The notes beneath the pieces were generated by a model. It ran no database searches. It was not told where the DNA came from and worked only from the letters and a program-made list of their open reading frames with translations. A DNA stretch of 64,000 nucleotides from Brachyspira intermedia PWS/A (GTDB lineage Bacteria > Spirochaetota > Brachyspiria > Brachyspirales > Brachyspiraceae), in the NCBI RefSeq assembly GCF_000223215.1, contig NC_017243.1:1736001-1800000 (forward strand). The letters run 5' to 3'. Shown here one piece after another: positions 1-64,000 of the stretch. Position 1 is the stretch's first letter. The number at the start of each line of letters is the position of its first letter. The translations under genes and the position numbers were made by a program.

Positions 1-1261
1 ATAATTATTATACTAATTGGATTAGCAGCCATTATTATATTAAAAGCCATTTGAGCAATCGCAGCAGCAAGCATAATAGTTTGATATGATTTAAATGCAG
101 CAACTATAGCTAGTATAATAGGAATAAAAGGTTTTAATATACTAATTATTGTAATAGAAGTTTTTATTAAATTAAACATGAAATTAAGTATAGTTTTAAA
201 ATCAATTTGTTTTACAAAATAAAATATACGGGAAACTATATCTTTTACCTTATTAAATATTGAATTGAAATCTATCTGTTTTATAAAACTAATAATATCA
301 GATATAGTATTTTTAATATTATTGATTATATAGTCAAAATCTATTGAAGATACAAATGTTTCTAGTTTTGAAGCAATATCTTCTACATCTATACTTTGTA
401 TAGCTTTTAAAATAGAAGAACTTATTTTTATTAATCCCGGTAAAAATACACTTCCTAGTCTTGCCAGTATTTGACTTATAGTAGTTCCTATAACTCTTCT
501 TTGATTTGCCAAAGAATTATCCATAGTTCTTAAAAAATCTCCCTGAGCATCTTTACTGGCTTTCATTAAATATTTATATCTGTACATAGTTTTTTCTGCT
601 GATGTAAGAGATTTCCAATCAATATCAAATGCTTCTTCAAGATTTCCAACACTCATATCTATACCCAATGCTTTTAAAGGCTCTGTTTCTCCGCTTATTC
701 CAGATTTTATTTTCTCAAAAGCATCTTCAATATCTAAACTATAAAAACTGGCCATATCTCCAGCCAATGCCGACATATTTTGACTCATAGTAACTAATTT
801 ATCGCCTGCAAGTCCGCTGCTTTTCATCATAGCACCTAATGTACTTGTAAACTTTTTAGCTTGAAGCTCTGAAAGTCCGAAAGACTGTAAAGCAGTTTTG
901 GACCATTTATTTTATCAGCATTTTTTCCAAATGTAACAACAACTACGTTTTGAACTTCTGTTAAATCGCTTGCTAAATCTATGGCATCTTTGCTTATTTT
1001 TATAAAAGCAGCACCTGCTACACCTGCTGCTACTGATGAAGCTATGCCTATTTTAGCTGTAATTTTTCCTATACTTGATACTGCTTTTGAAACATTTTTA
1101 CTAAAATTATCTTTGAACTTTAATGCTTCTCTTTGTGCTTTGGCAAAGTCTGTTTGTATAGAAGCTGATAATTTATTGCTTGATTTTTGCATATTCCTAA
1201 TAGGGGCTGTAAATTGATCTATAGCTTTAAATACTGCTTCTATACTATATTTGCTTGCCAT
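1..1261 (-). pseudogene. Phage tail tape-measure protein (partial, frameshifted)
   Basis: Sets tail length and occupies the tail lumen in tailed phages. The start at 1261 opens with a typical tape-measure N-terminus (residues about 1-110: helical, then the TEVQNVV..TFG region). At about 905-914 the frame breaks: the first frame ends at 836, while the expected continuation (WSKTALQSFGLSELQAKK, then TLGAMMKSSGL) is open in another frame to the window edge with no stop. Restoring it needs one extra base, or four if an AAAT unit slipped. The downstream part holds hydrophobic segments usual for this family. It lies directly after the chaperone genes, as expected. The 3' end is outside the window. 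Confidence 0.85.
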
Positions 1262-1271
1262 AAAAAACCTT

Positions 1272-1588
1272 TCATTTTTTTAGTTTAGATATTTCTTTTT
1301 GTGTTTCTATCAAACTGCTTATTAATGGATTATAAAAAAATTTTATCTGTTCTATAGTCATATTTTCTATATTGGGTAATGAACTATAATCTGAACATAT
1401 TTGCAAAAGCATAGAGCATATTCCTGATATTCCTAATACTTTTGTTTCTCTTCCGTTTTTAGCTATTATAGAACTTACCCTTGTATAAAAAGTATCATAA
1501 CAGCTTGTAATAATTTACTGTCTGCTCCGTCTAAATTGGATATAAATTTAGGATCTCTTCCTATCATATTTCCTATTACAGAATACAT
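1272..1588 (-). pseudogene. Second tail-assembly chaperone ORF (frameshifted)
   Basis: This short gene lies between the first chaperone and the tape measure, the slot of lambda T or Mu gp42. From an ATG at 1588 it reads MYSVIGNMIGRDPKFISN and on to LLQA, then stops. The natural continuation (CYDTFYTRVSSIIAKNG, ending KEISKLKK) is in another frame. One missing base near 1500-1503 (for example GCTTGTT reduced to GCTGTT) explains the break. It is in the same frame as the upstream gene, separated by one TAA and six codons. In related phages this ORF is usually reached by programmed frameshifting, so expression here is uncertain. Confidence 0.55.
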
Positions 1589-1606
1589 CTTATGGACATT
1601 TTCTTT

Positions 1607-1894
1607 TTATTTATAATTATCCATAGACATATAATCAGCACCTTTCAAACGTCTTATTTTTAATTCTTCTCCTGATTTCTCTGAAAACTCTGATACAATA
1701 TACTTTAAAGTTCTATCTTCTTTATTGATAGTGAGTCTTCCCTGCATAATAGCTTTAATAATTGTATTTTTTTGTTTCTCAAAGCCTTCTTTATCTTCTT
1801 CGCTCATTATAGAAACATCATTATCTATGTCCCACATTTCGCAAAAGTCATTAAACTCTATTTCTGCAGTTTTTCTTTCTATTTTTATTTCCAT
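1607..1894 (-). CDS. Tail-assembly chaperone, first ORF
   Basis: A 95-aa acidic, mostly helical protein directly downstream of the tail tube gene (3-nt gap) and upstream of the tape measure. That is the position of the first tail chaperone (lambda G, P2 E, Mu gp41). Chaperones here bind the tape measure during tail assembly. Identification is by synteny and size; I recognise no diagnostic motif. The gene is intact. Confidence 0.55.
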   Translation of the reverse strand: MEIKIERKTAEIEFNDFCEMWDIDNDVSIMSEEDKEGFEKQKNTIIKAIMQGRLTINKEDRTLKYIVSEFSEKSGEELKIRRLKGADYMSMDNYK

Positions 1895-1897
1895 AAA

Positions 1898-2278
1898 TTA
1901 TCCTTGTTTTTCAAATGTTCCCTGAAAACTTACTGTTTTTGTTTGTTCTTTTTTAGAAGTATAAGCATCTCCGACTATTTGTCCTAAACCGCTGAATACA
2001 TCTCCGTTTATAGTAGTAAATGATATTTGTACAAACTCATGTTTGTTCATTACATTTTGTAAAAATTCTTCATCGCCTCTGCTATCATCTATAACTATAG
2101 GTATATCATTCAATTCAGAAGGTTTTATTGATTTTACAAGTCTTTGAGTACCATCTCCATTAGGTTTAACTTCATTAGTAAAACCTCCCGGAAAGAATTG
2201 AGCATCAACTTCTCCATCTACTACGAAGTTTCTGCCATCAATATATATTCCTTTAATAGGTCCGCCAACTCCTGCCAT
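1898..2278 (-). CDS. Contractile-tail tube protein
   Basis: A 126-aa protein starting MAGVGGPIKGIYIDGRNF, with the beta-rich composition, the TTINGDVFSGLGQIVGD stretch and the C-terminal KTVSFQGTFE typical of the Mu/P2-type tail tube family. It forms the inner tube surrounded by the sheath. It follows the sheath gene as in Mu and P2, and a strong AGGAGG ribosome site precedes the start. The gene is intact. The gap to the sheath gene holds a large hairpin and a duplicated segment. Confidence 0.8.
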   Translation of the reverse strand: MAGVGGPIKGIYIDGRNFVVDGEVDAQFFPGGFTNEVKPNGDGTQRLVKSIKPSELNDIPIVIDDSRGDEEFLQNVMNKHEFVQISFTTINGDVFSGLGQIVGDAYTSKKEQTKTVSFQGTFEKQG

Positions 2279-2300
2279 ATTTCCTCCTATTTTTGCTAAT

Positions 2301-2359
2301 AAAAATTGTTCGCTTTAACTAGTCTGTCAAGTAAACTTGCCAGACGCTCACAATTTTTA
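2301..2359 (-). other. Nested hairpin upstream of tail tube gene
   Basis: On the minus strand the outer arms are TAAAAATTGT and ACAATTTTTA. The inner stem is GTCTGGCAAGT paired with ACTTGACAGAC (one mismatch, 2-nt loop). It lies shortly before the AGGAGG site of the tube gene, so it would fold in the mRNA leader. There is no U-run, so it is not an obvious terminator. Confidence 0.65.
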
Positions 2360-2448
2360 TCATTATCTTTTTAATATTAAAAATATTATTTTTTATTATT
2401 GTTATACTCGCCTCAACATATAATCATCAAATAAATAAATTTATTTCT

Positions 2449-2484
2449 GGCTTACCCAAAGGGTACCTACTCGGGCGGCTCGCT
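2449..2484. repeat. G+C-rich palindromic element, CCTACTCGG type
   Basis: A roughly 35-bp G+C-rich island in AT-rich spacer, containing CCCAAAGGG followed by TACCTACTCGGGCGGC. The core ACCTACTCGG recurs in the ssb tail insert (opposite strand) at 26010-26031 and near 33589-33608. Confidence 0.6.
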
Positions 2485-2519
2485 TTTATTGTTGCTAATA
2501 AAAATTGTTCTATCTATTA

Positions 2520-3992
2520 TTATTTTTCTAAATATACTCCTACATATATATCTCCGCTTATTATTTCAACATTACCAGATATTTTTACTGGGAATGTCCA
2601 ATTAATTCTTTTAGGATTTTGTTTATCTATAGATGCTGTTATATTTGCTTTTGTGAACTCTTTATCACTAATAATTGCATTTTTCTCTAAACTGTCAGCC
2701 AATGTCATTAAAGCCGCTTTAGCATTCTTAGGCTGTTTGGCTGTAGGATTTTCTGTTACAGCTGAATCAGGCAATAGTGGAGCACCTTTCCATTCATCAC
2801 TTGCAAATATTAATTCACAGTTAAATAATACATTCATAATTTTTACTAAATCACAAACATATTTATAAACTCCTATATCATCATTAGCAGGGTGATAAAA
2901 TGTAACTATATCATTTAATACAGCTGTATTTCCTACTTTAATATTTGTAGAACTTCCTAATTTAACTGCATTATTTCTTACTGTATAATCTTCCTGTTCT
3001 TCATCTTTTCCAGCTTCAAGCTGAGTTAAATATCCTTTGTAATTTTGAGGAGGATTATTATTTGCCGTACTAACAATATCTTTTGCTAATCCTCTTGCAG
3101 CTATGCAGAAAGGCAATTCCCTGCTTCCTACACTTGTAATTAAAAAGTTTATTCTATCTGTTATTTGAGCATCTCCATTAGTAATAGCTGTTCTAGTATT
3201 GAAATCATCTGTACAGCCATTTGCTACTAAACAAGGCTTTCTAATTAAATTATTCCATCTTCCTTCACCAAAGTTTCTATATTTAGATAATGTATCTTCA
3301 TCATCATAATTTAAAAGATTTAATATGAATGTTTCCCATACTTCTCCTATTTTATTTAATGCAGTATCTACATCAGGATTTAAAGCACCATTAGAAAATT
3401 TAGTAATTGAAAAAGTAAGTCCTTTAACTATTGCTTCGCTTATATCTATACTTATTTGATTACCGCTTTCTCCTTTCCATTTAGCAGTAATAGGAAGTTT
3501 AGACTCAGATATTTCTCCAGTAGTTACAGGCATTTCTAATATACTATCTATAGAAGTTTTTATCTTTGTTAATACAGAATCTGCATTATCTCCTTTAGAT
3601 ACTAAAAATTGACAGGCTATTCCTCCTATATATATTTTTACAGATTTTTGTTCTGTTGCATTTCCTGTTACTGTTATTTCTCCATTAGCAGCTACTGAAC
3701 TTTCTTTATCTGTAAGAGGATATATAGTTACTGGTATACCGCCTATACCGTCATTATTTGTAGGAAAAAGCATTCTGCATGCAAGATGTATAGGAGAACC
3801 GTATCCGTATTTTTCTGCTACATCTCCTAAAGTTGTTACTGAATATTTATCTAATGTATATTGAGCATTTGAATTTCCCTGTCCTATAATTGCTATTCTT
3901 TGAGGTAAAAACATAGCACTTCCTACATTAAAATTACGAGGTGTTACATCTATACCTAAAACTCTGGATAAAGCACTAACATCTACACTCAT
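2520..3992 (-). CDS. Contractile tail sheath protein
   Basis: A 490-aa protein with the N-terminal MSVDVSALSRVLGIDVTPRN and IIGQGN segment of the Mu gpL / P2 FI-type sheath family. It has a central beta-rich domain and a C-terminal domain (WTFPVKISGNVEIISGDIYV) matching the end that contacts the tube. It drives tail contraction. Length is normal and the frame is intact. It is preceded by three tandem copies of a 104-bp unit. Its presence identifies the tail as contractile, not lambda-like. Confidence 0.85.
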   Translation of the reverse strand: MSVDVSALSRVLGIDVTPRNFNVGSAMFLPQRIAIIGQGNSNAQYTLDKYSVTTLGDVAEKYGYGSPIHLACRMLFPTNNDGIGGIPVTIYPLTDKESSVAANGEITVTGNATEQKSVKIYIGGIACQFLVSKGDNADSVLTKIKTSIDSILEMPVTTGEISESKLPITAKWKGESGNQISIDISEAIVKGLTFSITKFSNGALNPDVDTALNKIGEVWETFILNLLNYDDEDTLSKYRNFGEGRWNNLIRKPCLVANGCTDDFNTRTAITNGDAQITDRINFLITSVGSRELPFCIAARGLAKDIVSTANNNPPQNYKGYLTQLEAGKDEEQEDYTVRNNAVKLGSSTNIKVGNTAVLNDIVTFYHPANDDIGVYKYVCDLVKIMNVLFNCELIFASDEWKGAPLLPDSAVTENPTAKQPKNAKAALMTLADSLEKNAIISDKEFTKANITASIDKQNPKRINWTFPVKISGNVEIISGDIYVGVYLEK

Positions 3993-4010
3993 ATAATTAA
4001 TATCTCCTAT

Positions 4011-4306
4011 TATTGTTATGTTCGCCTACACCTATTAATATCAGCATAATAAATTATGCTGATGGTTTCGGCTCACTTATATAATCTGCATTAAATATTA
4101 TTTAACTTCTATTATATTGTTATGTTCGCCTACACCTATTAATATCAGCATAATAAATTATGCTGATGGTTTCGGCTCACTTATATAATCTGCATTAAAT
4201 ATTATTTAACTTCTATTATATTGTTATGTTCGCCTACACCTATTAATATCAGCATAATAAATTATGCTGATGGTTTCGGCTCACTTATATAGTCTGCATT
4301 AAATAT
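4011..4306. repeat. 104-bp tandem repeat, nearly three copies
   Basis: Units start at 4011, 4115 and 4219 with an exact 104-bp period; the last copy runs into the 3' end of the gene at 4262-4945. Each unit carries that gene's last roughly 15 codons (to EPKPSA and the stop) plus spacer and a perfect CAGCATAAT/ATTATGCTG hairpin over the stop codon. The extra copies are near-identical, so the expansion is recent. Confidence 0.9.
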
Positions 4307-4945
4307 CACTTTGCCTGTATCATTTAATAAACATTCACCTATTATGCTTTCTAATACTACAGGATCTTCTTCAAAAGAATATTCAGCATAATCAACAATT
4401 AATGTTAATCTGCAAACTGATACGCTTTCTGAAGAATTAGAATCACTATTTTGAGTCAATTTTTCTCTTTTTGTGATATAACGTCTTACTACTAAACCTT
4501 CTAAACCTAAACATAAATATCCGCTATACATTAATATATTTCTTATTATAGTAGATATTCTATCAGCCTCTTTGCTTGAAGCCTCATCTGCATTTTCATC
4601 AAAACTCTTATTTTTTAAAGCATAACAATCTATATAAAAAGTACCCTGCGATTTTTGTCTTACAATATTCATACTTCCTGACTGTGTAAGATTATCGCTT
4701 TCAAATGTAATATTAACTAATGGCAAAGCACCTTTTTCATCGCCGTTTATTTCATTAGAATAAATTAGCCAAGGATTTATTCTTTCTACATAAATATCTA
4801 TATTATATTTGTTATCATCTTTTCCTTGTTCTTTGGCTAGTTTCTTTTGATTTTCAAGCTCATATTTTAATATACTAGCTATCTTTAAACGTATAATTTC
4901 AAAAGTATCTTTCTTATCAATTAGTTTATTTATTATTGCATTCAT
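4262..4945 (-). CDS. Probable tail terminator or completion protein
   Basis: A 227-aa protein between the head-tail joining gene and the sheath gene, the slot of the tail-terminator protein in contractile-tailed phages. It has a helical N-terminus, a long hydrophilic linker (about 40-60) and a beta-rich C-terminal half. No motif is conclusive, so the role is inferred from synteny. Its 3' end has been copied twice downstream in the 104-bp tandem repeat. Confidence 0.5.
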   Translation of the reverse strand: MNAIINKLIDKKDTFEIIRLKIASILKYELENQKKLAKEQGKDDNKYNIDIYVERINPWLIYSNEINGDEKGALPLVNITFESDNLTQSGSMNIVRQKSQGTFYIDCYALKNKSFDENADEASSKEADRISTIIRNILMYSGYLCLGLEGLVVRRYITKREKLTQNSDSNSSESVSVCRLTLIVDYAEYSFEEDPVVLESIIGECLLNDTGKVIFNADYISEPKPSA

Positions 4946-4964
4946 ATTAATTATTATGCTTTAT

Positions 4965-5344
4965 TTATTCTTTTATAGGTATTTTATCAATTTTCATAAT
5001 TTCAAGAACTAAATTATATATACCTAAAGTTCTGTCTGGTCTTATCTGCTTTATTGAGAAATAAAATTCTTCATTATTAGTATTTATATAGCTTAGAATC
5101 CAATTTTTAGAAGGATAGGCAAAACCTTTATTTTTCAAAGTTTCTATACAGCATGTAATTTCTACCTGTCTTGAAGATACTCCAACCATAGTATTAGTAT
5201 CTAAAAAAATCCTATATCAGAAACATTGCATATAATAGGTTCTATTTTTGTACCGTCATTAAATTGGAACTCTGTACCAAAACCATTATTAATATCTTCT
5301 AATGTGAATCTTAAATCTTTTTTAGCTTGCTCTAGCAGATTCAA
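4965..5344 (-). pseudogene. Head-tail joining protein, gpFII-like (frameshifted)
   Basis: Two pieces form one gene of about 126 codons. The first starts at a TTG at 5344, overlaps the previous stop and has GGGAG upstream; it reads LLEQAKKDLRFTLEDINN and ends GFF-stop at 5201. The second continues in another frame as LDTNTMVGVSSRQVEITC to 4965. The break falls in a run of seven T (minus strand); eight would restore the frame. Size and position after the capsid gene match the lambda gpFII-type head-tail connector, which I infer from synteny. Confidence 0.6.
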
Positions 5345-5583
5345 TTTTTTTTGGCTCCCATATTTTTAGAGTATTTCTTTTCTTTATTTTCTTCTTCTGA
5401 AATAGTATTATTTTCTTGCTGACTGCTTGTTTCTGTATTATCTTCTTCTATTTTCTCTATAATTTTTACATTCAGCAATTTTTCTGCATTTCTATCTAAT
5501 AAACTTTCATCTATTTCTTCAAGCTCATTTATAATACCTTTCCTAGTAGAAATTGCTTTACCTTTACATATCCTATATTTCAT
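5341..5583 (-). CDS. Small head-region protein (gpFI position)
   Basis: An 80-aa protein: an N-terminal basic segment (MKYRICKGKAISTRKGIINE) then a low-complexity, Glu/Asn-rich tail. It lies between the major capsid and head-tail joining genes and overlaps the latter by 4 nt. Lambda has FI at this place, but no sequence feature proves homology. Function unknown. Confidence 0.5.
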   Translation of the reverse strand: MKYRICKGKAISTRKGIINELEEIDESLLDRNAEKLLNVKIIEKIEEDNTETSSQQENNTISEEENKEKKYSKNMGAKKN

Positions 5584-5607
5584 TTGACTCTCCTTACTTC
5601 AATAAAA

Positions 5608-6696
5608 TCATACTGTTGTTTTTATGCATCCGAAACTATCTAGTGAAACAGGAATTAAAAGCGGTCTTGTAGATATTTCAGCAGATAAACTATCAGCTGG
5701 TTCATTAAGCCAAGCTCTTATTGTGTATGCTCTGTTTTCAAGATTCATATAACTAGGTATTATACTTTCTAAGCGAGGATCTACTCCAGTTATAGTAGAT
5801 GATGTGCAGTATATTTTTCTGAAATCACAATTAATACTTTCTGAATCAGGTATCATTATAACTTTATCAGGATCAAGGAAATTAACATCTTTTCCGCTTG
5901 CATTAGTATAATATCCTTCATAACAGTAACATCTGAATCTATTAGTACCTATAAGAAGCTCGCCTAAATAATCAGCATCATCATATAAATATTTAGGATC
6001 TACTATTCCTACATTAGCATTTCTAAGATTCAATTTGTCTTTTACTTTGGAGTTATTGCAATAATTCTCCCAAGCATTAGATCCGAATATAATATTTACA
6101 GCTCTTGTTTTTCCATCTTTTAATATTTCTTTATAAAGATTAGATATATCTTTGTCAGGATCTGAATTAGTATAATCAGACCAAGCAGTTGATACTGTAA
6201 CTATATGGCTTGCTTTAGGCTTATAATCTATCTCATAAACATTGTTGCCTTTATCATCTTGCAATGTTAATTTTCCAGTTTGAAATATTTGAGAAGCCTG
6301 ATATTCTATATTTCTTGCTATTGCCAATTCGCCTTCACGCATTTTATCCATTATTCTTGACTGCAAATCTGCTATATATGGAACATTTGCAGATGCATAA
6401 GGATCTAAACCAAATACTTTTGTATCTATATCTTCTGCTGTTATATCAAATCCTATGGCAACTTTAGGCGGAGTGAACTCTTTTTCTGTATATTCTGTTC
6501 TTATTAGTTTTGGAGAATGTTCTGATAAAGCAGTAACAACTGGTGCTACTTTTGAAGAACTTCTCATTATATCTATTTTTACTTTTCCAGCACTTACTAT
6601 ATCTCTTGGTGTTGTCTTAAACCATTTACTTAAAAAAGGATTAAGAACTTGTCTTTCTTTATATGACTTTAAAAAAGCCTCTCTAATATTTGGCAT
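5608..6696 (-). CDS. Major capsid protein, lambda gpE family
   Basis: A 362-aa protein, the usual length for the lambda E family. It opens MPNIREAFLKSYKERQVLNP, and the KEFTPPKVAIGFDITAEDI and GELAIARNIEYQASQIFQTG segments are characteristic of the family's N-arm and spine helix. It forms the icosahedral shell. The start is supported by AGGAG 7 nt upstream. It follows the decoration protein, giving a C-D-E order as in lambda. Intact. Confidence 0.85.
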   Translation of the reverse strand: MPNIREAFLKSYKERQVLNPFLSKWFKTTPRDIVSAGKVKIDIMRSSSKVAPVVTALSEHSPKLIRTEYTEKEFTPPKVAIGFDITAEDIDTKVFGLDPYASANVPYIADLQSRIMDKMREGELAIARNIEYQASQIFQTGKLTLQDDKGNNVYEIDYKPKASHIVTVSTAWSDYTNSDPDKDISNLYKEILKDGKTRAVNIIFGSNAWENYCNNSKVKDKLNLRNANVGIVDPKYLYDDADYLGELLIGTNRFRCYCYEGYYTNASGKDVNFLDPDKVIMIPDSESINCDFRKIYCTSSTITGVDPRLESIIPSYMNLENRAYTIRAWLNEPADSLSAEISTRPLLIPVSLDSFGCIKTTV

Positions 6697-6788
6697 GTAA
6701 ACTCCTATTGCTGCTATACTCGCCTCAGATTATAACTGTTGGCTTTAGCTCACTTTTTATATTCACTTCTATAAATAATTAAAAATTA

Positions 6789-7157
6789 TCACTTTCCTAT
6801 TTCTATGTAACTTTCTAAATATATAGAATACATTCTTAATTTGTATTTTATTTCTGTTGTGATTCCAGTTCCTGCTTCTTGACCTTTTAAAATTACTCTG
6901 TTTATATCAGCACTTCCAGAAAGCATTACTCCTACAGGATAATCGCCTGCTTCTGTTTCTTCTACATCATTTAAAGCTATGCCTACTGGATCGCTTGAAC
7001 CTGTTTCATAAGGTTTGTATTTATCGCCGTTTCTCATTAATATAGTGCCTTTTTTAATAGGGCTTGAAGCTTCAAGAGTAACTAAAGGTGTTTCGCTTTT
7101 TAATACATTTCTTATTACTCCATCGTATGATATTTTTTCTTCTTTGATATTACTCAT
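6789..7157 (-). CDS. Head decoration protein, lambda gpD family
   Basis: A 122-aa protein with LVTLEASSPIKKGTILMRN and PVGIALNDVEETEAGDYPVG, the beta-fold pattern of the gpD family that trimerises on the expanded capsid. It sits 11 nt after the protease/scaffold gene and just before the capsid gene. Intact, normal length. Confidence 0.8.
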   Translation of the reverse strand: MSNIKEEKISYDGVIRNVLKSETPLVTLEASSPIKKGTILMRNGDKYKPYETGSSDPVGIALNDVEETEAGDYPVGVMLSGSADINRVILKGQEAGTGITTEIKYKLRMYSIYLESYIEIGK

Positions 7158-7168
7158 TCATATACTCC

Positions 7169-7507
7169 TTATCTTTTAGGATTATATTTGTTTAACTCAT
7201 TCAAGTATTGTTCTTCTAATGCTTTATCTTTATCTTCTTCTGAAAGCATATTAGTATTTTCAGGATTTTCCTCTATATGCATATTAAGTATATTTTTACT
7301 AAGCTGAGCACTATGATACTCTGCTAAAACTTCATCATCACTAATAGAGGCTCCGTTTTCTATATAGGAAATGGATTTATCTATAAGATTGCTTGCCTTT
7401 CCTAATTTTATATGAGCCATAACTCTTTTCCTTTCATGTTCTATTCCAAGATTGAACACTGTTTTATATAATTCTGGCTGCTGTTCTTTTAATTCCTGTA
7501 AATCCAT
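7169..7507 (-). CDS. Nested scaffold protein (Nu3-like internal start)
   Basis: An in-frame ATG at 7507 (residue 247 of the protease gene) begins MDLQELKEQQPELYKTVFNL. It is preceded by GAGGATAAGGA, a good ribosome site 5-6 nt upstream. It would give a 112-aa helical scaffold, as lambda Nu3 is made from inside gene C. The architecture is established for lambda; use of this start is an inference. Confidence 0.5.
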   Translation of the reverse strand: MDLQELKEQQPELYKTVFNLGIEHERKRVMAHIKLGKASNLIDKSISYIENGASISDDEVLAEYHSAQLSKNILNMHIEENPENTNMLSEEDKDKALEEQYLNELNKYNPKR

Positions 7508-8245
7508 AATTTCCTTATCCTCTTTTTTTGTGTTATTATTTTCTGATGTATTAATGAACTCTGCTGTTTTTGTGATATTATTACTGCTGTTATTTAAATC
7601 ATTATTTTCATCATCTGTATTTACTGCAAGAGCTAGAAAAGCAACCGCTTTTTTCAAGTCATCTTTAGCCTTATTGCTTTCTGACATTTTATTTATGCAG
7701 GAATATATTCTATTTTTGGCCAATATATATGCTTCTTCTTTGTTAGAAACTTCTCCATTTCCATTACTGACAACTTCATCTGAAAAGCCTAATATTTCCT
7801 CACCATAATAAAATGTTTCATTGTCCATCAGTTTTCTTATTTCATTGATATCTATATTTAATTTTTTAGAATATGCTTTTGCTATTATATTTGTTAATGC
7901 TTCTATTTCTTTTGCTTGCTTATTAAGTTCTCTGTAATCTCCGCTTGTAGAAATGCTTACATTATGAATCATAAATACAGCATTATCATAACTTATGATT
8001 TTATCGCCTGCCATAGCTATATATGAAGCTATAGAAGCACATAAGCCTATTATTTTAATAGTAACTTTACCTTTATTATTTGAGTATTCCTTTATTAGAT
8101 TATGTATTTCTATACCTGAAAATACAAATCCGCCCGGAGATGTAATTTCTATTTCTAAATCGCCATTCATATTTTGAGTAAGATTTCTAAAATCTCTTGA
8201 AGTAAAATACCAGCCTATTATTCCAGATATAGATATTTTGTTCAT
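7169..8245 (-). CDS. Head maturation protease, ClpP type, with fused scaffold
   Basis: A 358-aa protein. Residues 1-165 form a ClpP-like serine protease: SPGG at 36-39 (oxyanion region), Ser71 in GLCASIASY as nucleophile and His94 in FMIHN. The linker (about 180-245) is Asn/Lys-rich. Residues from 247 form a helical, acidic scaffold-like domain. It processes the prohead, as lambda gpC does. No strong ribosome site is visible; a hairpin (8259-8309) sits just ahead of the ATG. Confidence 0.8.
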   Translation of the reverse strand: MNKISISGIIGWYFTSRDFRNLTQNMNGDLEIEITSPGGFVFSGIEIHNLIKEYSNNKGKVTIKIIGLCASIASYIAMAGDKIISYDNAVFMIHNVSISTSGDYRELNKQAKEIEALTNIIAKAYSKKLNIDINEIRKLMDNETFYYGEEILGFSDEVVSNGNGEVSNKEEAYILAKNRIYSCINKMSESNKAKDDLKKAVAFLALAVNTDDENNDLNNSSNNITKTAEFINTSENNNTKKEDKEIMDLQELKEQQPELYKTVFNLGIEHERKRVMAHIKLGKASNLIDKSISYIENGASISDDEVLAEYHSAQLSKNILNMHIEENPENTNMLSEEDKDKALEEQYLNELNKYNPKR

Positions 8246-8258
8246 TGTTGTTATGCTC

Positions 8259-8309
8259 GAACTTGGCTAATTATCAGCTGTCAAATAAATTTGTCAGTTT
8301 GCCAAGTTC
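8259..8309 (-). other. Hairpin upstream of protease gene
   Basis: GAACTTGGC (8259-8267) pairs exactly with GCCAAGTTC (8301-8309), enclosing a second imperfect stem CTGTCAAAT/ATTTGTCAG. It ends 13 nt before the start codon on the minus strand. There is no U-tract, so it is more likely a leader structure or small repeat than a terminator. Confidence 0.6.
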
Positions 8310-8453
8310 TTATTCCTTTATTGTTGTTAAATACTTAATGCTTACTACTTTGTTAACTAGGTATAAATAAAGTCATATCTAGTTTATTGAAGTATGTTTA
8401 TAATATAAAACGGTGTAAAAAGATTGCAATATAGATAGCATTTTTAGGCATTT

Positions 8454-8681
8454 TTATTTATTATAAAAATAATTTGAAGATGTATTTATTTTATACCATT
8501 CCTGCCATTCTGATATTTTTTTCAAGTTGTTTTGATATTCTTTTATTAAATCTTTTTGTGTGAGCATATTTGTGTTAGGGTAATAGAAGGCAGGTGGATT
8601 AGATAACGGTATGGTTATATATTTTGTAGATTGGCAGCCCATCAGGAATAAAGTTAAAATAAATATAAATATTTTATTCAT
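8454..8681 (-). CDS. Outer-membrane spanin lipoprotein (Rz1-like)
   Basis: A 75-aa protein with a signal sequence and lipobox ending LFLMGC (Cys16). It directly follows the candidate inner-membrane spanin. The C-terminal EYQNNLKKISEWQEWY helix is typical of phage lysis lipoproteins. With its partner it would fuse the two membranes at the end of lysis. Called from architecture and position. Confidence 0.6.
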   Translation of the reverse strand: MNKIFIFILTLFLMGCQSTKYITIPLSNPPAFYYPNTNMLTQKDLIKEYQNNLKKISEWQEWYKINTSSNYFYNK

Positions 8682-8697
8682 AATTAACAGCCTTATA

Positions 8698-9078
8698 TTA
8701 TTTTTTATTGCTTGCTATTTTATAATAATTTTCTATGCTTGTATTCAAAGCTCTTAATTCATTTTTTGTAAGATTTTTATTTTCTATTTCATTTATTAAA
8801 TTACTGCTGTTTTTAAAAGTTTCATCTATGTATATCTGTCTTTTTTCAAAGTTTATATTTTTTAAAGCAGTTATATTTGATATTTCTATTTTTGCTGTAT
8901 ATATTTCTTTTTCTAAATATTTTATTTTTTTATCTTTGGTTTTTATTGTATAATTCAAAAAACTTATATATCCAAATACAATGCCTGTAATTAAAAAATA
9001 TATAAAATATTTTGATTTCAAAAAACTTAATAGTTTTGTCTTAAAAAAATTAATTATTATGCTGATTATTACTGTCAT
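8698..9078 (-). CDS. Inner-membrane spanin (Rz-like)
   Basis: A 126-aa protein with one N-terminal membrane segment (about 22-43, YFIYFLITGIVFGYISF) followed by a periplasmic coiled coil (about 48-120). That is the architecture of Rz. It overlaps the holin gene by 29 nt and precedes the Rz1-like lipoprotein. Role inferred from topology and lysis-cassette position. Confidence 0.6.
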   Translation of the reverse strand: MTVIISIIINFFKTKLLSFLKSKYFIYFLITGIVFGYISFLNYTIKTKDKKIKYLEKEIYTAKIEISNITALKNINFEKRQIYIDETFKNSSNLINEIENKNLTKNELRALNTSIENYYKIASNKK

Positions 9079-9343
9079 TTTCTTTATAATTTTCTTTGTA
9101 ATTATATTTTGCCTTAAAGAAATTATTTATAATAATGCTCAAATCAGTTGTTCCTGTAACTAAACTTGCTCCCCACATTACTATAACTATTGCAATAGAT
9201 TCATTATAATTAGGAAATCTTTTTTGAGTTATCATTATGAAACTTGTCATAATAATTCCAAAAGCAAAAGCTCCTATGCTTGTAAACCAGCTTGTTTTTT
9301 TACCCAAGCCTTTAGAATCTAAAAAACCAAATAATTTTTTCAT
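9050..9343 (-). CDS. Putative holin
   Basis: A 97-aa protein with two hydrophobic segments (about 20-40 and 50-66) and a charged, Asn-rich C-terminal tail (KENDSNNQHNN), a holin-like layout. It is 1 nt from the upstream coiled-coil membrane gene and overlaps the spanin gene. It would form the membrane lesion that frees the endolysin. Confidence 0.6.
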   Translation of the reverse strand: MKKLFGFLDSKGLGKKTSWFTSIGAFAFGIIMTSFIMITQKRFPNYNESIAIVIVMWGASLVTGTTDLSIIINNFFKAKYNYKENYKENDSNNQHNN

Positions 9344-9344
9344 G

Positions 9345-9755
9345 TTACTTTCCTATGAAATGATTGGTAAAAAAATATATTGTGCCTAATATAGTACCCA
9401 ATGCTGTAAGCACTCCTGCCAAAAGCAATATAAAATTTGCGGCTTTTTTTATTTTTGTACTTGTAATACTATCATCTATATTTTTTTTAATCTCTTTCAT
9501 TTCATTAATAATTTTTTGCTGTTCTTCACTAATTACTTTAGCCAAACTTTCTAATTTTTCTAATCTATAATCTATTTTTACCATATCCTCTGATAGATTA
9601 TCTAAATATTTTTCATGAGAATCTAATCGTTCTTTAATTTCTTTCATAGTATTAATTAAACCATTACCGTTTGAACTGCCGTCTTCATTTATTCCTATTC
9701 TATGACATATACTAGCTATTCGTTTATCTAAATCGCTTATGGTTGTTCTTGGCAT
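9345..9755 (-). CDS. Coiled-coil membrane lysis protein (XhlA-like)
   Basis: A 136-aa protein: an N-terminal soluble part (SDLDKRIASICHRIGI), a long heptad-rich coiled coil (about 35-105) and one C-terminal membrane helix (ILLLAGVLTALGTILGTIYF). This is the layout of XhlA-type haemolysin/holin accessory proteins. It lies between endolysin and holin. Function inferred from topology and neighbours. Confidence 0.5.
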   Translation of the reverse strand: MPRTTISDLDKRIASICHRIGINEDGSSNGNGLINTMKEIKERLDSHEKYLDNLSEDMVKIDYRLEKLESLAKVISEEQQKIINEMKEIKKNIDDSITSTKIKKAANFILLLAGVLTALGTILGTIYFFTNHFIGK

Positions 9756-9768
9756 ATAATAAAAATCC

Positions 9769-10251
9769 TTAAATATCTTTGATTAATTCAAAACGTCTTA
9801 TCCTATCATGAAGCCCGTTATATCCGCCGTTAATCTTTTTAGTAATTTCTTTAATATCTCTTATTCCAATTAAGCCTCTATTTTTATAATAGCAGCATGC
9901 AACTTCTGAAGCTACATCTTTTTCTAATAATAAATCAGGATTATTTATTAAATCTAAACCTGTCAATTTTGAATATTTACTATAATTGTTTCTTCCTGTA
10001 AGCTGAATTATACCTCTGCCTATGAATTTATATCCGTCTCCTGCATTTATATTGCCTAAATCTTTTCTATTGCCGTAAACTAATTCTGCTATAGATTTCC
10101 AGCCCTGAGAGCATATATTTTCAGCATTTTCTAATGTTTTTACTTTAGACGGAAAAACTTCTAAAAGTCTTTTAGGAGAATATTTAAAACTTTCTTTTAA
10201 TACAGTAAAATTCTTACTTTCATGACTTGTCTGTGCTAAAAACATTTTCAT
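9769..10251 (-). CDS. Endolysin, GH19 family (5' end probably lost)
   Basis: A 160-aa glycoside hydrolase family 19 protein that would cut peptidoglycan. Family marks: FLAQTSHES, with catalytic Glu11; GNRKDLGN, then GDGYKFIGRGIIQLTGRNNY; and a final helical region. The usual 25-40 residues before the HES motif are missing. The frame stays open upstream to 10312 (encoding LNLEKYFSKYSITDEYD, which looks like genuine family sequence) but has no ATG, GTG or TTG. A lost base near 10299-10301 would join it to the small membrane ORF upstream. Confidence 0.8.
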   Translation of the reverse strand: MKMFLAQTSHESKNFTVLKESFKYSPKRLLEVFPSKVKTLENAENICSQGWKSIAELVYGNRKDLGNINAGDGYKFIGRGIIQLTGRNNYSKYSKLTGLDLINNPDLLLEKDVASEVACCYYKNRGLIGIRDIKEITKKINGGYNGLHDRIRRFELIKDI

Positions 10252-10298
10252 ATCATATTCATCAGTAATAGAGTATTTACTAAAATATTTTTCTAAAT

Positions 10299-10421
10299 TT
10301 AAAGTACAGAATTATAGCAATACTTTATCTTTCCGACAGTTCTTACTTTTTTGATTTTGACATAATATAAAATAATGAATAATGTAAACAATATAAAAAC
10401 TATTAATAAAGCAATAAACAT
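10299..10421 (-). CDS. 40-aa membrane peptide before endolysin
   Basis: Starts at 10421 with a perfect AGGAGG site. It encodes about 20 hydrophobic residues (FIALLIVFILFTLFIILYYV) then a basic tail ending YCYNSVL. It may be a small lysis-associated membrane protein. Alternatively it is the N-terminal anchor of the endolysin, separated by a one-base frameshift in a short T run. Confidence 0.5.
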   Translation of the reverse strand: MFIALLIVFILFTLFIILYYVKIKKVRTVGKIKYCYNSVL

Positions 10422-10441
10422 ATAAACCTCCTATATAATTA

Positions 10442-11257
10442 TTATTTTGTATAAAAAACAAAGCCTATTACATTAAAACCTAATTCACCTGCTGGAATTA
10501 CAGTACCATGTTGAGTAAGGTGTTGAATAATAACGGTAACAAATAATTGTTTTTTAACCTATTAACATTTGTACACAATCCTATATCTAGAGGAATGTTA
10601 AAAGTATCTACATTTCTCATTTTATAATCGTATATAAATCTATCATTCATTATATTTGATACAATAGTATCTTTATAGCATTTTATCTCACTATATATTA
10701 AATCTGTTACATTATTAGCTATATTTATGTTTCCACTCGGATTATAGTATTTACCTTCAGATTTTACAGAAAAACTTTTTTTACATACATACCATACATT
10801 CTTTTACCATCTAATGTTTTTCCTGTATCAAATTCTACATTAGTTTTTATATCTTTAGGTATTAAAGACATTATGCTATTTATTTGATTCTGAAGATTTT
10901 TGTCGGCATTTGTTCTGTCTGTTATTTCTTTACTGATTTTCTGATTAAGTTCTGTTTTCACAGCATTATCAGCTTGTGTTATTGTTTGAGTAAGAATATT
11001 TTTTAATGCCGTATCTGCATCATTATAAAGTTTTTTATGGCTTCTAATTTCTGAGAATTATCTGCAGTTTCATCTTCTCCATTTGGACTGATAGATGCTG
11101 CTTTTAATAATGACTGAGAAAATCCCCAATTATCATTAAGTAAATCTGCTATTATTTCTGTACCGTTTGTATTGCCCGGACTTCCAGCATCTACTGCTTT
11201 TGTATTTGGAAATTCTTCTCCATTAGTATTTATAAATGCTTGACTGTAATCTTTCAT
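10442..11257 (-). pseudogene. Tail fibre gene broken by three frameshifts
   Basis: Starts at 11257 (MKDYSQAFINTNGEEFPNT, a tail-fibre-like N-terminus with KLEAIKN). It continues through coiled-coil sequence (DADTALKNILTQ, then DKNLQNQINSIMSLIP) and a beta-rich part (GKYYNPSGNINIANNV) to a C-terminus ending GFNVIGFVFYTK at 10442. Four frames are used in turn. The breaks fall at A-runs near 11024-11030, 10776-10784 and 10556-10562, and each is cured by one added A. It would have bound the host surface. Its place beside the lysis genes is unusual. Confidence 0.65.
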
Positions 11258-11316
11258 ATAATAATTAAAACTGACTAAACATATTAAAAAGATATATTTG
11301 TCAGTTTGCTCCTTTT

Positions 11317-12936
11317 TTATTCTAGTTCTTTATATTCTTCATTATCTATATTATTTATAGGTTTGCCTGAAGAATCTTCTATATCTTTAAAACTAAGTCC
11401 CATTTTATCCATCACATCTTTTTCTTTTTTTAATATTCTCATAACTTCTTGGAAAGATTTTCCTACTATTCTTTTATTCCAAAAATCTCTTGAACCTATA
11501 CCGTATTCTATAGCAGTTGCTGCTGCTGATACATCTTTTTGTATATCTACGCTTGGTCTTGATATACTGCTCCAGCTTGCATTGGTCCAAGAATAAATAG
11601 TTTCTATATCATTTTCCATTATTGCTTTTGATAAATTTTTAGCTTCCAATTTTCCATTTAATATGCTTGATATTACTTTTTCATTATATATTGGCTGTAA
11701 AAACTCTTTTGAAAATTGATAATTTCTTGCCTGAAGATAAACATTAAATTCATTATTGGCCTGTCTTGAAGCTGAAAAATTATTCTGAAAATATAATCTT
11801 ACTATTTCCGGCGGTATTTCCAAACTCCAAGAAATAGTATTTAATATAGTTTCCTGAAATATTCCAAAGTTAACATTTGGTCTAACTGTATTAAAACTAA
11901 CGGGCTCTTCTCCGTATTTTAATTCATCTAATACCATACCCGGCAAATTATCTGTTATATTAAACTTTCTGCTTTCTTCTTTATCATTTATTATAATATC
12001 TGTTTTCTTTATAGCTCCATGCTGATAAGGTGCTGAACCTAATCCTTTTTCTCCTTTTTTTATGAATAATGGAAGCATAGCATTAATAACAGCAGCACGC
12101 ATTTCTGAATCTTTATATCTGTCTAAATCTTTCATCATATATAAAATATTAGAAAGTATTGGTTCGCCCCGGCAGTCATCTAATAATTTATCTGTACCAT
12201 ATACAAGCCATGCTAATCTTCTTCCAGATTTCTCTCCATAAGCTGGTATTCTTTTATATTCTAAAAGATTGTCATTATAATTATTTGTAATATAATATGC
12301 TACTTGTCTTCCTAAGTTATCAAACTCTATGCCATGAAGTATTTTATTTCCTTTTCTAGGTGTATATCCTAAAGGTGTTCTTACATGACTTCCATCTATT
12401 AATTGAATATAAGGCATTTTAGTTTTAGGAGATATTCTCAAAATTACCAAACAATCTCCGCTTATTAATGCAGTTTGTCTTACATCTAACTGTAATTGTC
12501 CGAAAGTTTTTTGATTATAATAATCGCATAATTTAGGATTTTCTGCCCATATATTAAAATCTAATTCAGCTTTCTGACTCCATAAAACGGTTTCTTCTTC
12601 CGTCATTTTTGTATACATAGTTAAAGGATTAGCCTCTAAAGTTAACCCTTTATTTATTTCATTTCTTAATATTCTTCTTAAAATACCTCTGGCATAGGGA
12701 TTTTCTTTAAATAATTGTACGCTTCTTTTTCTTAAAGTATAATAATCTACAAAAGTATAATCTTTAGTAATTCCAAATGAGCCCGGAAATGTATCGCCGT
12801 TAAATATTGTTTGTACTATATCAGTTAAATAATAATTATAAGGATTATTCAATCTATCTGAATTATTATTTATTAATAAAGGCTTATCATTATATTTATT
12901 TATATTAATATCTAATCCAAATATTTTGAATTTCAT
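11317..12936 (-). CDS. Portal protein, lambda gpB family
   Basis: A 539-aa portal protein, the dodecameric head vertex through which DNA is packaged. Family sequence includes FKENPYARGILRRILRNEIN near the N-terminus, GIEFDNLGRQVAYYI in the middle, and PEIVRLYFQNNFSASRQA in the C-terminal half. Length is normal for the lambda type. It follows the W-like gene by 23 nt, as in lambda. Intact. Confidence 0.85.
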   Translation of the reverse strand: MKFKIFGLDININKYNDKPLLINNNSDRLNNPYNYYLTDIVQTIFNGDTFPGSFGITKDYTFVDYYTLRKRSVQLFKENPYARGILRRILRNEINKGLTLEANPLTMYTKMTEEETVLWSQKAELDFNIWAENPKLCDYYNQKTFGQLQLDVRQTALISGDCLVILRISPKTKMPYIQLIDGSHVRTPLGYTPRKGNKILHGIEFDNLGRQVAYYITNNYNDNLLEYKRIPAYGEKSGRRLAWLVYGTDKLLDDCRGEPILSNILYMMKDLDRYKDSEMRAAVINAMLPLFIKKGEKGLGSAPYQHGAIKKTDIIINDKEESRKFNITDNLPGMVLDELKYGEEPVSFNTVRPNVNFGIFQETILNTISWSLEIPPEIVRLYFQNNFSASRQANNEFNVYLQARNYQFSKEFLQPIYNEKVISSILNGKLEAKNLSKAIMENDIETIYSWTNASWSSISRPSVDIQKDVSAAATAIEYGIGSRDFWNKRIVGKSFQEVMRILKKEKDVMDKMGLSFKDIEDSSGKPINNIDNEEYKELE

Positions 12937-12959
12937 TAATTTTTACCTTAATAAAATAA

Positions 12960-13256
12960 TTACCAAGAAGGATTTACATGTATTACAGAAGGCTTACCTA
13001 TACCTAAATGCATTTCTAATTCTCTCATTTGATTAAGTATATCTTTTTTAGCTTCTATTAATTCTGATAAATTATGTCTTGTAACTGTTTGTGTAGTTTG
13101 TCCTGTATTAAGAGTATAGCTTTTATGATTTTGTACAGATAATATAGCTTTATCATATTCAAAAAGCAGTATTCTTAAATTGTTATATTCATTTTTATAA
13201 TATTCTTTACTGGATAAAGAACTTATATTATTATCATCATCAAGTTTATTACTCAT
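12960..13256 (-). CDS. Head-tail joining protein, gpW-like
   Basis: A 98-aa helical protein with YTLNTGQTTQTVTRHNLSEL followed by an amphipathic helix (MRELEMHLG). This resembles the gpW pattern of a short beta-hairpin and two helices, with about 30 extra residues at the N-terminus. It lies between terminase and portal, exactly the position of lambda W. The 80-bp gap before it contains GCCCTACTCTAGG, resembling the dispersed G+C-rich repeats. Confidence 0.6.
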   Translation of the reverse strand: MSNKLDDDNNISSLSSKEYYKNEYNNLRILLFEYDKAILSVQNHKSYTLNTGQTTQTVTRHNLSELIEAKKDILNQMRELEMHLGIGKPSVIHVNPSW

Positions 13257-13338
13257 TATTATTAAAGTTCCTAGAGTAGGGCATTATTATAAAATTATAT
13301 TAAATGCTTGGAATAAAAATGCAATATAGGTAACTTTT

Positions 13339-15300
13339 CTACTTAATTTCATCGTAAAAATAACCTTGCTTAGAATATTCCCAGAAATCTTTCCAATTAA
13401 GATACTCTATATTTAATTCATATTTACAAATATTAAATGCAAAAAATTCTAAATTAGCTAAATTATAGCAATGTGTATCGAATAAATGGTTTTCCCGTCC
13501 TGCTGTTAATTTCCAGCGTGTGCGTATATATTTATTTGTTATTTTATCATATTCATCAATTCTATTTTCTGCTGAATAATGATCAAAATAATCATCTGCA
13601 AAATCATTAGGAAAATTAATATACCAATCGGGTAATAGTTTATTAGTTTCTCTTGGTAAATTAAGAGTTCTTGCTATAAAGTCTTTTTGCTTTGTAGTGT
13701 TTATATGAAGTGCTAGAGAAAGACCTGCTTTTAATATAGTATCTCTATTGAAAGCCTTATAAGTTAATCCGCCTTGTATATAATCATTTCCTTTTATGGC
13801 ATAGACTCCGTAACTATAATGTTTGCAAAACTCATATACATAATCCGTATATTTTCCGCTGTCTATAAATGTACTATTTATTCTGTATATTTTTTCATCA
13901 TCTGAAATCCAATTCTTATTCATTACTATATCATCAAGCTGTTTCCAAACTATAGAATTATAATTTTCTGTTTCTCCTTCTATAAAAAATGCATCTATCA
14001 AATAGCTTATTCCTCTTTCACACCAGCCTCGTATATCTACCCATAATCCGTTTTTTTGTACATCTACAGCTGAAGTTAATAATAAAATACCGCTTCCTGT
14101 TTCTTCTATAAAATTTTTATTATTTATTTGATTTTTTAAATAATGATAACTTCTGTTTTGTTTTACTTTATCTGCTCTTATAGCTTCGCCTCTTTCTTCA
14201 AATGGAAGTCCTTGCATAAGGTTTCTAAATTCTCTATATTCCTCTTTATCTTTTAATCTATTATTTTTTATATCCCAGCATTTACTCCATTTTTGAACTA
14301 TATCCTCCCAAGAAAACATTCCTACAGCTGAATATAAAGCAGAAATGTGATAGCTTATTAATTTAGGATCTTTAGATTTTGAAGTTGAAATCCATTCTCC
14401 TTCCTGAAGTATTATAGATTTATCATGATTTTTCATTATATGTCCGCAATATTTGCATTTATATCCTACAGAACTATAATCTATTTCTCCGTTGTTATGA
14501 CTGAATACTATTCCGTATGTATGTCCTGTTTCTGTTATGCCGTGAAATATTAATTCCTGTTTCTTCTTGCATTTTATGCAAGGAACAAAAAACTTTCTTT
14601 GATCACCTTCTTTATATAATTTATATATTTTACTTGTTTGTTCTACTAATGGTGTAGATATATATAATATTTTTCTTTTTGAAGCATAAGCATTAGTTCT
14701 ATTATCTGCTAAACTTACTGGATCGCCTTCTTTTCCTATTTTATCAGGCATACCGTCCAATTCATCAAATAAAATTACTGGAAAACTCATACTTCTTAAT
14801 TTGCCCGGATTTTGTGCTCCTATTGCTATTAAAAATCCTCCAATATAATCTTTTTGCAAACTTGTATCGCCAGTCTTTTTTGTATTTACTCCAGTTTGTG
14901 AAAAAATCCTATCTCTTAATTTACAGCTGTCTATCATTCTTTCTACTTTTATTTCCATATTCATTTTTACAAGTTCTTTATCAGCTGAAATATATAATTG
15001 AGGCTTAGGATCGCAGCCTATATTATAAGCTATAATATTTTCTAAAATGCCAGTTGTTGCTCCTATTTGTACGCCTTTCATTACAACTATTTTTTGATAT
15101 GGAGATTTTGGCGACATATTATCAAGTATTTCTCTCCAGAAAGGAGTTCTTGAAAACTTATAAAATCCCGGTATAGGAGATATTTCTTTATCTAATGCTC
15201 TAACTCTTTCTATATAATGACTAGGAAGTTCATATTCTTTTTTGTATGTCAATCGGTCGAACATTTTTATTATAAAGGATAATTCATGTTCTTTATTCAT
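13339..15300 (-). CDS. Terminase large subunit, GpA family
   Basis: A 653-aa packaging ATPase/nuclease of the lambda GpA family. The ATPase P-loop region is MKGVQIGATTG, Walker B is PVILFDELDG, and a Cys4 zinc site (CIKC and CKYC) lies about residues 225-280. The C-terminal nuclease domain has DVQKNGLWVDIRGW and FIDSGKYTDYVYEF. It overlaps the small-subunit gene by 8 nt, indicating translational coupling. Intact and normal length. Confidence 0.9.
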   Translation of the reverse strand: MNKEHELSFIIKMFDRLTYKKEYELPSHYIERVRALDKEISPIPGFYKFSRTPFWREILDNMSPKSPYQKIVVMKGVQIGATTGILENIIAYNIGCDPKPQLYISADKELVKMNMEIKVERMIDSCKLRDRIFSQTGVNTKKTGDTSLQKDYIGGFLIAIGAQNPGKLRSMSFPVILFDELDGMPDKIGKEGDPVSLADNRTNAYASKRKILYISTPLVEQTSKIYKLYKEGDQRKFFVPCIKCKKKQELIFHGITETGHTYGIVFSHNNGEIDYSSVGYKCKYCGHIMKNHDKSIILQEGEWISTSKSKDPKLISYHISALYSAVGMFSWEDIVQKWSKCWDIKNNRLKDKEEYREFRNLMQGLPFEERGEAIRADKVKQNRSYHYLKNQINNKNFIEETGSGILLLTSAVDVQKNGLWVDIRGWCERGISYLIDAFFIEGETENYNSIVWKQLDDIVMNKNWISDDEKIYRINSTFIDSGKYTDYVYEFCKHYSYGVYAIKGNDYIQGGLTYKAFNRDTILKAGLSLALHINTTKQKDFIARTLNLPRETNKLLPDWYINFPNDFADDYFDHYSAENRIDEYDKITNKYIRTRWKLTAGRENHLFDTHCYNLANLEFFAFNICKYELNIEYLNWKDFWEYSKQGYFYDEIK

Positions 15301-16015
15301 TATTATTTTCCAAATGTTTATTGAGCAGTTTATTTATTTCTCTTTTTATTGATTCTTTAGTTTCTGTTAGAATCATAGAAAAGTCTTTTGTCATTTCTTC
15401 TATAATTTTAATTCTTACATTATTTTCATTAGTTTTTATTAATGCTGTTAAATTATCTACTGCACTATCCGGATAATCTAATAATCTTAAATTAAGAAGT
15501 TCTATATACTTAAATATATATTTCATAACAAAGTCTTTTTCTATAAGTTCTAAGTCTCTTTCTTTTATTTTTTGTTCTCTTTCCTGTGCCTGTAATAATT
15601 TGTATAGTACATCAGCCCAGAACTTTAATTTTACTGGTTCATCATATTCTATAACAAGTTCTTTTATAGTAAGGTTCATTAAATATGCAGGAAGTCCTGT
15701 TATATCTGTAAATTTCTTTTCATCTAAGATTTCAGTTTCTTTTTCTTCATTATTTCCTTTATTTTTCAGACTTTGACTGCTTTTATCTGTAATTTTTTCA
15801 ATATTTTCTAAGTTATGTCCAGATATTGATTTGGCAAAATTATTTATATCCTCTAATGTTAATCCTTTATTAAGAAGATAAGATATATTAACTTCATTTG
15901 TTAGGTCATATCTGTACTGATTATCTCTAATTAATTTTTTATTTTTTACTGCCTGTCTTAGAGCTTCTATGCTTACATTTGCTAATCGTCCAAACTCTTT
16001 TGAACTTACTTTCAT
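15293..16015 (-). CDS. Terminase small subunit, Nu1-like
   Basis: About 240 aa from the ATG at 16015, which has AGGAAG upstream; the longer reading from 16069 lacks a ribosome site. The N-terminal winged helix (MKVSSKEFGRLANVSIEALR) would bind the packaging site. A charged linker and long helices follow. It is translationally coupled to the large subunit, as expected for a DNA-packaging initiator. It is longer than lambda Nu1 (181 aa). Confidence 0.7.
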   Translation of the reverse strand: MKVSSKEFGRLANVSIEALRQAVKNKKLIRDNQYRYDLTNEVNISYLLNKGLTLEDINNFAKSISGHNLENIEKITDKSSQSLKNKGNNEEKETEILDEKKFTDITGLPAYLMNLTIKELVIEYDEPVKLKFWADVLYKLLQAQEREQKIKERDLELIEKDFVMKYIFKYIELLNLRLLDYPDSAVDNLTALIKTNENNVRIKIIEEMTKDFSMILTETKESIKREINKLLNKHLENNNE

Positions 16016-16150
16016 AAACTTCCTGTATGATATATTAATTGAAAACTTTTCAAGTATAAAAAAATGCATTTACTATTCAAAAGCCGCACAGCTGGAGCAT
16101 AATTGCGTACGCTGGTATGGCTCACAGTACCTTAAAAATGTATACCTATC

Positions 16151-16178
16151 TTGAAAATGTTTTTATAGCTATTACACT
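16151..16178 (+). promoter_or_regulatory. Sigma70-type promoter of plus-strand gene pair
   Basis: TTGAAA (16151-16156), 16-nt spacer, TACACT (16173-16178). Transcription would begin at about the ATG at 16185, giving a leaderless or nearly leaderless mRNA, consistent with no ribosome site being visible. Confidence 0.5.
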
Positions 16179-16184
16179 ACATAT

Positions 16185-16775
16185 ATGAATATAAGCAATA
16201 TACTTAACAAATTACAATGCAATACCGCTTTTGCTAAACCTCTTGAAATAGTTTTTTCTGAATACCAGTTTCATAATTACCATCAGTTAATTTCATTCAT
16301 TACACAAATAGCATTAAAATCAGAAAATTTTTATTTCACAGAGGAATCTTTCAGTAGCACAAATAAACTTATAAACTCTTTTGAATGTATGAATATTAAG
16401 CAGGCTGAAAAATTATCTAAAAAAGGAGATAAATCTATAGCAGCGTACATCAAAAAGTATGGAACTGCAAATGATAATAACAAATATAATTACAGAGAAA
16501 GAGGTTTAATTAGATTAAAAGGAAAAGAAAATTATGCTTTATATGGTAAGAAATTAGGCATTGATTTAATACAAAGTCCTTATAATGCTAAAAGAGATTA
16601 TATAGCTGCTAGAATTGCTTTAGAGTATTGGTTTCATAATAAATGTAATGAAAAAATTAATAATTTGGAAGAACTTACAAGAACTGTTCAAGGAAATATT
16701 TATTCTATAGATAAAATTATAGAAATGATAAATATAATAAAAAGTCCAAACCAAAAAGGAGATATTAATGCCTAA
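16185..16775 (+). CDS. GH19-like protein lacking the catalytic glutamate
   Basis: A 196-aa protein aligning by eye with the GH19 endolysin of the same prophage. SFITQIALKSENF stands in place of FLAQTSHESKNF, so His and the catalytic Glu are replaced by Leu and Lys. YRERGLIRLKGKENY matches FIGRGIIQLTGRNNY, and DYIAARIALEYW matches the later helix. The scaffold is therefore retained without the active site. It lies on the strand opposite the packaging genes, with its own promoter. It might bind peptidoglycan or act as a superinfection or immunity factor; unproven. Confidence 0.6.
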   Translation: MNISNILNKLQCNTAFAKPLEIVFSEYQFHNYHQLISFITQIALKSENFYFTEESFSSTNKLINSFECMNIKQAEKLSKKGDKSIAAYIKKYGTANDNNKYNYRERGLIRLKGKENYALYGKKLGIDLIQSPYNAKRDYIAARIALEYWFHNKCNEKINNLEELTRTVQGNIYSIDKIIEMINIIKSPNQKGDINA

Positions 16776-17103
16776 CAAAAAAACTTCTATTAAAGAATTA
16801 GATGATTATATTAAAGCTCATAAGGATAATGAAAAAGCAAAAGCTGTATTAGATGAAAAGAAAAAAGCAGCCATTAGATATCTTAAAAATAATACTGATG
16901 GAAAGATAGAGTATAATCATAAAAATATAACTTTAGTAAACACAAATAAATATGCTTATTCTTCTGAGGTTACAGGTATTCAAAAAAATATAGATGCTCT
17001 TATAGAAGATAGAAAAAAGCAGGAAAAAATAGAAGTGTTAAATGGAACAGCAAAAGTTATAGATGTTTCCAGTTACATAAAAATGACTGATAAGGAAGCA
17101 TAA
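16768..17103 (+). CDS. Hypothetical charged protein
   Basis: A 111-aa Lys/Glu-rich protein, mostly helical, starting MPNKKTSIKELDDYIKAH. It overlaps the preceding GH19-like gene by 8 nt and has AAGGAG upstream, so the two form a small plus-strand operon. It converges with the gpZ-like gene with no gap. No known domain recognised. Confidence 0.55.
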   Translation: MPNKKTSIKELDDYIKAHKDNEKAKAVLDEKKKAAIRYLKNNTDGKIEYNHKNITLVNTNKYAYSSEVTGIQKNIDALIEDRKKQEKIEVLNGTAKVIDVSSYIKMTDKEA

Positions 17104-17799
17104 TTATATTATATGTTTAGATTTTAATAATTTATTTATATTAGAATTGAATATATTTTGAAAATCTTTAATAGGTTTCTCTATAGCAGGTTTTAACCAT
17201 TCTCTTTTTTCTATTCTAGCTTCTTTTTGAGATAAATTATATATATGTTCTTTTGTGAAATAAGTTTTATCTCCTGCTTTAGTGAAACCTGTTATTTTAT
17301 AAATATTATCTTTATATCTTAAAAATTTATTTTTCTTATATGCTTCATAAGCTGCTGCTATAAGACGTGATTTTTTACTTCCTTTTCCTTTATTGTATTT
17401 AATTATATTTCTTTTTATTTTATTATAATAAAGTTCTTTTGAAACTAAGTTAGAATTACTTCCATTTCTAGCTGCTGTTTGAGCCATTAAAATATTATTT
17501 CCTGTTTTACTTTTCTTTATTCCGCCTTCTTCATGCAAAGCCATATATGATATTTTATCTCTGGCACCTACAGATGAAAACATATTAGATATACTTGTAT
17601 TTTCTGCTTTTTCTACTTGTATATTTCTCTTTGTGAAATTATTTCTCAAATTAAAATCATTGTTTATATTTTGTAAAGCATTTTTCCTGCTTAAAAAAAC
17701 AACAGTATTCAAAGTGTTTTTTATTGATATTTCAGCGGCTTTTTTAATATTTGCAAATCCGAATTTTAATTTACTTGTATCTACTTTAATTTCATACAT
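17104..17799 (-). CDS. Minor tail / tail completion protein, gpZ-like
   Basis: A 231-aa protein with the gpZ-type pattern SRKNALQNINNDFNLRNNFT (around 37-57) and MALHEEGG (around 86-93), ending in a basic, helical C-terminus. In lambda and relatives gpZ completes the tail before joining. Here it lies upstream of the terminase genes instead of among tail genes, suggesting module rearrangement. Intact. Confidence 0.55.
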   Translation of the reverse strand: MYEIKVDTSKLKFGFANIKKAAEISIKNTLNTVVFLSRKNALQNINNDFNLRNNFTKRNIQVEKAENTSISNMFSSVGARDKISYMALHEEGGIKKSKTGNNILMAQTAARNGSNSNLVSKELYYNKIKRNIIKYNKGKGSKKSRLIAAAYEAYKKNKFLRYKDNIYKITGFTKAGDKTYFTKEHIYNLSQKEARIEKREWLKPAIEKPIKDFQNIFNSNINKLLKSKHII

Positions 17800-17804
17800 A
17801 AATA

Positions 17805-18131
17805 TTATTCTTTTTCAAAATAGTATTTTATATAGTTATTGATTATAAGTACAATACTATCATCATCAATAAATATTAAATGCGTATTAGAATATGGTTT
17901 GTTTTTGAAGTTAAATATAAATCTATATTCATTTTGTAGGCTCATTTTATTTCCTATTTTGAATGTTTTAGATTTAATACCATTTTCCTTAAATATTCCA
18001 GAACCATCATTATAAATAATAAGTTTTCTGTTTTCTTTATCAATATAGATTCCAGATCTTCTATATAATTGAGCCTCTAAATATAAAGTATTAATTGATA
18101 AAATAATAAATAATATATATAAATATTTCAT
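17805..18131 (-). CDS. Small secreted protein
   Basis: A 108-aa protein with a cleavable-looking signal sequence (MKYLYILFIILSINTLYLEA) and a beta-rich mature part. No family recognised. It is 5 nt from the gpZ-like gene, downstream of the hairpin closing the cargo operon. It may be a lysogenic conversion (moron) gene, by position only. Confidence 0.5.
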   Translation of the reverse strand: MKYLYILFIILSINTLYLEAQLYRRSGIYIDKENRKLIIYNDGSGIFKENGIKSKTFKIGNKMSLQNEYRFIFNFKNKPYSNTHLIFIDDDSIVLIINNYIKYYFEKE

Positions 18132-18172
18132 ACAAATAAATTATATGTTTCTATTAGATTACAGTCAATAAA

Positions 18173-18202
18173 CTGTTGCGATAATTTGTGTTATCGCAAC
18201 AG
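18173..18202. terminator. TTGCGATAA hairpin at end of cargo operon
   Basis: CTGTTGCGATAA and TTATCGCAACAG form a perfect 12-bp stem with a 6-nt loop, 12 nt after the last cargo gene. A hairpin with the same TTGCGATAA stem lies at the other end of the cargo at 24229-24252. Confidence 0.7.
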
Positions 18203-18214
18203 ATAATTAAAAAA

Positions 18215-18880
18215 TTATATGCATAAATTAATAAATAAATGATGTAATTCTATATTTTCTAAACTAATTCTAGTATTATTTGATTTATAATGTGCTTTAT
18301 CATTATCTTCTGCTACTGTTATTTTTATGCAATCATCATTAGACCATTTTACTGTAGAATCTTTACCTGATTTTACTAATTCTAATATCCATTTATTTAT
18401 TTGTTCATAGAAATATTTATAATCTTTATTTTGCACATATCCTATTATGGCAGATATATTATAATTTTCTCCATGAATTCCTAATTTAAATCTTTGTATT
18501 CCACCATTTTTATTTTCAAAACCTGTAACATATTCCATTTCCCGTTTTTTTGATGGAGTTGGTAACCTTTTGGCTTCAATAACAAGAATTGTTTTTCTAT
18601 CAATACCATAGCATGCTATATCTATTTTACATTGACCTTTTTGTGGTTCTTCAGAATTAAAATAATAATTATGTTCTACTTTATTATAGGTGGTTAAAAA
18701 TTTTACTAATTTTGAAGTTAAATTATTTTCATTTTCAGAACAAGGTTGCATTTGCTCTTCTTTATAAAGATATAGTTTCCATTCGTCTAATCTATTATAT
18801 ATAAAATCAATGGCATTATCAATTAATTCGATTTTTTGATTAGTACAGTTATTGTGTGATAAAATATTATTTTCTAACAT
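18215..18880 (-). CDS. PD-(D/E)xK nuclease-like restriction protein
   Basis: A 221-aa protein. The segment QCKIDIACYG...ILVIEAKRL shows the D-x(n)-E-A-K core of PD-(D/E)xK nucleases (around 115-135), followed by REMEYVTGFENKNGGIQRFK, a pattern seen in restriction-like proteins. It is the last gene of the cargo operon, 4 nt after the methyltransferase gene, suggesting a restriction or defence role paired with that methylase. Target and activity unknown. Confidence 0.65.
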   Translation of the reverse strand: MLENNILSHNNCTNQKIELIDNAIDFIYNRLDEWKLYLYKEEQMQPCSENENNLTSKLVKFLTTYNKVEHNYYFNSEEPQKGQCKIDIACYGIDRKTILVIEAKRLPTPSKKREMEYVTGFENKNGGIQRFKLGIHGENYNISAIIGYVQNKDYKYFYEQINKWILELVKSGKDSTVKWSNDDCIKITVAEDNDKAHYKSNNTRISLENIELHHLFINLCI

Positions 18881-18884
18881 TTAT

Positions 18885-21722
18885 TTATCCTTGAGTAATT
18901 ATATCATTAATTACATCATCTACATCTCTTATAGCTATAGATTTAATCCAATATCTTAATTTATTAGGTTTTACAATTATTAATATATCATTTGAAAAAA
19001 TACGTATAATTCTATTAATATATAGAGAAGTTCCATATTTATAATATATTTCTTTTACTAAGTTATTCATTAACTTTTCATCGTTAATAATATTAAAACT
19101 AGTATTTTTTGTAAATGAATAAACACTAAAAATTATACCATTCTTTTCAAACATATATAAGAAATTAAAATTATTAAAAGAAGTAAGCATTAAACGAACA
19201 AATGTATCATTATATTTATTAATATCTTCTTTACTAGTTACTTTTTTCATAATATATGACTCATTACCTTTTTTTATAAAATCTATAATATAGTCAATAT
19301 CATTTATAATATCTTTTTCCCATTCTAATAAAGATTTTTCAATATCCTTCTCAAAAGGGACAGAAATGACATCATTTTTTGATAATACATATCTTTGAGA
19401 TATACTATAATTGCTTAATATTTTTATAGAACTAGACATTATTTTTTTATTTCTATAAAAATTGTTTGCTAATTCTATTAGATTTATATCATTTTTATTA
19501 TTTGATATAATGCCAACTATTCTATCTTTGTATGCTATATCATATTTTTTAGAAATTGCACAATCTAAATTTACACCTTCATATATCAAGAATAAAGGAG
19601 ATTTATATATTTTTTCATTTCTAGCTCTTACAAATTTCTTTTCTTTTACAAAATTTAAATTTTCAAATATATTTGAATTTATTTCAAATTCTACATTTTT
19701 TAATTGTTTCTCTGATATATATTTATAATTTGCTAACCATTCAGCCTTCTTTTTTTGAGATTCTGAATTTTCACCACCAATTATATATCCTTCATAAGAT
19801 TCTAAATTTTTAGATTTTAAAAAATCTTTTAGTTTAGGAAAACTATATAATTTTTTCATTAAATAAATTATTCTACCACCACCCAATATATTTGATAAAC
19901 AAGAAAAATTATATTGTAGTATATCATTATTATAAATTATATTATTATCATAATGATTCATTTCAAAAAATATTTTATTTTTTGAAATGATTGTGTTTCT
20001 AAATATTAAATGTTTGATTTTATGATTATCTTCTACTTTTTTATTTTTTTTCTACTAATAGAGCAACACACTTTGTGTTTACTTTTTTATTATAATTATT
20101 AAATAGGAAATTTATAGAAGTAAAATCATATATTTTAGATACATAAAAATTATTAAAATTTCTCTTTTTCTCTTAGATAATTTTTTATTATATAAAATAC
20201 CATATGGCTGAATTAGTAAAGATTTTCCATTATCAGATAAATATTCATTTATACATTTTATTTGTATATCGTAACATATTACTCCCTTTTTTATTTTTTG
20301 CCTATTATCTGTATCTACTTCAAATGGTGGATTTCCTATTATGATATCAAATCCATTTTTGACCTTATTCTTTATTTCATCATTACTATCAAAAAAATTA
20401 TTATTAAATATATTTGAGTTTATTAATTTATCAAATTTAAGTTTTTCCCATATAACATTAGGCGTCAATGCATCGCATATTCCAAGAGCTAAACTAAAAC
20501 ATGTTAATTGTGCAGCCTCTTTTTGTATTTCTATACCAAATATAGAATTAACTAAGATATTTTTCAATTGTTCTGGTGATAACATATTACTATCATATGG
20601 AGAAGATATATTTTTATTGATAATATTTTTTAGTACAAGTCTTTTAAATGCCGATACTAAAAATATACCAGAACCACAAGTAGGATCAAATATTTTCTCA
20701 TTACCTCTTATCTCATTTAAAGGCATAACCTCATCTAATATAAGATTTACAAGATGGATAGGAGTAAATATAGCTCCTAATTTATCATTTGCAAAGTATT
20801 GATATATTGAACTTAATACCTCTACAGGAATATGTTTAAAATTATATAGTTTCCAAAGATACCATTGATTTTTATAATTTTTAGCTTCTATTACTTTATA
20901 TAAAGTATTGATAATTTCTAAATCTAATTCTTTTATATTGTCTAATACAAAAATATCTCCATTAAATTTATTTTCTAAAATCAATAAAAGTTTTTTTAAA
21001 GATTCTATATTTTGATCTCTTAGTATATCAATATAAGATGAATATTTTTCTCCTATTGTATAAAAAAATTCTTTTTTTAATACTTCTCTATCTTCTAAAT
21101 ATTTTATTAATAGTGTTACTATTAATAATTTTCTGCCGATAATATGTTTCTGTTTATTATATTTAAATTTATTCATTATATATTTATCAGCATCTTTTAT
21201 TTTATCTATTAATATCTTATGAGATAATTCTTCTTCTATTATTTTATCTTCATTTGAACTATCTTCCCAAAATGTACCATCAATTAATCTATAAATTGAA
21301 TATTTTTCAAATTGTTTATTATTATTTATTGAAGTTTTTAAGTCTATGATATCATTTATAAATTCAAAATGATCTCCTTTATATGTGGGTTTTTTATTTG
21401 TAAATATTATATCTATTTTAGTATCATTAATTATATATAGTATTGGTACAGATGCATTTAACCATAAATAATATTTTATATCTTCAAAATAAGTATCAAT
21501 TAATTTGTCATAAGTATTGTCTATAATATATGCTATTGGTTTTAGCGAATTAACATTATTTTGTAATAATATATAATTAATTTTATTACTTAATTTTCTT
21601 GCTTCATAAGCATATACTTTTACATCGTCAGTTTCCTGTGATAAATCTTCATTAAGATTTATAATATAACTTTTTAAATTTTGATCATTTTTGTCAAAAC
21701 CTATTAATTCTAATATATCCAT
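18885..21722 (-). pseudogene. N6-adenine DNA methyltransferase, Eco57I-like (two frameshifts)
   Basis: One gene of 945 codons read in two pieces (20112-21722 and 18885-19961). The N-terminal region is helical. The methylase core has motif I FDPTCGSGIFLVSAF (around 347) and motif IV NPPF. The stretch between pieces is open in another frame (YVSKIYDFTSINFLFNNYNK). One missing base in a T run near 20155-20160 shifts out, and one extra base in an A8 run near 20046-20053 shifts back, so the total length stays a multiple of three. The C-terminal piece would be the target-recognition domain. It may be inactive, or switchable by slippage. Confidence 0.75.
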
Positions 21723-21778
21723 AATCTATTACTTTTAATAATACTATATTTTAATTATTTATATTAATAAAAATTAAT

Positions 21779-23290
21779 CTAAAATCCTTTTATTATATTA
21801 ACATTTCCCCAATTACAATATTGATTACCATTTGGAATTAATGATTTATATGGTTTATTATAAATAGTATCTAAATTACGATTAGATAGTTCTTCTTTTA
21901 ATTTTTTTTCTAATTTATCCCACCAAGAAATTCTCATAAATATATTTTCTATATAACTAAATACTAATTGGATTATTATATTACATATGTTATTTTTTTC
22001 TTTTTTATATGTTTTTATAATGGAATCTATAAATTTAGGATTTATTTTATCATCTGCAAACCACTGAAAAATTACAGCACCACCATTTTTATAATATATA
22101 GAATTAATTGCGATATTTTCTAAATTATTAATATCATTTTGTAAACAATTACCATCAAAATCATATAATATGGGAGCTGCTCCAGAAAACAATATATCTG
22201 GTATATTAGAGAATGTAAAAACTAAATATTTTATTGAATCGTAGTTTTTATTTATAAATACTTGAAAATATCTATCTCGCATTTTTTTACAATCTTCTGC
22301 ACCTTTTTCGAGTTCTTTTAAAAAAGTATTATCATTTAATAAATTCTTATAAAATACATTTTTTATATAGGAGTCTATATTTCCATATTCTTTAGTAATG
22401 AATTCTTTTAAATAGTTTGGGATAGTAGCAGACTTACATTCTCCAATAAAAGGAGTAGTTATTACATTAGATATATCACTAATAAGATTTTTTTGAAATT
22501 CTATACTCCATTCTTTATTATAGTATTCCTTAATAAAACCTCTATACCCCAATAAGAAAGCATTTTTTTCATTTATTTCTACATCTTCTTCATCGATATC
22601 TTTAAATAGAATATTATCATGATATCTACAAAATCCATAAAACGTAGAAGCTTCATTTACTCCTATTTTTTTTGGTTGCAATATACAACTTGGATCCTTA
22701 TTATTATCATCAAAAAATTTATAAAAATTAGTTTCAAAATTATATAAAAAATTATTTTCAGATATTTTTCTTAATGAAGAACTTTTAGATATTGAGTGAG
22801 CACTAGTCATATCATTAGAACATTTGGCTTTATCTATTTCATGGTAACATTTTCTAAATCTTTTTTTAGACTTTAAAATATCTGTAACATTTTTTTTAAT
22901 AATGTTTTCAAAATTTTTATAACTATTATCCATATCAATTAACTGAGATTTTGTAATATAATTTGTTCTCTCAATATCAAAACCCATAACAACAATCCTT
23001 TCTTCTTTCATTTTTTTCATTTTTTCAATTATAAAACGAAATACAAAATAAATAGAATATTTTTCAAAAAAAGCTTTAATCTTATCTATATATTCATTAT
23101 CCATACCAATTTTTATGTATTTAGGATAATCAAGTTCATTTGTATCCATATCAATTTGAAAATATTCATTAAATATTGAAAAGAACTCTATAATTTCTTC
23201 TTTATTAAGATATAAACAAAAATTTTCTTCCTTAGTTCCATCTAAATTTGATATTATACAACAAATGCTGAACATCTTTAACCTCGACAT
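21779..23290 (-). CDS. Cargo-operon protein with Cys/His cluster
   Basis: A 503-aa protein of unknown function between the XRE regulator (22 nt) and the methyltransferase (56 nt). Residues about 148-175 (KCYHEIDKAKCSNDMTSAHS) carry Cys, His, Cys and an AHSISKS motif, and STFYGFCRYHDNILF supplies a further Cys-x2-His-Asp. This resembles a zinc-bound HNH-like centre. The C-terminal half has no recognisable motif. Position suggests a defence or regulatory subunit; nuclease activity is only a hypothesis. Confidence 0.6.
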   Translation of the reverse strand: MSRLKMFSICCIISNLDGTKEENFCLYLNKEEIIEFFSIFNEYFQIDMDTNELDYPKYIKIGMDNEYIDKIKAFFEKYSIYFVFRFIIEKMKKMKEERIVVMGFDIERTNYITKSQLIDMDNSYKNFENIIKKNVTDILKSKKRFRKCYHEIDKAKCSNDMTSAHSISKSSSLRKISENNFLYNFETNFYKFFDDNNKDPSCILQPKKIGVNEASTFYGFCRYHDNILFKDIDEEDVEINEKNAFLLGYRGFIKEYYNKEWSIEFQKNLISDISNVITTPFIGECKSATIPNYLKEFITKEYGNIDSYIKNVFYKNLLNDNTFLKELEKGAEDCKKMRDRYFQVFINKNYDSIKYLVFTFSNIPDILFSGAAPILYDFDGNCLQNDINNLENIAINSIYYKNGGAVIFQWFADDKINPKFIDSIIKTYKKEKNNICNIIIQLVFSYIENIFMRISWWDKLEKKLKEELSNRNLDTIYNKPYKSLIPNGNQYCNWGNVNIIKGF

Positions 23291-23312
23291 ATTAATTAAT
23301 ATATTATTTTAG

Positions 23313-23657
23313 TTAAATATTTGTGTTTTTATATACAAAATTTTTATCATTAAAAGATACCTTATTATCTTGTTTATTATTTATAACATTAATTCCAACT
23401 AGACCTATTGTAGCACCTAAAGCAAGTGCAACACTTATGAATGTACTCATATTACAGTTAGCTCCCAATTCTACCTTAGACAATTGTTGTTGAGTAATTC
23501 CTGCTCTATTTGCTAATTCTTTTTGTGTAATGTTCTTCTCTAATCTGATTTTATTAATTTCAGAAGATAAATTTTGTAAAGTACAATTTATATCATAGTA
23601 CCTTTTTGTATCAATATCTTTTAAATACTCATTTTTATTTCTTTTTGTTAATTTCAT
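23313..23657 (-). CDS. XRE-family antitoxin/regulator (HigA-like)
   Basis: A 114-aa protein. Residues about 36-90 form a Cro/C1 helix-turn-helix (LEKNITQKELANRAGITQQQ, then LSKVELG). It is 28 nt downstream of the toxin gene, the reverse toxin-antitoxin order typical of HigBA. It probably binds the TTACATC/GATGTAA repeat overlapping the operon promoter and so may also control the downstream methylase and nuclease, like a restriction controller protein. Confidence 0.75.
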   Translation of the reverse strand: MKLTKRNKNEYLKDIDTKRYYDINCTLQNLSSEINKIRLEKNITQKELANRAGITQQQLSKVELGANCNMSTFISVALALGATIGLVGINVINNKQDNKVSFNDKNFVYKNTNI

Positions 23658-23685
23658 AATAAGTTTCCATTTTTACAATATATTT

Positions 23686-24072
23686 TTATGCTAATTTTTT
23701 TACCCATTCCTTGGCTAATTCTTCTTTAGTCTTATAAGTTAAATAAAAAATTTTCATAATTTTTTTTACATATTTTATTTCTTTTGAATAATTATTTTTC
23801 TGTTTTTTTATAAGGATAACCATAATAGCGTATTCATCATTCACATTATTTTCATCAAATGCATAAAAAAATAATATTCTAGACTTATGATTTTTATTAT
23901 ACAACTTAAGTTCCCAAATATTATTTTCTAAATGCTTACATTTTGGTTCTTTAAGCTCTTTACCATATAACTCTAATTGATCTAAAAGTGCCTCTATAGC
24001 TGTTTTAAATTCAATATCTTCAATTTTAGACATAGATTTTTCAAATTTATCTGTTTTCATTATAATTGTCAT
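23686..24072 (-). CDS. RelE/HigB-type toxin (Gp49-like)
   Basis: A 128-aa protein with the phage Gp49/HigB-type core: LEALLDQLELYGKELKEPKC-like helices, then NNIWELKLYNKNHKSRILFF (about 49-68), and an extra C-terminal helix containing KTKEELAKEW. Members are ribosome-dependent mRNA nucleases. The start is supported by AAGGA six nt upstream. First full gene of the cargo operon, before its antitoxin. Confidence 0.75.
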   Translation of the reverse strand: MTIIMKTDKFEKSMSKIEDIEFKTAIEALLDQLELYGKELKEPKCKHLENNIWELKLYNKNHKSRILFFYAFDENNVNDEYAIMVILIKKQKNNYSKEIKYVKKIMKIFYLTYKTKEELAKEWVKKLA

Positions 24073-24074
24073 AT

Positions 24075-24113
24075 TTAATCCTTACAAATAAAAATAATAT
24101 TATTAATTTCCAT
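24075..24113 (-). CDS. 12-codon leader peptide before the toxin
   Basis: ATG at 24113 with an AAAGGAG ribosome site, 12 codons (MEINNIIFICKD) and a stop 2 nt before the toxin ATG. The toxin ribosome site lies inside it. Ile-rich; it may couple or modulate toxin translation. Could be chance. Confidence 0.35.
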   Translation of the reverse strand: MEINNIIFICKD

Positions 24114-24146
24114 ATACAACTCCTTTCCTATAAATCTATACATTAT

Positions 24147-24175
24147 ATTTTACATCATAAAAGATGTAATGTCAA
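24147..24175 (-). promoter_or_regulatory. Promoter and operator of cargo operon
   Basis: On the minus strand: TTGACA (24175-24170), 17-nt spacer, TAAAAT (24152-24147). The inverted repeat TTACATC-n6-GATGTAA (24150-24169) lies between and over the -10 box, an ideal operator for the XRE antitoxin. Confidence 0.75.
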
Positions 24176-24228
24176 ATATTTTTTATATTTTTAAATTAAT
24201 TATATTTAATTAATATTTATAATAATCA

Positions 24229-24252
24229 TTGCGATAACGGTAATTATCGCAA
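24229..24252. terminator. TTGCGATAA hairpin after integrase
   Basis: TTGCGATAA (24229-24237) and TTATCGCAA (24244-24252) form a 9-bp stem with a 6-nt loop, 10 nt past the integrase stop. It shares its stem with the hairpin at 18173-18202 at the far end of the cargo. Confidence 0.65.
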
Positions 24253-24262
24253 CTATAGAATA

Positions 24263-25192
24263 TTATTCTACCTCCAAACTTTTTAAGTATATTCCTGTTA
24301 TAGCTATACTGCTATGATTTAATGCCTGTCTAATAAGCTCTATATCTTTAGTTTGTTTGTATAAAGTAACAGCAAAATAATGCCTTACATCATGTATAGA
24401 GTAGGCGGCTTTTATTTTACCTTGATTATATAAACGCTTTGAACTTCTATAAAAGATGTTCCTTATTACTTCAGAGCTTTTGTTTTTGAAAGGATTATTA
24501 AAAGAAAGATTATTCTGTTTTAATAATTTAATAACTTTGTCAGTAACTTTCCAGCTTATTTCTTTTCCTTTTGAATATGAATAATATTTGTTATTTCTTA
24601 TTTCTAGTTTAGGTAAGGCACCAACACGCACACCGCATTCCATTATAAAAATGATGGCCACTTTTATAAGCGGATCTGATATATCTTTAATTATTAATTC
24701 AATTTCTTTTTTAGTAGGTACTTCCAAACGTTTTTTATTTTTTACAGGCGGACGAGTTTTTGTGCCTCGGAAAGGATTCTTTATAAACGGATATCTTCTC
24801 TCTAAAAATGAAAAGAAAGAAGAACAGGAAGAAACTAATGCACGTATACTTAAATTAGAAAGCTCACTAGAATTGACTTCTGTTATAAAATCATCAGCTT
24901 CTCTAGCTTTAATAAATAAAATATTCTTATTATTCATACGGCAATACTCTTCTAGTTTATTAAGTCCATTTTTATACTGTCTTTTTGTGTGATTGCTTTT
25001 TGTTTTTGAACATTGCTTAAAAAAGTTTTCTTTTTCTGTTTCATAATCTATCTGTTTAATAAGCTGTTCTTCTTTCATATAGTCAAGTATATTCAAGTAG
25101 TTAGCTTGCTTTACTAAAATCGCAGCCTGCTGTTCAGTTATTATATTATTATTGCCTTGGAATATTAATTCTTTATTTTTTTTAGAAGCCAT
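24263..25192 (-). CDS. int: Tyrosine recombinase (phage integrase)
   Basis: A 309-aa site-specific recombinase. The N-terminal core-binding SAM-like domain spans about 55-145. The catalytic domain has Arg189 (ECGVRVGAL), a Lys in YSKGKE (208 or 210), the HDVRH box (His267, Arg270), His293 (LNHSS) and nucleophile Tyr302. It integrates and excises the prophage. Its location in mid-prophage between replication genes and cargo, not at an end, is unusual; no attachment site could be located. Confidence 0.85.
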   Translation of the reverse strand: MASKKNKELIFQGNNNIITEQQAAILVKQANYLNILDYMKEEQLIKQIDYETEKENFFKQCSKTKSNHTKRQYKNGLNKLEEYCRMNNKNILFIKAREADDFITEVNSSELSNLSIRALVSSCSSFFSFLERRYPFIKNPFRGTKTRPPVKNKKRLEVPTKKEIELIIKDISDPLIKVAIIFIMECGVRVGALPKLEIRNNKYYSYSKGKEISWKVTDKVIKLLKQNNLSFNNPFKNKSSEVIRNIFYRSSKRLYNQGKIKAAYSIHDVRHYFAVTLYKQTKDIELIRQALNHSSIAITGIYLKSLEVE

Positions 25193-25326
25193 ATTTATAC
25201 CTTTTCATAAATTAAAGACTTATTACTATTTTTACTCTTTATTTATATGAAAAGAATATAAACTTTTATAACTTTTTAAATATACATAGCTATTATTTAT
25301 TTTTAGACTTTTATACTATATTATTT

Positions 25327-25474
25327 TCAATCAGTACTGTAAAAATTTAATTTATCAGTAAATTCATCAATTTCTTTTTTAATTCCTTTGGGGCTTCTAT
25401 ACTCATACTTCAAGTTCTTTAACAATATTCTGTATTTTAGAAAACTAATCTACTTTATATTTTTTCATTTTCAT
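25327..25474 (-). pseudogene. Decayed small gene
   Basis: ATG at 25474 overlaps the previous stop (ATGA). It reads MKMKKYKVD, then an amber codon, then FSKIQNIVKELEV. A frame change leads to KYEYRSPKGIKKEIDEFTDK and a stop at 25327. The pieces look like a former 45-50 codon gene with one nonsense and one frameshift change. No function recognised. Confidence 0.4.
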
Positions 25475-25752
25475 ATCCTATATACATAATCGATATTATT
25501 CTTTTCTTTTTCTCCTTTTATCAAATTAACAGATTCATTAAAACTCATATCTAAAATTGATAAATAAACAGCACTGGATACAGCCCTCTTTTTATGAATG
25601 CTGATAATTTGTTTCGGTTCATTAAAATATTCATTATTAACAAAGACTTCTTCAACACCTAGATTTTCTAATTTTATTAATAATTCTAATAAAACATCTA
25701 TATCTGTTAAATCTCTATCAATATTATATGAATTAATAATATCTTCTATCAT
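25471..25752 (-). CDS. Hypothetical phage protein, paralogue of neighbour
   Basis: A 93-aa acidic protein (LIKLENLGVEEVFVNNEYFN, then VYLSILDMSFNESVNLIKG). It resembles the upstream 75-aa protein in layout: a short helix, a V/I-rich strand ending in N(D/E)xF, then a region ending in a helix with NI/NL. The pair probably arose by duplication. No domain recognised; 11-nt spacing suggests one transcript. Confidence 0.5.
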   Translation of the reverse strand: MIEDIINSYNIDRDLTDIDVLLELLIKLENLGVEEVFVNNEYFNEPKQIISIHKKRAVSSAVYLSILDMSFNESVNLIKGEKEKNNIDYVYRI

Positions 25753-25763
25753 AAATATTATTC

Positions 25764-25991
25764 CTATATTGTTATTGTTTCATTGTTATCTTTATGTATT
25801 TTTGCTATATTTATAGCATCGCATATAAAAACTTCGTCTATTATAAAATTAATTTGCTTTGAATTATTTTTATCTAATTCAATTTTTTTTATGTATTGAT
25901 TTAAAGTAAAATGATCATTTGATATTAAAACTCTATTACACCCTTTGTTTTTATATGATTGTAAGCTATCAATTAATTTAGTGATATTCAT
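25764..25991 (-). CDS. Hypothetical phage protein
   Basis: A 75-aa protein (SLQSYKNKGCNRVLISNDHF, then VFICDAINIAKIHKDN), likely a paralogue of the next gene. Its ATG overlaps the ssb stop codon (TAATG), so it was probably translationally coupled to ssb. Function unknown. Confidence 0.5.
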   Translation of the reverse strand: MNITKLIDSLQSYKNKGCNRVLISNDHFTLNQYIKKIELDKNNSKQINFIIDEVFICDAINIAKIHKDNNETITI

Positions 25992-26009
25992 TAAAATGGT
26001 ACCTCTTCG

Positions 26010-26031
26010 CCGAGTAGGCGCCTACCGGCGT
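26010..26031. repeat. G+C-rich insert 5 in ssb
   Basis: A 22-bp insert containing the 12-bp palindrome GTAGGCGCCTAC. On the minus strand it includes CGCCTACTCGG, the core shared with 2449-2484 and 33589-33608. It lies just before the codons for the acidic SSB tip. Exact ends are ambiguous by a few bases. Confidence 0.65.
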
Positions 26032-26179
26032 CATCTTTCCTGATTATTATTTTCTGCTGTATTATTAGATTCTTTTTTATCTGCAAGCATTTGCATTGAC
26101 TGCATAATAATTCTCACCTTAGATCTAGTACTATTGGTGTTTTTATCCTGCACCTTTCCTGCCTTAATGTTCCGCTTAG

Positions 26180-26199
26180 GCGACTGCCCGCCTTTGGCG
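26180..26199. repeat. G+C-rich insert 4 in ssb
   Basis: GCGACTGCCCGCCTTTGGCG, with the CGCC-TTT-GGCG mini-hairpin. Removal of 20 bp restores the SSB frame; the exact end is ambiguous. Confidence 0.7.
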
Positions 26200-26256
26200 T
26201 AAAAACCTGCTTTCCTTTTGTAAGATATTTATTTGCTGTTTCTGCAAGTTTATCAG

Positions 26257-26275
26257 ACGCTGTCCGCCTTTGGCG
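26257..26275. repeat. G+C-rich insert 3 in ssb
   Basis: ACGCTGTCCGCCTTTGGCG, the same hairpin core as insert 4. Removing 19 bp gives IVASDKLAE, which aligns gap-free with the conserved SSB segment. Confidence 0.75.
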
Positions 26276-26341
26276 ATGCCACTATATCGAAATAATTTAC
26301 TTCTGTAGTATTTTTTGTACTTACATAATAATTATTTGCTA

Positions 26342-26360
26342 CACCGAAGGTGGGCAGCCG
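26342..26360. repeat. G+C-rich insert 2 in ssb (opposite orientation)
   Basis: CACCGAAGGTGGGCAGCCG, the family consensus in reverse orientation relative to inserts 1, 3 and 4. Removing 19 bp gives EFSVANNYY. Confidence 0.75.
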
Positions 26361-26419
26361 CCGAAAACTCAGAAATTTCCATTCCATTTTGTGTATATTT
26401 TCTCTGAGGATCAGCAGTG

Positions 26420-26438
26420 GCGAAGCCCGCCTGCGGCG
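26420..26438. repeat. G+C-rich insert 1 in ssb
   Basis: GCGAAGCCCGCCTGCGGCG, with the CGCC-TGC-GGCG hairpin. Removing 19 bp gives LIGRFTADP, the expected SSB N-terminal motif. Confidence 0.75.
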
Positions 26439-26484
26439 AATCTTCCTATTAATGTTACACTATTATGGTCTGTCATAATAACTC

Positions 26485-26652
26485 CTAATTTAATTTGATT
26501 ACTATATCACAAAGTAAAGCTGTTATATTTGATAAAAAGAAACAAATCAAATAGAACGCCTTAGCAATATCATTTTTAGATGTAATACTAATAAAAATAC
26601 ATATAACACTAAATATTCCAAAACTTATAGAACCTATTTGATAAACAATCAT
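26485..26652 (-). CDS. 55-aa two-helix membrane protein
   Basis: Starts at 26652 with AAGGA upstream; the ATG directly abuts the stop of the gene before. Two hydrophobic segments (SISFGIFSVICIFISI and AFYLICFFLSNITALL) are joined by a short polar turn. It ends 8 nt before ssb. Small phage membrane protein of unknown role. Confidence 0.5.
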   Translation of the reverse strand: MIVYQIGSISFGIFSVICIFISITSKNDIAKAFYLICFFLSNITALLCDIVIKLN

Positions 26653-26879
26653 TTATATATCCTTGCTTAATATATTTTCTACTGTATTCATATAAAAATC
26701 TAATTTATGATTACATTCTAATCTTTCACCATTTATGCTTACAAATAATTCATTTTATTTTTTACTTTGTTATAACTGACATCAATATTTTTATATTTAT
26801 ATTGCAATACTCCAAGAATGTCATTCATTCTTCTAAACTCATCGTTTATATCATTATAATTAATAATAGCTTTAATCAT
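26653..26879 (-). pseudogene. Small phage gene with one-base frameshift
   Basis: ATG at 26879 reads MIKAIINYNDINDEFRRMND to YNKVKNKMNYL-stop. The other frame continues ELFVSINGERLECNHKLDFY to a stop at 26653, immediately before the next ATG. One extra A in the run near 26762-26766 joins them into about 75 residues. Function unknown. Confidence 0.45.
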
Positions 26880-26897
26880 TTGATTTAATCTTTTTAT

Positions 26898-27629
26898 CTA
26901 GCTTATTTTTTGTACATCTTTTATTATCTTTAACATTTTATTACAATGTTCTTCTATTTGAAGTCTTTGACTGCATCTATTTAAAATATATCCAAGTGTA
27001 TAGAACCTATCAAAAACTTTCATACTCAATGTATTACAATGCTGTATCAAAGCAGCAGCTCCTATTAAGTTTAATTGTATGAATGACATATATACACACA
27101 TCAAATCAACATCATTTACGGTCCATATTAATTTTTCAGCATAATTATATCCTAATTCTTCAGCTATCTGACATGAGGCTATAACAAAACCTCCGCTTCC
27201 TACTGCTGGTTCATAACAATGAATGAAATCTCTTTCTTTTAATAAAGATTTATCAAAAGTGATTTTATTCATACAATATGATAATTCATAAGGTGTAAAA
27301 AACTGGCCTTTATATTCATTTGTAAGATTTAGCTCCTGAAATAATGTACCTAAAACATCTTGATATCTATTGTTCTGATATTCATTTGCTATTTCTAATT
27401 TGAAGGTATTAAAAAGCTCCATTTCATTTTTATCATAATGATCAGATATTTTTTTAAGCTGTTCTATTCTGTTTTTTATTTCTTCAGGATTAAGACTTAT
27501 TCCTATAGAAATATTTAAAGCTGTCATAGCTATAAAATCATAGAATACTTTAGCTATAGTATGTTTATAAGAAACACTTTGTAATATGTCATATAAGTTT
27601 TTATATTTAGATGATTTTAATTTTTTCAT
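26898..27629 (-). CDS. N6-methylase-like phage protein without NPPY motif
   Basis: A 243-aa protein. QFFTPYELSYCMNKI and CYEPAVGSGGFVIA (motif I) match the N6-adenine methylase SAM-binding half, and VNDVDLMCVYMSFIQLNLIG follows. The catalytic (N/D)PP(Y/F) motif is absent: the fold ends with CNTLSMKVFDRFYTLGYI. It may bind SAM or DNA without methylating, or be a truncated form. It lies in the replication module. Intact frame. Confidence 0.65.
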   Translation of the reverse strand: MKKLKSSKYKNLYDILQSVSYKHTIAKVFYDFIAMTALNISIGISLNPEEIKNRIEQLKKISDHYDKNEMELFNTFKLEIANEYQNNRYQDVLGTLFQELNLTNEYKGQFFTPYELSYCMNKITFDKSLLKERDFIHCYEPAVGSGGFVIASCQIAEELGYNYAEKLIWTVNDVDLMCVYMSFIQLNLIGAAALIQHCNTLSMKVFDRFYTLGYILNRCSQRLQIEEHCNKMLKIIKDVQKIS

Positions 27630-27896
27630 GATTTACTCCTAATCAGCAAAAAGCATTTTATTGCCTTCACTATCCACTTTATCTCCGTCTGAATCAAAGT
27701 CCCATCTGTTTATATTATCTTCATCTACACCTGAACTTAATGGATCTTCTTCATTTTCCTCATCTATTCTATAATTTGAATTATTTTCATCTTCTGAGAA
27801 ATCAATTATTTCATTGTTAGATTTTATTTGTTCTTCAAATGTAGTACCAATAGTTTTATTTTTTCTTTTATCAATTTCTTTTTGTATATCTTCTCT

Positions 27897-27917
27897 CGCC
27901 GCAGGCGGACAGTCGTC
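27897..27917. repeat. G+C-rich insert, in-frame
   Basis: CGCCGCAGGCGGACAGTCGTC within coding sequence. It matches the ssb-insert consensus but keeps the reading frame, adding CPPAA-type residues. Confidence 0.65.
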
Positions 27918-28014
27918 ATAATTATCAAGCATTGTTATTTCTTTTAATTCTTTCAGTTCTTCAAGAGTAAGTTCAGATAACTTTCTTCCTTTTGTTATTT
28001 TATTTTCAAGTTCA

Positions 28015-28044
28015 CGGCTACGGTCGCCGCAGGCGTGCTGTCGC
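28015..28044. repeat. G+C-rich insert, in-frame
   Basis: Contains CGCCGCAGGCGTGCTGTCGC preceded by CGGCTACGGT. Same hairpin core as the ssb inserts; the coding frame is preserved across it. Confidence 0.6.
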
Positions 28045-28338
28045 ATAAACTTTCTGCCTTGTAAAATGTGTTTAGCAGTTTCATTGTAATTATTATCTAT
28101 CTTTTTTATTTCACTCTCTAATAAAGATATTTGTTCTAAAGCCTCATCACTTAAAATAGTATACTGTTCACCTTTTGATATTTCTTTTACTTGTTCTTTT
28201 AATTTTTCTATATTTGTATCATCAAGATATTCACCTCGTTTTTTAATTCTTCAATAATTTTATTTCTATATCCTTCTGGTAAATTATAATCCGAGAGATA
28301 TTTTTTTAATGAAATAGTATTTATAAAAATCCATATAG

Positions 28339-28368
28339 TACCTTCGTATTACCCAGTAGGGCATATAG
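28339..28368. repeat. 30-bp insert flanked by CATATAG direct repeats
   Basis: CATATAG occurs at 28332-28338 and 28362-28368, with TACCTTCGTATTACCCAGTAGGG between. The 7-bp repeat looks like a target-site duplication. The core resembles the CCTACTCGG-type element (inverse strand). It adds an in-frame TAA at 28349-28351. Confidence 0.65.
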
Positions 28369-28569
28369 AAAAATCAATATTTTCTTTAGTTTCTTTATTA
28401 CTAATTTTTGAAATAAATCTTTGTATAGCATTCATAACAGTGTTGGCTTCTGCTTTATCATCAGATTTGAATGTTATACCAAAAAGACCATTATCTTCTA
28501 TAAAGTTTAATTCTCTCATTGTTCTTATCCTTTATTTATTGTTGATCAAAAAGACTTTAATTATAAAAA

Positions 28570-29016
28570 CTAATTTAATTCTGATTCTTCTAGCTTATGA
28601 AATAAATCTAAAGGCTTAGTCAAATCAACTTTTTTCATTCTGTAATTTTCTATATAAGATTGATGACTTACAACTTTAGCTTTAGCTTTTTCTGTATCTT
28701 CTATAGCTCCGTTAAAAATATATATATCGCTGAATATAATCCAATTGAATAATTGTACATTCTGCCATTTATAACAGCTTCTTGCATAACCGCAATCTTT
28801 TATCTCTAATTTTTCTTTTAATTCTTCCTCTATATAAACATCTTTAGCTTTATATTCTCCTACCTTTACATATAGGTCCTTTTCATATATGCCTTTTGAG
28901 TAGTTATCTATGATTTTTATTAATCCTAGACTTTCAAATAACTCTATATCTTTTGTTATATTTCCATCCCAAAATATAGCAATTTCAGTATTTCTCATTT
29001 TTCTGCATAGCTGCAT
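28570..29016 (-). CDS. Hypothetical phage replication-region protein
   Basis: A 148-aa protein (MQLCRKMRNTEIAIFWDGNI, then YARSCYKWQNVQLFNWIIFS). Mixed alpha/beta, no recognised motif. It lies 16 nt downstream of the DnaC-like gene and is probably co-transcribed with it. Function unknown. Confidence 0.5.
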   Translation of the reverse strand: MQLCRKMRNTEIAIFWDGNITKDIELFESLGLIKIIDNYSKGIYEKDLYVKVGEYKAKDVYIEEELKEKLEIKDCGYARSCYKWQNVQLFNWIIFSDIYIFNGAIEDTEKAKAKVVSHQSYIENYRMKKVDLTKPLDLFHKLEESELN

Positions 29017-29032
29017 AATAAACTCCTTATTC

Positions 29033-29893
29033 CTATGATGCTAATTTATTAGATTTGATTTTAAACTTCTGCATTTCTATATCTACTACTTTTAAGTTTA
29101 GAAGACGGCTTGTAAGTCTTCCTTTGATATATTCAGCATCAGTTTTTTTATTCAAACCTTTTAATAAATCATCATAACTTTTATTTGATGTGAGAATAAC
29201 TGTTTTTTCTCCGCTTCTTATATTATCAAATATTTTATAGTATCCATCGATAGCGTAATGAAAGCCAACGCTATCAATATCATCTATCATAATAATATCT
29301 GCATTTTTGGCATTATCTATTTTTTTATCAATAGTAGCTTTCATATCTTTATCCTTAGCATTTTGATTAAATAAGTTTTTATGTAAATCTTCAAAATGGC
29401 TTGCTTTCATATACATTACTTTTATATTATTAATAGCGTATATCTGCCATAACATTTTAAGCATTGTAGTTTTGCCTGTTCCACTTTTACCTCTGAAATA
29501 TAAGGACATTGTACTTCCTACATTCAAATATTTTTTTATAGAATTAATCAGCTCAGTTTGATTAAATCTTTCTGCAAAAAGATCCAAAGTCATTTCATTG
29601 TCTAATGTACCAAATAATAAATTATATGTTTTGATAATGCTCTCAATTCTTTCTATCTTTTCTGATATTTTACTTTTTTCATCGCTGACACAGTCGCACA
29701 TAGTAGGCAGTTTGTAGCTTCTTCCTGAAAAACTTAAATCATCTGGAGATTTTACAAATCGGTACTCATCGCATTTAGTACAATTTGGGTCTTTTCCGTC
29801 CCTTGCTGTTTCTTTTAATTCTTCCAAATATTTTTTGTAGCTTTGCAGACAATAACTGTTATCCGCAATTTGCAATTTGTGAATACGCCTCAT
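29033..29893 (-). CDS. DnaC-like helicase loader ATPase
   Basis: A 286-aa AAA+ protein. The N-terminal part has a possible zinc site (CTKC near 38, then CDC near 64). Walker A is FRGKSGTGKTT (around 140) and Walker B is IIMIDDIDS, followed by a sensor region VILTSNKS and KGRLTSRLL. It would load the replicative helicase. It overlaps the DnaD-like gene by 35 nt. This initiator-plus-loader pair is a typical phage replication module. Confidence 0.75.
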   Translation of the reverse strand: MRRIHKLQIADNSYCLQSYKKYLEELKETARDGKDPNCTKCDEYRFVKSPDDLSFSGRSYKLPTMCDCVSDEKSKISEKIERIESIIKTYNLLFGTLDNEMTLDLFAERFNQTELINSIKKYLNVGSTMSLYFRGKSGTGKTTMLKMLWQIYAINNIKVMYMKASHFEDLHKNLFNQNAKDKDMKATIDKKIDNAKNADIIMIDDIDSVGFHYAIDGYYKIFDNIRSGEKTVILTSNKSYDDLLKGLNKKTDAEYIKGRLTSRLLNLKVVDIEMQKFKIKSNKLAS

Positions 29894-30767
29894 CGAAGTT
29901 TCCCCCCTCTTCTATAATTTTTAATAAATAATTAAGTTTATCAATTCCGCTTGGTATTGATATCTTTTTTGTTTCCTGTGTTTCTTCGCTTTGAGTTTTA
30001 TTTTCTTTGTTATCATTATTTTTTGTACTTTCATTTTTTTGGCATAAAGCCATTTTCAATAAATCCTGCAGTTTCATAGCATATCTTTTTTCTACTGGTA
30101 ATTTATAAAATGCATTTTTTGTAATTTCTAAAACATCATCAATATTGTTATTTACTCTGTTTTTAAAGATTTTTATTAAATGCATTTTATAAGGAGCTCT
30201 TGTCGAGTAGTCTAATTTTTCAAGCAATAATTCTTCATACAATTTTTTAAACTTTTCTAAAAAATCACATTGAAGCTGAAGCTCTTTTATTTCTTTATCA
30301 TCAGTTAAAAGTTTGACAGGATATATTGGATTTTCCTCTACATCTTCATTAAACAAACTAGGTTCATCATATATTACAGTAACAGGAGCTTCGAGATTCT
30401 GAAGTTTTTTATCTTCCTCTTTCAGCTCTTCAATTTTATTTTTCAGACTAGTAAAATCATATACAAGAGCTTTTCTTATAACTTTTTTGTCTTTATACTC
30501 TGTAGCTATTTTTATTTTTAAATAGCCTTTTGCTTTTAAACTTTTTCTTTGTCTTGTAAAATTAGTTTTTTTATTAGTTATATATTTGTCTTTTATGTAT
30601 TGTATATTTTTGTTTGTTAAATGAAATATCCAGCATATAAATTCAAACTCACTTAATGATAATCCTAATCTGTTTCTGTATTCCATAATTTCAAAAGGTA
30701 TTGCCAACAGATCTGCAGGATAATCTATTTTTCCGTAAAGTGCCGAAAACTTTTCTAACTCTGCCAT
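29859..30767 (-). CDS. DnaD-like replication initiation protein
   Basis: A 302-aa protein with an N-terminal winged-helix-type domain (NRLGLSLSEFEFICWIFHLT, then TRQRKSLKAKGYLKIKI), a linker, and a C-terminal helical region (about 170-240). It would recognise the phage origin and hand over to the DnaC-like loader. First gene of the replication operon. DnaD homology is by pattern only. Confidence 0.6.
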   Translation of the reverse strand: MAELEKFSALYGKIDYPADLLAIPFEIMEYRNRLGLSLSEFEFICWIFHLTNKNIQYIKDKYITNKKTNFTRQRKSLKAKGYLKIKIATEYKDKKVIRKALVYDFTSLKNKIEELKEEDKKLQNLEAPVTVIYDEPSLFNEDVEENPIYPVKLLTDDKEIKELQLQCDFLEKFKKLYEELLLEKLDYSTRAPYKMHLIKIFKNRVNNNIDDVLEITKNAFYKLPVEKRYAMKLQDLLKMALCQKNESTKNNDNKENKTQSEETQETKKISIPSGIDKLNYLLKIIEEGGNFDEAYSQIANCG

Positions 30768-31052
30768 TACTTTACTCCGCCTGATATATTTTTATAAGTC
30801 AATTTTCGTACTAACATTAAACCGCCTCTGTGATTGTATTTTTAAAAAAATATTCCTCCTTCTGCAGTGATAAAAATTATTAAAGCAAAGAACTGCCTAA
30901 ATGATTTAAATAAATTTTTACTGCATTTGTTTTTGATATTTTTTAGCAGGAACGCTAATTGATGAAATAAACTCTGTTCTTTATCTAAAAAAGTCAAGCA
31001 TAACTTTTTAGTTGCTATTATTGTCGATATTTTTGAGAATTGTTGTTGTTTT

Positions 31053-31085
31053 AAATCTAGTATGCTTTTTACGCATACTAGATTT
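31053..31085 (+). terminator. Perfect hairpin with T-run
   Basis: AAATCTAGTATGC (31053-31065) and GCATACTAGATTT (31073-31085): a 13-bp perfect stem with a 7-nt loop, followed on the plus strand by further T. It has the form of an intrinsic terminator, but no plus-strand gene lies upstream. It may mark the prophage edge. Confidence 0.55.
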
Positions 31086-31248
31086 TTTAATTTATTGATT
31101 TGTATTTCGAGAGAAAATTCTAAAACTCGTACCGCTTTCAAAAGTCTTAGAAAATTCGTTAAAATTAAAAATTTTCAGTATATATTATTATATTTTAAAC
31201 TTTTTATGATTGCATACCTACTATATTATGCAGTTATAAAAAGTTTTT

Positions 31249-31285
31249 ATATTAATCTGAAAAATGAATTTTTTCAGATTAATAT
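31249..31285 (-). terminator. Terminator after SAVED gene
   Basis: ATATTAATCTGAAAAA and TTTTTTCAGATTAATAT form a long stem with a 4-nt loop, about 45 nt past the stop of the minus-strand SAVED gene. Confidence 0.6.
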
Positions 31286-31329
31286 AAATTAATAAATATA
31301 TCTATCAGAAATACTAAACATTAAATAAA

Positions 31330-32202
31330 TTAGTATTCTAATAAATTGCTATTAAGTATTGCCCCGAGTTCATATCTGTTATTGTCGCTGCTGTAATTAT
31401 ATATATAAAATGTTAAATAATCATATTTATAATCAGCCATTTTTTGTCCTACATATAAAAGTCCATTAGCAGGTATGGAACTTAATATATGAACTTCTTC
31501 TAAATTTCTATATTTTACTATATCATCAAAAATTTCATCTATCTTTTTAGTAAATAAATAATAGCATCTTTTATTTACCAAACTTTTATGTGAATGCTCT
31601 TCTAATATTACTTGATGTGTTATTGTGATGATATTGCTGTATGAATAATCGAATCCTTTATTAAGAATAAGATTTTTATCATCTTTATAAACTTGTTCTA
31701 TATCATTAATATTTGATTGTCCTGATAATATTATTCCTATTGGGTGATTAATATTATCTATTCTCATAACATTTGATTTGCTTTCTACAAAACTTTTTAA
31801 TTCAGGCTCATCTATTTCTATATCTTTAAATCCCCAAGATAATGAATCTTTTGGCTTTGGGAGAAAAACAAAATTATATCCGTATTTCTCTAATATATAA
31901 GCAATAGAAACAAGTATGCTATTAGGAGCTATTGCATAAAGTACTATAGGATAATCTTTAGTTATATTTTTTTCTTTAAACTTTGATAATATGATATTTT
32001 TTAATTTCTTTATAACATTATCTATTTTATTTTCTTTTTCATTTTTGTATTCTTTATATTCTTTATCTAAATCTATTTGCAAATCAATAGGAGGCATTTC
32101 TCCAAAATTCTGAGCATTTCCTCTTATAGAATGAAATATTTTAACTCTTTTAATATTATCATCTTCAGTCATATAATCAAAAATTTTATTATTATCTTTC
32201 AT
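31330..32202 (-). CDS. Orphan SAVED-domain protein
   Basis: A 290-aa protein matching the SAVED sensor fold found in CBASS and CRISPR effectors that bind cyclic oligonucleotides. Marks: PIVLYAIAPNSILVSIAYIL followed by LSWGF (around 85-130), ILSGQSNIND, and VHILSSIPANGLLYVGQKMA with a YIYNYSS strand (around 235-275). No effector domain (nuclease, TIR, protease) is fused, and no cyclase gene is nearby. It sits between the prophage end and tsaD. Ligand and partner unknown. Confidence 0.65.
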   Translation of the reverse strand: MKDNNKIFDYMTEDDNIKRVKIFHSIRGNAQNFGEMPPIDLQIDLDKEYKEYKNEKENKIDNVIKKLKNIILSKFKEKNITKDYPIVLYAIAPNSILVSIAYILEKYGYNFVFLPKPKDSLSWGFKDIEIDEPELKSFVESKSNVMRIDNINHPIGIILSGQSNINDIEQVYKDDKNLILNKGFDYSYSNIITITHQVILEEHSHKSLVNKRCYYLFTKKIDEIFDDIVKYRNLEEVHILSSIPANGLLYVGQKMADYKYDYLTFYIYNYSSDNNRYELGAILNSNLLEY

Positions 32203-32335
32203 GCTTTACTCTCTATACATGTTTTATAAATTAATCAAAATAAACTATTTACAAATAATATAAAAAATATATATTATAGAAACATTTTCGTAATAATTTT
32301 AACATAAAATAGAATAAATTGATATTGGAGATAAA

Positions 32336-33334
32336 ATGAAAATATTAGGTATAGACACTTCATGCGATGATACTTCTGCTGCTATAGTTGAGGACGGAAA
32401 AAATGTACTTTCTTCAGTATTAAGCTCATCAATAGATGCACATAAAGAATTTCAAGGAGTAGTTCCTGAAATTGCTGCAAGAAAACATTTGGAAGCCATA
32501 CTCTATGTAATAGATAAAGCATTAAAAGATGCAAATACCACTTTAGATGATATAGATTTATTTGCAGTTACCAACAGACCCGGACTTTTAGGATCTTTAC
32601 TTGTTGGAGTGGCAAGTGCAAAATCATTGGCATTTTCTTTAAACAAGCCATTATTAGCTTTGGATCATATAGCGGCACATATTTACTCGCCTCATCTTAC
32701 AAATGATATAGAGTTTCCTTATATAGCATTAGTTGTATCTGGAGGACATACTATAATAACCGAAGTGCATGATTACGGTGAATATAAAGTTGTAGGTACT
32801 ACTTTAGATGATGCTGTAGGTGAAGCTTATGATAAAGTTTCAAAGTTTTTAAATCTAGGATATCCGGGCGGTCCTATAATAGACAGATTAGCTAAAGAAG
32901 GAAACAAAGAAGCAATAAAATATCCTATTGTATTATTAAACGGAATAGATGAATTTAATTTCTCATACAGCGGACTTAAAACTGCATGCGTTTATTCTAC
33001 AAAAAAATATCTTAAAGAAGGATACGAAGCAACTAATGAAAATATAGCTGCTGCATTTCAAATAAGTGCAATAGAGCCTTTATATATCAAAACTTTGAAA
33101 TATGCTGAAAAAAGCGGTATTAAAAGAGTTACATTATCCGGCGGAGTGGCATGCAATAGTTATTTGAGAGATAGATTTGGAAACTCTAAAGACTTTGAAT
33201 GTTATCTACCTGCTTTAAAATACACGACAGATAATGCTGCTATGGTTGCAGGGCTTGCTTATCATATGAAAGATAAACAGGATTTTGCTGATTATAATTT
33301 AGATTGTTTCTCAAGAGTTTTGAATAAAAAATAA
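32336..33334 (+). CDS. tsaD: tRNA threonylcarbamoyladenosine transferase TsaD
   Basis: A 332-aa protein, normal family length. Transfers the threonylcarbamoyl group to A37 of ANN-decoding tRNAs together with TsaB and TsaE. Marks: ILGIDTSCDDTSAAIV at the start, the metal-binding LDHIAAHIYSPH (two His), VVSGGHT, and the C-terminal LSGGVACNSYLR. GGAG lies upstream. Intact; it contrasts with the eroded prophage genes next door. Confidence 0.95.
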   Translation: MKILGIDTSCDDTSAAIVEDGKNVLSSVLSSSIDAHKEFQGVVPEIAARKHLEAILYVIDKALKDANTTLDDIDLFAVTNRPGLLGSLLVGVASAKSLAFSLNKPLLALDHIAAHIYSPHLTNDIEFPYIALVVSGGHTIITEVHDYGEYKVVGTTLDDAVGEAYDKVSKFLNLGYPGGPIIDRLAKEGNKEAIKYPIVLLNGIDEFNFSYSGLKTACVYSTKKYLKEGYEATNENIAAAFQISAIEPLYIKTLKYAEKSGIKRVTLSGGVACNSYLRDRFGNSKDFECYLPALKYTTDNAAMVAGLAYHMKDKQDFADYNLDCFSRVLNKK

Positions 33335-33402
33335 TAATAAAAACAAAAGTGCAAAATAAAATTATAATTAACTAGAATTTATTTACTAGCTTTATTATAA
33401 AA

Positions 33403-33965
33403 TAGACTTGTTTCAAAACTATTTATAAAATTAGTTATATAATTATTAGTATAATCAGTGTATAACTAAACAACTATATTTTGTCAAAAATATTTTTTTA
33501 AATTTAAAATATTTGCAGGGCTTTGCTGCGAAGCACACAGTCGTGCCACACCACCACTTCTTTTGCCGACGCTCTGCGTGCCATAGGAAGGCACCTACTC
33601 GGTGGTGCCCCAAAGAAGCAAAAAAGGCTATATTTAAGCTTAATTTAATAAACTATATTACATGTAATACAATCTTAGTATGCTTTAGTACTAATTTTAT
33701 ACTTGCACTTTTTGGTTCTTTTTGCGGCGGGAAAAAGAACAATATAAAAATTGACAAAGTTAAAAATTTTTAGTATATATCATACATTTAATAAACATCA
33801 TTAAAATATAAAGTTATAGTAATTGCGTTTCACAAAGCGTGCCTGCGGCAGCAACTTTGGCGAAGCTAGCAGAGAATGTGCAGCAAAAAAGTTGATAATT
33901 CTACATAAAGTGAATCAGTTGACAAACTTAAAAAATTATTTATCAATAGTTTTGAAACAAGTCTA
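33403..33965. mobile_element. 0.56-kb element with 21-bp terminal inverted repeats
   Basis: TAGACTTGTTTCAAAACTATT at 33403-33423 is exactly inverted at 33945-33965. The interior has no real gene (an 86-codon reading at 33513-33773 has no protein-like character). It holds G+C-rich islands (33520-33620 and 33835-33885), one with CACCTACTCGG, and a GTTCTTTTT/AAAAAGAAC hairpin (33715-33740). It looks like a non-autonomous, MITE-like element between tsaD and purB. A third copy of the end sequence lies at 48650-48665. Confidence 0.7.
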
Positions 33966-33989
33966 ATAATTAAAATTTATGCAATAAAG

Positions 33990-34030
33990 AAGAATGATAA
34001 CTAATTATTATATAATCAATTATCATTCTT
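33990..34030 (-). terminator. Terminator of purB
   Basis: AAGAATGATAA (33990-34000) pairs with TTATCATTCTT (34020-34030), with T/A-rich flanks, 20 nt after the purB stop. Likely bidirectional. Confidence 0.65.
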
Positions 34031-34049
34031 TTATTTTATTTAATTAAAA

Positions 34050-35342
34050 TTATATTCCGAATCTTTTCATTATAACATCAATATTTCTTAGATAGTATGC
34101 ATAGTCAAAACAGTCGTCAATTTCCTGAGAGCTTAAATATTTTGTAATGTCCTCATCTTTATGAACATTCTCTCTAAAGTCTTCATTATTGAGCCATCTT
34201 TTCATTGCATTTCTTTGTACCCATCTGTAAGCATTATCTCTGTCAATGCCTTTATTAACTAAGCTTATCAAAATTCTTTGGCTGAAAATTAAACCGCCTG
34301 TCTTTTCAATATTTGCTTTCATAGCTTCAGGATAAATTAAAAGCTTATCTACTATATCAATGAATTTGTTAATAGCATAATCAACTGCAATAGTAGAATC
34401 TGGAAGTATAACTCTCTCTACTGATGAATGGCTTATATCTCTTTCATGCCAAAGTGTAATATCTTCCATAGAAGCCAAAGCATTACCTCTTACTATTCTT
34501 GCTAAACCTGATATTCTTTCACAAGTGATAGGGTTTCTTTTATGAGGCATAGCAGATGAACCTTTTTGCTTTTCACTGAAATATTCTTCTGCTTCTCTTA
34601 TATCTGTTCTTTGAAGGTTTCTAATCTCTGTAGCAAATTTCTCTAATGAACTAGCAACAATAGCTAAAGTTGTAAGATACTGTGCATGTCTGTCTCTTTG
34701 TATTATTTGAGTAGAAACTTTATCAGCTTCTATACCTAATTTTTTACAAACTATTTCTTCTATTCTAGGGTCAATATTACTATAAGTACCAACTGCACCT
34801 GAAAGCTTACCAACAGAAACCTGTTTTTTAGCCTCCTCTACCCTTTTTATATTTCTTTCATTCTCATCATACCATAAAATAAATTTTAAACCTAATGTCA
34901 TAGGCTCAGCATGTATACCATGAGTACGTCCTATGCAAGGAGTATATTTATGTTCTTTGGCTCTTCTTAATAATACTTCTGATAATCTTTTTAAATCATC
35001 TAATATAATTTCAGCAGATCTTTTCATCATAACAGCTAATGCAGTATCTTTAACATCACTTGAAGTTAAGCCTTTATGTATATATTGTCCGCCCTCACCT
35101 ACATTCTCTTGAACAGCAGTTACAAATGATATAATATCATGATTAGTTTCTTTTTCTATTTCAGCAATTCTCTCTACTGTAAAAGTTGCTTTTTCTTTAA
35201 TATTCTTTACTGCCTCTGCAGGAATCTCTCCTATTTCAGCCATAGCCTCACAAGCAGCAATCTCAACATCAAGCATAACCTGAAACTCATTTTGCAAGCT
35301 CCAAAGTTCTCCCATCTCTTTTCTAGTATATCTCTTTATCAT
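34050..35342 (-). CDS. purB: Adenylosuccinate lyase
   Basis: A 430-aa enzyme of the fumarase/aspartase superfamily; cleaves SAICAR and adenylosuccinate in purine synthesis. The signature GSSAMPHKRNPITCERIS is around 262-280, the catalytic His is in GRTHGIHAEPMTLG (around 139-152), and HERDISHSSVERV is the substrate loop. Length normal, intact. Divergent from the aldolase gene. Confidence 0.95.
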   Translation of the reverse strand: MIKRYTRKEMGELWSLQNEFQVMLDVEIAACEAMAEIGEIPAEAVKNIKEKATFTVERIAEIEKETNHDIISFVTAVQENVGEGGQYIHKGLTSSDVKDTALAVMMKRSAEIILDDLKRLSEVLLRRAKEHKYTPCIGRTHGIHAEPMTLGLKFILWYDENERNIKRVEEAKKQVSVGKLSGAVGTYSNIDPRIEEIVCKKLGIEADKVSTQIIQRDRHAQYLTTLAIVASSLEKFATEIRNLQRTDIREAEEYFSEKQKGSSAMPHKRNPITCERISGLARIVRGNALASMEDITLWHERDISHSSVERVILPDSTIAVDYAINKFIDIVDKLLIYPEAMKANIEKTGGLIFSQRILISLVNKGIDRDNAYRWVQRNAMKRWLNNEDFRENVHKDEDITKYLSSQEIDDCFDYAYYLRNIDVIMKRFGI

Positions 35343-35488
35343 AGATTATTATCCTTAATATAAAATATTGAATTATTATAGACAGAATTATAAATTATTT
35401 CAATTATTTTTTAATAGTTGTAATTTATAAAAAAAGAATTAAAATTATTGCATTAAAAATATATTTTTAATATACGGAGCAATTAAAA

Positions 35489-36511
35489 ATGGAAATTTAT
35501 GATTTAAGAAGCGACACAATAACAAAACCAAGCGAAGAAATGCGTAAAGCAATATATAATGCAGAATGCGGTGATGATGTGTATATGGAAGACCCTACAG
35601 TAAATAAACTTCAGGAAATGGCAGCAGATATAACAGGAAAAGAAAAAGCAATATTTGTTTCAAGCGGTACTATGGGTAATTTAATACCTATGATGATATT
35701 AGGAAGAAAAACAAGACAGGTACTTTTAGAAGAAGAATCACATATAATACATTATGAACTTGGCGGTGTTTCATCTTTGGCCGGAATAATACCATTACCT
35801 GTTAAAGCTGAAAGAGGAATATTAACTAAAGATATTATAAAAAATTATTTAAATGAACAGCCTTATTATATGTCATCTGTTAATATAGTGGAAGTAGAAA
35901 ATACTCATAATAGACATGGCGGTTCTGTTTATCCTATAGAAGTATTGAAAGAATTACATGACTTCACTAAATCAAAAAATGTTCATCTTCATATGGATGG
36001 TGCAAGAATTTTTAATGCCTCTATAGCTAATAAAGTATCTGTTAAAGAAATAGCTTCAAATACTGATTCAATAACTTTCTGTTTATCTAAAGGCTTAGGC
36101 TCTCCGATGGGTGCTATGATATGTTCTAATAAAGATTTCATCGACGAAGCATTTAGAATAAGAAAATTAATAGGCGGAGGAATGAGACAAATAGGACTTA
36201 TGGCTGCTGCAGGAATATATGCTTTAGAAAATAATATACCTTCATTAGAAGAAGATCATCAAAAAGCAAAAAAAATAGCAAATGCAATAATTGAGTCAGG
36301 AATAGGAACTCTTAATTTAGCAAATGTAGAAACTAATATAGTTATAGCCGATACTAAAAAATTATCATCAGAAATATTATCAAAACTTTCAGAAAAAGGT
36401 ATTAAAGCAAGTTCTTTCGGAGATTATAAAATAAGATTTGTAACTCATAGAGATATAAGTATGGATAAAGTAGATAAAGTTTGCGAAATAATAAAAGGTT
36501 TAAAAATATAA
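35489..36511 (+). CDS. ltaE: Low-specificity L-threonine aldolase
   Basis: A 340-aa PLP enzyme splitting threonine or allo-threonine to glycine and acetaldehyde. Marks: YDLRSDTITKPSEEMRKA at the start, NTHNRHGG, HMDGARIFNA, and the PLP lysine in FCLSKGLGSPMGAM. CGGAG precedes the start. Intact; ends before a bidirectional terminator. Confidence 0.9.
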   Translation: MEIYDLRSDTITKPSEEMRKAIYNAECGDDVYMEDPTVNKLQEMAADITGKEKAIFVSSGTMGNLIPMMILGRKTRQVLLEEESHIIHYELGGVSSLAGIIPLPVKAERGILTKDIIKNYLNEQPYYMSSVNIVEVENTHNRHGGSVYPIEVLKELHDFTKSKNVHLHMDGARIFNASIANKVSVKEIASNTDSITFCLSKGLGSPMGAMICSNKDFIDEAFRIRKLIGGGMRQIGLMAAAGIYALENNIPSLEEDHQKAKKIANAIIESGIGTLNLANVETNIVIADTKKLSSEILSKLSEKGIKASSFGDYKIRFVTHRDISMDKVDKVCEIIKGLKI

Positions 36512-36590
36512 TTAGTAAATAAATTATAGGCTCATAACTAATTAATAAAATTGTTATATTTTTAATTGAGTTTATATTAGTAGTAATAAT

Positions 36591-36627
36591 AAAAAGAGTA
36601 TGCTTTCACATTCGGCATACTCTTTTT
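36591..36627. terminator. Bidirectional terminator
   Basis: AAAAAGAGTATGC and GCATACTCTTTTT form a 13-bp stem between the convergent aldolase and chemoreceptor genes. A-run and T-run serve the two directions. Confidence 0.85.
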
Positions 36628-36634
36628 ATTTTAT

Positions 36635-38452
36635 TTATTTGAAATTTTTATCCAATTTGAAATACTCTAATTCAGATGACAAATTAGTTGTTCCATTAAC
36701 AACATCTTTTCCAAGTAAGGAACTATCATTAACTAATTCAGCATTTTCCTGAGTGATTTTATTTAATTCATTCATAGCTGTATTAATCTGTTTTACACTT
36801 TCCTCCTCTTCAGATGTAGCCTCGTATATATGAATCAATATATCAGCAACTTCTTTAGCAGAATTTTCTATTTCTACAAGTATATCCAAAGATTTTCTTA
36901 CAGATTCGTCTCCAACCTCTATTTTTGAAACAGTATTTTCTATAATGCTTGTAATATTTCCAGCAGCTTCATTAACATTTTGTGCTAAACTTCTTATTTC
37001 TGAAGCAACAACAGCAAATCCTCTTCCTTGATCACCAGCACGTGCAGCTTCAACTGCCGCATTTAATGCTAATATATTAGTTTGAAAAGCTATTGATTGT
37101 ATTAACTTTGTGATATTTGATATTTCTTTACTAGACTCTGAAATTTCAATCATATTATGTGATATTTCATTAACAGCAGCTACCCCATTCTGTGTAGACT
37201 CTGTAACTTTAGAACTCATATTCTTAGCATTATAAGAATTTTTGGAAGTACTTGAAATAGCAGTAAGTAAATTTTCTATAGAACTAGTTATCTCTTCAAC
37301 AGCTGCAGCCTGAGAAGAAGTTCTATCTGATAAATTATCTATACCTCTTGATATCTTTTCAGAAGAATCATTAATTAATGATATATTATCCTTCAATTCA
37401 GAAACAATGGTATACATTATATGCTGCATATCATTAATAGAATTAGCTAAAGTACCTGAAACATCTTTTCTTTTTAAATCTCTTTCTTCAAATTGACTGT
37501 CAAATCTTCCATCCTGCATCAATGTCATTATTGTAATAGCATGATATAAATTATTTGATAATGGTATTACTATTCTAGCAACTAAAAGAAATTCTAATAC
37601 TATAAGTAAAAATATACATAAAAAGAAGCTTAGCATTAAAAATCTGAATTGAGAATAAAATATATCGGCACTTCCTTTAAATACTAGTATCCAAGGAGCA
37701 TTATCAGTTTTTTTAATAGAATACCATTCATTACCTATTATATCTAAATCACCTATATGAGATGATAAATTATTTTTAAAATCAGCGAATATAGGATATG
37801 TAAATAAATTATTAGTTTCATCTAGGATATAATCTTTATTATCATGAGTCATAAAAATACCCTTATCAGAAACTATATAAATTTCATCTTCAAAATTTTT
37901 CTTTAAACTTTCAGTTATGGTATTTATATTCGCAAAATCTATTGCACATACGCCTTTTAAACTTCCATTGGTATAAACAGCCTTTCCAAATGTAATAGTA
38001 AGTTTATTAACAGCAAAATCTATATAAGGATCACTAATCATTATATTATTAGTGGCTACAGAATCTTTATACCAATCTCTAGAAGTTTGATCATAAGTAC
38101 GGGGATAAACTTCCAAAGTATTCATAAAAACTCCACCTTGAGGATATGGAGTGCTATTTCCAAAATATACATTCAAATAACCTTCATTAAGTTTCTGAAC
38201 ATTAGTAATAAAATTACCAAATTCCTCCCAATTAGGATTAGATGATAAATATGCATCCATAACATAAATAGTATTTTTTAATTCTTCAACATATCCTTCT
38301 GTTCTAGTTTTTGCCTCTAATGCTTGAAGATTCTTTTCTCTTAAAAATCTAGATTTATATAAAGGCTTATAAAAAATATATATAACAACGAATAACAACA
38401 GAAGAAATATTATGAAAGGAGCTAAAAATTTGATCATTAATTTATTTTTCAT
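36635..38452 (-). CDS. Methyl-accepting chemotaxis protein
   Basis: A 605-aa transmembrane chemoreceptor. First TM about 10-29, a periplasmic dCache-like sensor (about 45-275; SRDWYKDSVATNN and ISDPYIDFAVNKLTITFGKA), second TM about 280-300, a HAMP-like linker, then the cytoplasmic signalling hairpin with the tip NAAVEAARAGDQGRGFAVVA. It would report a small ligand to CheA/CheW. The leader holds a 12-bp hairpin (38471-38501). Ligand unknown. Confidence 0.9.
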   Translation of the reverse strand: MKNKLMIKFLAPFIIFLLLLFVVIYIFYKPLYKSRFLREKNLQALEAKTRTEGYVEELKNTIYVMDAYLSSNPNWEEFGNFITNVQKLNEGYLNVYFGNSTPYPQGGVFMNTLEVYPRTYDQTSRDWYKDSVATNNIMISDPYIDFAVNKLTITFGKAVYTNGSLKGVCAIDFANINTITESLKKNFEDEIYIVSDKGIFMTHDNKDYILDETNNLFTYPIFADFKNNLSSHIGDLDIIGNEWYSIKKTDNAPWILVFKGSADIFYSQFRFLMLSFFLCIFLLIVLEFLLVARIVIPLSNNLYHAITIMTLMQDGRFDSQFEERDLKRKDVSGTLANSINDMQHIMYTIVSELKDNISLINDSSEKISRGIDNLSDRTSSQAAAVEEITSSIENLLTAISSTSKNSYNAKNMSSKVTESTQNGVAAVNEISHNMIEISESSKEISNITKLIQSIAFQTNILALNAAVEAARAGDQGRGFAVVASEIRSLAQNVNEAAGNITSIIENTVSKIEVGDESVRKSLDILVEIENSAKEVADILIHIYEATSEEEESVKQINTAMNELNKITQENAELVNDSSLLGKDVVNGTTNLSSELEYFKLDKNFK

Positions 38453-38547
38453 AATGACAACCTTTATAGAAATTTAGTATATATTTTAAATATACTAAAT
38501 TATGTGCCTAAAGTCAAAAATAATGATAAATTTTTGTACAAAATTCT

Positions 38548-39444
38548 TTAATTTTTAAGATTTGATATGACTCTTATATTTTCTCCATAAGACCATATGT
38601 TATTATTATCACTATAATCTATAAATATAGATTTTGGAGAAATAAGCATTTTTAATGCGAAAATAGAAAAAGAAAACATATTATTCATATTAGGCAAACT
38701 ACCCTCTAATATATTTGCTCTAAGTAATTCATTATTTACAGGAACTTTATAATTACTGTAATTGCATTCTATTATATTTAATCCTGATTTTTCTATAAAT
38801 TTTATAAGATTGTCCTTATTAAAATTTACAATATGCTCAGTAGATAAATATCTCATAAGCATATCATAACTGCATTGATCTTTCATAGGAGAATTAGGCA
38901 CTTCAATATATAAATATCCATTAGGTTTAAGCATATTTTTAATTTTTAATAATATTTCAAATGGATTTTTAAAATGTTCTATAACATGCGAAAGCATTAT
39001 TATATCATATTTTTCTTCACTTTCTAAAAAGTTAGGTTCTAAATCAATGTTATATTTAGCTTTGGCATAATCTCTGGCATTATCATTGAGTTCATAACCG
39101 TAAACATCACATCCATATTTTTTAAATATACTCAATAATAAACCATCAAAAGCACCTATTTCACATACTTTTTTATTTTTACACTCAATATACTTGTTTA
39201 AGAAATTAAACTGCGATAAGCTTCTAGCATAACGCATTTTGCTTTTAGCTTTTTCAAATAATTTATTTTTTATATTATTATGATATTCATTCTTATACAG
39301 AAGATATATTTCTTCATCAGTGGGCTGATCTATAAAATAAAGCCTGCAATTACTGCATTGATAAACTTTTTTATCATTCTTCCATATATTTTTAATAATA
39401 CCGATTTCAGTATAATTATTACTTCCGCAAACCTCACATATCAT
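38548..39444 (-). CDS. SAM methyltransferase with N-terminal zinc ribbon
   Basis: A 298-aa protein. CEVC and CSNC (residues 3-30) form a zinc-ribbon-like start, followed by a class I methyltransferase: CEIGAFDGLLLSIF (motif I), IMLSHVIEHFKNP and LKPNGYLYIEVPN. This architecture resembles sugar or lipid-linked methyltransferases of surface polysaccharide pathways. A second protein of the same design is at 51150-51968. Substrate unknown. Confidence 0.75.
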   Translation of the reverse strand: MICEVCGSNNYTEIGIIKNIWKNDKKVYQCSNCRLYFIDQPTDEEIYLLYKNEYHNNIKNKLFEKAKSKMRYARSLSQFNFLNKYIECKNKKVCEIGAFDGLLLSIFKKYGCDVYGYELNDNARDYAKAKYNIDLEPNFLESEEKYDIIMLSHVIEHFKNPFEILLKIKNMLKPNGYLYIEVPNSPMKDQCSYDMLMRYLSTEHIVNFNKDNLIKFIEKSGLNIIECNYSNYKVPVNNELLRANILEGSLPNMNNMFSFSIFALKMLISPKSIFIDYSDNNNIWSYGENIRVISNLKN

Positions 39445-39467
39445 AAAAACATACTCTATTATTAGTA

Positions 39468-40958
39468 TTATTCAAAAGAAAGCTCAATTCCACATTTAGG
39501 ACATTTAGTCATATCTTCTGTAATGCTAGATCCGCAGTTAGGACATTCATACACTTCTATCTCTTCAACAACTTCTTCAGAAGTAGTTTCGTATTCATCA
39601 TCAGAAGCTTCTACAACCTCAACAACATCTTTCATTACAAGCATTAAATTATCAACAACATCTTTTTCGAGATTAGTTTTTTCCATTATATCTTCTACAG
39701 ACATATTATATAATTCTTCTATAGAATTGATATTATTATCTATGAGAGTTTTTATAATAGCTTCATCAATACCCTGTAAAGAATATAAGTTACTTTCAAA
39801 TACTTCTGCTGTTTCTAATTCTTCATCAGCAGCTTGAACTTCTTCTGTAGTATCTGAGAATATTTGATTCAAAGGAACTATATCTTTTAATAATTCAGGA
39901 TTTTCTTTAATATCTGTTTCTGTTTTTATATCAAAATAATATCCTGTAAGCTGAGAAGCTAATTTTACATTATAACCGCTTTTACCCAAAGCAAGAGAAA
40001 GCTGTTCATCAGGTATAATAATCATAGCTTCTTTCTTTTCAGGGTCTGTAATGATAATTCTTATAGGCTTAGCTGGAGTTATAGCCTCAGCAATATATTC
40101 TCTTATATCTTTAGACCATTTTACAACATCTATTTTTTCGCCTTCTATTTCCTTGATTATAGACTGTATACGAATACCTTTTTGACCGATGCAAGCACCT
40201 ATAGGATCAACTTCAGGCTTATTAGATGCAACTGCAACTTTTATTTTTAATCCTGGCTGTCTTACCACATTTTTAATTTCTATAGTACCGTCAGCAATTT
40301 CAGGTATTTCTAATTCAAAAAGTTTCTTTATAAAGTCAGGCTTAGTTCTAGTAAGCAATATTTTTGTATGAACCTCTTTACCCTTCTCATCTTTACCGCC
40401 CTGAACTTTATATATATATGCTCTTATTCTATCACCAACAGTATAATGTTCTCTAGGAGATTGGTCTTTTTTCTGTAATTCTCCTTCTGTTTTTCCTAAG
40501 TTTATGTAGATAGTTCCTCTATGTTCTCTCTGGAAATATCCGTTTACAAGCTGATTTTCTCTTCTTTTAAACTCATTGTATATAAGATTTTTTTCTAATT
40601 CAGAAATTTTTTGGAAAAATGCTGTTCTAGCTACTGTACTTTCTATTCTTCCGAATGCTTCAACCTGATCAACAAGTATTAAAACTTCATCGCCCAAATT
40701 AATATCCTGATCTAATTTCTTAGCCTCTTCTAAAGATATTTCTTTATTTTTATTTCTAACTTCTTCTACAACACTAGCACCCTTATATACAGTAGGATTA
40801 TTCTTATTGTCAAAATGAATATGAAATTTTATATCATCACCATATTTCTTTTTCAAAGCTAATTCCATAGTAGATGCTATAACCTCTTTTAAAAGATCTA
40901 CACTGATATCTTTTTCATCAGAAACTAGCTGTAAATAAGTTCCAACATTTTCAAACAT
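39468..40958 (-). CDS. nusA: Transcription factor NusA with C-terminal zinc ribbon
   Basis: A 496-aa NusA. N-terminal RNA-polymerase-binding domain (about 1-125), S1 domain (REHRGTIYINLGKTEGEL), KH1 (IGACIGQKGIRIQSIIKE), KH2 (LSLALGKSGYNVKLASQLTG), and a helix-hairpin-helix region near 405-450. It acts in pausing, termination and antitermination. After an acidic linker it ends with CPNC and CPKC, a zinc ribbon not usual for NusA. Second gene of the rimP-nusA operon. Confidence 0.9.
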   Translation of the reverse strand: MFENVGTYLQLVSDEKDISVDLLKEVIASTMELALKKKYGDDIKFHIHFDNKNNPTVYKGASVVEEVRNKNKEISLEEAKKLDQDINLGDEVLILVDQVEAFGRIESTVARTAFFQKISELEKNLIYNEFKRRENQLVNGYFQREHRGTIYINLGKTEGELQKKDQSPREHYTVGDRIRAYIYKVQGGKDEKGKEVHTKILLTRTKPDFIKKLFELEIPEIADGTIEIKNVVRQPGLKIKVAVASNKPEVDPIGACIGQKGIRIQSIIKEIEGEKIDVVKWSKDIREYIAEAITPAKPIRIIITDPEKKEAMIIIPDEQLSLALGKSGYNVKLASQLTGYYFDIKTETDIKENPELLKDIVPLNQIFSDTTEEVQAADEELETAEVFESNLYSLQGIDEAIIKTLIDNNINSIEELYNMSVEDIMEKTNLEKDVVDNLMLVMKDVVEVVEASDDEYETTSEEVVEEIEVYECPNCGSSITEDMTKCPKCGIELSFE

Positions 40959-41031
40959 TTTGACTCTCCATTTTTTTATTTTTTATTAAACATGTTTATA
41001 GTATATAAATATTAACAATTTAATCTTGCTT

Positions 41032-41580
41032 TTATAATATCTTTTTTAATATTTTTATATTTTTTTCATTAATAACATTATTTTCATCGGTTATACTTAT
41101 TATAATGCAGTCATCTTCAGACTTTTTCAACATTGCATAAGCAGTAATAAATTCCTCACCGCTCCTATATTTTATTTTTATAGGCATATCCTCAAATAAT
41201 TCATATCTATCATTGAATTTCCATCTAAATCCCGCAGAAGAAACTGTTATAGTATAATCACCCTCATCATAACCATTAGCCTTTATACAATCCTGAATCT
41301 TTCTAGTAGTCTCTATACAATGAGTATGAGATACACTTTCCTTTTTCTTGAAAATAACAGCATATACCTTTTTATTATCAGAAATAGCTCTTACTTTCAA
41401 ATCAAGTAAATATATATTATTTTCCTCTAAAACATCTTTTATACCATTAAACAATAAAGCTTCGTCTATTATATTATTATCTATTTTTTTATTTAACTTT
41501 TCTTTATTTTTTAATTTCTTTCTCTTAGGCTCTCTGCCGTATTCTTTTTGTTTTTGAGGTTTAGTTTTATTATTATTCAT
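41032..41580 (-). CDS. rimP: Ribosome maturation factor RimP
   Basis: About 182 aa from the ATG at 41580; a longer reading from 41643 would begin inside the leader hairpin and is unlikely. A basic, low-complexity N-terminus (KTKPQKQKEYGREPKRKKLK) precedes the RimP core (LFNGIKDVLEENNIYLLDLK, then THCIETTRKIQDCI, YTITVSSAGF). It assists 30S assembly. Its position 73 nt before nusA is the classical one. Confidence 0.8.
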   Translation of the reverse strand: MNNNKTKPQKQKEYGREPKRKKLKNKEKLNKKIDNNIIDEALLFNGIKDVLEENNIYLLDLKVRAISDNKKVYAVIFKKKESVSHTHCIETTRKIQDCIKANGYDEGDYTITVSSAGFRWKFNDRYELFEDMPIKIKYRSGEEFITAYAMLKKSEDDCIIISITDENNVINEKNIKILKKIL

Positions 41581-41621
41581 ACAAATGCTGTTTTTTATTA
41601 TTTTCCTATAATATAAAAAAA

Positions 41622-41655
41622 GAGTGTCAGTTTTTGCTGCCAAAAACCAACGCCC
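41622..41655 (-). promoter_or_regulatory. Candidate attenuator in rimP-nusA leader
   Basis: On the minus strand GGGCGTTGGTTTTTG, a 4-nt loop and CAAAAACTGACACTC form a 15-bp stem (with G-U pairs and one mismatch) followed by seven T. It lies between the promoter and rimP, where no other gene would need a terminator. Confidence 0.65.
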
Positions 41656-41685
41656 TTCATTACAAATATTTTCGGAAGTAATCTT

Positions 41686-41713
41686 ATTTTACCCTACTAA
41701 TGATTTTTGTCAA
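41686..41713 (-). promoter_or_regulatory. rimP-nusA promoter
   Basis: TTGACA (41713-41708), 16-nt spacer, TAAAAT (41691-41686) on the minus strand. Predicted start about 41679, giving a leader of about 100 nt that contains the hairpin and T-run. Confidence 0.7.
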
Positions 41714-41817
41714 GTATTTTAATAAAATTTATTATTATGTTAATATTAATTAATTGACTTTTATTATTTTATATTTTATCATAAGAAAATAAACTATGAA
41801 TAGTATTTATTAAATGA

Positions 41818-43353
41818 TTGGTAGAAGATGGTATTTTATATATTAACAATTATATTTTTTTATATGTGGTATCTATAGCTATAAAAATGCTGCTTGAAAA
41901 CAGACCTCCATATTCATTTATAGCCTGGCTTACAGTTTTAGTATTTTTGCCTTATATTGGTGTAATATTTTATATATTTCTTGGAATGGATTGGAAGAAA
42001 TCAAAAAAGAAAATTTCTGCTAAACTTCCAGAGGATATGATAAAAAATTATTTTTCTTCATTGCTTAAAGAACAAATAAAAATACTTGATAATATGCAGG
42101 GTAATTACGGAAAGCATATAAATTTGGTTAAGCTTGCAATAAAAAGCGGATACTCACCTATTACAGTTCAAAATGAAGTTTATGTTTTTGATGAAGGCGA
42201 CAAACTATTTGATGCTATAATTCAGGATTTAAAATTAGCAGAAAAAACCATACATATGGAATATTTTATATGGAGAAGTGATAAGCTTGGAAATAGAATA
42301 AAAGATGTACTTATAAATAAAGCAAAACAAGGCGTTGAAATAAGGCTTATTTTTGATGGTGTAGGTTCATTGAAAAGAATAAGCAGAAAATACAGAAAAG
42401 AATTAAAGGCAAATGGAATAAAATTTTTATATTATCATGACCCTTTTTCTATATTATGGACTAGATTTGTAAACTACAGAAATCACAGAAAAATAGTTGT
42501 AGTTGATGGTGTTGTAGCATATATGGGTGGAATGAATATGGGGCAAGAATATATAGACGGAGGAAAACGATTTAATTCTTGGAAAGATGTGCATATGAGA
42601 ATAGTTGGAGATTCATGCAATCTTATACAGAATGTTTTTGTATGCGATTGGTACAATGCCGGAGGAAGAGATTTAGAAATTTTTAATATTGAAGAAAATA
42701 AACATAAACATTTCAAAAAAATAAAATATGTTAATAAAGAATTAAACGAAGAAAAAGTTTCAATCATAAGAAAAGATTTATTTCCACAATCTTTCACAGA
42801 TAAATTTCTTCCTGTTCAGATAATAACTTCAGGGGCAGACTCTAAATGGGACAGCATACAAAAAGTATATTCTAAAATGATAGAAGAAGCCAAAGAAAGT
42901 ATTTATATAGAAAGTCCTTATTTTGTACCTGATGACGGTTTTTTGAGAACTTTAGAAAATGCTGCATTATCAGAAGTGAATGTAAATCTTATGATAACAG
43001 GAAACCCTGATAAATTGGTTGCTTGGTGGGTAGCTCAAACATATTTTGAAACTTTACTCAATGCTGGTGTAAATATATATTTATATGAAAAAGGTTTCTT
43101 GCACAGTAAATTCTGTGTAATGGATGGAAGAATAGTATCATGTGGTACTTGCAACATGGACATAAGAAGCTTTTATTTACATTACGAAATGAATGCTGTT
43201 ATATATGATATTGATATAGCTAAAAAATTTGAAGATATATTTAAAAAAGATATGCTTGATTCTCATAAAATAACTATAGAGGAATATTCTAAACAGCCTA
43301 TGCTTGTAAGACTTAGAAATTCGGCTTGCAGAATTATAGCCCCTGTTTTATAA
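41818..43353 (+). CDS. cls: Cardiolipin synthase (phospholipase D family)
   Basis: A 511-aa membrane enzyme joining phosphatidylglycerol units. Two N-terminal membrane helices (about 8-25 and 36-56; FIAWLTVLVFLPYIGVIFY), then two HKD catalytic motifs: NHRKIVVVDGVVAYMGGMN and LHSKFCVMDGRIVSCGTCNM. Start taken as TTG at 41818, the only in-frame choice keeping the first helix. Divergent from rimP. Confidence 0.9.
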   Translation: MVEDGILYINNYIFLYVVSIAIKMLLENRPPYSFIAWLTVLVFLPYIGVIFYIFLGMDWKKSKKKISAKLPEDMIKNYFSSLLKEQIKILDNMQGNYGKHINLVKLAIKSGYSPITVQNEVYVFDEGDKLFDAIIQDLKLAEKTIHMEYFIWRSDKLGNRIKDVLINKAKQGVEIRLIFDGVGSLKRISRKYRKELKANGIKFLYYHDPFSILWTRFVNYRNHRKIVVVDGVVAYMGGMNMGQEYIDGGKRFNSWKDVHMRIVGDSCNLIQNVFVCDWYNAGGRDLEIFNIEENKHKHFKKIKYVNKELNEEKVSIIRKDLFPQSFTDKFLPVQIITSGADSKWDSIQKVYSKMIEEAKESIYIESPYFVPDDGFLRTLENAALSEVNVNLMITGNPDKLVAWWVAQTYFETLLNAGVNIYLYEKGFLHSKFCVMDGRIVSCGTCNMDIRSFYLHYEMNAVIYDIDIAKKFEDIFKKDMLDSHKITIEEYSKQPMLVRLRNSACRIIAPVL

Positions 43354-43383
43354 TATGGCATATTTTTTATATGGTAAATAATT

Positions 43384-44337
43384 ATGATGAAGAAAATAAA
43401 AATATCAGAATTAGATAATCAAGCCCTTTTCGATTTAGGGCTTTCAAAAGAAAGGTATATTCTTTTTGTAGATGATATAGGTATAAAAAAAGATAATATA
43501 CCAACTCTAAATGAACTCCTAAGAACTAGAGAAGATTTCTTTATTAATATCTCATCAGAGAAAGATGAAAGTAATAAAAATTATATAAGCGGTAATGATC
43601 TGCTTACAGCTTTGTCTGAAATTAGAAATCTTATATATCATGCATCACTAAAGTATCCTTTAAAAAATATTTCTATATTTGCTAGACTTATCAATTTGAG
43701 GAGTTTGCATCTATATGGTGATTTACCTAAAGATATGGAATTAAAGCCTCTTGATAATATAGAAAATTTAGAAAGTGTTTATATAGAAAATGGACTTACA
43801 TTAAGACAAGATGTTTATTTATCTATGAGAAGCACAATAAGAGAAATAGGTGCCGGAACATTCAGAATGGAGTCTTTTGATAAGAATCCTAATTTGAAAA
43901 AAATAGCCATTCTTACAGGAGTTTCTCATGAGGAAGAAATGCCTAAAAAACTTCCTGAATTAGAAGAGCTTTATATTGAAAAAGGAAAGAATATAAGATC
44001 ATTTAATTTTATATCAGAAATGAAAACACTTAAAACTTTGGAATTAAATAATATACCTACATTAAAAGAAATTCCTGATTTAAGTAATTTAGAAGATTTA
44101 AAAAAGGTTATTTTAACTAATCTTAGAAATCTTGAAAATATGGATGCTATATTAAATCATCCTAGAATAAGAATTTTAATATTAGAAAATATAAAATGCT
44201 TTAATATAGATATGCTTTCAAAGGAAACAGCTCCTAGATTAAAATATGTATCCGTTATAAGCGATGATAAAAATTGGGATAAAAGGACAAAGAAGTTGTT
44301 AGAAGAAAAAGGATACAAGGACTATAATGAAGATTAG
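43384..44337 (+). CDS. Leucine-rich-repeat protein
   Basis: A 317-aa protein without signal peptide. From about 90 onward it has irregular leucine-rich repeats (LRSLHLYGDLPKDMEL, LEELYIEKGKNI, LKTLELNNIPTLKEIPDLSN, LEDLKKVILTNL), so a protein-binding role is likely. It overlaps the nitrilase-family gene by 11 nt; the two are probably co-transcribed after cls. Partner unknown. Confidence 0.7.
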   Translation: MMKKIKISELDNQALFDLGLSKERYILFVDDIGIKKDNIPTLNELLRTREDFFINISSEKDESNKNYISGNDLLTALSEIRNLIYHASLKYPLKNISIFARLINLRSLHLYGDLPKDMELKPLDNIENLESVYIENGLTLRQDVYLSMRSTIREIGAGTFRMESFDKNPNLKKIAILTGVSHEEEMPKKLPELEELYIEKGKNIRSFNFISEMKTLKTLELNNIPTLKEIPDLSNLEDLKKVILTNLRNLENMDAILNHPRIRILILENIKCFNIDMLSKETAPRLKYVSVISDDKNWDKRTKKLLEEKGYKDYNED

Positions 44338-45118
44338 TGCCTTTGAATTTGATATACAAAAAGATAAGTATAAAAATTTAGATATAATAAATAATCATTT
44401 AAAAAATATAAGTGATAAAGAAAAATCTGATTTAATAGTACTTCCTGAATTATCTTCTAATGGTTATTTATTTGAAAACAGAGAAGAATTAATAAATACT
44501 GCTGAAGATATAAAAGACGGTATATTTATAAATAGCCTATCTGAAATGTCAAAAAAATATGATATATCTATAATTGCAGGATTTGCTGAAAAGTTTGAAA
44601 ATAAAATTTATAATTCTGCTGCAATAATAGAAAAAGGAAATATAAAAGGCATATATAGGAAAATACATTTATCCGATTTTGAAAAGAAATTTTTTGATAT
44701 TGGAGAAATAAATAACGCGGATTTAGTTTTCAATATAAACGGCATTAATATATCGGTACAAATATGCTTTGATTTATGGTTCAATGAAATATCAAGAAAG
44801 CAAATATTAAATGGAAGTAATTTAATATGCGTGCTTGCTAATTTCGGTTCAAATACCACTTTTGAAATAGCTAGGATAAGAGCCATAGAAAATTTAACTC
44901 CTCTAGTATTATGCAATCGCATAGGTATAGAAAAAAATTCAATTATGGAAGCTTCTTTTATTGGCAAAAGTTTTATATGCGATGAAACAGGAAAATTACT
45001 TACAGATATTGATAATAATCAAAATAACAAAATAATCAATGCTGAAATAGAAATAAAAAACAAAAGACAAAATATAATATGTTCTGACTTTATGAAAGAG
45101 ATTAAAAGACATTATTAA
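44327..45118 (+). CDS. Carbon-nitrogen hydrolase (nitrilase superfamily)
   Basis: A 263-aa enzyme with the Glu-Lys-Cys triad visible: Glu in VLPELSSNGYLF, Lys in YRKIHLSDFEKKFF, and Cys in SVQICFDLWFNE. Likely an amidase acting on small amides; the exact substrate cannot be read. Overlaps the LRR gene. Intact, usual length. Confidence 0.85.
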   Translation: MKISAFEFDIQKDKYKNLDIINNHLKNISDKEKSDLIVLPELSSNGYLFENREELINTAEDIKDGIFINSLSEMSKKYDISIIAGFAEKFENKIYNSAAIIEKGNIKGIYRKIHLSDFEKKFFDIGEINNADLVFNINGINISVQICFDLWFNEISRKQILNGSNLICVLANFGSNTTFEIARIRAIENLTPLVLCNRIGIEKNSIMEASFIGKSFICDETGKLLTDIDNNQNNKIINAEIEIKNKRQNIICSDFMKEIKRHY

Positions 45119-45124
45119 TAAAAA

Positions 45125-45159
45125 AGAATGAGCCTAATTTATATAATCAAGCCCATTCT
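45125..45159. terminator. Bidirectional terminator
   Basis: AGAATGAGC (45125-45133) pairs imperfectly with GCCCATTCT (45151-45159) between the convergent hydrolase and chemoreceptor genes; A-run and T-rich flanks. Confidence 0.6.
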
Positions 45160-45185
45160 AAATATAATTTTAATATTATCAAGTT

Positions 45186-47039
45186 TTACAATTTGAAATA
45201 ACTTACAACATCTATTAATTTCTGAGCTTCGCTGCTTAAAGTTATACTTGCTTCTTTTGACTGCTCTACTAAACTAGCATTTTCCTGTGTGCTTGCATCC
45301 ATTTTTAATACTGCCTGATTAACCTGATCAACTCCGCTTTGCTGTTCTACTGCTGTTGTAGAAATATCTCTCATTATATTGGCTGTATTTTCTATTTTAT
45401 CTTTAATATCAACAAATATTTCCTGAGATTTTCTAGCTGCTTCTGTTGCTACTCTTATTTTCTCATCTGAATCTGCTATTAAGGAAGTAATATCTTTTAC
45501 AGATGTTTGAGTATTCTGTGCTAAAGTTCTAACTTCTGAAGCTACTACAGAGAAACCTCTGCCCTGCTCTCCTGCACGTGCTGCTTCAACTGATGCATTA
45601 AGTGCTAATATATTAGTTTGAAAAGCAATATCTTCTATCAATTTTGTTATATTAGTTATTTTTCTGCTTGCTTCATAAACATCTTCCATACTTCTTGTTG
45701 TACTGTCTATTATAAGTCCTGCTTCTTCTACAGATTTTTTAGAATCATTCATCATATTATTTCCTATGACGGATTTTTCTGCAGAATTTTTTATTGTAGA
45801 AGCCATTTGCTCCATAGAACTAGCAGTTTGCTCTAATGATGATGATTGAGATTGAGTTCTTAAAGCTAAATCGTTATTTCCGCTTGCTAATTCTTTTGAT
45901 GTCAATTCTATATTATTAGAAGAATCAATTATATTGCTTACTATATTTTTTAATTTTTCTATAGTATTATTAAATCCATTAGCTATTATTCCAAATTCAT
46001 GATTTTGATATTTGTTAGTCAAAAATTTACTTGGTGCTGATACAGTTAAATCTCCGTTTCCAAGTCTGTTTAAATCGCTTGCTATTCTTGATAATACTCT
46101 TGATATATTTTTATTAACATATACTATAACTATAAATGATGTAACAATAAGAAGTAATAAACTTAAAACTATAGTTATTTTTATTAGAGTATTTTTATTA
46201 GCAAAAAATTCACTGTCAAGCATAGTAACGCACATTATCCAATCTATATTTTCAAGTCTTGAGAAAGCCATTATTTTTTTACCTTCATCTTCATAATGTA
46301 AAGCACCTTTTCTTTGTGAGGCTGCAGCAGATAAAGCATTTTTAGAACCTATGGATATAGTGTTAACTTTTTTAACTTCTTTATGTGCCACTCTTCTTCC
46401 TTCTTCATTAACAATATATATATTACCTGTTTTTCCTATAGTAATTTCAGAAAAATATTTTTGAACAAAAGAATCCCATCTTAATTCAGCATATAACACT
46501 CCGGCAGGTCTTGCATTAGTATCAAATACTCCGGCCAAAACACCTATCACATAGTTTCCTGTAACTGATGATAAATAAATCTCATCTTCAATGGCATATT
46601 TATAATTATTGTTTTGAAGCTCTTTCCATATAGTTTTTTGACTTACAGTATTCAAATGTTCATTAGATGCCGTATCTAAAACAACTCTTCCATTTAAATC
46701 TATTAAAGCAAAAGCTGAAAAATGAGATTCTAATTCTTTAAGAAGCTCTGTAAATTCACCGCTTGCTATAGATAAAGTATACTGATTAGGATTTTCAAAA
46801 TAATCTAAAAATTCAGATTCTTTAGATATGACGGAAGTCAAATCTGACTGATCTTCAATCCATATAGAAACTAAATCTCTATATCCGTCAGCAGTTTCCA
46901 TAAATCCGCTTATGGCAGTTCTCTCCATAAATATTGCAGAAGCAGATATTATTACTATCATAAGAACCAAAAGCATTATAGCTACCGATGATATAATAGT
47001 AAAAGGCATTTTAAATTTTAAAGTTTGCATAAATTTCAT
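45186..47039 (-). CDS. Methyl-accepting chemotaxis protein
   Basis: About 617 aa from the ATG at 47039, which has GGGGG upstream. The ATG five codons earlier lacks a site. TM about 15-40, periplasmic Cache sensor ([18 protein letters not shown]), TM about 290-310, HAMP ([20 protein letters not shown]), signalling domain with tip [20 protein letters not shown]. Second chemoreceptor in the window, different sensor from that at 36635-38452. Ligand unknown. Confidence 0.9.
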
Positions 47040-47233
47040 AAATAATACCCCCATATATAACTCAATTATTATGATAATAGTATATGATATTTTTTTGAAA
47101 AAGTCTATATATTTGTAAATAATTTTTACTAAAATCTTTAAAAATCTTCTATTTTTTTACATATTAAGTAAATATTTAGTAAATTTATATTATAAATGTA
47201 AATATTTTTTGTTTTTATTTTTTATATTTTTCT

Positions 47234-47262
47234 TTGACAAAATTAATATAATTGTATATCAT
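47234..47262 (+). promoter_or_regulatory. galK promoter
   Basis: TTGACA (47234-47239), 17-nt spacer, TATCAT (47257-47262). About 30 nt upstream of the galK ATG. Confidence 0.65.
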
Positions 47263-47291
47263 AAGAGTATTATAAAAATTAAGGATTCAAT

Positions 47292-48575
47292 ATGTATAAT
47301 ATCAGCCAATTAAAAGACTTTTTAAAAGAAAAAAAGATGGATGAAAAATTTTCTTCTATTTACGGAGGTGATGCATATAGTATATCTGAAGCATATAACA
47401 GATTAAGCGATACTATAAAACATTTTGAAAGTATAGAAAAAACTCAGGAAATATATGTTTTTAGTGCTTCAGGAAGAACTGAACTTTCAGGTAATCATAC
47501 AGACCATAATAATGGATGCGTATTAACAGCTTCTATAAATTTAGATAAGTTGGCAGTAGTGGCAAAAAGAGATGATAATAAAATAGTTGTTTATACTGAT
47601 TATTCTAATACTCCTGACATTATAGATATTAATGACTTGAATATAAATAAAGATGAGTACGGAAAATCTAATGCTCTAACAAGAGGCGTTTGTGCAGGAA
47701 TTAAAAACAAAGGATACAATATAGGCGGATGTACAGTAACTTTAAATAATAAAGTACTTATAGGAAGTGGATTAAGTAGTTCAGCAAGCTTTGAATCTTT
47801 GATTGGTGAAATACAGAATGCTCTATACAATGAAGATAAAATAAGCAAAGTTGATATAGCAAAAATTGGGCAGTATGCTGAAAATGTTTATTTTGGAAAG
47901 CCTTGCGGACTTATGGATCAAATGGGTTGTTCTGTAGGCGGTATTATGTCTATAGACTTCAAAGATAATGATAACCCTATAATAGAAAAAGTTGAATACG
48001 ATTTTGAAAGTAAAGGTTATGCTCTTATGATAGTTGATGCTAAAGGAGATCATAGCGGACTTACAAATGAATATGCTGCTATAAGAGAAGAAATGAATGC
48101 TGTTGCAAATTATTTCGGGAAAAAAGTATGCAGAGAAATAACTAAAAAAGAATTGATTGATAATGCTTCTAAATTAAGAGCAGAAGTTGGTGACAGAGCT
48201 ATAATGAGAGCTTATCACTTTTTAGAGGAAAATGAAAGAGTAATCAATCAAATAAATGCACTTAAAAAAGATGATATAAATACATACATAAAACTTATGA
48301 ATGAATCAGGGCTTTCAAGCTTCATGTATTTACAAAACTGCTATTCTGTTACAAGTTCAAAAAATATGGGAGTAGCTTTAGGACTTACTCTAACAAAAGA
48401 CTTCTTAAAAGGAGAAGGTGCTTGCCGTGTACATGGAGGCGGATTTGCTGGAACTATACAGGCTTTAATACCTGTAAATAAAGTTGAAGAATATAAAAAA
48501 TACATGAATTCAATATTTGGTGAAGGAAGTGCTGTAAAAATAAGAGTAAGACAATCTCCTGTTTGTGAAATCTAA
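47292..48575 (+). CDS. galK: Galactokinase
   Basis: A 427-aa GHMP kinase phosphorylating galactose at C1. Galactokinase signature variant GRTELSGNHTDHNNG (around 63-77), ATP loop VLIGSGLSSSASFESLIG (around 155-172), C-terminal GACRVHGGGFAGTIQA. The variant signature (ELSGNHTDHN instead of NLIGEHTDYN) suggests a spirochaete/Firmicute-type GalK. Single-gene unit with its own promoter and terminator. Confidence 0.9.
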   Translation: MYNISQLKDFLKEKKMDEKFSSIYGGDAYSISEAYNRLSDTIKHFESIEKTQEIYVFSASGRTELSGNHTDHNNGCVLTASINLDKLAVVAKRDDNKIVVYTDYSNTPDIIDINDLNINKDEYGKSNALTRGVCAGIKNKGYNIGGCTVTLNNKVLIGSGLSSSASFESLIGEIQNALYNEDKISKVDIAKIGQYAENVYFGKPCGLMDQMGCSVGGIMSIDFKDNDNPIIEKVEYDFESKGYALMIVDAKGDHSGLTNEYAAIREEMNAVANYFGKKVCREITKKELIDNASKLRAEVGDRAIMRAYHFLEENERVINQINALKKDDINTYIKLMNESGLSSFMYLQNCYSVTSSKNMGVALGLTLTKDFLKGEGACRVHGGGFAGTIQALIPVNKVEEYKKYMNSIFGEGSAVKIRVRQSPVCEI

Positions 48576-48606
48576 AAAATCATAATTGATAATTATAACT
48601 AAAAAT

Positions 48607-48640
48607 AAAAGACAAGGCTAATTCTATAGTCTTGTCTTTT
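48607..48640 (+). terminator. galK terminator
   Basis: AAAAGACAAG (48607-48616) and CTTGTCTTTT (48631-48640), followed by more T. Confidence 0.8.
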
Positions 48641-48649
48641 TTATACTAT

Positions 48650-48665
48650 TAGACTTGTTTCAAAA
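48650..48665. repeat. Solo copy of the element end TAGACTTGTTTCAAAA
   Basis: A 16-bp match to the terminal inverted repeat of the 33403-33965 element, abutting the 3' end of the flavoprotein gene. No partner end seen nearby. Confidence 0.6.
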
Positions 48666-49361
48666 TTAATTTTTCCAAGGCACAGTATTTTTTAGCCAGC
48701 CTCTCTCATTCCAATAATTAAAGTCATTCTCAGTGAAATTTTTCTTTTTATGCAATGATTTTATTATTTTAAAAAATATCTTTGTTTTTATAGATGGCTT
48801 AACTTTACCATATTCCCTTTTTATTTTTTCTGCAGCTAAATCCATCTTTCTTGCAATAGAATCTTTTATTTCATCTTTAACATTATTCCAAGTAACTTCT
48901 CTTACCGCAAATCCATAGCTATATGTTTTCGCTACACCCCAAAAGAAAGTACTGTCTGCCATATCCTTACAAGTATTTTTCATTCCTCCACCTGCAGCAG
49001 TAGAGATACATACAACCTGTTTTTTAAACATAGATTCATTTGGTCTGTGAACTATCCATCTATAACCATAATGATCTAAAAAAGCCTTCATAGCACCTGT
49101 TACATGGTACACATACACAGGACTTGCTAATATTATTATATCAGCATCATCCATAGCATCTGTAATAGGTTTTAATTTATCATAATGAGGACATAAAGTT
49201 TCAGATTTTATAAAACAATTATTACAGCCTACACAAAAAGAATTAAAGTCTCTAGGAAGAAAAAACTCTGTAACTTCTCCTCCTAATCTATCATAAAGCA
49301 TTTTTGCTACATTGTATGTTGAACCTTTATGATTCTGTCCATGTATGACTGTTATTTTCAT
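48666..49361 (-). CDS. Flavodoxin-like NAD(P)H-dependent oxidoreductase
   Basis: A 231-aa FMN-binding protein. VIHGQNHKGSTYNVAKML is the FMN phosphate loop, followed by CVGCNNCFIKSETLC, a Cys cluster typical of iron-sulfur flavoproteins, and IILASPVYVYHVTGAMKAFL, the flavin-side loop. Transfers electrons; physiological partner unknown. 21 nt after fapA, probably the end of the long minus-strand unit. Confidence 0.8.
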   Translation of the reverse strand: MKITVIHGQNHKGSTYNVAKMLYDRLGGEVTEFFLPRDFNSFCVGCNNCFIKSETLCPHYDKLKPITDAMDDADIIILASPVYVYHVTGAMKAFLDHYGYRWIVHRPNESMFKKQVVCISTAAGGGMKNTCKDMADSTFFWGVAKTYSYGFAVREVTWNNVKDEIKDSIARKMDLAAEKIKREYGKVKPSIKTKIFFKIIKSLHKKKNFTENDFNYWNERGWLKNTVPWKN

Positions 49362-49382
49362 TTTTTATATTTACCTAAAAGA

Positions 49383-51119
49383 TTAATCTCTTTTTATTTC
49401 TCTAGGGAAATCATATTCTTCTAAAGGTAATAATTTAGGAGCTTTCTCTGAAATATCTCTAAGTTCTTTTGAATAGAAATACTCTGTTCCTGAAATCTTT
49501 TTAGATATATATTTTCTCATACTTGAAATATATATTGTAACTCCAGGGAAAAATCCTTCCATAGAAGTAATGCTGCTATGAGATAATTTTTCAAATTCAG
49601 CACTCATTTCATCTCTTCTAGCCTCTAATTGAGCTGTTTCTCTTACAAGATTTGTAATTCTTCTAAGTATATCTTTTATTCCTTCTCTTTTATTAGGCGG
49701 TATTCTTTGAATAAATGCTTTTGGATTTTTGAAATACTCTGTACCTAAAAGGGATTTAATCTTACTCATTTCTTCTTTATTTGTTTTAACTGTTGAAACA
49801 ATATTTTTAAACTCTGCATCAGCCTCAGCATCTCTGCCAACTGTAATTGTAGTTTTTGATTCACTCATAGAGCCAATACTTTTAGCCCAAACACCATTCA
49901 AAGCCTTTACATTACCACCGATAATAACGCCCTTACCTTCCAATACTATAACTCTATCATTTCCAGCTATTTCAGCATTAACAAGCTGCTGAGATAATAA
50001 ATCACCTTTACATATTATATTGGCATTCCTAATGAATTGAGAATACATCTTTCCATTAACATGAATTGTACTGTTAGGACCTCCTATTATACCTCCGGAA
50101 ACTATTAAATTACCGGCACATTCTATATATGCATCCTCAATATTGCCATGTACATATATATCACCCTCTGTTTTTATAGAGAATCCCGGAGCAACATTAT
50201 CTTTAATAATAAGAGAACCATTAACTTCTATATTACCAGTTGATAAATCTACCTTATCTATTTCTGCTACAGTACTTACTGATAAAGTATTATTATGATT
50301 GCTTAATATTCCTCTTATACCGCTTCTAATAGTAATACCATCAGAATCGACAACAACGTTTTTGCCTAATTTATAACAAGGATCATCATCATGATGAGCT
50401 TCCATTAAAACATCATATATATCAAGTCCATCAATAGAAGGTTTTTCTTCCATAAAGTGAGCTATTTGAACTCCTGCTTCTATATTATGGATAAAACCTC
50501 TCTCTTTAAAGTCTATAGCTCCTGTTTCTGATTCTTTTCCGCTATCTAAAGTAAAATCATAATCAAGTATTACTTTCTGAACATTACCATCTATAGGTTT
50601 TCTGCCCTCAACAAAGACACACATAACGCCTTCATCATATTTCAAATTATACTCTACAAGTTCAGTTATTTTATCATAATTAACCATTAATTTGATAGGT
50701 ATTTGAGATATAATAGTTTGTATTTCCTCAAGTACAAGCTGTTTTTTCTGACGCTTTTGAGGAGGAAGAACCATTACCCCTCTCCATTTATCAGCTACAT
50801 TGATAACAGGTATAACAGAAACAGATTTAAGCTCATCATAAAATACATATCCATAAACAGTACTTTTATAAAGTCCTGTCATTTTATCAAATTTTACATT
50901 TTTACTAGCTTTTACACCTTCTCGTTTTGAAATTGATTTTAATACGGCATCTCCAGGACGAACATAATTTTTTAAAAGTTCCTCATATAAATTTTGATCA
51001 TTGCTATCAACATCAACAATTTGATCGTAAATTTCTCTTGTATTTACAAGATTATCATAATAAAATTCATAATTATTAGGATCAATTGATAATGTTTGTG
51101 TTGTAACTTCTTTAGCCAT
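49383..51119 (-). CDS. fapA: FapA family (DUF342) polymer-forming protein
   Basis: A 578-aa protein. The N-terminal region (about 1-250) precedes a right-handed beta-helix (about 270-430: GNIEVNGSLIIKDNVAPGFS, GDIYVHGNIEDAYIECAGN, VIVLEGKGVIIGGNVKALNG) and a C-terminal coiled coil. FapA-family proteins are linked to flagellar or surface assembly. Role in this organism uncertain; annotated by family. Confidence 0.8.
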   Translation of the reverse strand: MAKEVTTQTLSIDPNNYEFYYDNLVNTREIYDQIVDVDSNDQNLYEELLKNYVRPGDAVLKSISKREGVKASKNVKFDKMTGLYKSTVYGYVFYDELKSVSVIPVINVADKWRGVMVLPPQKRQKKQLVLEEIQTIISQIPIKLMVNYDKITELVEYNLKYDEGVMCVFVEGRKPIDGNVQKVILDYDFTLDSGKESETGAIDFKERGFIHNIEAGVQIAHFMEEKPSIDGLDIYDVLMEAHHDDDPCYKLGKNVVVDSDGITIRSGIRGILSNHNNTLSVSTVAEIDKVDLSTGNIEVNGSLIIKDNVAPGFSIKTEGDIYVHGNIEDAYIECAGNLIVSGGIIGGPNSTIHVNGKMYSQFIRNANIICKGDLLSQQLVNAEIAGNDRVIVLEGKGVIIGGNVKALNGVWAKSIGSMSESKTTITVGRDAEADAEFKNIVSTVKTNKEEMSKIKSLLGTEYFKNPKAFIQRIPPNKREGIKDILRRITNLVRETAQLEARRDEMSAEFEKLSHSSITSMEGFFPGVTIYISSMRKYISKKISGTEYFYSKELRDISEKAPKLLPLEEYDFPREIKRD

Positions 51120-51149
51120 ATATTCTCCTTACAAAACGAATCAGCATAT

Positions 51150-51968
51150 TCAAACTTTTTTACATAAGAAGAGCATAACATCTCCTCTATTAAATAATTT
51201 AACATATTTATCAAAAAAAGTTTTAATAATTTTATTGGGTTTCTTCTCTATAGGTATAGACCCCCAAGAAAAATCACTGATTATATTAAAACCTATACTT
51301 TTCATATATTTAGACAATGTAGTCTTTGAAAATAGCCATAGATGCTGCGGCATTACAGCTCTCCAAGCTCCTCCATATTTTTTAGCAAACATACCATCAG
51401 CATTTGGTGTTGTGATTGCTAAATATCCGCCTTTTGCAAGTATTCTGTAAATTTCTTTAAGAGTGTCTGCTGGATTAGGAACATGTTCTATAACATGTGA
51501 AAAATGTATGAAAGAAAAATAATCACTTTCAAATCCTACATCAAGCAAAGGTTTTTCATGCACTGTTATACCATAATTTTTTCTAGCATACTCAGCAGAT
51601 GATGAGCATATTTCAATACCTTGTGCATTATAACCTTTAGTCTTCAAATAATTTAACATCATACCTGTAGCACAGCCTATATCAAGAACATTTTTATTAG
51701 GAAGTTCGCTTTCTATTTTGTCAAAGCCTATATCTTTCATAGCGAGCTTCATAAGACCAAAAAAATTTTCCTGATTGGCTACCTCATATTCAAAATAATT
51801 ATCACTATATATATCATTTATTTCTTCCTGACTCAAAACAGGATACTGATATATAAGTCCACAATTTAAACATTTATTGTAGCTTACTAAATCTGTTTTT
51901 ATATAAACTTCAGACTTAGTACTACCGCAAAATTCACATTCTTTGTTTTCCACTGTATAACTCTCCAA
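51150..51968 (-). CDS. SAM methyltransferase with N-terminal zinc ribbon
   Basis: A 272-aa protein. CEFCGS and CLNCGL (about 12-40) form a zinc ribbon. The methyltransferase has VLDIGCATGMMLNYL (motif I), FIHFSHVIEHVPNPADTLKE and LAKGGYLAITTPNADGMFAK. Same layout as 38548-39444 but clearly different sequence. A polysaccharide or lipid substrate is possible. Between fapA and the PASTA gene. Confidence 0.75.
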   Translation of the reverse strand: MESYTVENKECEFCGSTKSEVYIKTDLVSYNKCLNCGLIYQYPVLSQEEINDIYSDNYFEYEVANQENFFGLMKLAMKDIGFDKIESELPNKNVLDIGCATGMMLNYLKTKGYNAQGIEICSSSAEYARKNYGITVHEKPLLDVGFESDYFSFIHFSHVIEHVPNPADTLKEIYRILAKGGYLAITTPNADGMFAKKYGGAWRAVMPQHLWLFSKTTLSKYMKSIGFNIISDFSWGSIPIEKKPNKIIKTFFDKYVKLFNRGDVMLFLCKKV

Positions 51969-52031
51969 TATTATATTCGGAAAAAAAGATTGTTTCTTTA
52001 CATATTACACAAAATATTATTGCATTTAAGA

Positions 52032-52658
52032 TTATTTGTTATTAACTGTTAAAATTATCTCAGTATTAACACCTACTACTTCATCTGCAGCAGGAATTTG
52101 TGATAATACAACATCATTTTCGTACATATCATCAGTTATGGTTACTTTAGGAAGAATATTAACATTTGTCATAGTATTTAAAACATCATTACTAATTATA
52201 CTAAGAGCTTTATCATACTTCATACCTGTAACATCCGGCATTTTTACAAGAGCTTGTTCAGCAACATTAACTACCAAATATACAGTTCTTCCTCTTTTAA
52301 CCTTTACTCCGCCTTTAGGCTCCTGACTTACAATAGTACCTAATGGGTAATTATTAAAATAATGTGTCTGCACATTAAGATTCATACCCTCTTTTTCCAA
52401 TAAATTAAATGCTTCAAATATTTCTTTTCCTTGAACATCTGGAAGTTCAAAAGATTCTCCTCCAGATTTAACAACTATAAATACTATTAAAGTTACAACG
52501 ATACCTTGCAAAACAAAAAGCAAAACAGCGAAAAGTATCAATCTTCTAAATACTAAAAATGACTTAGGATCACTGATTATTCCATCAGGTAAAATTTTAT
52601 AGATGATTTTTTTTATAAAGGATATTATTTTATTAAAAAATTCTTTTACTTTAGCCAT
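52032..52658 (-). CDS. Membrane-anchored PASTA-domain protein
   Basis: A 208-aa protein: cytoplasmic N-terminus, one TM (about 36-60, LILFAVLLFVLQGIVVTLIV), then two PASTA domains (FELPDVQGKEIFEAFNLLEK; VKMPDVTGMKYDKALSIIS). No kinase domain. PASTA modules bind muropeptides, so a cell-wall sensing or scaffolding role is likely. 22 nt downstream of fmt and probably co-transcribed. Confidence 0.8.
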   Translation of the reverse strand: MAKVKEFFNKIISFIKKIIYKILPDGIISDPKSFLVFRRLILFAVLLFVLQGIVVTLIVFIVVKSGGESFELPDVQGKEIFEAFNLLEKEGMNLNVQTHYFNNYPLGTIVSQEPKGGVKVKRGRTVYLVVNVAEQALVKMPDVTGMKYDKALSIISNDVLNTMTNVNILPKVTITDDMYENDVVLSQIPAADEVVGVNTEIILTVNNK

Positions 52659-52680
52659 AATTTACAATCATACTCCACTT

Positions 52681-53619
52681 TTAATTAAAATATTCTCCAA
52701 CAACTAGTTTATTTCCGCATAAAAACTCTTTAACAGTCTGTCTTTTTTTTCCTTCTCTTTGAAGTTCCTTTATAACATATATTCCATTAAGAGCATTTAT
52801 ATAAATACCATTATTATTAATATCAACTATCTTGCCAAAATCAGTATTATTATCTAATTTACATATATATTCACTATTAAAAACTTTTATAGAAACATCT
52901 TTGTAAAAACAGTAAGCTGTAGGCCATCTAACAAAAGCCCTTGTCATATTATGCAAACTAAGTGCATCTTTTGAAAAATCAAGCTTACCATCTTCTTTCT
53001 TGATTTTACTGCAATACGTAGCCAATGCATCATCTTGCTTTATCATATTAGATATATGCTTATTAGTATCTTTGAAAAACTCTTTAAGCAAATATACTCC
53101 GCTTTCTTTTATTTTATCATATAAATCATTAAACTTCCAATCTTTATCTATATTAACCTCATGCTGAAGTATAATATCGCCTTCATCCAATTTCATATCC
53201 ATTTTCTGTAAAGTAGTTCCGCTTTTTTCAAATCCATAAAGTAAAGCATGCTCAACAGGACTAGCACCTCTAAGTACAGGCAAAAGAGAGCCATGAATAT
53301 TAAGAGGCATAATCTTAGGCAATGATAAAGTTCTCTTATTTAGAATTTTACCATAAGCTACCACTATTAAAAAATCAGGGGATAAATCTAACAGAATATT
53401 ATAGAAATCATCTTTATTTATGCTTTCAGGCTGAAAAAGATTAAGATGTTTCTCTAATGCAATTTCTACTACAGGAGAATTGATAATATTACCCTTTCTA
53501 TCTTTTTTAGTATCTATAGGAGCTATTACTCCATTAAGATTAACATTATCTAATTCCATTAATTGTAAGATACAATCTCTTGTAAAATCGGTTGAACCAG
53601 CTACTATAACATTATACAT
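52681..53619 (-). CDS. fmt: Methionyl-tRNA formyltransferase
   Basis: A 312-aa enzyme forming fMet-tRNA with 10-formyl-THF. Marks: VAYGKILNKRTLSLP, NIHGSLLPVLRGASPVEHAL (formyl-THF site, His in HGSLLP), and a C-terminal domain (FVRWPTAYCFYKDVSIKVFN). Usual length. The common SLLPxxRGAAPI reads SLLPVLRGASPV here. No def gene adjoins it. Confidence 0.9.
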   Translation of the reverse strand: MYNVIVAGSTDFTRDCILQLMELDNVNLNGVIAPIDTKKDRKGNIINSPVVEIALEKHLNLFQPESINKDDFYNILLDLSPDFLIVVAYGKILNKRTLSLPKIMPLNIHGSLLPVLRGASPVEHALLYGFEKSGTTLQKMDMKLDEGDIILQHEVNIDKDWKFNDLYDKIKESGVYLLKEFFKDTNKHISNMIKQDDALATYCSKIKKEDGKLDFSKDALSLHNMTRAFVRWPTAYCFYKDVSIKVFNSEYICKLDNNTDFGKIVDINNNGIYINALNGIYVIKELQREGKKRQTVKEFLCGNKLVVGEYFN

Positions 53620-53682
53620 AATAGATTGATTATATATTTTTATTGTTAAAAGTCAAATATAATTATGAAATAAATTATAATG

Positions 53683-55131
53683 TTATCCCTCTATAATATC
53701 AACACCCTTTACATTTGATAAAAATTGTATAAATAAATCTAATACTATAGGATCTACAGCTATTTTATTTTCTGTGAACATCTTTTTCATAAAAAATACT
53801 ACTTCTTCAGGATTTTTATTTCTGCTTCCTTCCATAAATGTTAATGTATCATATATATCTACAACTTCCAACATTTTAGCAGGAAAATATGCAAAACATT
53901 CAGCATTTATTATATCTTCAGGCTCGAAAGACATTAGAAAATCAACTTTATGTTTAGGATCATTTATCTTTTTATCAAAAAAATTCTTCAATATTCCGCT
54001 TCCATAACCATAACATTCATGATGAAGTCCCACAGATAAGCAAGATTCTTCCCTTTGATTTAATACATATTTTAGAAAATAGTATGCTTTAGCAGTATGG
54101 AAATCTTTAAAATCTCCATCTTTAATAAAATCATCTGTAGGAACAAAATCTATCATATTAAGCATAGCAATATCATGATAAAAAGCACCTATAGCATAAC
54201 TTACTATTTCAGAACCTGTAAATTTTCTTATTCCAAGTCTATACACATTTTCTAGTTTATCTATACTTTTTACAAGATTAAATCGGCTTAAAATAGTTTT
54301 ATATTTTTCAAAATAAAGACTTTTATAATCCTGTCTTAATTTACTGCTTAATCCCTTATTAAATATATTATTATAATAATATAAGAATTCTATCATAAGT
54401 ATACAAACTCTATTACTATGACTCAATATATTAGAATCATCAAGCATATCTAAATTATCAAATATATCTCTATAAAAATATTCTTTTTCCAAATATGTTA
54501 CTATAGCATTCATTATACTTGAAATCATAATTTCAGTTTCTGTACCAACTGTATCATTGCGATTCTTGCCAGCACTTTTTATATATTTCAGATGTCTTAT
54601 AAAATCTAATCTTCCAACAATACCCATACCAGTCAATAAACGCTCTATATTTGGTGCTATTTCAGGTGTTACTTTAGGTGTTTTGGCTTCTAACTTTAAT
54701 TGATCTAAATATGGCTTTAATAAATAAAGTCTATTACTTGGTTTTTCTTTTAACATTCTAGTTAAAAGAGTATCATTGGCTGATTTTAATTTCTCATTTT
54801 TTGAAATACAATTTTTATAAATATGATAAAAATATTCATATTCATTGAATTTATTATCATCTGATCCTTCAACAACATTATTTTTATTTGTTTGAGGATT
54901 ATTAAGATTAAAAAATTTATTAGAAAATGATGATATGTAATATTTAGAATCTTTTAATAAAACATTATCCTTCTCTTGTAAAAGAATATCTAAACAATTA
55001 CCAGGCACAATAATACTTATACCTTTAGGATTAACACATGTTAACTCTATATTTTCTTTAGATATCATTTCTTTTAGTTCTATGAGTTTATCAAGATTAA
55101 TCTCATAGTATTTATTCATTGACTTAAACAT
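53683..55131 (-). CDS. HD-domain protein (HD-GYP variant)
   Basis: A 482-aa protein. An N-terminal region of unknown fold (about 1-250) precedes a helical HD-type hydrolase domain: IGAFYHDIAMLNM (HD pair, around 315), VGLHHECYGYGSG (GYP-like loop) and VDIYDTLTFMEGSRN. It may hydrolyse a cyclic dinucleotide, but the GYP loop is altered, so activity is uncertain. Confidence 0.7.
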   Translation of the reverse strand: MFKSMNKYYEINLDKLIELKEMISKENIELTCVNPKGISIIVPGNCLDILLQEKDNVLLKDSKYYISSFSNKFFNLNNPQTNKNNVVEGSDDNKFNEYEYFYHIYKNCISKNEKLKSANDTLLTRMLKEKPSNRLYLLKPYLDQLKLEAKTPKVTPEIAPNIERLLTGMGIVGRLDFIRHLKYIKSAGKNRNDTVGTETEIMISSIMNAIVTYLEKEYFYRDIFDNLDMLDDSNILSHSNRVCILMIEFLYYYNNIFNKGLSSKLRQDYKSLYFEKYKTILSRFNLVKSIDKLENVYRLGIRKFTGSEIVSYAIGAFYHDIAMLNMIDFVPTDDFIKDGDFKDFHTAKAYYFLKYVLNQREESCLSVGLHHECYGYGSGILKNFFDKKINDPKHKVDFLMSFEPEDIINAECFAYFPAKMLEVVDIYDTLTFMEGSRNKNPEEVVFFMKKMFTENKIAVDPIVLDLFIQFLSNVKGVDIIEG

Positions 55132-55167
55132 AATTTACTTCCCATTTTTAATTTTTTTTATGATTAA

Positions 55168-55782
55168 TCAATTTTCCATTTCTTGTAAAATTTCATCTAT
55201 ATGTTTAAGCTGCCTATCTGCTGTTTTATTATAGTCTATTTCTCCAAGTGCTATTTTATATGCTTTATCAATCAAATTATCCATTTCTAATTTAGCTTTA
55301 TTTTTCATAACTTTTTCTGCTAATTCCTTAGTAACCGCCCATCTTTCCTTAGCCAAATTATAGAAAAATACTGCATATTCAAAACTTTTCTTTATATCTT
55401 CATCGAATTGAGAATTATAGAAATAATAATTTTTTTTGTCATAAAGTCCGGCAAGATAAATATAATTTTGAGTTATAAGATAATTAAACTGCATATGCAT
55501 AAGATCTTTATATCTTGTATATGCTTCCTCTGTTTCTATAATAGTTAAAGCTCTATTAACAAAATCAAAAGGAGCATCTAATGCTCTTTCAAGATAATCT
55601 ACATTTCTAAGCAAATCATATTCAGCATAATAGGATGGTAATGCATAAAGCCTGTAATAATCCTCAGCATATACTATATAACCATAGTCTTTTTTCTCTA
55701 CTATAGTAGATTCTTTCATACCTATTTTAGGATATAGGCTTATACTAAATATAAAAACAAACAATAATATTATTTTCTTCAT
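55168..55782 (-). CDS. Exported hypothetical protein
   Basis: A 204-aa protein with signal peptide (MKKIILLFVFIFSISLYP) and a helical mature region rich in Tyr and Glu (ETEEAYTRYKDLMHMQFNYL). It looks like a periplasmic repeat-type protein common in this genus. Between the HD-domain and ankyrin genes. Function unknown. Confidence 0.6.
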   Translation of the reverse strand: MKKIILLFVFIFSISLYPKIGMKESTIVEKKDYGYIVYAEDYYRLYALPSYYAEYDLLRNVDYLERALDAPFDFVNRALTIIETEEAYTRYKDLMHMQFNYLITQNYIYLAGLYDKKNYYFYNSQFDEDIKKSFEYAVFFYNLAKERWAVTKELAEKVMKNKAKLEMDNLIDKAYKIALGEIDYNKTADRQLKHIDEILQEMEN

Positions 55783-55847
55783 GATTCGCAGCTTATAATT
55801 TAAATTATCACTGCTTTCATTAACGGTATAAATAGTATAATACTTTA

Positions 55848-57803
55848 TTAATTATTATTCTGTTTTTCTTCGGCTTCTTTTAATATCTCAAATATAGCAC
55901 TGTTATTATTATCTCTAGCTATATCAATAGGATAGTTTCCTCTGTTATTTCTAACCATAACATCAGCACCAGATAATACTAATTCGCTTACTATATCAAC
56001 ACTTCCAGAATTAACAGCTTTATGTAAAGGAGTATCTCCATTTTGATCTTGTATATTAAGATTGGGCTTCTTTTCTAATAACATTCTTACAATAGGAAGT
56101 TTTGAATATTCAGAGGCTATATGCAAAGCTGTATCACCATATTTATCAACAGCATTAATATCTACTTTCTGAGTTAATAATATTCTAGCTATATTTTCAG
56201 CTCCGCTTTTAGCAGCTATCATTAAAGGAGTATAACTTGATATACCAGCATAGTTTATATCAGCACCTGCCTCTACTAAGATTTGAAGTAAATCAACATT
56301 ATCATTATTAATAGCATATTCTATTAAGCTCTCTCCGTCTTTAGTTACAACTGAAAGATTAGCTTTATTAGCTATTAATAACTTTGTAAGCTCAACATCA
56401 TTATTCATAACAGCAACAGTTAAAGGACTAAGCCCATTACTATCTTCTACATTGATGTTTGCTTTATTTTCTATTAAAAGATTTATCATATCATTTCTGC
56501 TTGATTCTATAGGACTGTTCATAGCATATAAAAGAGGTGTTTTCTCTTCATAGCTTTTAGCATTAACATTGGCTTTATTTTCTATTAAAACTTTAGCAAG
56601 TTCAATATCTCCATTATTAGCAGCATACATTAAAGAAGTCCATCCATCATTATCTGCCGAATTTACATCAGCCCCATTTGTAAGAAGCACTTTTACAGTA
56701 TCTATATATGAATTTCCAGCAGCTATTATTAATGCATTTTTACCATTTATAAGTCTATTTAAAGTATTTTTATTGATATTTGTAATTATTTTACCCATAA
56801 CTTTGGCACTGTCTGCAGATTTCTGCTGAACTAATACTAAATCAACAGGAGATGAACTTGTATTATTGAATTTAGATCCTGCTGCAGCCATTATTATATT
56901 TCCATACATATCGCTTTCACCAGCATCTTCTATTTTAGCACCTTTAGATACAAAATAATCTACTAATGCAGGATTAAGCGATAAAACTGCATTATAAAGT
57001 ACAGTAGTTCCATCGGCATTTTTATAATTGATATCTGCCCCATTATCTATTAAATAACGAACTATACTTTCATCACTATTAGCAATAGCATAACTTAAAA
57101 GTGAAGGTTCTCTTTTTAAATCAAATGAATTTTTTAATAAAAGTTCTATCATAGTTTTATTAGTTTGAGCAACAGCATAATACATTGGATATTTTGCTAT
57201 ATCATTACCTGTATAAGAACCGTACACATTGGCTTTTCCTTCTTTTATAAGAAGTTCAGCAATTTTTGTATTATTATTGCTTATAGCTAGTATTAAAGGA
57301 GTAATTCCTGAATCATTAGCTATTTCTGCATCTGCTTTATTTTCTATTAAAAATTCTACAGCTTTTATATTATTATTTTGTACAGCATAAAATAATGGGC
57401 TTTGATTATTATCACCTGTTTCATTAACATCAGCACCATTATTATTAACCATTTCTTTTACAATACTATCTCCGTACTTTTTCTTATATATTTCCTCACT
57501 GTATATTTCATAGTTTATAACCATTTTCTCCATATCAGATTTGCTCTTTACAAATAAGAATAAACCTACAAGTATACCAGCACCTACAAGAAGTACGAAT
57601 ACAATAGCACAAGCTACTACGGCTACTTTAAATATATATTTTTTATTTTCTTCAGCTTCTTTAGCTTTATCTATTCTTTGAATATTAGAATTTATATTAT
57701 TATTTGAATTATTTTGATTATTATTAATCAAATTATTATTTTCATTACTATTATCTAAATTATTGTTATTATCCAAATTTTCCATAAACAAATTATTCCC
57801 CAC
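55848..57803 (-). CDS. Ankyrin-repeat membrane protein
   Basis: A 651-aa protein. Asn-rich N-terminus, one TM (about 57-82, FKVAVVACAIVFVLLVGAG), then about 14 ankyrin repeats (e.g. GQSPLFYAVQNNNIKAVEFL-type units, DKYGDTALHIASEYSKLP, NGDTPLHKAVNSGSVDIVSE). Likely periplasmic or surface scaffold binding a protein partner. Intact. Confidence 0.85.
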   Translation of the reverse strand: MGNNLFMENLDNNNNLDNSNENNNLINNNQNNSNNNINSNIQRIDKAKEAEENKKYIFKVAVVACAIVFVLLVGAGILVGLFLFVKSKSDMEKMVINYEIYSEEIYKKKYGDSIVKEMVNNNGADVNETGDNNQSPLFYAVQNNNIKAVEFLIENKADAEIANDSGITPLILAISNNNTKIAELLIKEGKANVYGSYTGNDIAKYPMYYAVAQTNKTMIELLLKNSFDLKREPSLLSYAIANSDESIVRYLIDNGADINYKNADGTTVLYNAVLSLNPALVDYFVSKGAKIEDAGESDMYGNIIMAAAGSKFNNTSSSPVDLVLVQQKSADSAKVMGKIITNINKNTLNRLINGKNALIIAAGNSYIDTVKVLLTNGADVNSADNDGWTSLMYAANNGDIELAKVLIENKANVNAKSYEEKTPLLYAMNSPIESSRNDMINLLIENKANINVEDSNGLSPLTVAVMNNDVELTKLLIANKANLSVVTKDGESLIEYAINNDNVDLLQILVEAGADINYAGISSYTPLMIAAKSGAENIARILLTQKVDINAVDKYGDTALHIASEYSKLPIVRMLLEKKPNLNIQDQNGDTPLHKAVNSGSVDIVSELVLSGADVMVRNNRGNYPIDIARDNNNSAIFEILKEAEEKQNNN

Positions 57804-57877
57804 AAGTTATTTTTTGAATATAATAACATATTTTAAATAAATTAAAAGAGATTAATATAAAAAATATATATACTACC

Positions 57878-60484
57878 CTATTGTAATACAAAATTCCTAG
57901 TTTCTATATAAGGTGTCTCATCTGCAATATATGATTCTATAACAACAATATAATTTCCTCTAGGAAGTGATGCTAATTCCTCTTTTGATATGGTAAGTTT
58001 GAATACATCATTTTCTAAAACAGCATTATATTCCCTTTCACCTCCATTAGGTAATTGAAGCAAAACTTTTACTGTTGTATTAGGGTCAGGCATCTCCAAA
58101 GCATTATCAGGATAATTATATGAAGAAACATAAATATTTATATTCATGTCATTATTTCTATTTGCTATAGCGGGCATGTCAATATCTTCTATTCTGCTCA
58201 TTTTTGTAGATAATTTTTCAATCCAATATTCAGCAGTGTAACCATAATCTTTAAATGCACTCAATTCTATATAATTAGCTTTAGAATCTATTCTAGAAAT
58301 AAAGAAAGGACCATTTGATATATAAGCATGTCCATATTTATCTATAAAATCAATAGCAGCCTGATATCTTTTAACAGCTTCTTCTTTTGTTATAAAATCT
58401 TCTATTCCAGCAGGTATATATTGAGAATCACGCATTTCTATCAATTTTTCTTTTATGTCAGATACGCATGTAGGATTTTTTACATCTATAGAAGTTAAAG
58501 ACTGATCCTGTGAAATAGTATAAACATTTCCAGATTTAGAACCTTCAAGAACAATTTTCATTATAGCTTCATTTATCTCGAATGGAATAACGGTATTTCT
58601 ATTAGGATTACCTATTTTGGGGCCTACTGAGGCAATACCTATTTGTCTGTTCATATCCATAGGCCAATAATAATTTCCATAAACAGTAAAACTTCCGTCC
58701 TCATTTATAACACTTCCAACTGCTCCGTCCATAGCAGAAAGATATCTTCCAGCCATAGCTGAATCATAATATTTATCGTTTTCATTAGTTTTTGTTATTA
58801 TATTAGCAATGAATACACTTCCATACATTAAATCAACCAAAGATGAATCTATTCCATGATGCCATTTAAAACTTCTAGGCTTGAAATCACATTTTACATA
58901 AGCAGTAAGATTATCTGATTTTGTATAAACCAATTCACCTTTATCATTAACTTTAACAGTTAAACCCTCTTCCCATTTCTGAGTATAAGGATTGTACATT
59001 TTAGCATTTTGCGGAACTTTCACAGTACCAACAGGTATTCCATTATTTCCTGCTCTCACTTCTATTTCTAAACTATTAGTATCAGCCTCACCAAGTATGA
59101 ATTCTGTTTTTGCTGTAGAAGGAGATTCAAATGAAGCACCAGCATCAGAACAAGGTCCTATCATTATAGCAGAATAAGCATCAGAAAATCCTCCAACTCC
59201 CACAGGATCCCAAGGACTTATAAATAATGAACCTTGTGCAGAATGCTGAAGAACTCTTAATACTTTTTCACCATTTCTATTTGGTTTTATATCAGCACTT
59301 CTTATAGACCAATCATTTATACCATCTCCTACACCATAAAGCATTCTTCTATTAAATCTTTCTTTATTTGCCACAAAAAACTGAGTTTGAGAGTTTAAAT
59401 ATATTCTAACTGCATCTTGAAGTCCTATTTCCTGCAAACGCATATTACCAGTCCAATATTCATCAGCAGTTAAAAACCAGCCATTTGAATTCTTATCGCT
59501 TATTCTTGAAGCCTCTTTATTGTCATAATTCCAAAACTCTGCAACATTACCACCAGGCATATAATTGCCTTCTCTTACATACATCTGTCTTAATGTAACA
59601 TCCCACCAAGCACGAGTAGCACCTGCTCCCCAAGCCTCTGTTATAATATTCCATTCATAATCTTTTGGGTCTGATCCATATACAACCTGTGTAGATTTAT
59701 TTCTGTCATATAATAATTTTTCAACTTTTATTCCTGTCTTTTCTATTAAATCTGATATAGCATTACCTGCCGGAAGTCTTCCTGTAGGATCATCAACCCT
59801 TATAACAAATTTAATAGTTACTACTTCTCCGTTATATTTCCACCAGCCATTTTCTTTTACTAGTTTTCCTCTATTCTCTGGAAGATTAGCAGCTTTTTCC
59901 ATAGCTTTATTTATATCATTAAGAGCTTTTTCCTGATTGCCGTTTTCTGTCATACCCATTTTTGAAGGTATAAGATTATATCTATAAGTACCCGGCTGTC
60001 CTGGTGTAGCTTGTGTAAATGAAGGCTGTCCTGCTCCTCTTAAAATTTCATCAACAAGCTTTTTTCTATCAATTAAGAAATTCATAGCAAATCTTACTTC
60101 TTTTATAGCCAAAGGATTAAAATGAGTTTTACCATCTCTTGTTGTAACTGTATATGGGGCTTTATTCGGTACTGGATTAAATAGTAAAGACCATGAACCT
60201 GAAGGTACTGCATAAGTATCGAGTTTCTCTAAATCAGTTTCACCTAATGATAAATATGTACTTCCGTCTATTCCGCTCGCCATTAAATCAGCTCTGCCAT
60301 CTGCTACATCTTTAATAGCTATTGTCATGTCAGTTCTCACTTCATATATTATTTTATCTATTAATGCACCGCCTCTGTCTATTTCTTTCTGTTCAATTTC
60401 TTCCTGGCTGTTGGAACATGACAATAATATTATAAATAGTATTAATATAGGAAATTTATATAAAATTTTATTATTCAATTTCAT
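57878..60484 (-). CDS. Family 5 solute-binding lipoprotein
   Basis: An 868-aa extracellular binding protein (SBP_bac_5 type) with lipobox ILLSC near residue 23. It contains FAMNFLIDRKKLVDEILRGA, YRYNLIPSKMG and the C-terminal TKEEAVKRYQAAIDFIDKYG-type region of oligopeptide/nickel binding proteins. Much longer than the usual 500-600 aa; the extra C-terminal segment looks beta-rich. No permease or ATPase genes adjoin. Ligand unknown. Confidence 0.8.
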   Translation of the reverse strand: MKLNNKILYKFPILILFIILLSCSNSQEEIEQKEIDRGGALIDKIIYEVRTDMTIAIKDVADGRADLMASGIDGSTYLSLGETDLEKLDTYAVPSGSWSLLFNPVPNKAPYTVTTRDGKTHFNPLAIKEVRFAMNFLIDRKKLVDEILRGAGQPSFTQATPGQPGTYRYNLIPSKMGMTENGNQEKALNDINKAMEKAANLPENRGKLVKENGWWKYNGEVVTIKFVIRVDDPTGRLPAGNAISDLIEKTGIKVEKLLYDRNKSTQVVYGSDPKDYEWNIITEAWGAGATRAWWDVTLRQMYVREGNYMPGGNVAEFWNYDNKEASRISDKNSNGWFLTADEYWTGNMRLQEIGLQDAVRIYLNSQTQFFVANKERFNRRMLYGVGDGINDWSIRSADIKPNRNGEKVLRVLQHSAQGSLFISPWDPVGVGGFSDAYSAIMIGPCSDAGASFESPSTAKTEFILGEADTNSLEIEVRAGNNGIPVGTVKVPQNAKMYNPYTQKWEEGLTVKVNDKGELVYTKSDNLTAYVKCDFKPRSFKWHHGIDSSLVDLMYGSVFIANIITKTNENDKYYDSAMAGRYLSAMDGAVGSVINEDGSFTVYGNYYWPMDMNRQIGIASVGPKIGNPNRNTVIPFEINEAIMKIVLEGSKSGNVYTISQDQSLTSIDVKNPTCVSDIKEKLIEMRDSQYIPAGIEDFITKEEAVKRYQAAIDFIDKYGHAYISNGPFFISRIDSKANYIELSAFKDYGYTAEYWIEKLSTKMSRIEDIDMPAIANRNNDMNINIYVSSYNYPDNALEMPDPNTTVKVLLQLPNGGEREYNAVLENDVFKLTISKEELASLPRGNYIVVIESYIADETPYIETRNFVLQ

Positions 60485-60689
60485 TATTTAGCCTCATTAC
60501 TATATACAGATTAACATAATATATAATAATAGTATAAACAATAAAAGTCAATAAAATAATATCTATAAATTATATTCAAAATATTTTTATAACTGCAAAC
60601 AAGATAAAAATTATATTATTATAATTAAAATATTTTTTACTAGTAGTATATGTACAATAAATATCTAATAAAATAAATAAAATATGTCC

Positions 60690-60718
60690 TTGACAAATAT
60701 AAAAAAGAAAATTAGAAT
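60690..60718 (+). promoter_or_regulatory. nrdB promoter
   Basis: TTGACA (60690-60695), 17-nt spacer, TAGAAT (60713-60718), about 50 nt before the nrdB ATG. No clear NrdR box was found. Confidence 0.7.
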
Positions 60719-60767
60719 ACCTAATTAAACTCAAAATTATTTTGAAATAAAAGATCTCGGAGAAAAT

Positions 60768-61838
60768 ATGAAAGTAATAGATATAGAGAAAAAACCTGAA
60801 AATGAAAAAATATTTTTTGGAGATTTTGGGCATTATTTAAGAATAGATTCTGTAAGTCATGAAGTGGCTAGAAAATTGAAAGAAGCTAGTGAGGGAAATA
60901 CTTGGTTCTCAAAAGAAGTTGATTATAAATCTGATAAAACAAGATTCTCTTCATTGCCTGAAGATGCACAAAGAGCATTTAAACTCAATATAGCATATCA
61001 AACTTTAATGGATAGCGGAGTTACATCAGGATTTTCATCAATATTAAACAGAATAGTTACAAGCTCAATATGGTCTATTTTATATGCAAGAATAGCTATA
61101 GAGGAAAATATACATGCTGAAAGTTATTCTTACGGACTTTCTGAAGTATTCGGACATGAGGCAACAGATACATTAGATTTAGTATATAATGACGAATTTG
61201 TAAAACATAGAATGGAAAAAGAGGTGGAATTATTCGGAAATGTTGATGAATTATGTAATTTAGAAAATTCTACTGCAACATTAGACGAAAAAAAGCAGGC
61301 AGTATTAAAATTGCTTATGGGAATATATTTGCTTGAAAGTGTAAAGTTTCCATTCTCTTTTCTTGTAACTTTCACAATTAACAATAATTATGACAATGCA
61401 ATAGCAGGATTCACAAAGACTATTAAATTAATAGCACATGATGAATTAAATACACATGTACCTACTGGTAAAAATGTAATGAATATACTTAGAAAAGAAA
61501 ATGATCAAGGTTTTACACATTTATTTAAAAGCGGTTGGTTTAATGATATGGCTAAAGCTATGACAGAATTTACTGTTAATGAAGAGATAAAATGGGCTAA
61601 ATACCTTTTTGACGGATATGAGGTAGCAGGTATTAATTCTTCAGTAAGCGAACACTTTATCAAATATTGGGCAGGTGTTAGATTGAGAGATTTAGGAGTT
61701 GAATCTCAGTATAATGAGAAAAAATCAGATATTATAGACTGGTTTAACAGCTATAGAGATATAAACAAGCAGAATGCTGCGTTACAGGAAACAACTAATA
61801 CATCTTATCAAAAAGGTGCTTTGAAAAACGATTTATAA
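60768..61838 (+). CDS. nrdB: Ribonucleotide reductase beta subunit (class I)
   Basis: A 356-aa radical-bearing subunit reducing ribonucleotides with NrdA. Metal-ligand helix EENIHAESYSYGL gives the Glu-x2-His ligands (around 112). The second ligand helix reads IAHDELNTHV, with Glu-x3-His instead of the usual Glu-x2-His. CGGAG site upstream. 47 nt before nrdA; one operon. Confidence 0.85.
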   Translation: MKVIDIEKKPENEKIFFGDFGHYLRIDSVSHEVARKLKEASEGNTWFSKEVDYKSDKTRFSSLPEDAQRAFKLNIAYQTLMDSGVTSGFSSILNRIVTSSIWSILYARIAIEENIHAESYSYGLSEVFGHEATDTLDLVYNDEFVKHRMEKEVELFGNVDELCNLENSTATLDEKKQAVLKLLMGIYLLESVKFPFSFLVTFTINNNYDNAIAGFTKTIKLIAHDELNTHVPTGKNVMNILRKENDQGFTHLFKSGWFNDMAKAMTEFTVNEEIKWAKYLFDGYEVAGINSSVSEHFIKYWAGVRLRDLGVESQYNEKKSDIIDWFNSYRDINKQNAALQETTNTSYQKGALKNDL

Positions 61839-61885
61839 TTTATGCTTAATTTTCAAAGTAAAAAATAATTATCAGGGTTAAATTA

Positions 61886-64000
61886 TGATAGAACTTACAA
61901 AAGATAAAAAACATATAATCATTAAAAGGGACGGCAGAGAAGAGCCTTTTAATGAAGAAAAATTAAGAAAAGTTATAGATTGGGCTACTGAAGGTAAAGA
62001 GGCTTTCACTAATCAGCTTCTTGAAGGGCTTAATATTAAAATTAATGATAAAATGAAAATAGAAGTATTATATGACGAGCTTATAAATACTGCTGTTAAC
62101 ATGATAAGTCCTTTATACCCTATGTATGATACAATAGCAGAAAAGCTTTATTTAATGAAAATATATAAAGAAACATGCGGATTAAAAAAAATAGGTTCAT
62201 ATCCTCATATAAAAAATTTCTTAAAAAAAGGTATAAAATATAAAATATATGATAAGGATATAATTCAGCTTTTTACAGATAAAGAATTAGATAAAATAAA
62301 TTCTATGATAGATCCTAACAGAGATTTATTATTCACATATAAAGGACTTGCAATATTCTATAAAAAATACTGTAAAAACATAGGAAACAAAAAATTAGAG
62401 CTTCCTCAAATAACATATATGGTAGCTGCTATGTTTTCATTTTATGATGATTATTATAAAGGTGAAAATAAAGATAAATTAGAAATAAGCAAATCTGAAA
62501 GACTTAAATATATAAAAAGAACTTATGATATGCTTTCAAGACATGAAATTACTTTTGCCACACCTAGAATAGCAAACAGTATGACAATAAAAGCACAATT
62601 AGCTAGCTGTATATTAAACACACCTGCTGATGATACTTGGAGCTTGAATCAGACAGACGGAAATATGGCATTATATTCAAAATTTTCAGGTGGTATAGCT
62701 TATGATGCTTCATATATAAGGGCAGCTGGTTCAACAATACAAACTAATAGAGGACGTTCTGACGGTCCTATACCTTTTATAAAAAGAGTTGAGCAAACTA
62801 TATCATCATTCAATCAGGGCGGAGTTCGTAAAGGTGCATGCGTTATTACTTTTCCTTGGTGGCATTTGGATGTACTTGATTTGATTATGCTTAAAGATGC
62901 AGGCGGTACTGAAGATACTAGAGCTAGGAAATTAGTTTATTCTATTAGGATAAGTAATATATTCAGAGAAAGAGTTAATAAAGACGGATATGTAACTTTA
63001 TTCGATCCTAAAGAAACTCCTCTTTTAAACGAAGAATACGGAAAAAATTTTGATGTTGCTTATATGTATTATGAAAGTAAATCTTCTATAAGAAAAAAGA
63101 AAATAAAAGCTAAAGATTTATTATTTCAAATATTAAAAGTGAGGCAGGAAACAGGAAACTTATATTTAACCTTTGTAGACAACATTAATGAACAGAATAT
63201 GGTTAATAAATTTGTAGGAGCTTCAAACCTCTGTCAGGAAATAGTAATACCTTCCTACCCTTCTAAACTCATAAAAGAAAAATATGTCATTAATGAAGAC
63301 GGAGAATATGAAATCATACAGAGAAAAAAAAGCGGTGAAATAGGTATATGTAATTTAGTTTCTGTAAATTTAATGTCTTGGGTAAATTTCTCACCTGAAA
63401 AGAAAAAATCATTCTGCTACACTCTTTTAAGAGGATGCGACAATATTATAGATACTCAATTCTACCCTGTTAAAGAAGGTGAAATTGCCAATAAAAAGAA
63501 CAGACCTATAGGAATAGGAGTTATCAATTATGCTAATTTACTTGCTTCAAATAAAATAAAATATACTGATAAAGAAGCTTTGGAATTTACAAATAAAGTT
63601 TTCGATGATTTATATTATCATATATACGAAGCATCTAATATACTAGCAAGAGAGAGAGGACCTTATAAAACTTTCAATGAATCCAAATGGAAAGAAGGAT
63701 TAACTCCATTTCATATATCATTATTAAACAACAATAAAAAGAATAATCTCAATGTAAGTGTAGATAAAGAGAAATGGGATAAACTTGCAGAAAATATAAA
63801 AAATAATGGTGTAAGATTTTCATTCCATGGAGCAATAGCCCCTACTGCTACATCAGGAAAAAGCGTATCAGCAACAGAAAGTATAGAACCTATAGTAGAT
63901 TTATTCTTTATAGAAGAAGGAATACAAACACTCCCTAGCTTAGTACCTAATATCAAAAAAAATAGAGAGTACTATGAAAGATGCTGGAATATTCCTGCAA
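61886..64000 (+). CDS. nrdA: Ribonucleotide reductase alpha subunit (partial, 3' end outside window)
   Basis: The first 705 codons of a class I alpha subunit, open to the window edge. N-terminal ATP-cone (IIKRDGREEPFNEEKLRKV), then the catalytic barrel: LASCILNTPADDTWSLNQ (first Cys), GGVRKGACVITFPWWHLDV, ASNLCQEIVIPSYPSKL (thiyl Cys), GIGVINYANLLASN, and FSFHGAIAPTATSGKSVSATE. The long glycine/cysteine tail lies beyond the end. Confidence 0.9.

Follow-up and report, generated by a model that had tools for sequence, protein, structure and literature searches.

A predicted GH19 endolysin-fold pseudoenzyme, conserved with a partner gene, in a prophage of Brachyspira intermedia

pGH19 is a 196-residue phage protein which, judged by its sequence and its structural model, is a real, conserved GH19 pseudoenzyme with a partner gene. 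It is encoded by an intact 196-codon open reading frame in a prophage within the window, the 64,000-nucleotide stretch of the Brachyspira intermedia PWS/A genome analysed here, and is followed by the partner, orf111 (Table 1). An earlier note on the interval 16151-17103 described a dead GH19 homologue and missed orf111, the second gene of that interval. pGH19 probably works as a non-cutting binder instead of an enzyme. Our tentative reading, held at a probability of roughly 0.4, is that the two genes form an accessory unit expressed in the lysogen, in which a cytosolic pseudo-endolysin and orf111 would bind and restrain a lysin or the lysin's partner.

Table 1. Features of the pGH19-orf111 locus and the ordinary lysin gene, in positions of the window
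Feature	Position	Strand	Basis or remark
Ordinary GH19 lysin of the prophage, HES intact, N-terminally truncated here	9769..10251	-	Pfam, PHROG, comparison with L045
Terminase small subunit (terS)	15293..16069	-	phrog_57, E 4.2e-06
GC-rich island, 54% GC in a 26% GC prophage, just upstream of terS	16083..16134	.	Composition; candidate cos/packaging site
Promoter-like match TTGAAA-16-TACACT	16151..16178	+	Motif match; not above chance
pGH19, predicted GH19 endolysin-fold pseudoenzyme	16185..16775	+	ORF, Pfam, PHROG, predicted fold, relatives
L44-K45-S46 codons, replacing H-E-S; catalytic Glu49 to Lys	16314..16322	+	Comparison with GH19 lysins
E54 codon, retained counterpart of E58, the second catalytic Glu	16344..16346	+	Comparison with GH19 lysins
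K112 codon, at the place of the water-coordinating Thr130	16518..16520	+	Comparison with GH19 lysins
AAGGAG Shine-Dalgarno-like sequence for orf111, within the pGH19 end	16756..16761	+	Sequence; same context in two relatives
orf111, small charged protein, 111 aa	16768..17103	+	8-nt overlap with the pGH19 end; relatives directly precede active GH19 lysins
Minor tail protein gene, convergent, stop abutting the orf111 stop	17104..17799	-	phrog_4688, E 4.4e-67

By predicted fold and by sequence homology, pGH19 belongs to the GH19 endolysin (ELYS) fold family. It matches the PHROG endolysin family phrog_181 with an E-value of 1.7e-31 and Pfam GH19 with an E-value of 0.0015, under the gathering score. 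A tblastn search matched 544 phage records, with identities below 60% and mostly annotated endolysins among the matches listed. Assignment to the chitinase subfamily of plant CHIT 3 and CHIT 4 was rejected; the nearest matches are endolysins, not chitinases. The AlphaFold model, made from a 60-row alignment holding only window proteins and proteins of related loci, has a pLDDT of 93.2 and a pTM of 0.87 and retains the small helical lobe of the GH19 endolysin fold. Its top Foldseek match in the PDB is the SPN1S endolysin (PDB 4ok7; E 1.4e-7), with which VIA-align gives a Z of 18.5 across 188 residues; the Z values for three endolysins (18.7, 18.5, 18.4) are tied. Structure prediction, which the earlier note had named as a check on its GH19 assignment, came out in its favour.

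GH19 endolysins contain nine side-chain substrate and catalytic positions, taken here with their numbering from Table 1 of PMC8547705. Six of these are changed in pGH19 (H48L, E49K, Q128R, T130K, N187Q, and R196I), while E58, Y106, and N134 are retained, the Y106 assignment relying on an alignment that contains an insertion of two residues. The earlier note was right that the HES catalytic motif reads LKS, but its further statement, that the GH19 pattern is otherwise kept, fails at these positions; scaffold motifs, RG and NY among them, do persist. The catalytic trio E49/E58/T130 reads K/E/K, where an active enzyme would carry all three original residues. Glu49 is 99% conserved in GH19 endolysins (PMC8547705), and mutation of the equivalent Glu in the Pseudomonas GH19 lysin PaGH19Lys (E51V) abolished lysis, as reported in PMC12329726 citing Turnbull et al. 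PMC12329726 assigns the acid and base opposite to PMC8547705, with the residue catalytic in both. From the substitutions, catalysis and cleft binding of pGH19 both look lost.

The genus listing of GH19 matches has 51 entries, three of them pGH19 and its two near-copies. The 48 others include 47 with the HES Glu (29 among L001-L032, one at L045, and 17 of 18 further loci) and one scrambled fragment that lacks the segment. That fragment, L203 (G023:C14:111300-114000), was rejected as a second Glu-less GH19; at its locus, short pieces of lysin, integrase, and other phage genes stand in shuffled frames, either as a mosaic of gene fragments or as an artefact of assembly. A scan of viral contigs returned at least 600 stretches, of which at least 595 were confirmed as GH19 loci, and E49 and E58 are both present in 80/80 of the best 80. 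The scan patterns span the GRG and QLTG motifs, whose conservation in these loci is therefore partly a product of how the loci were picked, whereas E49 and E58 lie outside the patterns. Compared with 28 lysins (the truncated L004 and L011 were dropped), pGH19 keeps 2 of 8 cleft residues and 34 of 61 other near-invariant columns. This excess of cleft loss is not significant (P 0.14), so the data also fit drift of the entire protein once freed from catalysis.

Two further Brachyspira prophages, one in B. innocens ATCC 29796 and one in a Brachyspira metagenome assembly, carry pGH19 at the same site with 98-99% identity. The whole pGH19-orf111 pair is shared there at 95-99% protein identity, and both genes are intact in all three genomes. 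Viral-contig and genome-contig scans found no close pGH19 relatives beyond this three-phage group. Observed changes among the three near-identical sequences were set against a random placement of like substitutions. In pGH19, 4 changes alter an amino acid and 5 are silent, with 7.0 amino-acid changes expected (P 0.021); orf111 has 7 of each, with 11.6 amino-acid changes expected (P 0.0024). At this depth of sampling, the substitution pattern shows purifying selection on both genes, and pGH19, conserved at the same site and apparently constrained, is not decaying. In a tree, pGH19 adjoins the Brachyspira lysins on a long branch of 3.35 changes per column, with which its position among them is unsure. 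This whole-protein divergence, together with the non-significant excess of cleft loss, makes reuse of the scaffold for an unrelated role a serious rival to our reading.

The orf111 family links the pair to lysis genes. A family profile places relatives directly upstream of GH19, on the same strand, in 13 of the 29 non-pGH19 loci (L001-L032), and relatives are upstream in 4 of 18 further loci and absent at the L045 lysin. Relatives are thus upstream in 17/48 of the other listed genus matches and downstream in 0/48, counts in which some contigs are short or near-duplicates (e.g. L012, L026), leaving fewer independent cases. Because these relatives precede active GH19 lysins, pGH19 and orf111 would both derive from lysis cassettes. 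The pGH19-orf111 order is the reverse of that in Brachyspira lysis cassettes, so the tie to a lysin partner is indirect. Sequence searches of orf111 against Pfam, PHROGs, NCBIfam, and the PDB gave only weak, mutually inconsistent matches, a query of phage records gave weak matches only, and the AlphaFold model is poor (pLDDT 51, too low for a structure search). The pairing with pGH19 is the first functional lead for this family, which is found beside many Brachyspira lysins.

pGH19 and orf111 lie between the minor tail gene and terS, beside the GC-rich island. The packaging and head genes (terS, gpA-type TerL, portal, protease, and major head protein) are on the minus strand, as is the minor tail gene, in agreement with the earlier note's placement of pGH19 opposite to the phage operon. 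We infer that the region is prophage pI2 of PMC3163572, a hybrid phage whose annotation includes an endolysin glycoside hydrolase. By gene arrangement the pair is an independent unit opposite the late operon, one of the features expected of a moron, and its strand, position, and conservation fit an accessory gene of this kind. By analogy with P2-like phages, which carry variable accessory or defence genes beside cos (PMC9122126), the spot between tail gene and terS beside the GC island would be typical for accessory genes. The P2-like genes old and tin resemble the pair as a small accessory unit at the packaging end; the pair differs in that no homology to them is shown, any defence role is putative, and cos is only a candidate here.

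The GC island is a candidate cos site: within 836-25200, no 50-base windows other than those that begin at 16082-16083 reach 56% GC. Its single-strand folding is no better than that of shuffles, and its palindrome is not significant (392 of 2000 shuffles are equally good). A GC-rich stretch likewise lies a short way before terS in three distant Brachyspira phages that share the terminase type (L181-L183): their best 50-base windows reach 46-50% GC in loci of 24-27% GC, and none has a GH19-sized gene between the stretch and terS. The stretch is conserved among L181, L182, and L183 (GGGCTTTTGTGCCCGCCG or near) and may be a packaging site. The true terS start is likely 16015, which has an AGGAA ribosome-binding site. 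At 16064-16188, a 41-codon open reading frame of L047 (B. innocens) crosses the GC island and ends with an ATGA overlap on the pGH19 start; its frame is broken in the window, and L045 appears to retain it. A cargo region at 18215-24193, from a 108-aa gene to the integrase, differs in each of the three related prophages and here carries a methyltransferase resembling type IIG restriction enzymes.

Expression of pGH19 from its own promoter had been proposed earlier on the strength of TTGAAA-16-TACACT. The match is present at exactly 16151-16178, but it is no better than chance: the region holds 7 such sites, and shuffles a mean of 9.2 (sd 3.0). A leaderless start is possible, since no Shine-Dalgarno sequence precedes the pGH19 ATG. 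An Rfam scan of 15900-17300 gave no matches. Neither pGH19 nor orf111 has a transmembrane or signal-like segment by 19-residue hydropathy (maxima of 0.68 and 0.59). With no export signal, pGH19 would sit in the cytosol of a lysogen, away from peptidoglycan.

Lysines in place of Glu and Thr, the loss of most contacts, the lack of an export signal, the kept fold, and the cassette partner together point to protein binding in the cytosol. In the reading that we prefer, pGH19-orf111 would be a moron expressed in the lysogen, and pGH19 would stay cytosolic and act as a pseudoenzyme with orf111, making protein-protein contacts through the scaffold that it shares with real lysins. Most likely it would restrain a lysin or titrate the lysin's cassette partner; one of these would be the most economical target. 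Lysis might then be delayed or blocked for this phage, for co-resident Brachyspira phages, or for a VSH-1-type transfer agent. The fold, the catalytic losses, the conservation in three genomes, selection, the cassette partner, the cytosolic prediction, and the position count for this reading. The prophage's own lysin is truncated in this strain, so the target may be absent there. A bolder version is unlikely: pseudo-endolysin and cassette partner as a dedicated cytosolic antagonist of GH19 lysins in the lysogen, including those of rival prophages and VSH-1, so that a dead enzyme copy confers lysis immunity.

The strongest alternative, if still rather unlikely, is an anti-phage (superinfection) protein in a cos-proximal accessory slot, with the GH19 scaffold reused for a role other than lysis. 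Proximity to terS and the GC island, the separate strand, the nearby cargo with its type IIG-like methyltransferase, the very long branch, and the P2 analogy all suit this idea. Against it, PADLOC defence models matched pGH19 and orf111 with 0 families at E 0.01, and the slot is invariant, the same pair occurring in all three phages.

The earlier note's own hypothesis was a peptidoglycan-binding decoy or shield, a dead protein that coats the wall and guards the lysogen from lysins. Its premise, that a GH19 homologue without catalytic function forms a unit apart from the late operon, is supported. The retained fold with its small helical lobe offers a possible binding route, and one catalytic Glu, a Tyr, and an Asn of the cleft are left. 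The decoy itself is weakened and now improbable, as the sugar-contact and catalytic positions are mostly replaced (six of nine), and pGH19, lacking any signal or transmembrane segment, could get to the wall only with the help of a holin or by some other means of export. A functionless relic, that is, a duplicated fragment of a lysin cassette in decay, would account for the extreme divergence of pGH19, the little identity left in its C-terminal part, and the company of other decayed genes in the prophage (the truncated lysin and a frameshifted fibre gene). Intact genes in three genomes, the deficit of amino-acid changes in both, and a complete high-confidence predicted fold make it quite improbable.

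A packaging or virion protein, aiding DNA packaging or injected with the genome end, would explain the place beside terS and the GC island, but is highly improbable for a gene on the strand opposite to the packaging genes and missing upstream of terS in the three distant phages that share the terminase type. An active wall enzyme of altered mechanism or substrate, for which the retained E58 equivalent speaks, is hardly credible with Lys at both E49 and T130, near-invariance of Glu49 in endolysins, and lysis abolished by the equivalent replacement in the Pseudomonas lysin.

pGH19 resembles GH19 phage endolysins (SPN1S, phrog_181) in its whole fold, second catalytic Glu, and RG and NY motifs; besides the six substitutions, it differs from them as a separate opposite-strand unit outside the lysis cassette. 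GH19 pseudoenzymes are described in plants (PMC8547705). The chitinase-like proteins GH19ED CHIT 3 and CHIT 4 and HbCLP1 (PDB 4mst) share with pGH19 a GH19 scaffold whose catalytic Glu is lost. In CHIT 3 this residue is deleted or exchanged, mostly to Lys as in pGH19, with little or no activity predicted (PMC8547705). The plant proteins belong to the chitinase subfamily, whereas pGH19 is of the phage endolysin subfamily and has no export signal and a coupled partner gene. In phage Mu, the releasin gp25 illustrates how an endolysin can be under the control of a small lysis protein that is no enzyme itself (PMC9239132). This releasin is tethered to the membrane and has a SAR endolysin as its target, whereas orf111 has no membrane segment. 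A literature search over titles and abstract openings found no dead-endolysin moron, which does not imply that there is none. A conserved dead endolysin outside the cassette, paired with a cassette partner, would offer a way to ask if phage lysins have protein partners in the cytosol and if a prophage can protect its lysogen against lysis from inside the cell.

The remaining observations concern lysis and tail genes of this and other Brachyspira phages. At 10298/10301, about 466 bases of L045 (17959-18425) are absent, which leaves the ordinary lysin without its N-terminus and also takes most of the gene for a 146-aa membrane protein with an HELVH motif; judged from its genes, the prophage of this strain is probably lysis-defective. 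At 10764-11257, a tail-fibre-like gene is split by a frameshift, compared with a single 280-aa open reading frame in L045 (16984-17826). The lysin of L048 may, at a guess from its position and neighbours, be the VSH-1 lysin. In the Brachyspira lysis cassette at L050:6406-6964, a small lipoprotein-like open reading frame overlaps the end of a membrane-anchored one in another frame, an arrangement that resembles an embedded Rz/Rz1 spanin pair.
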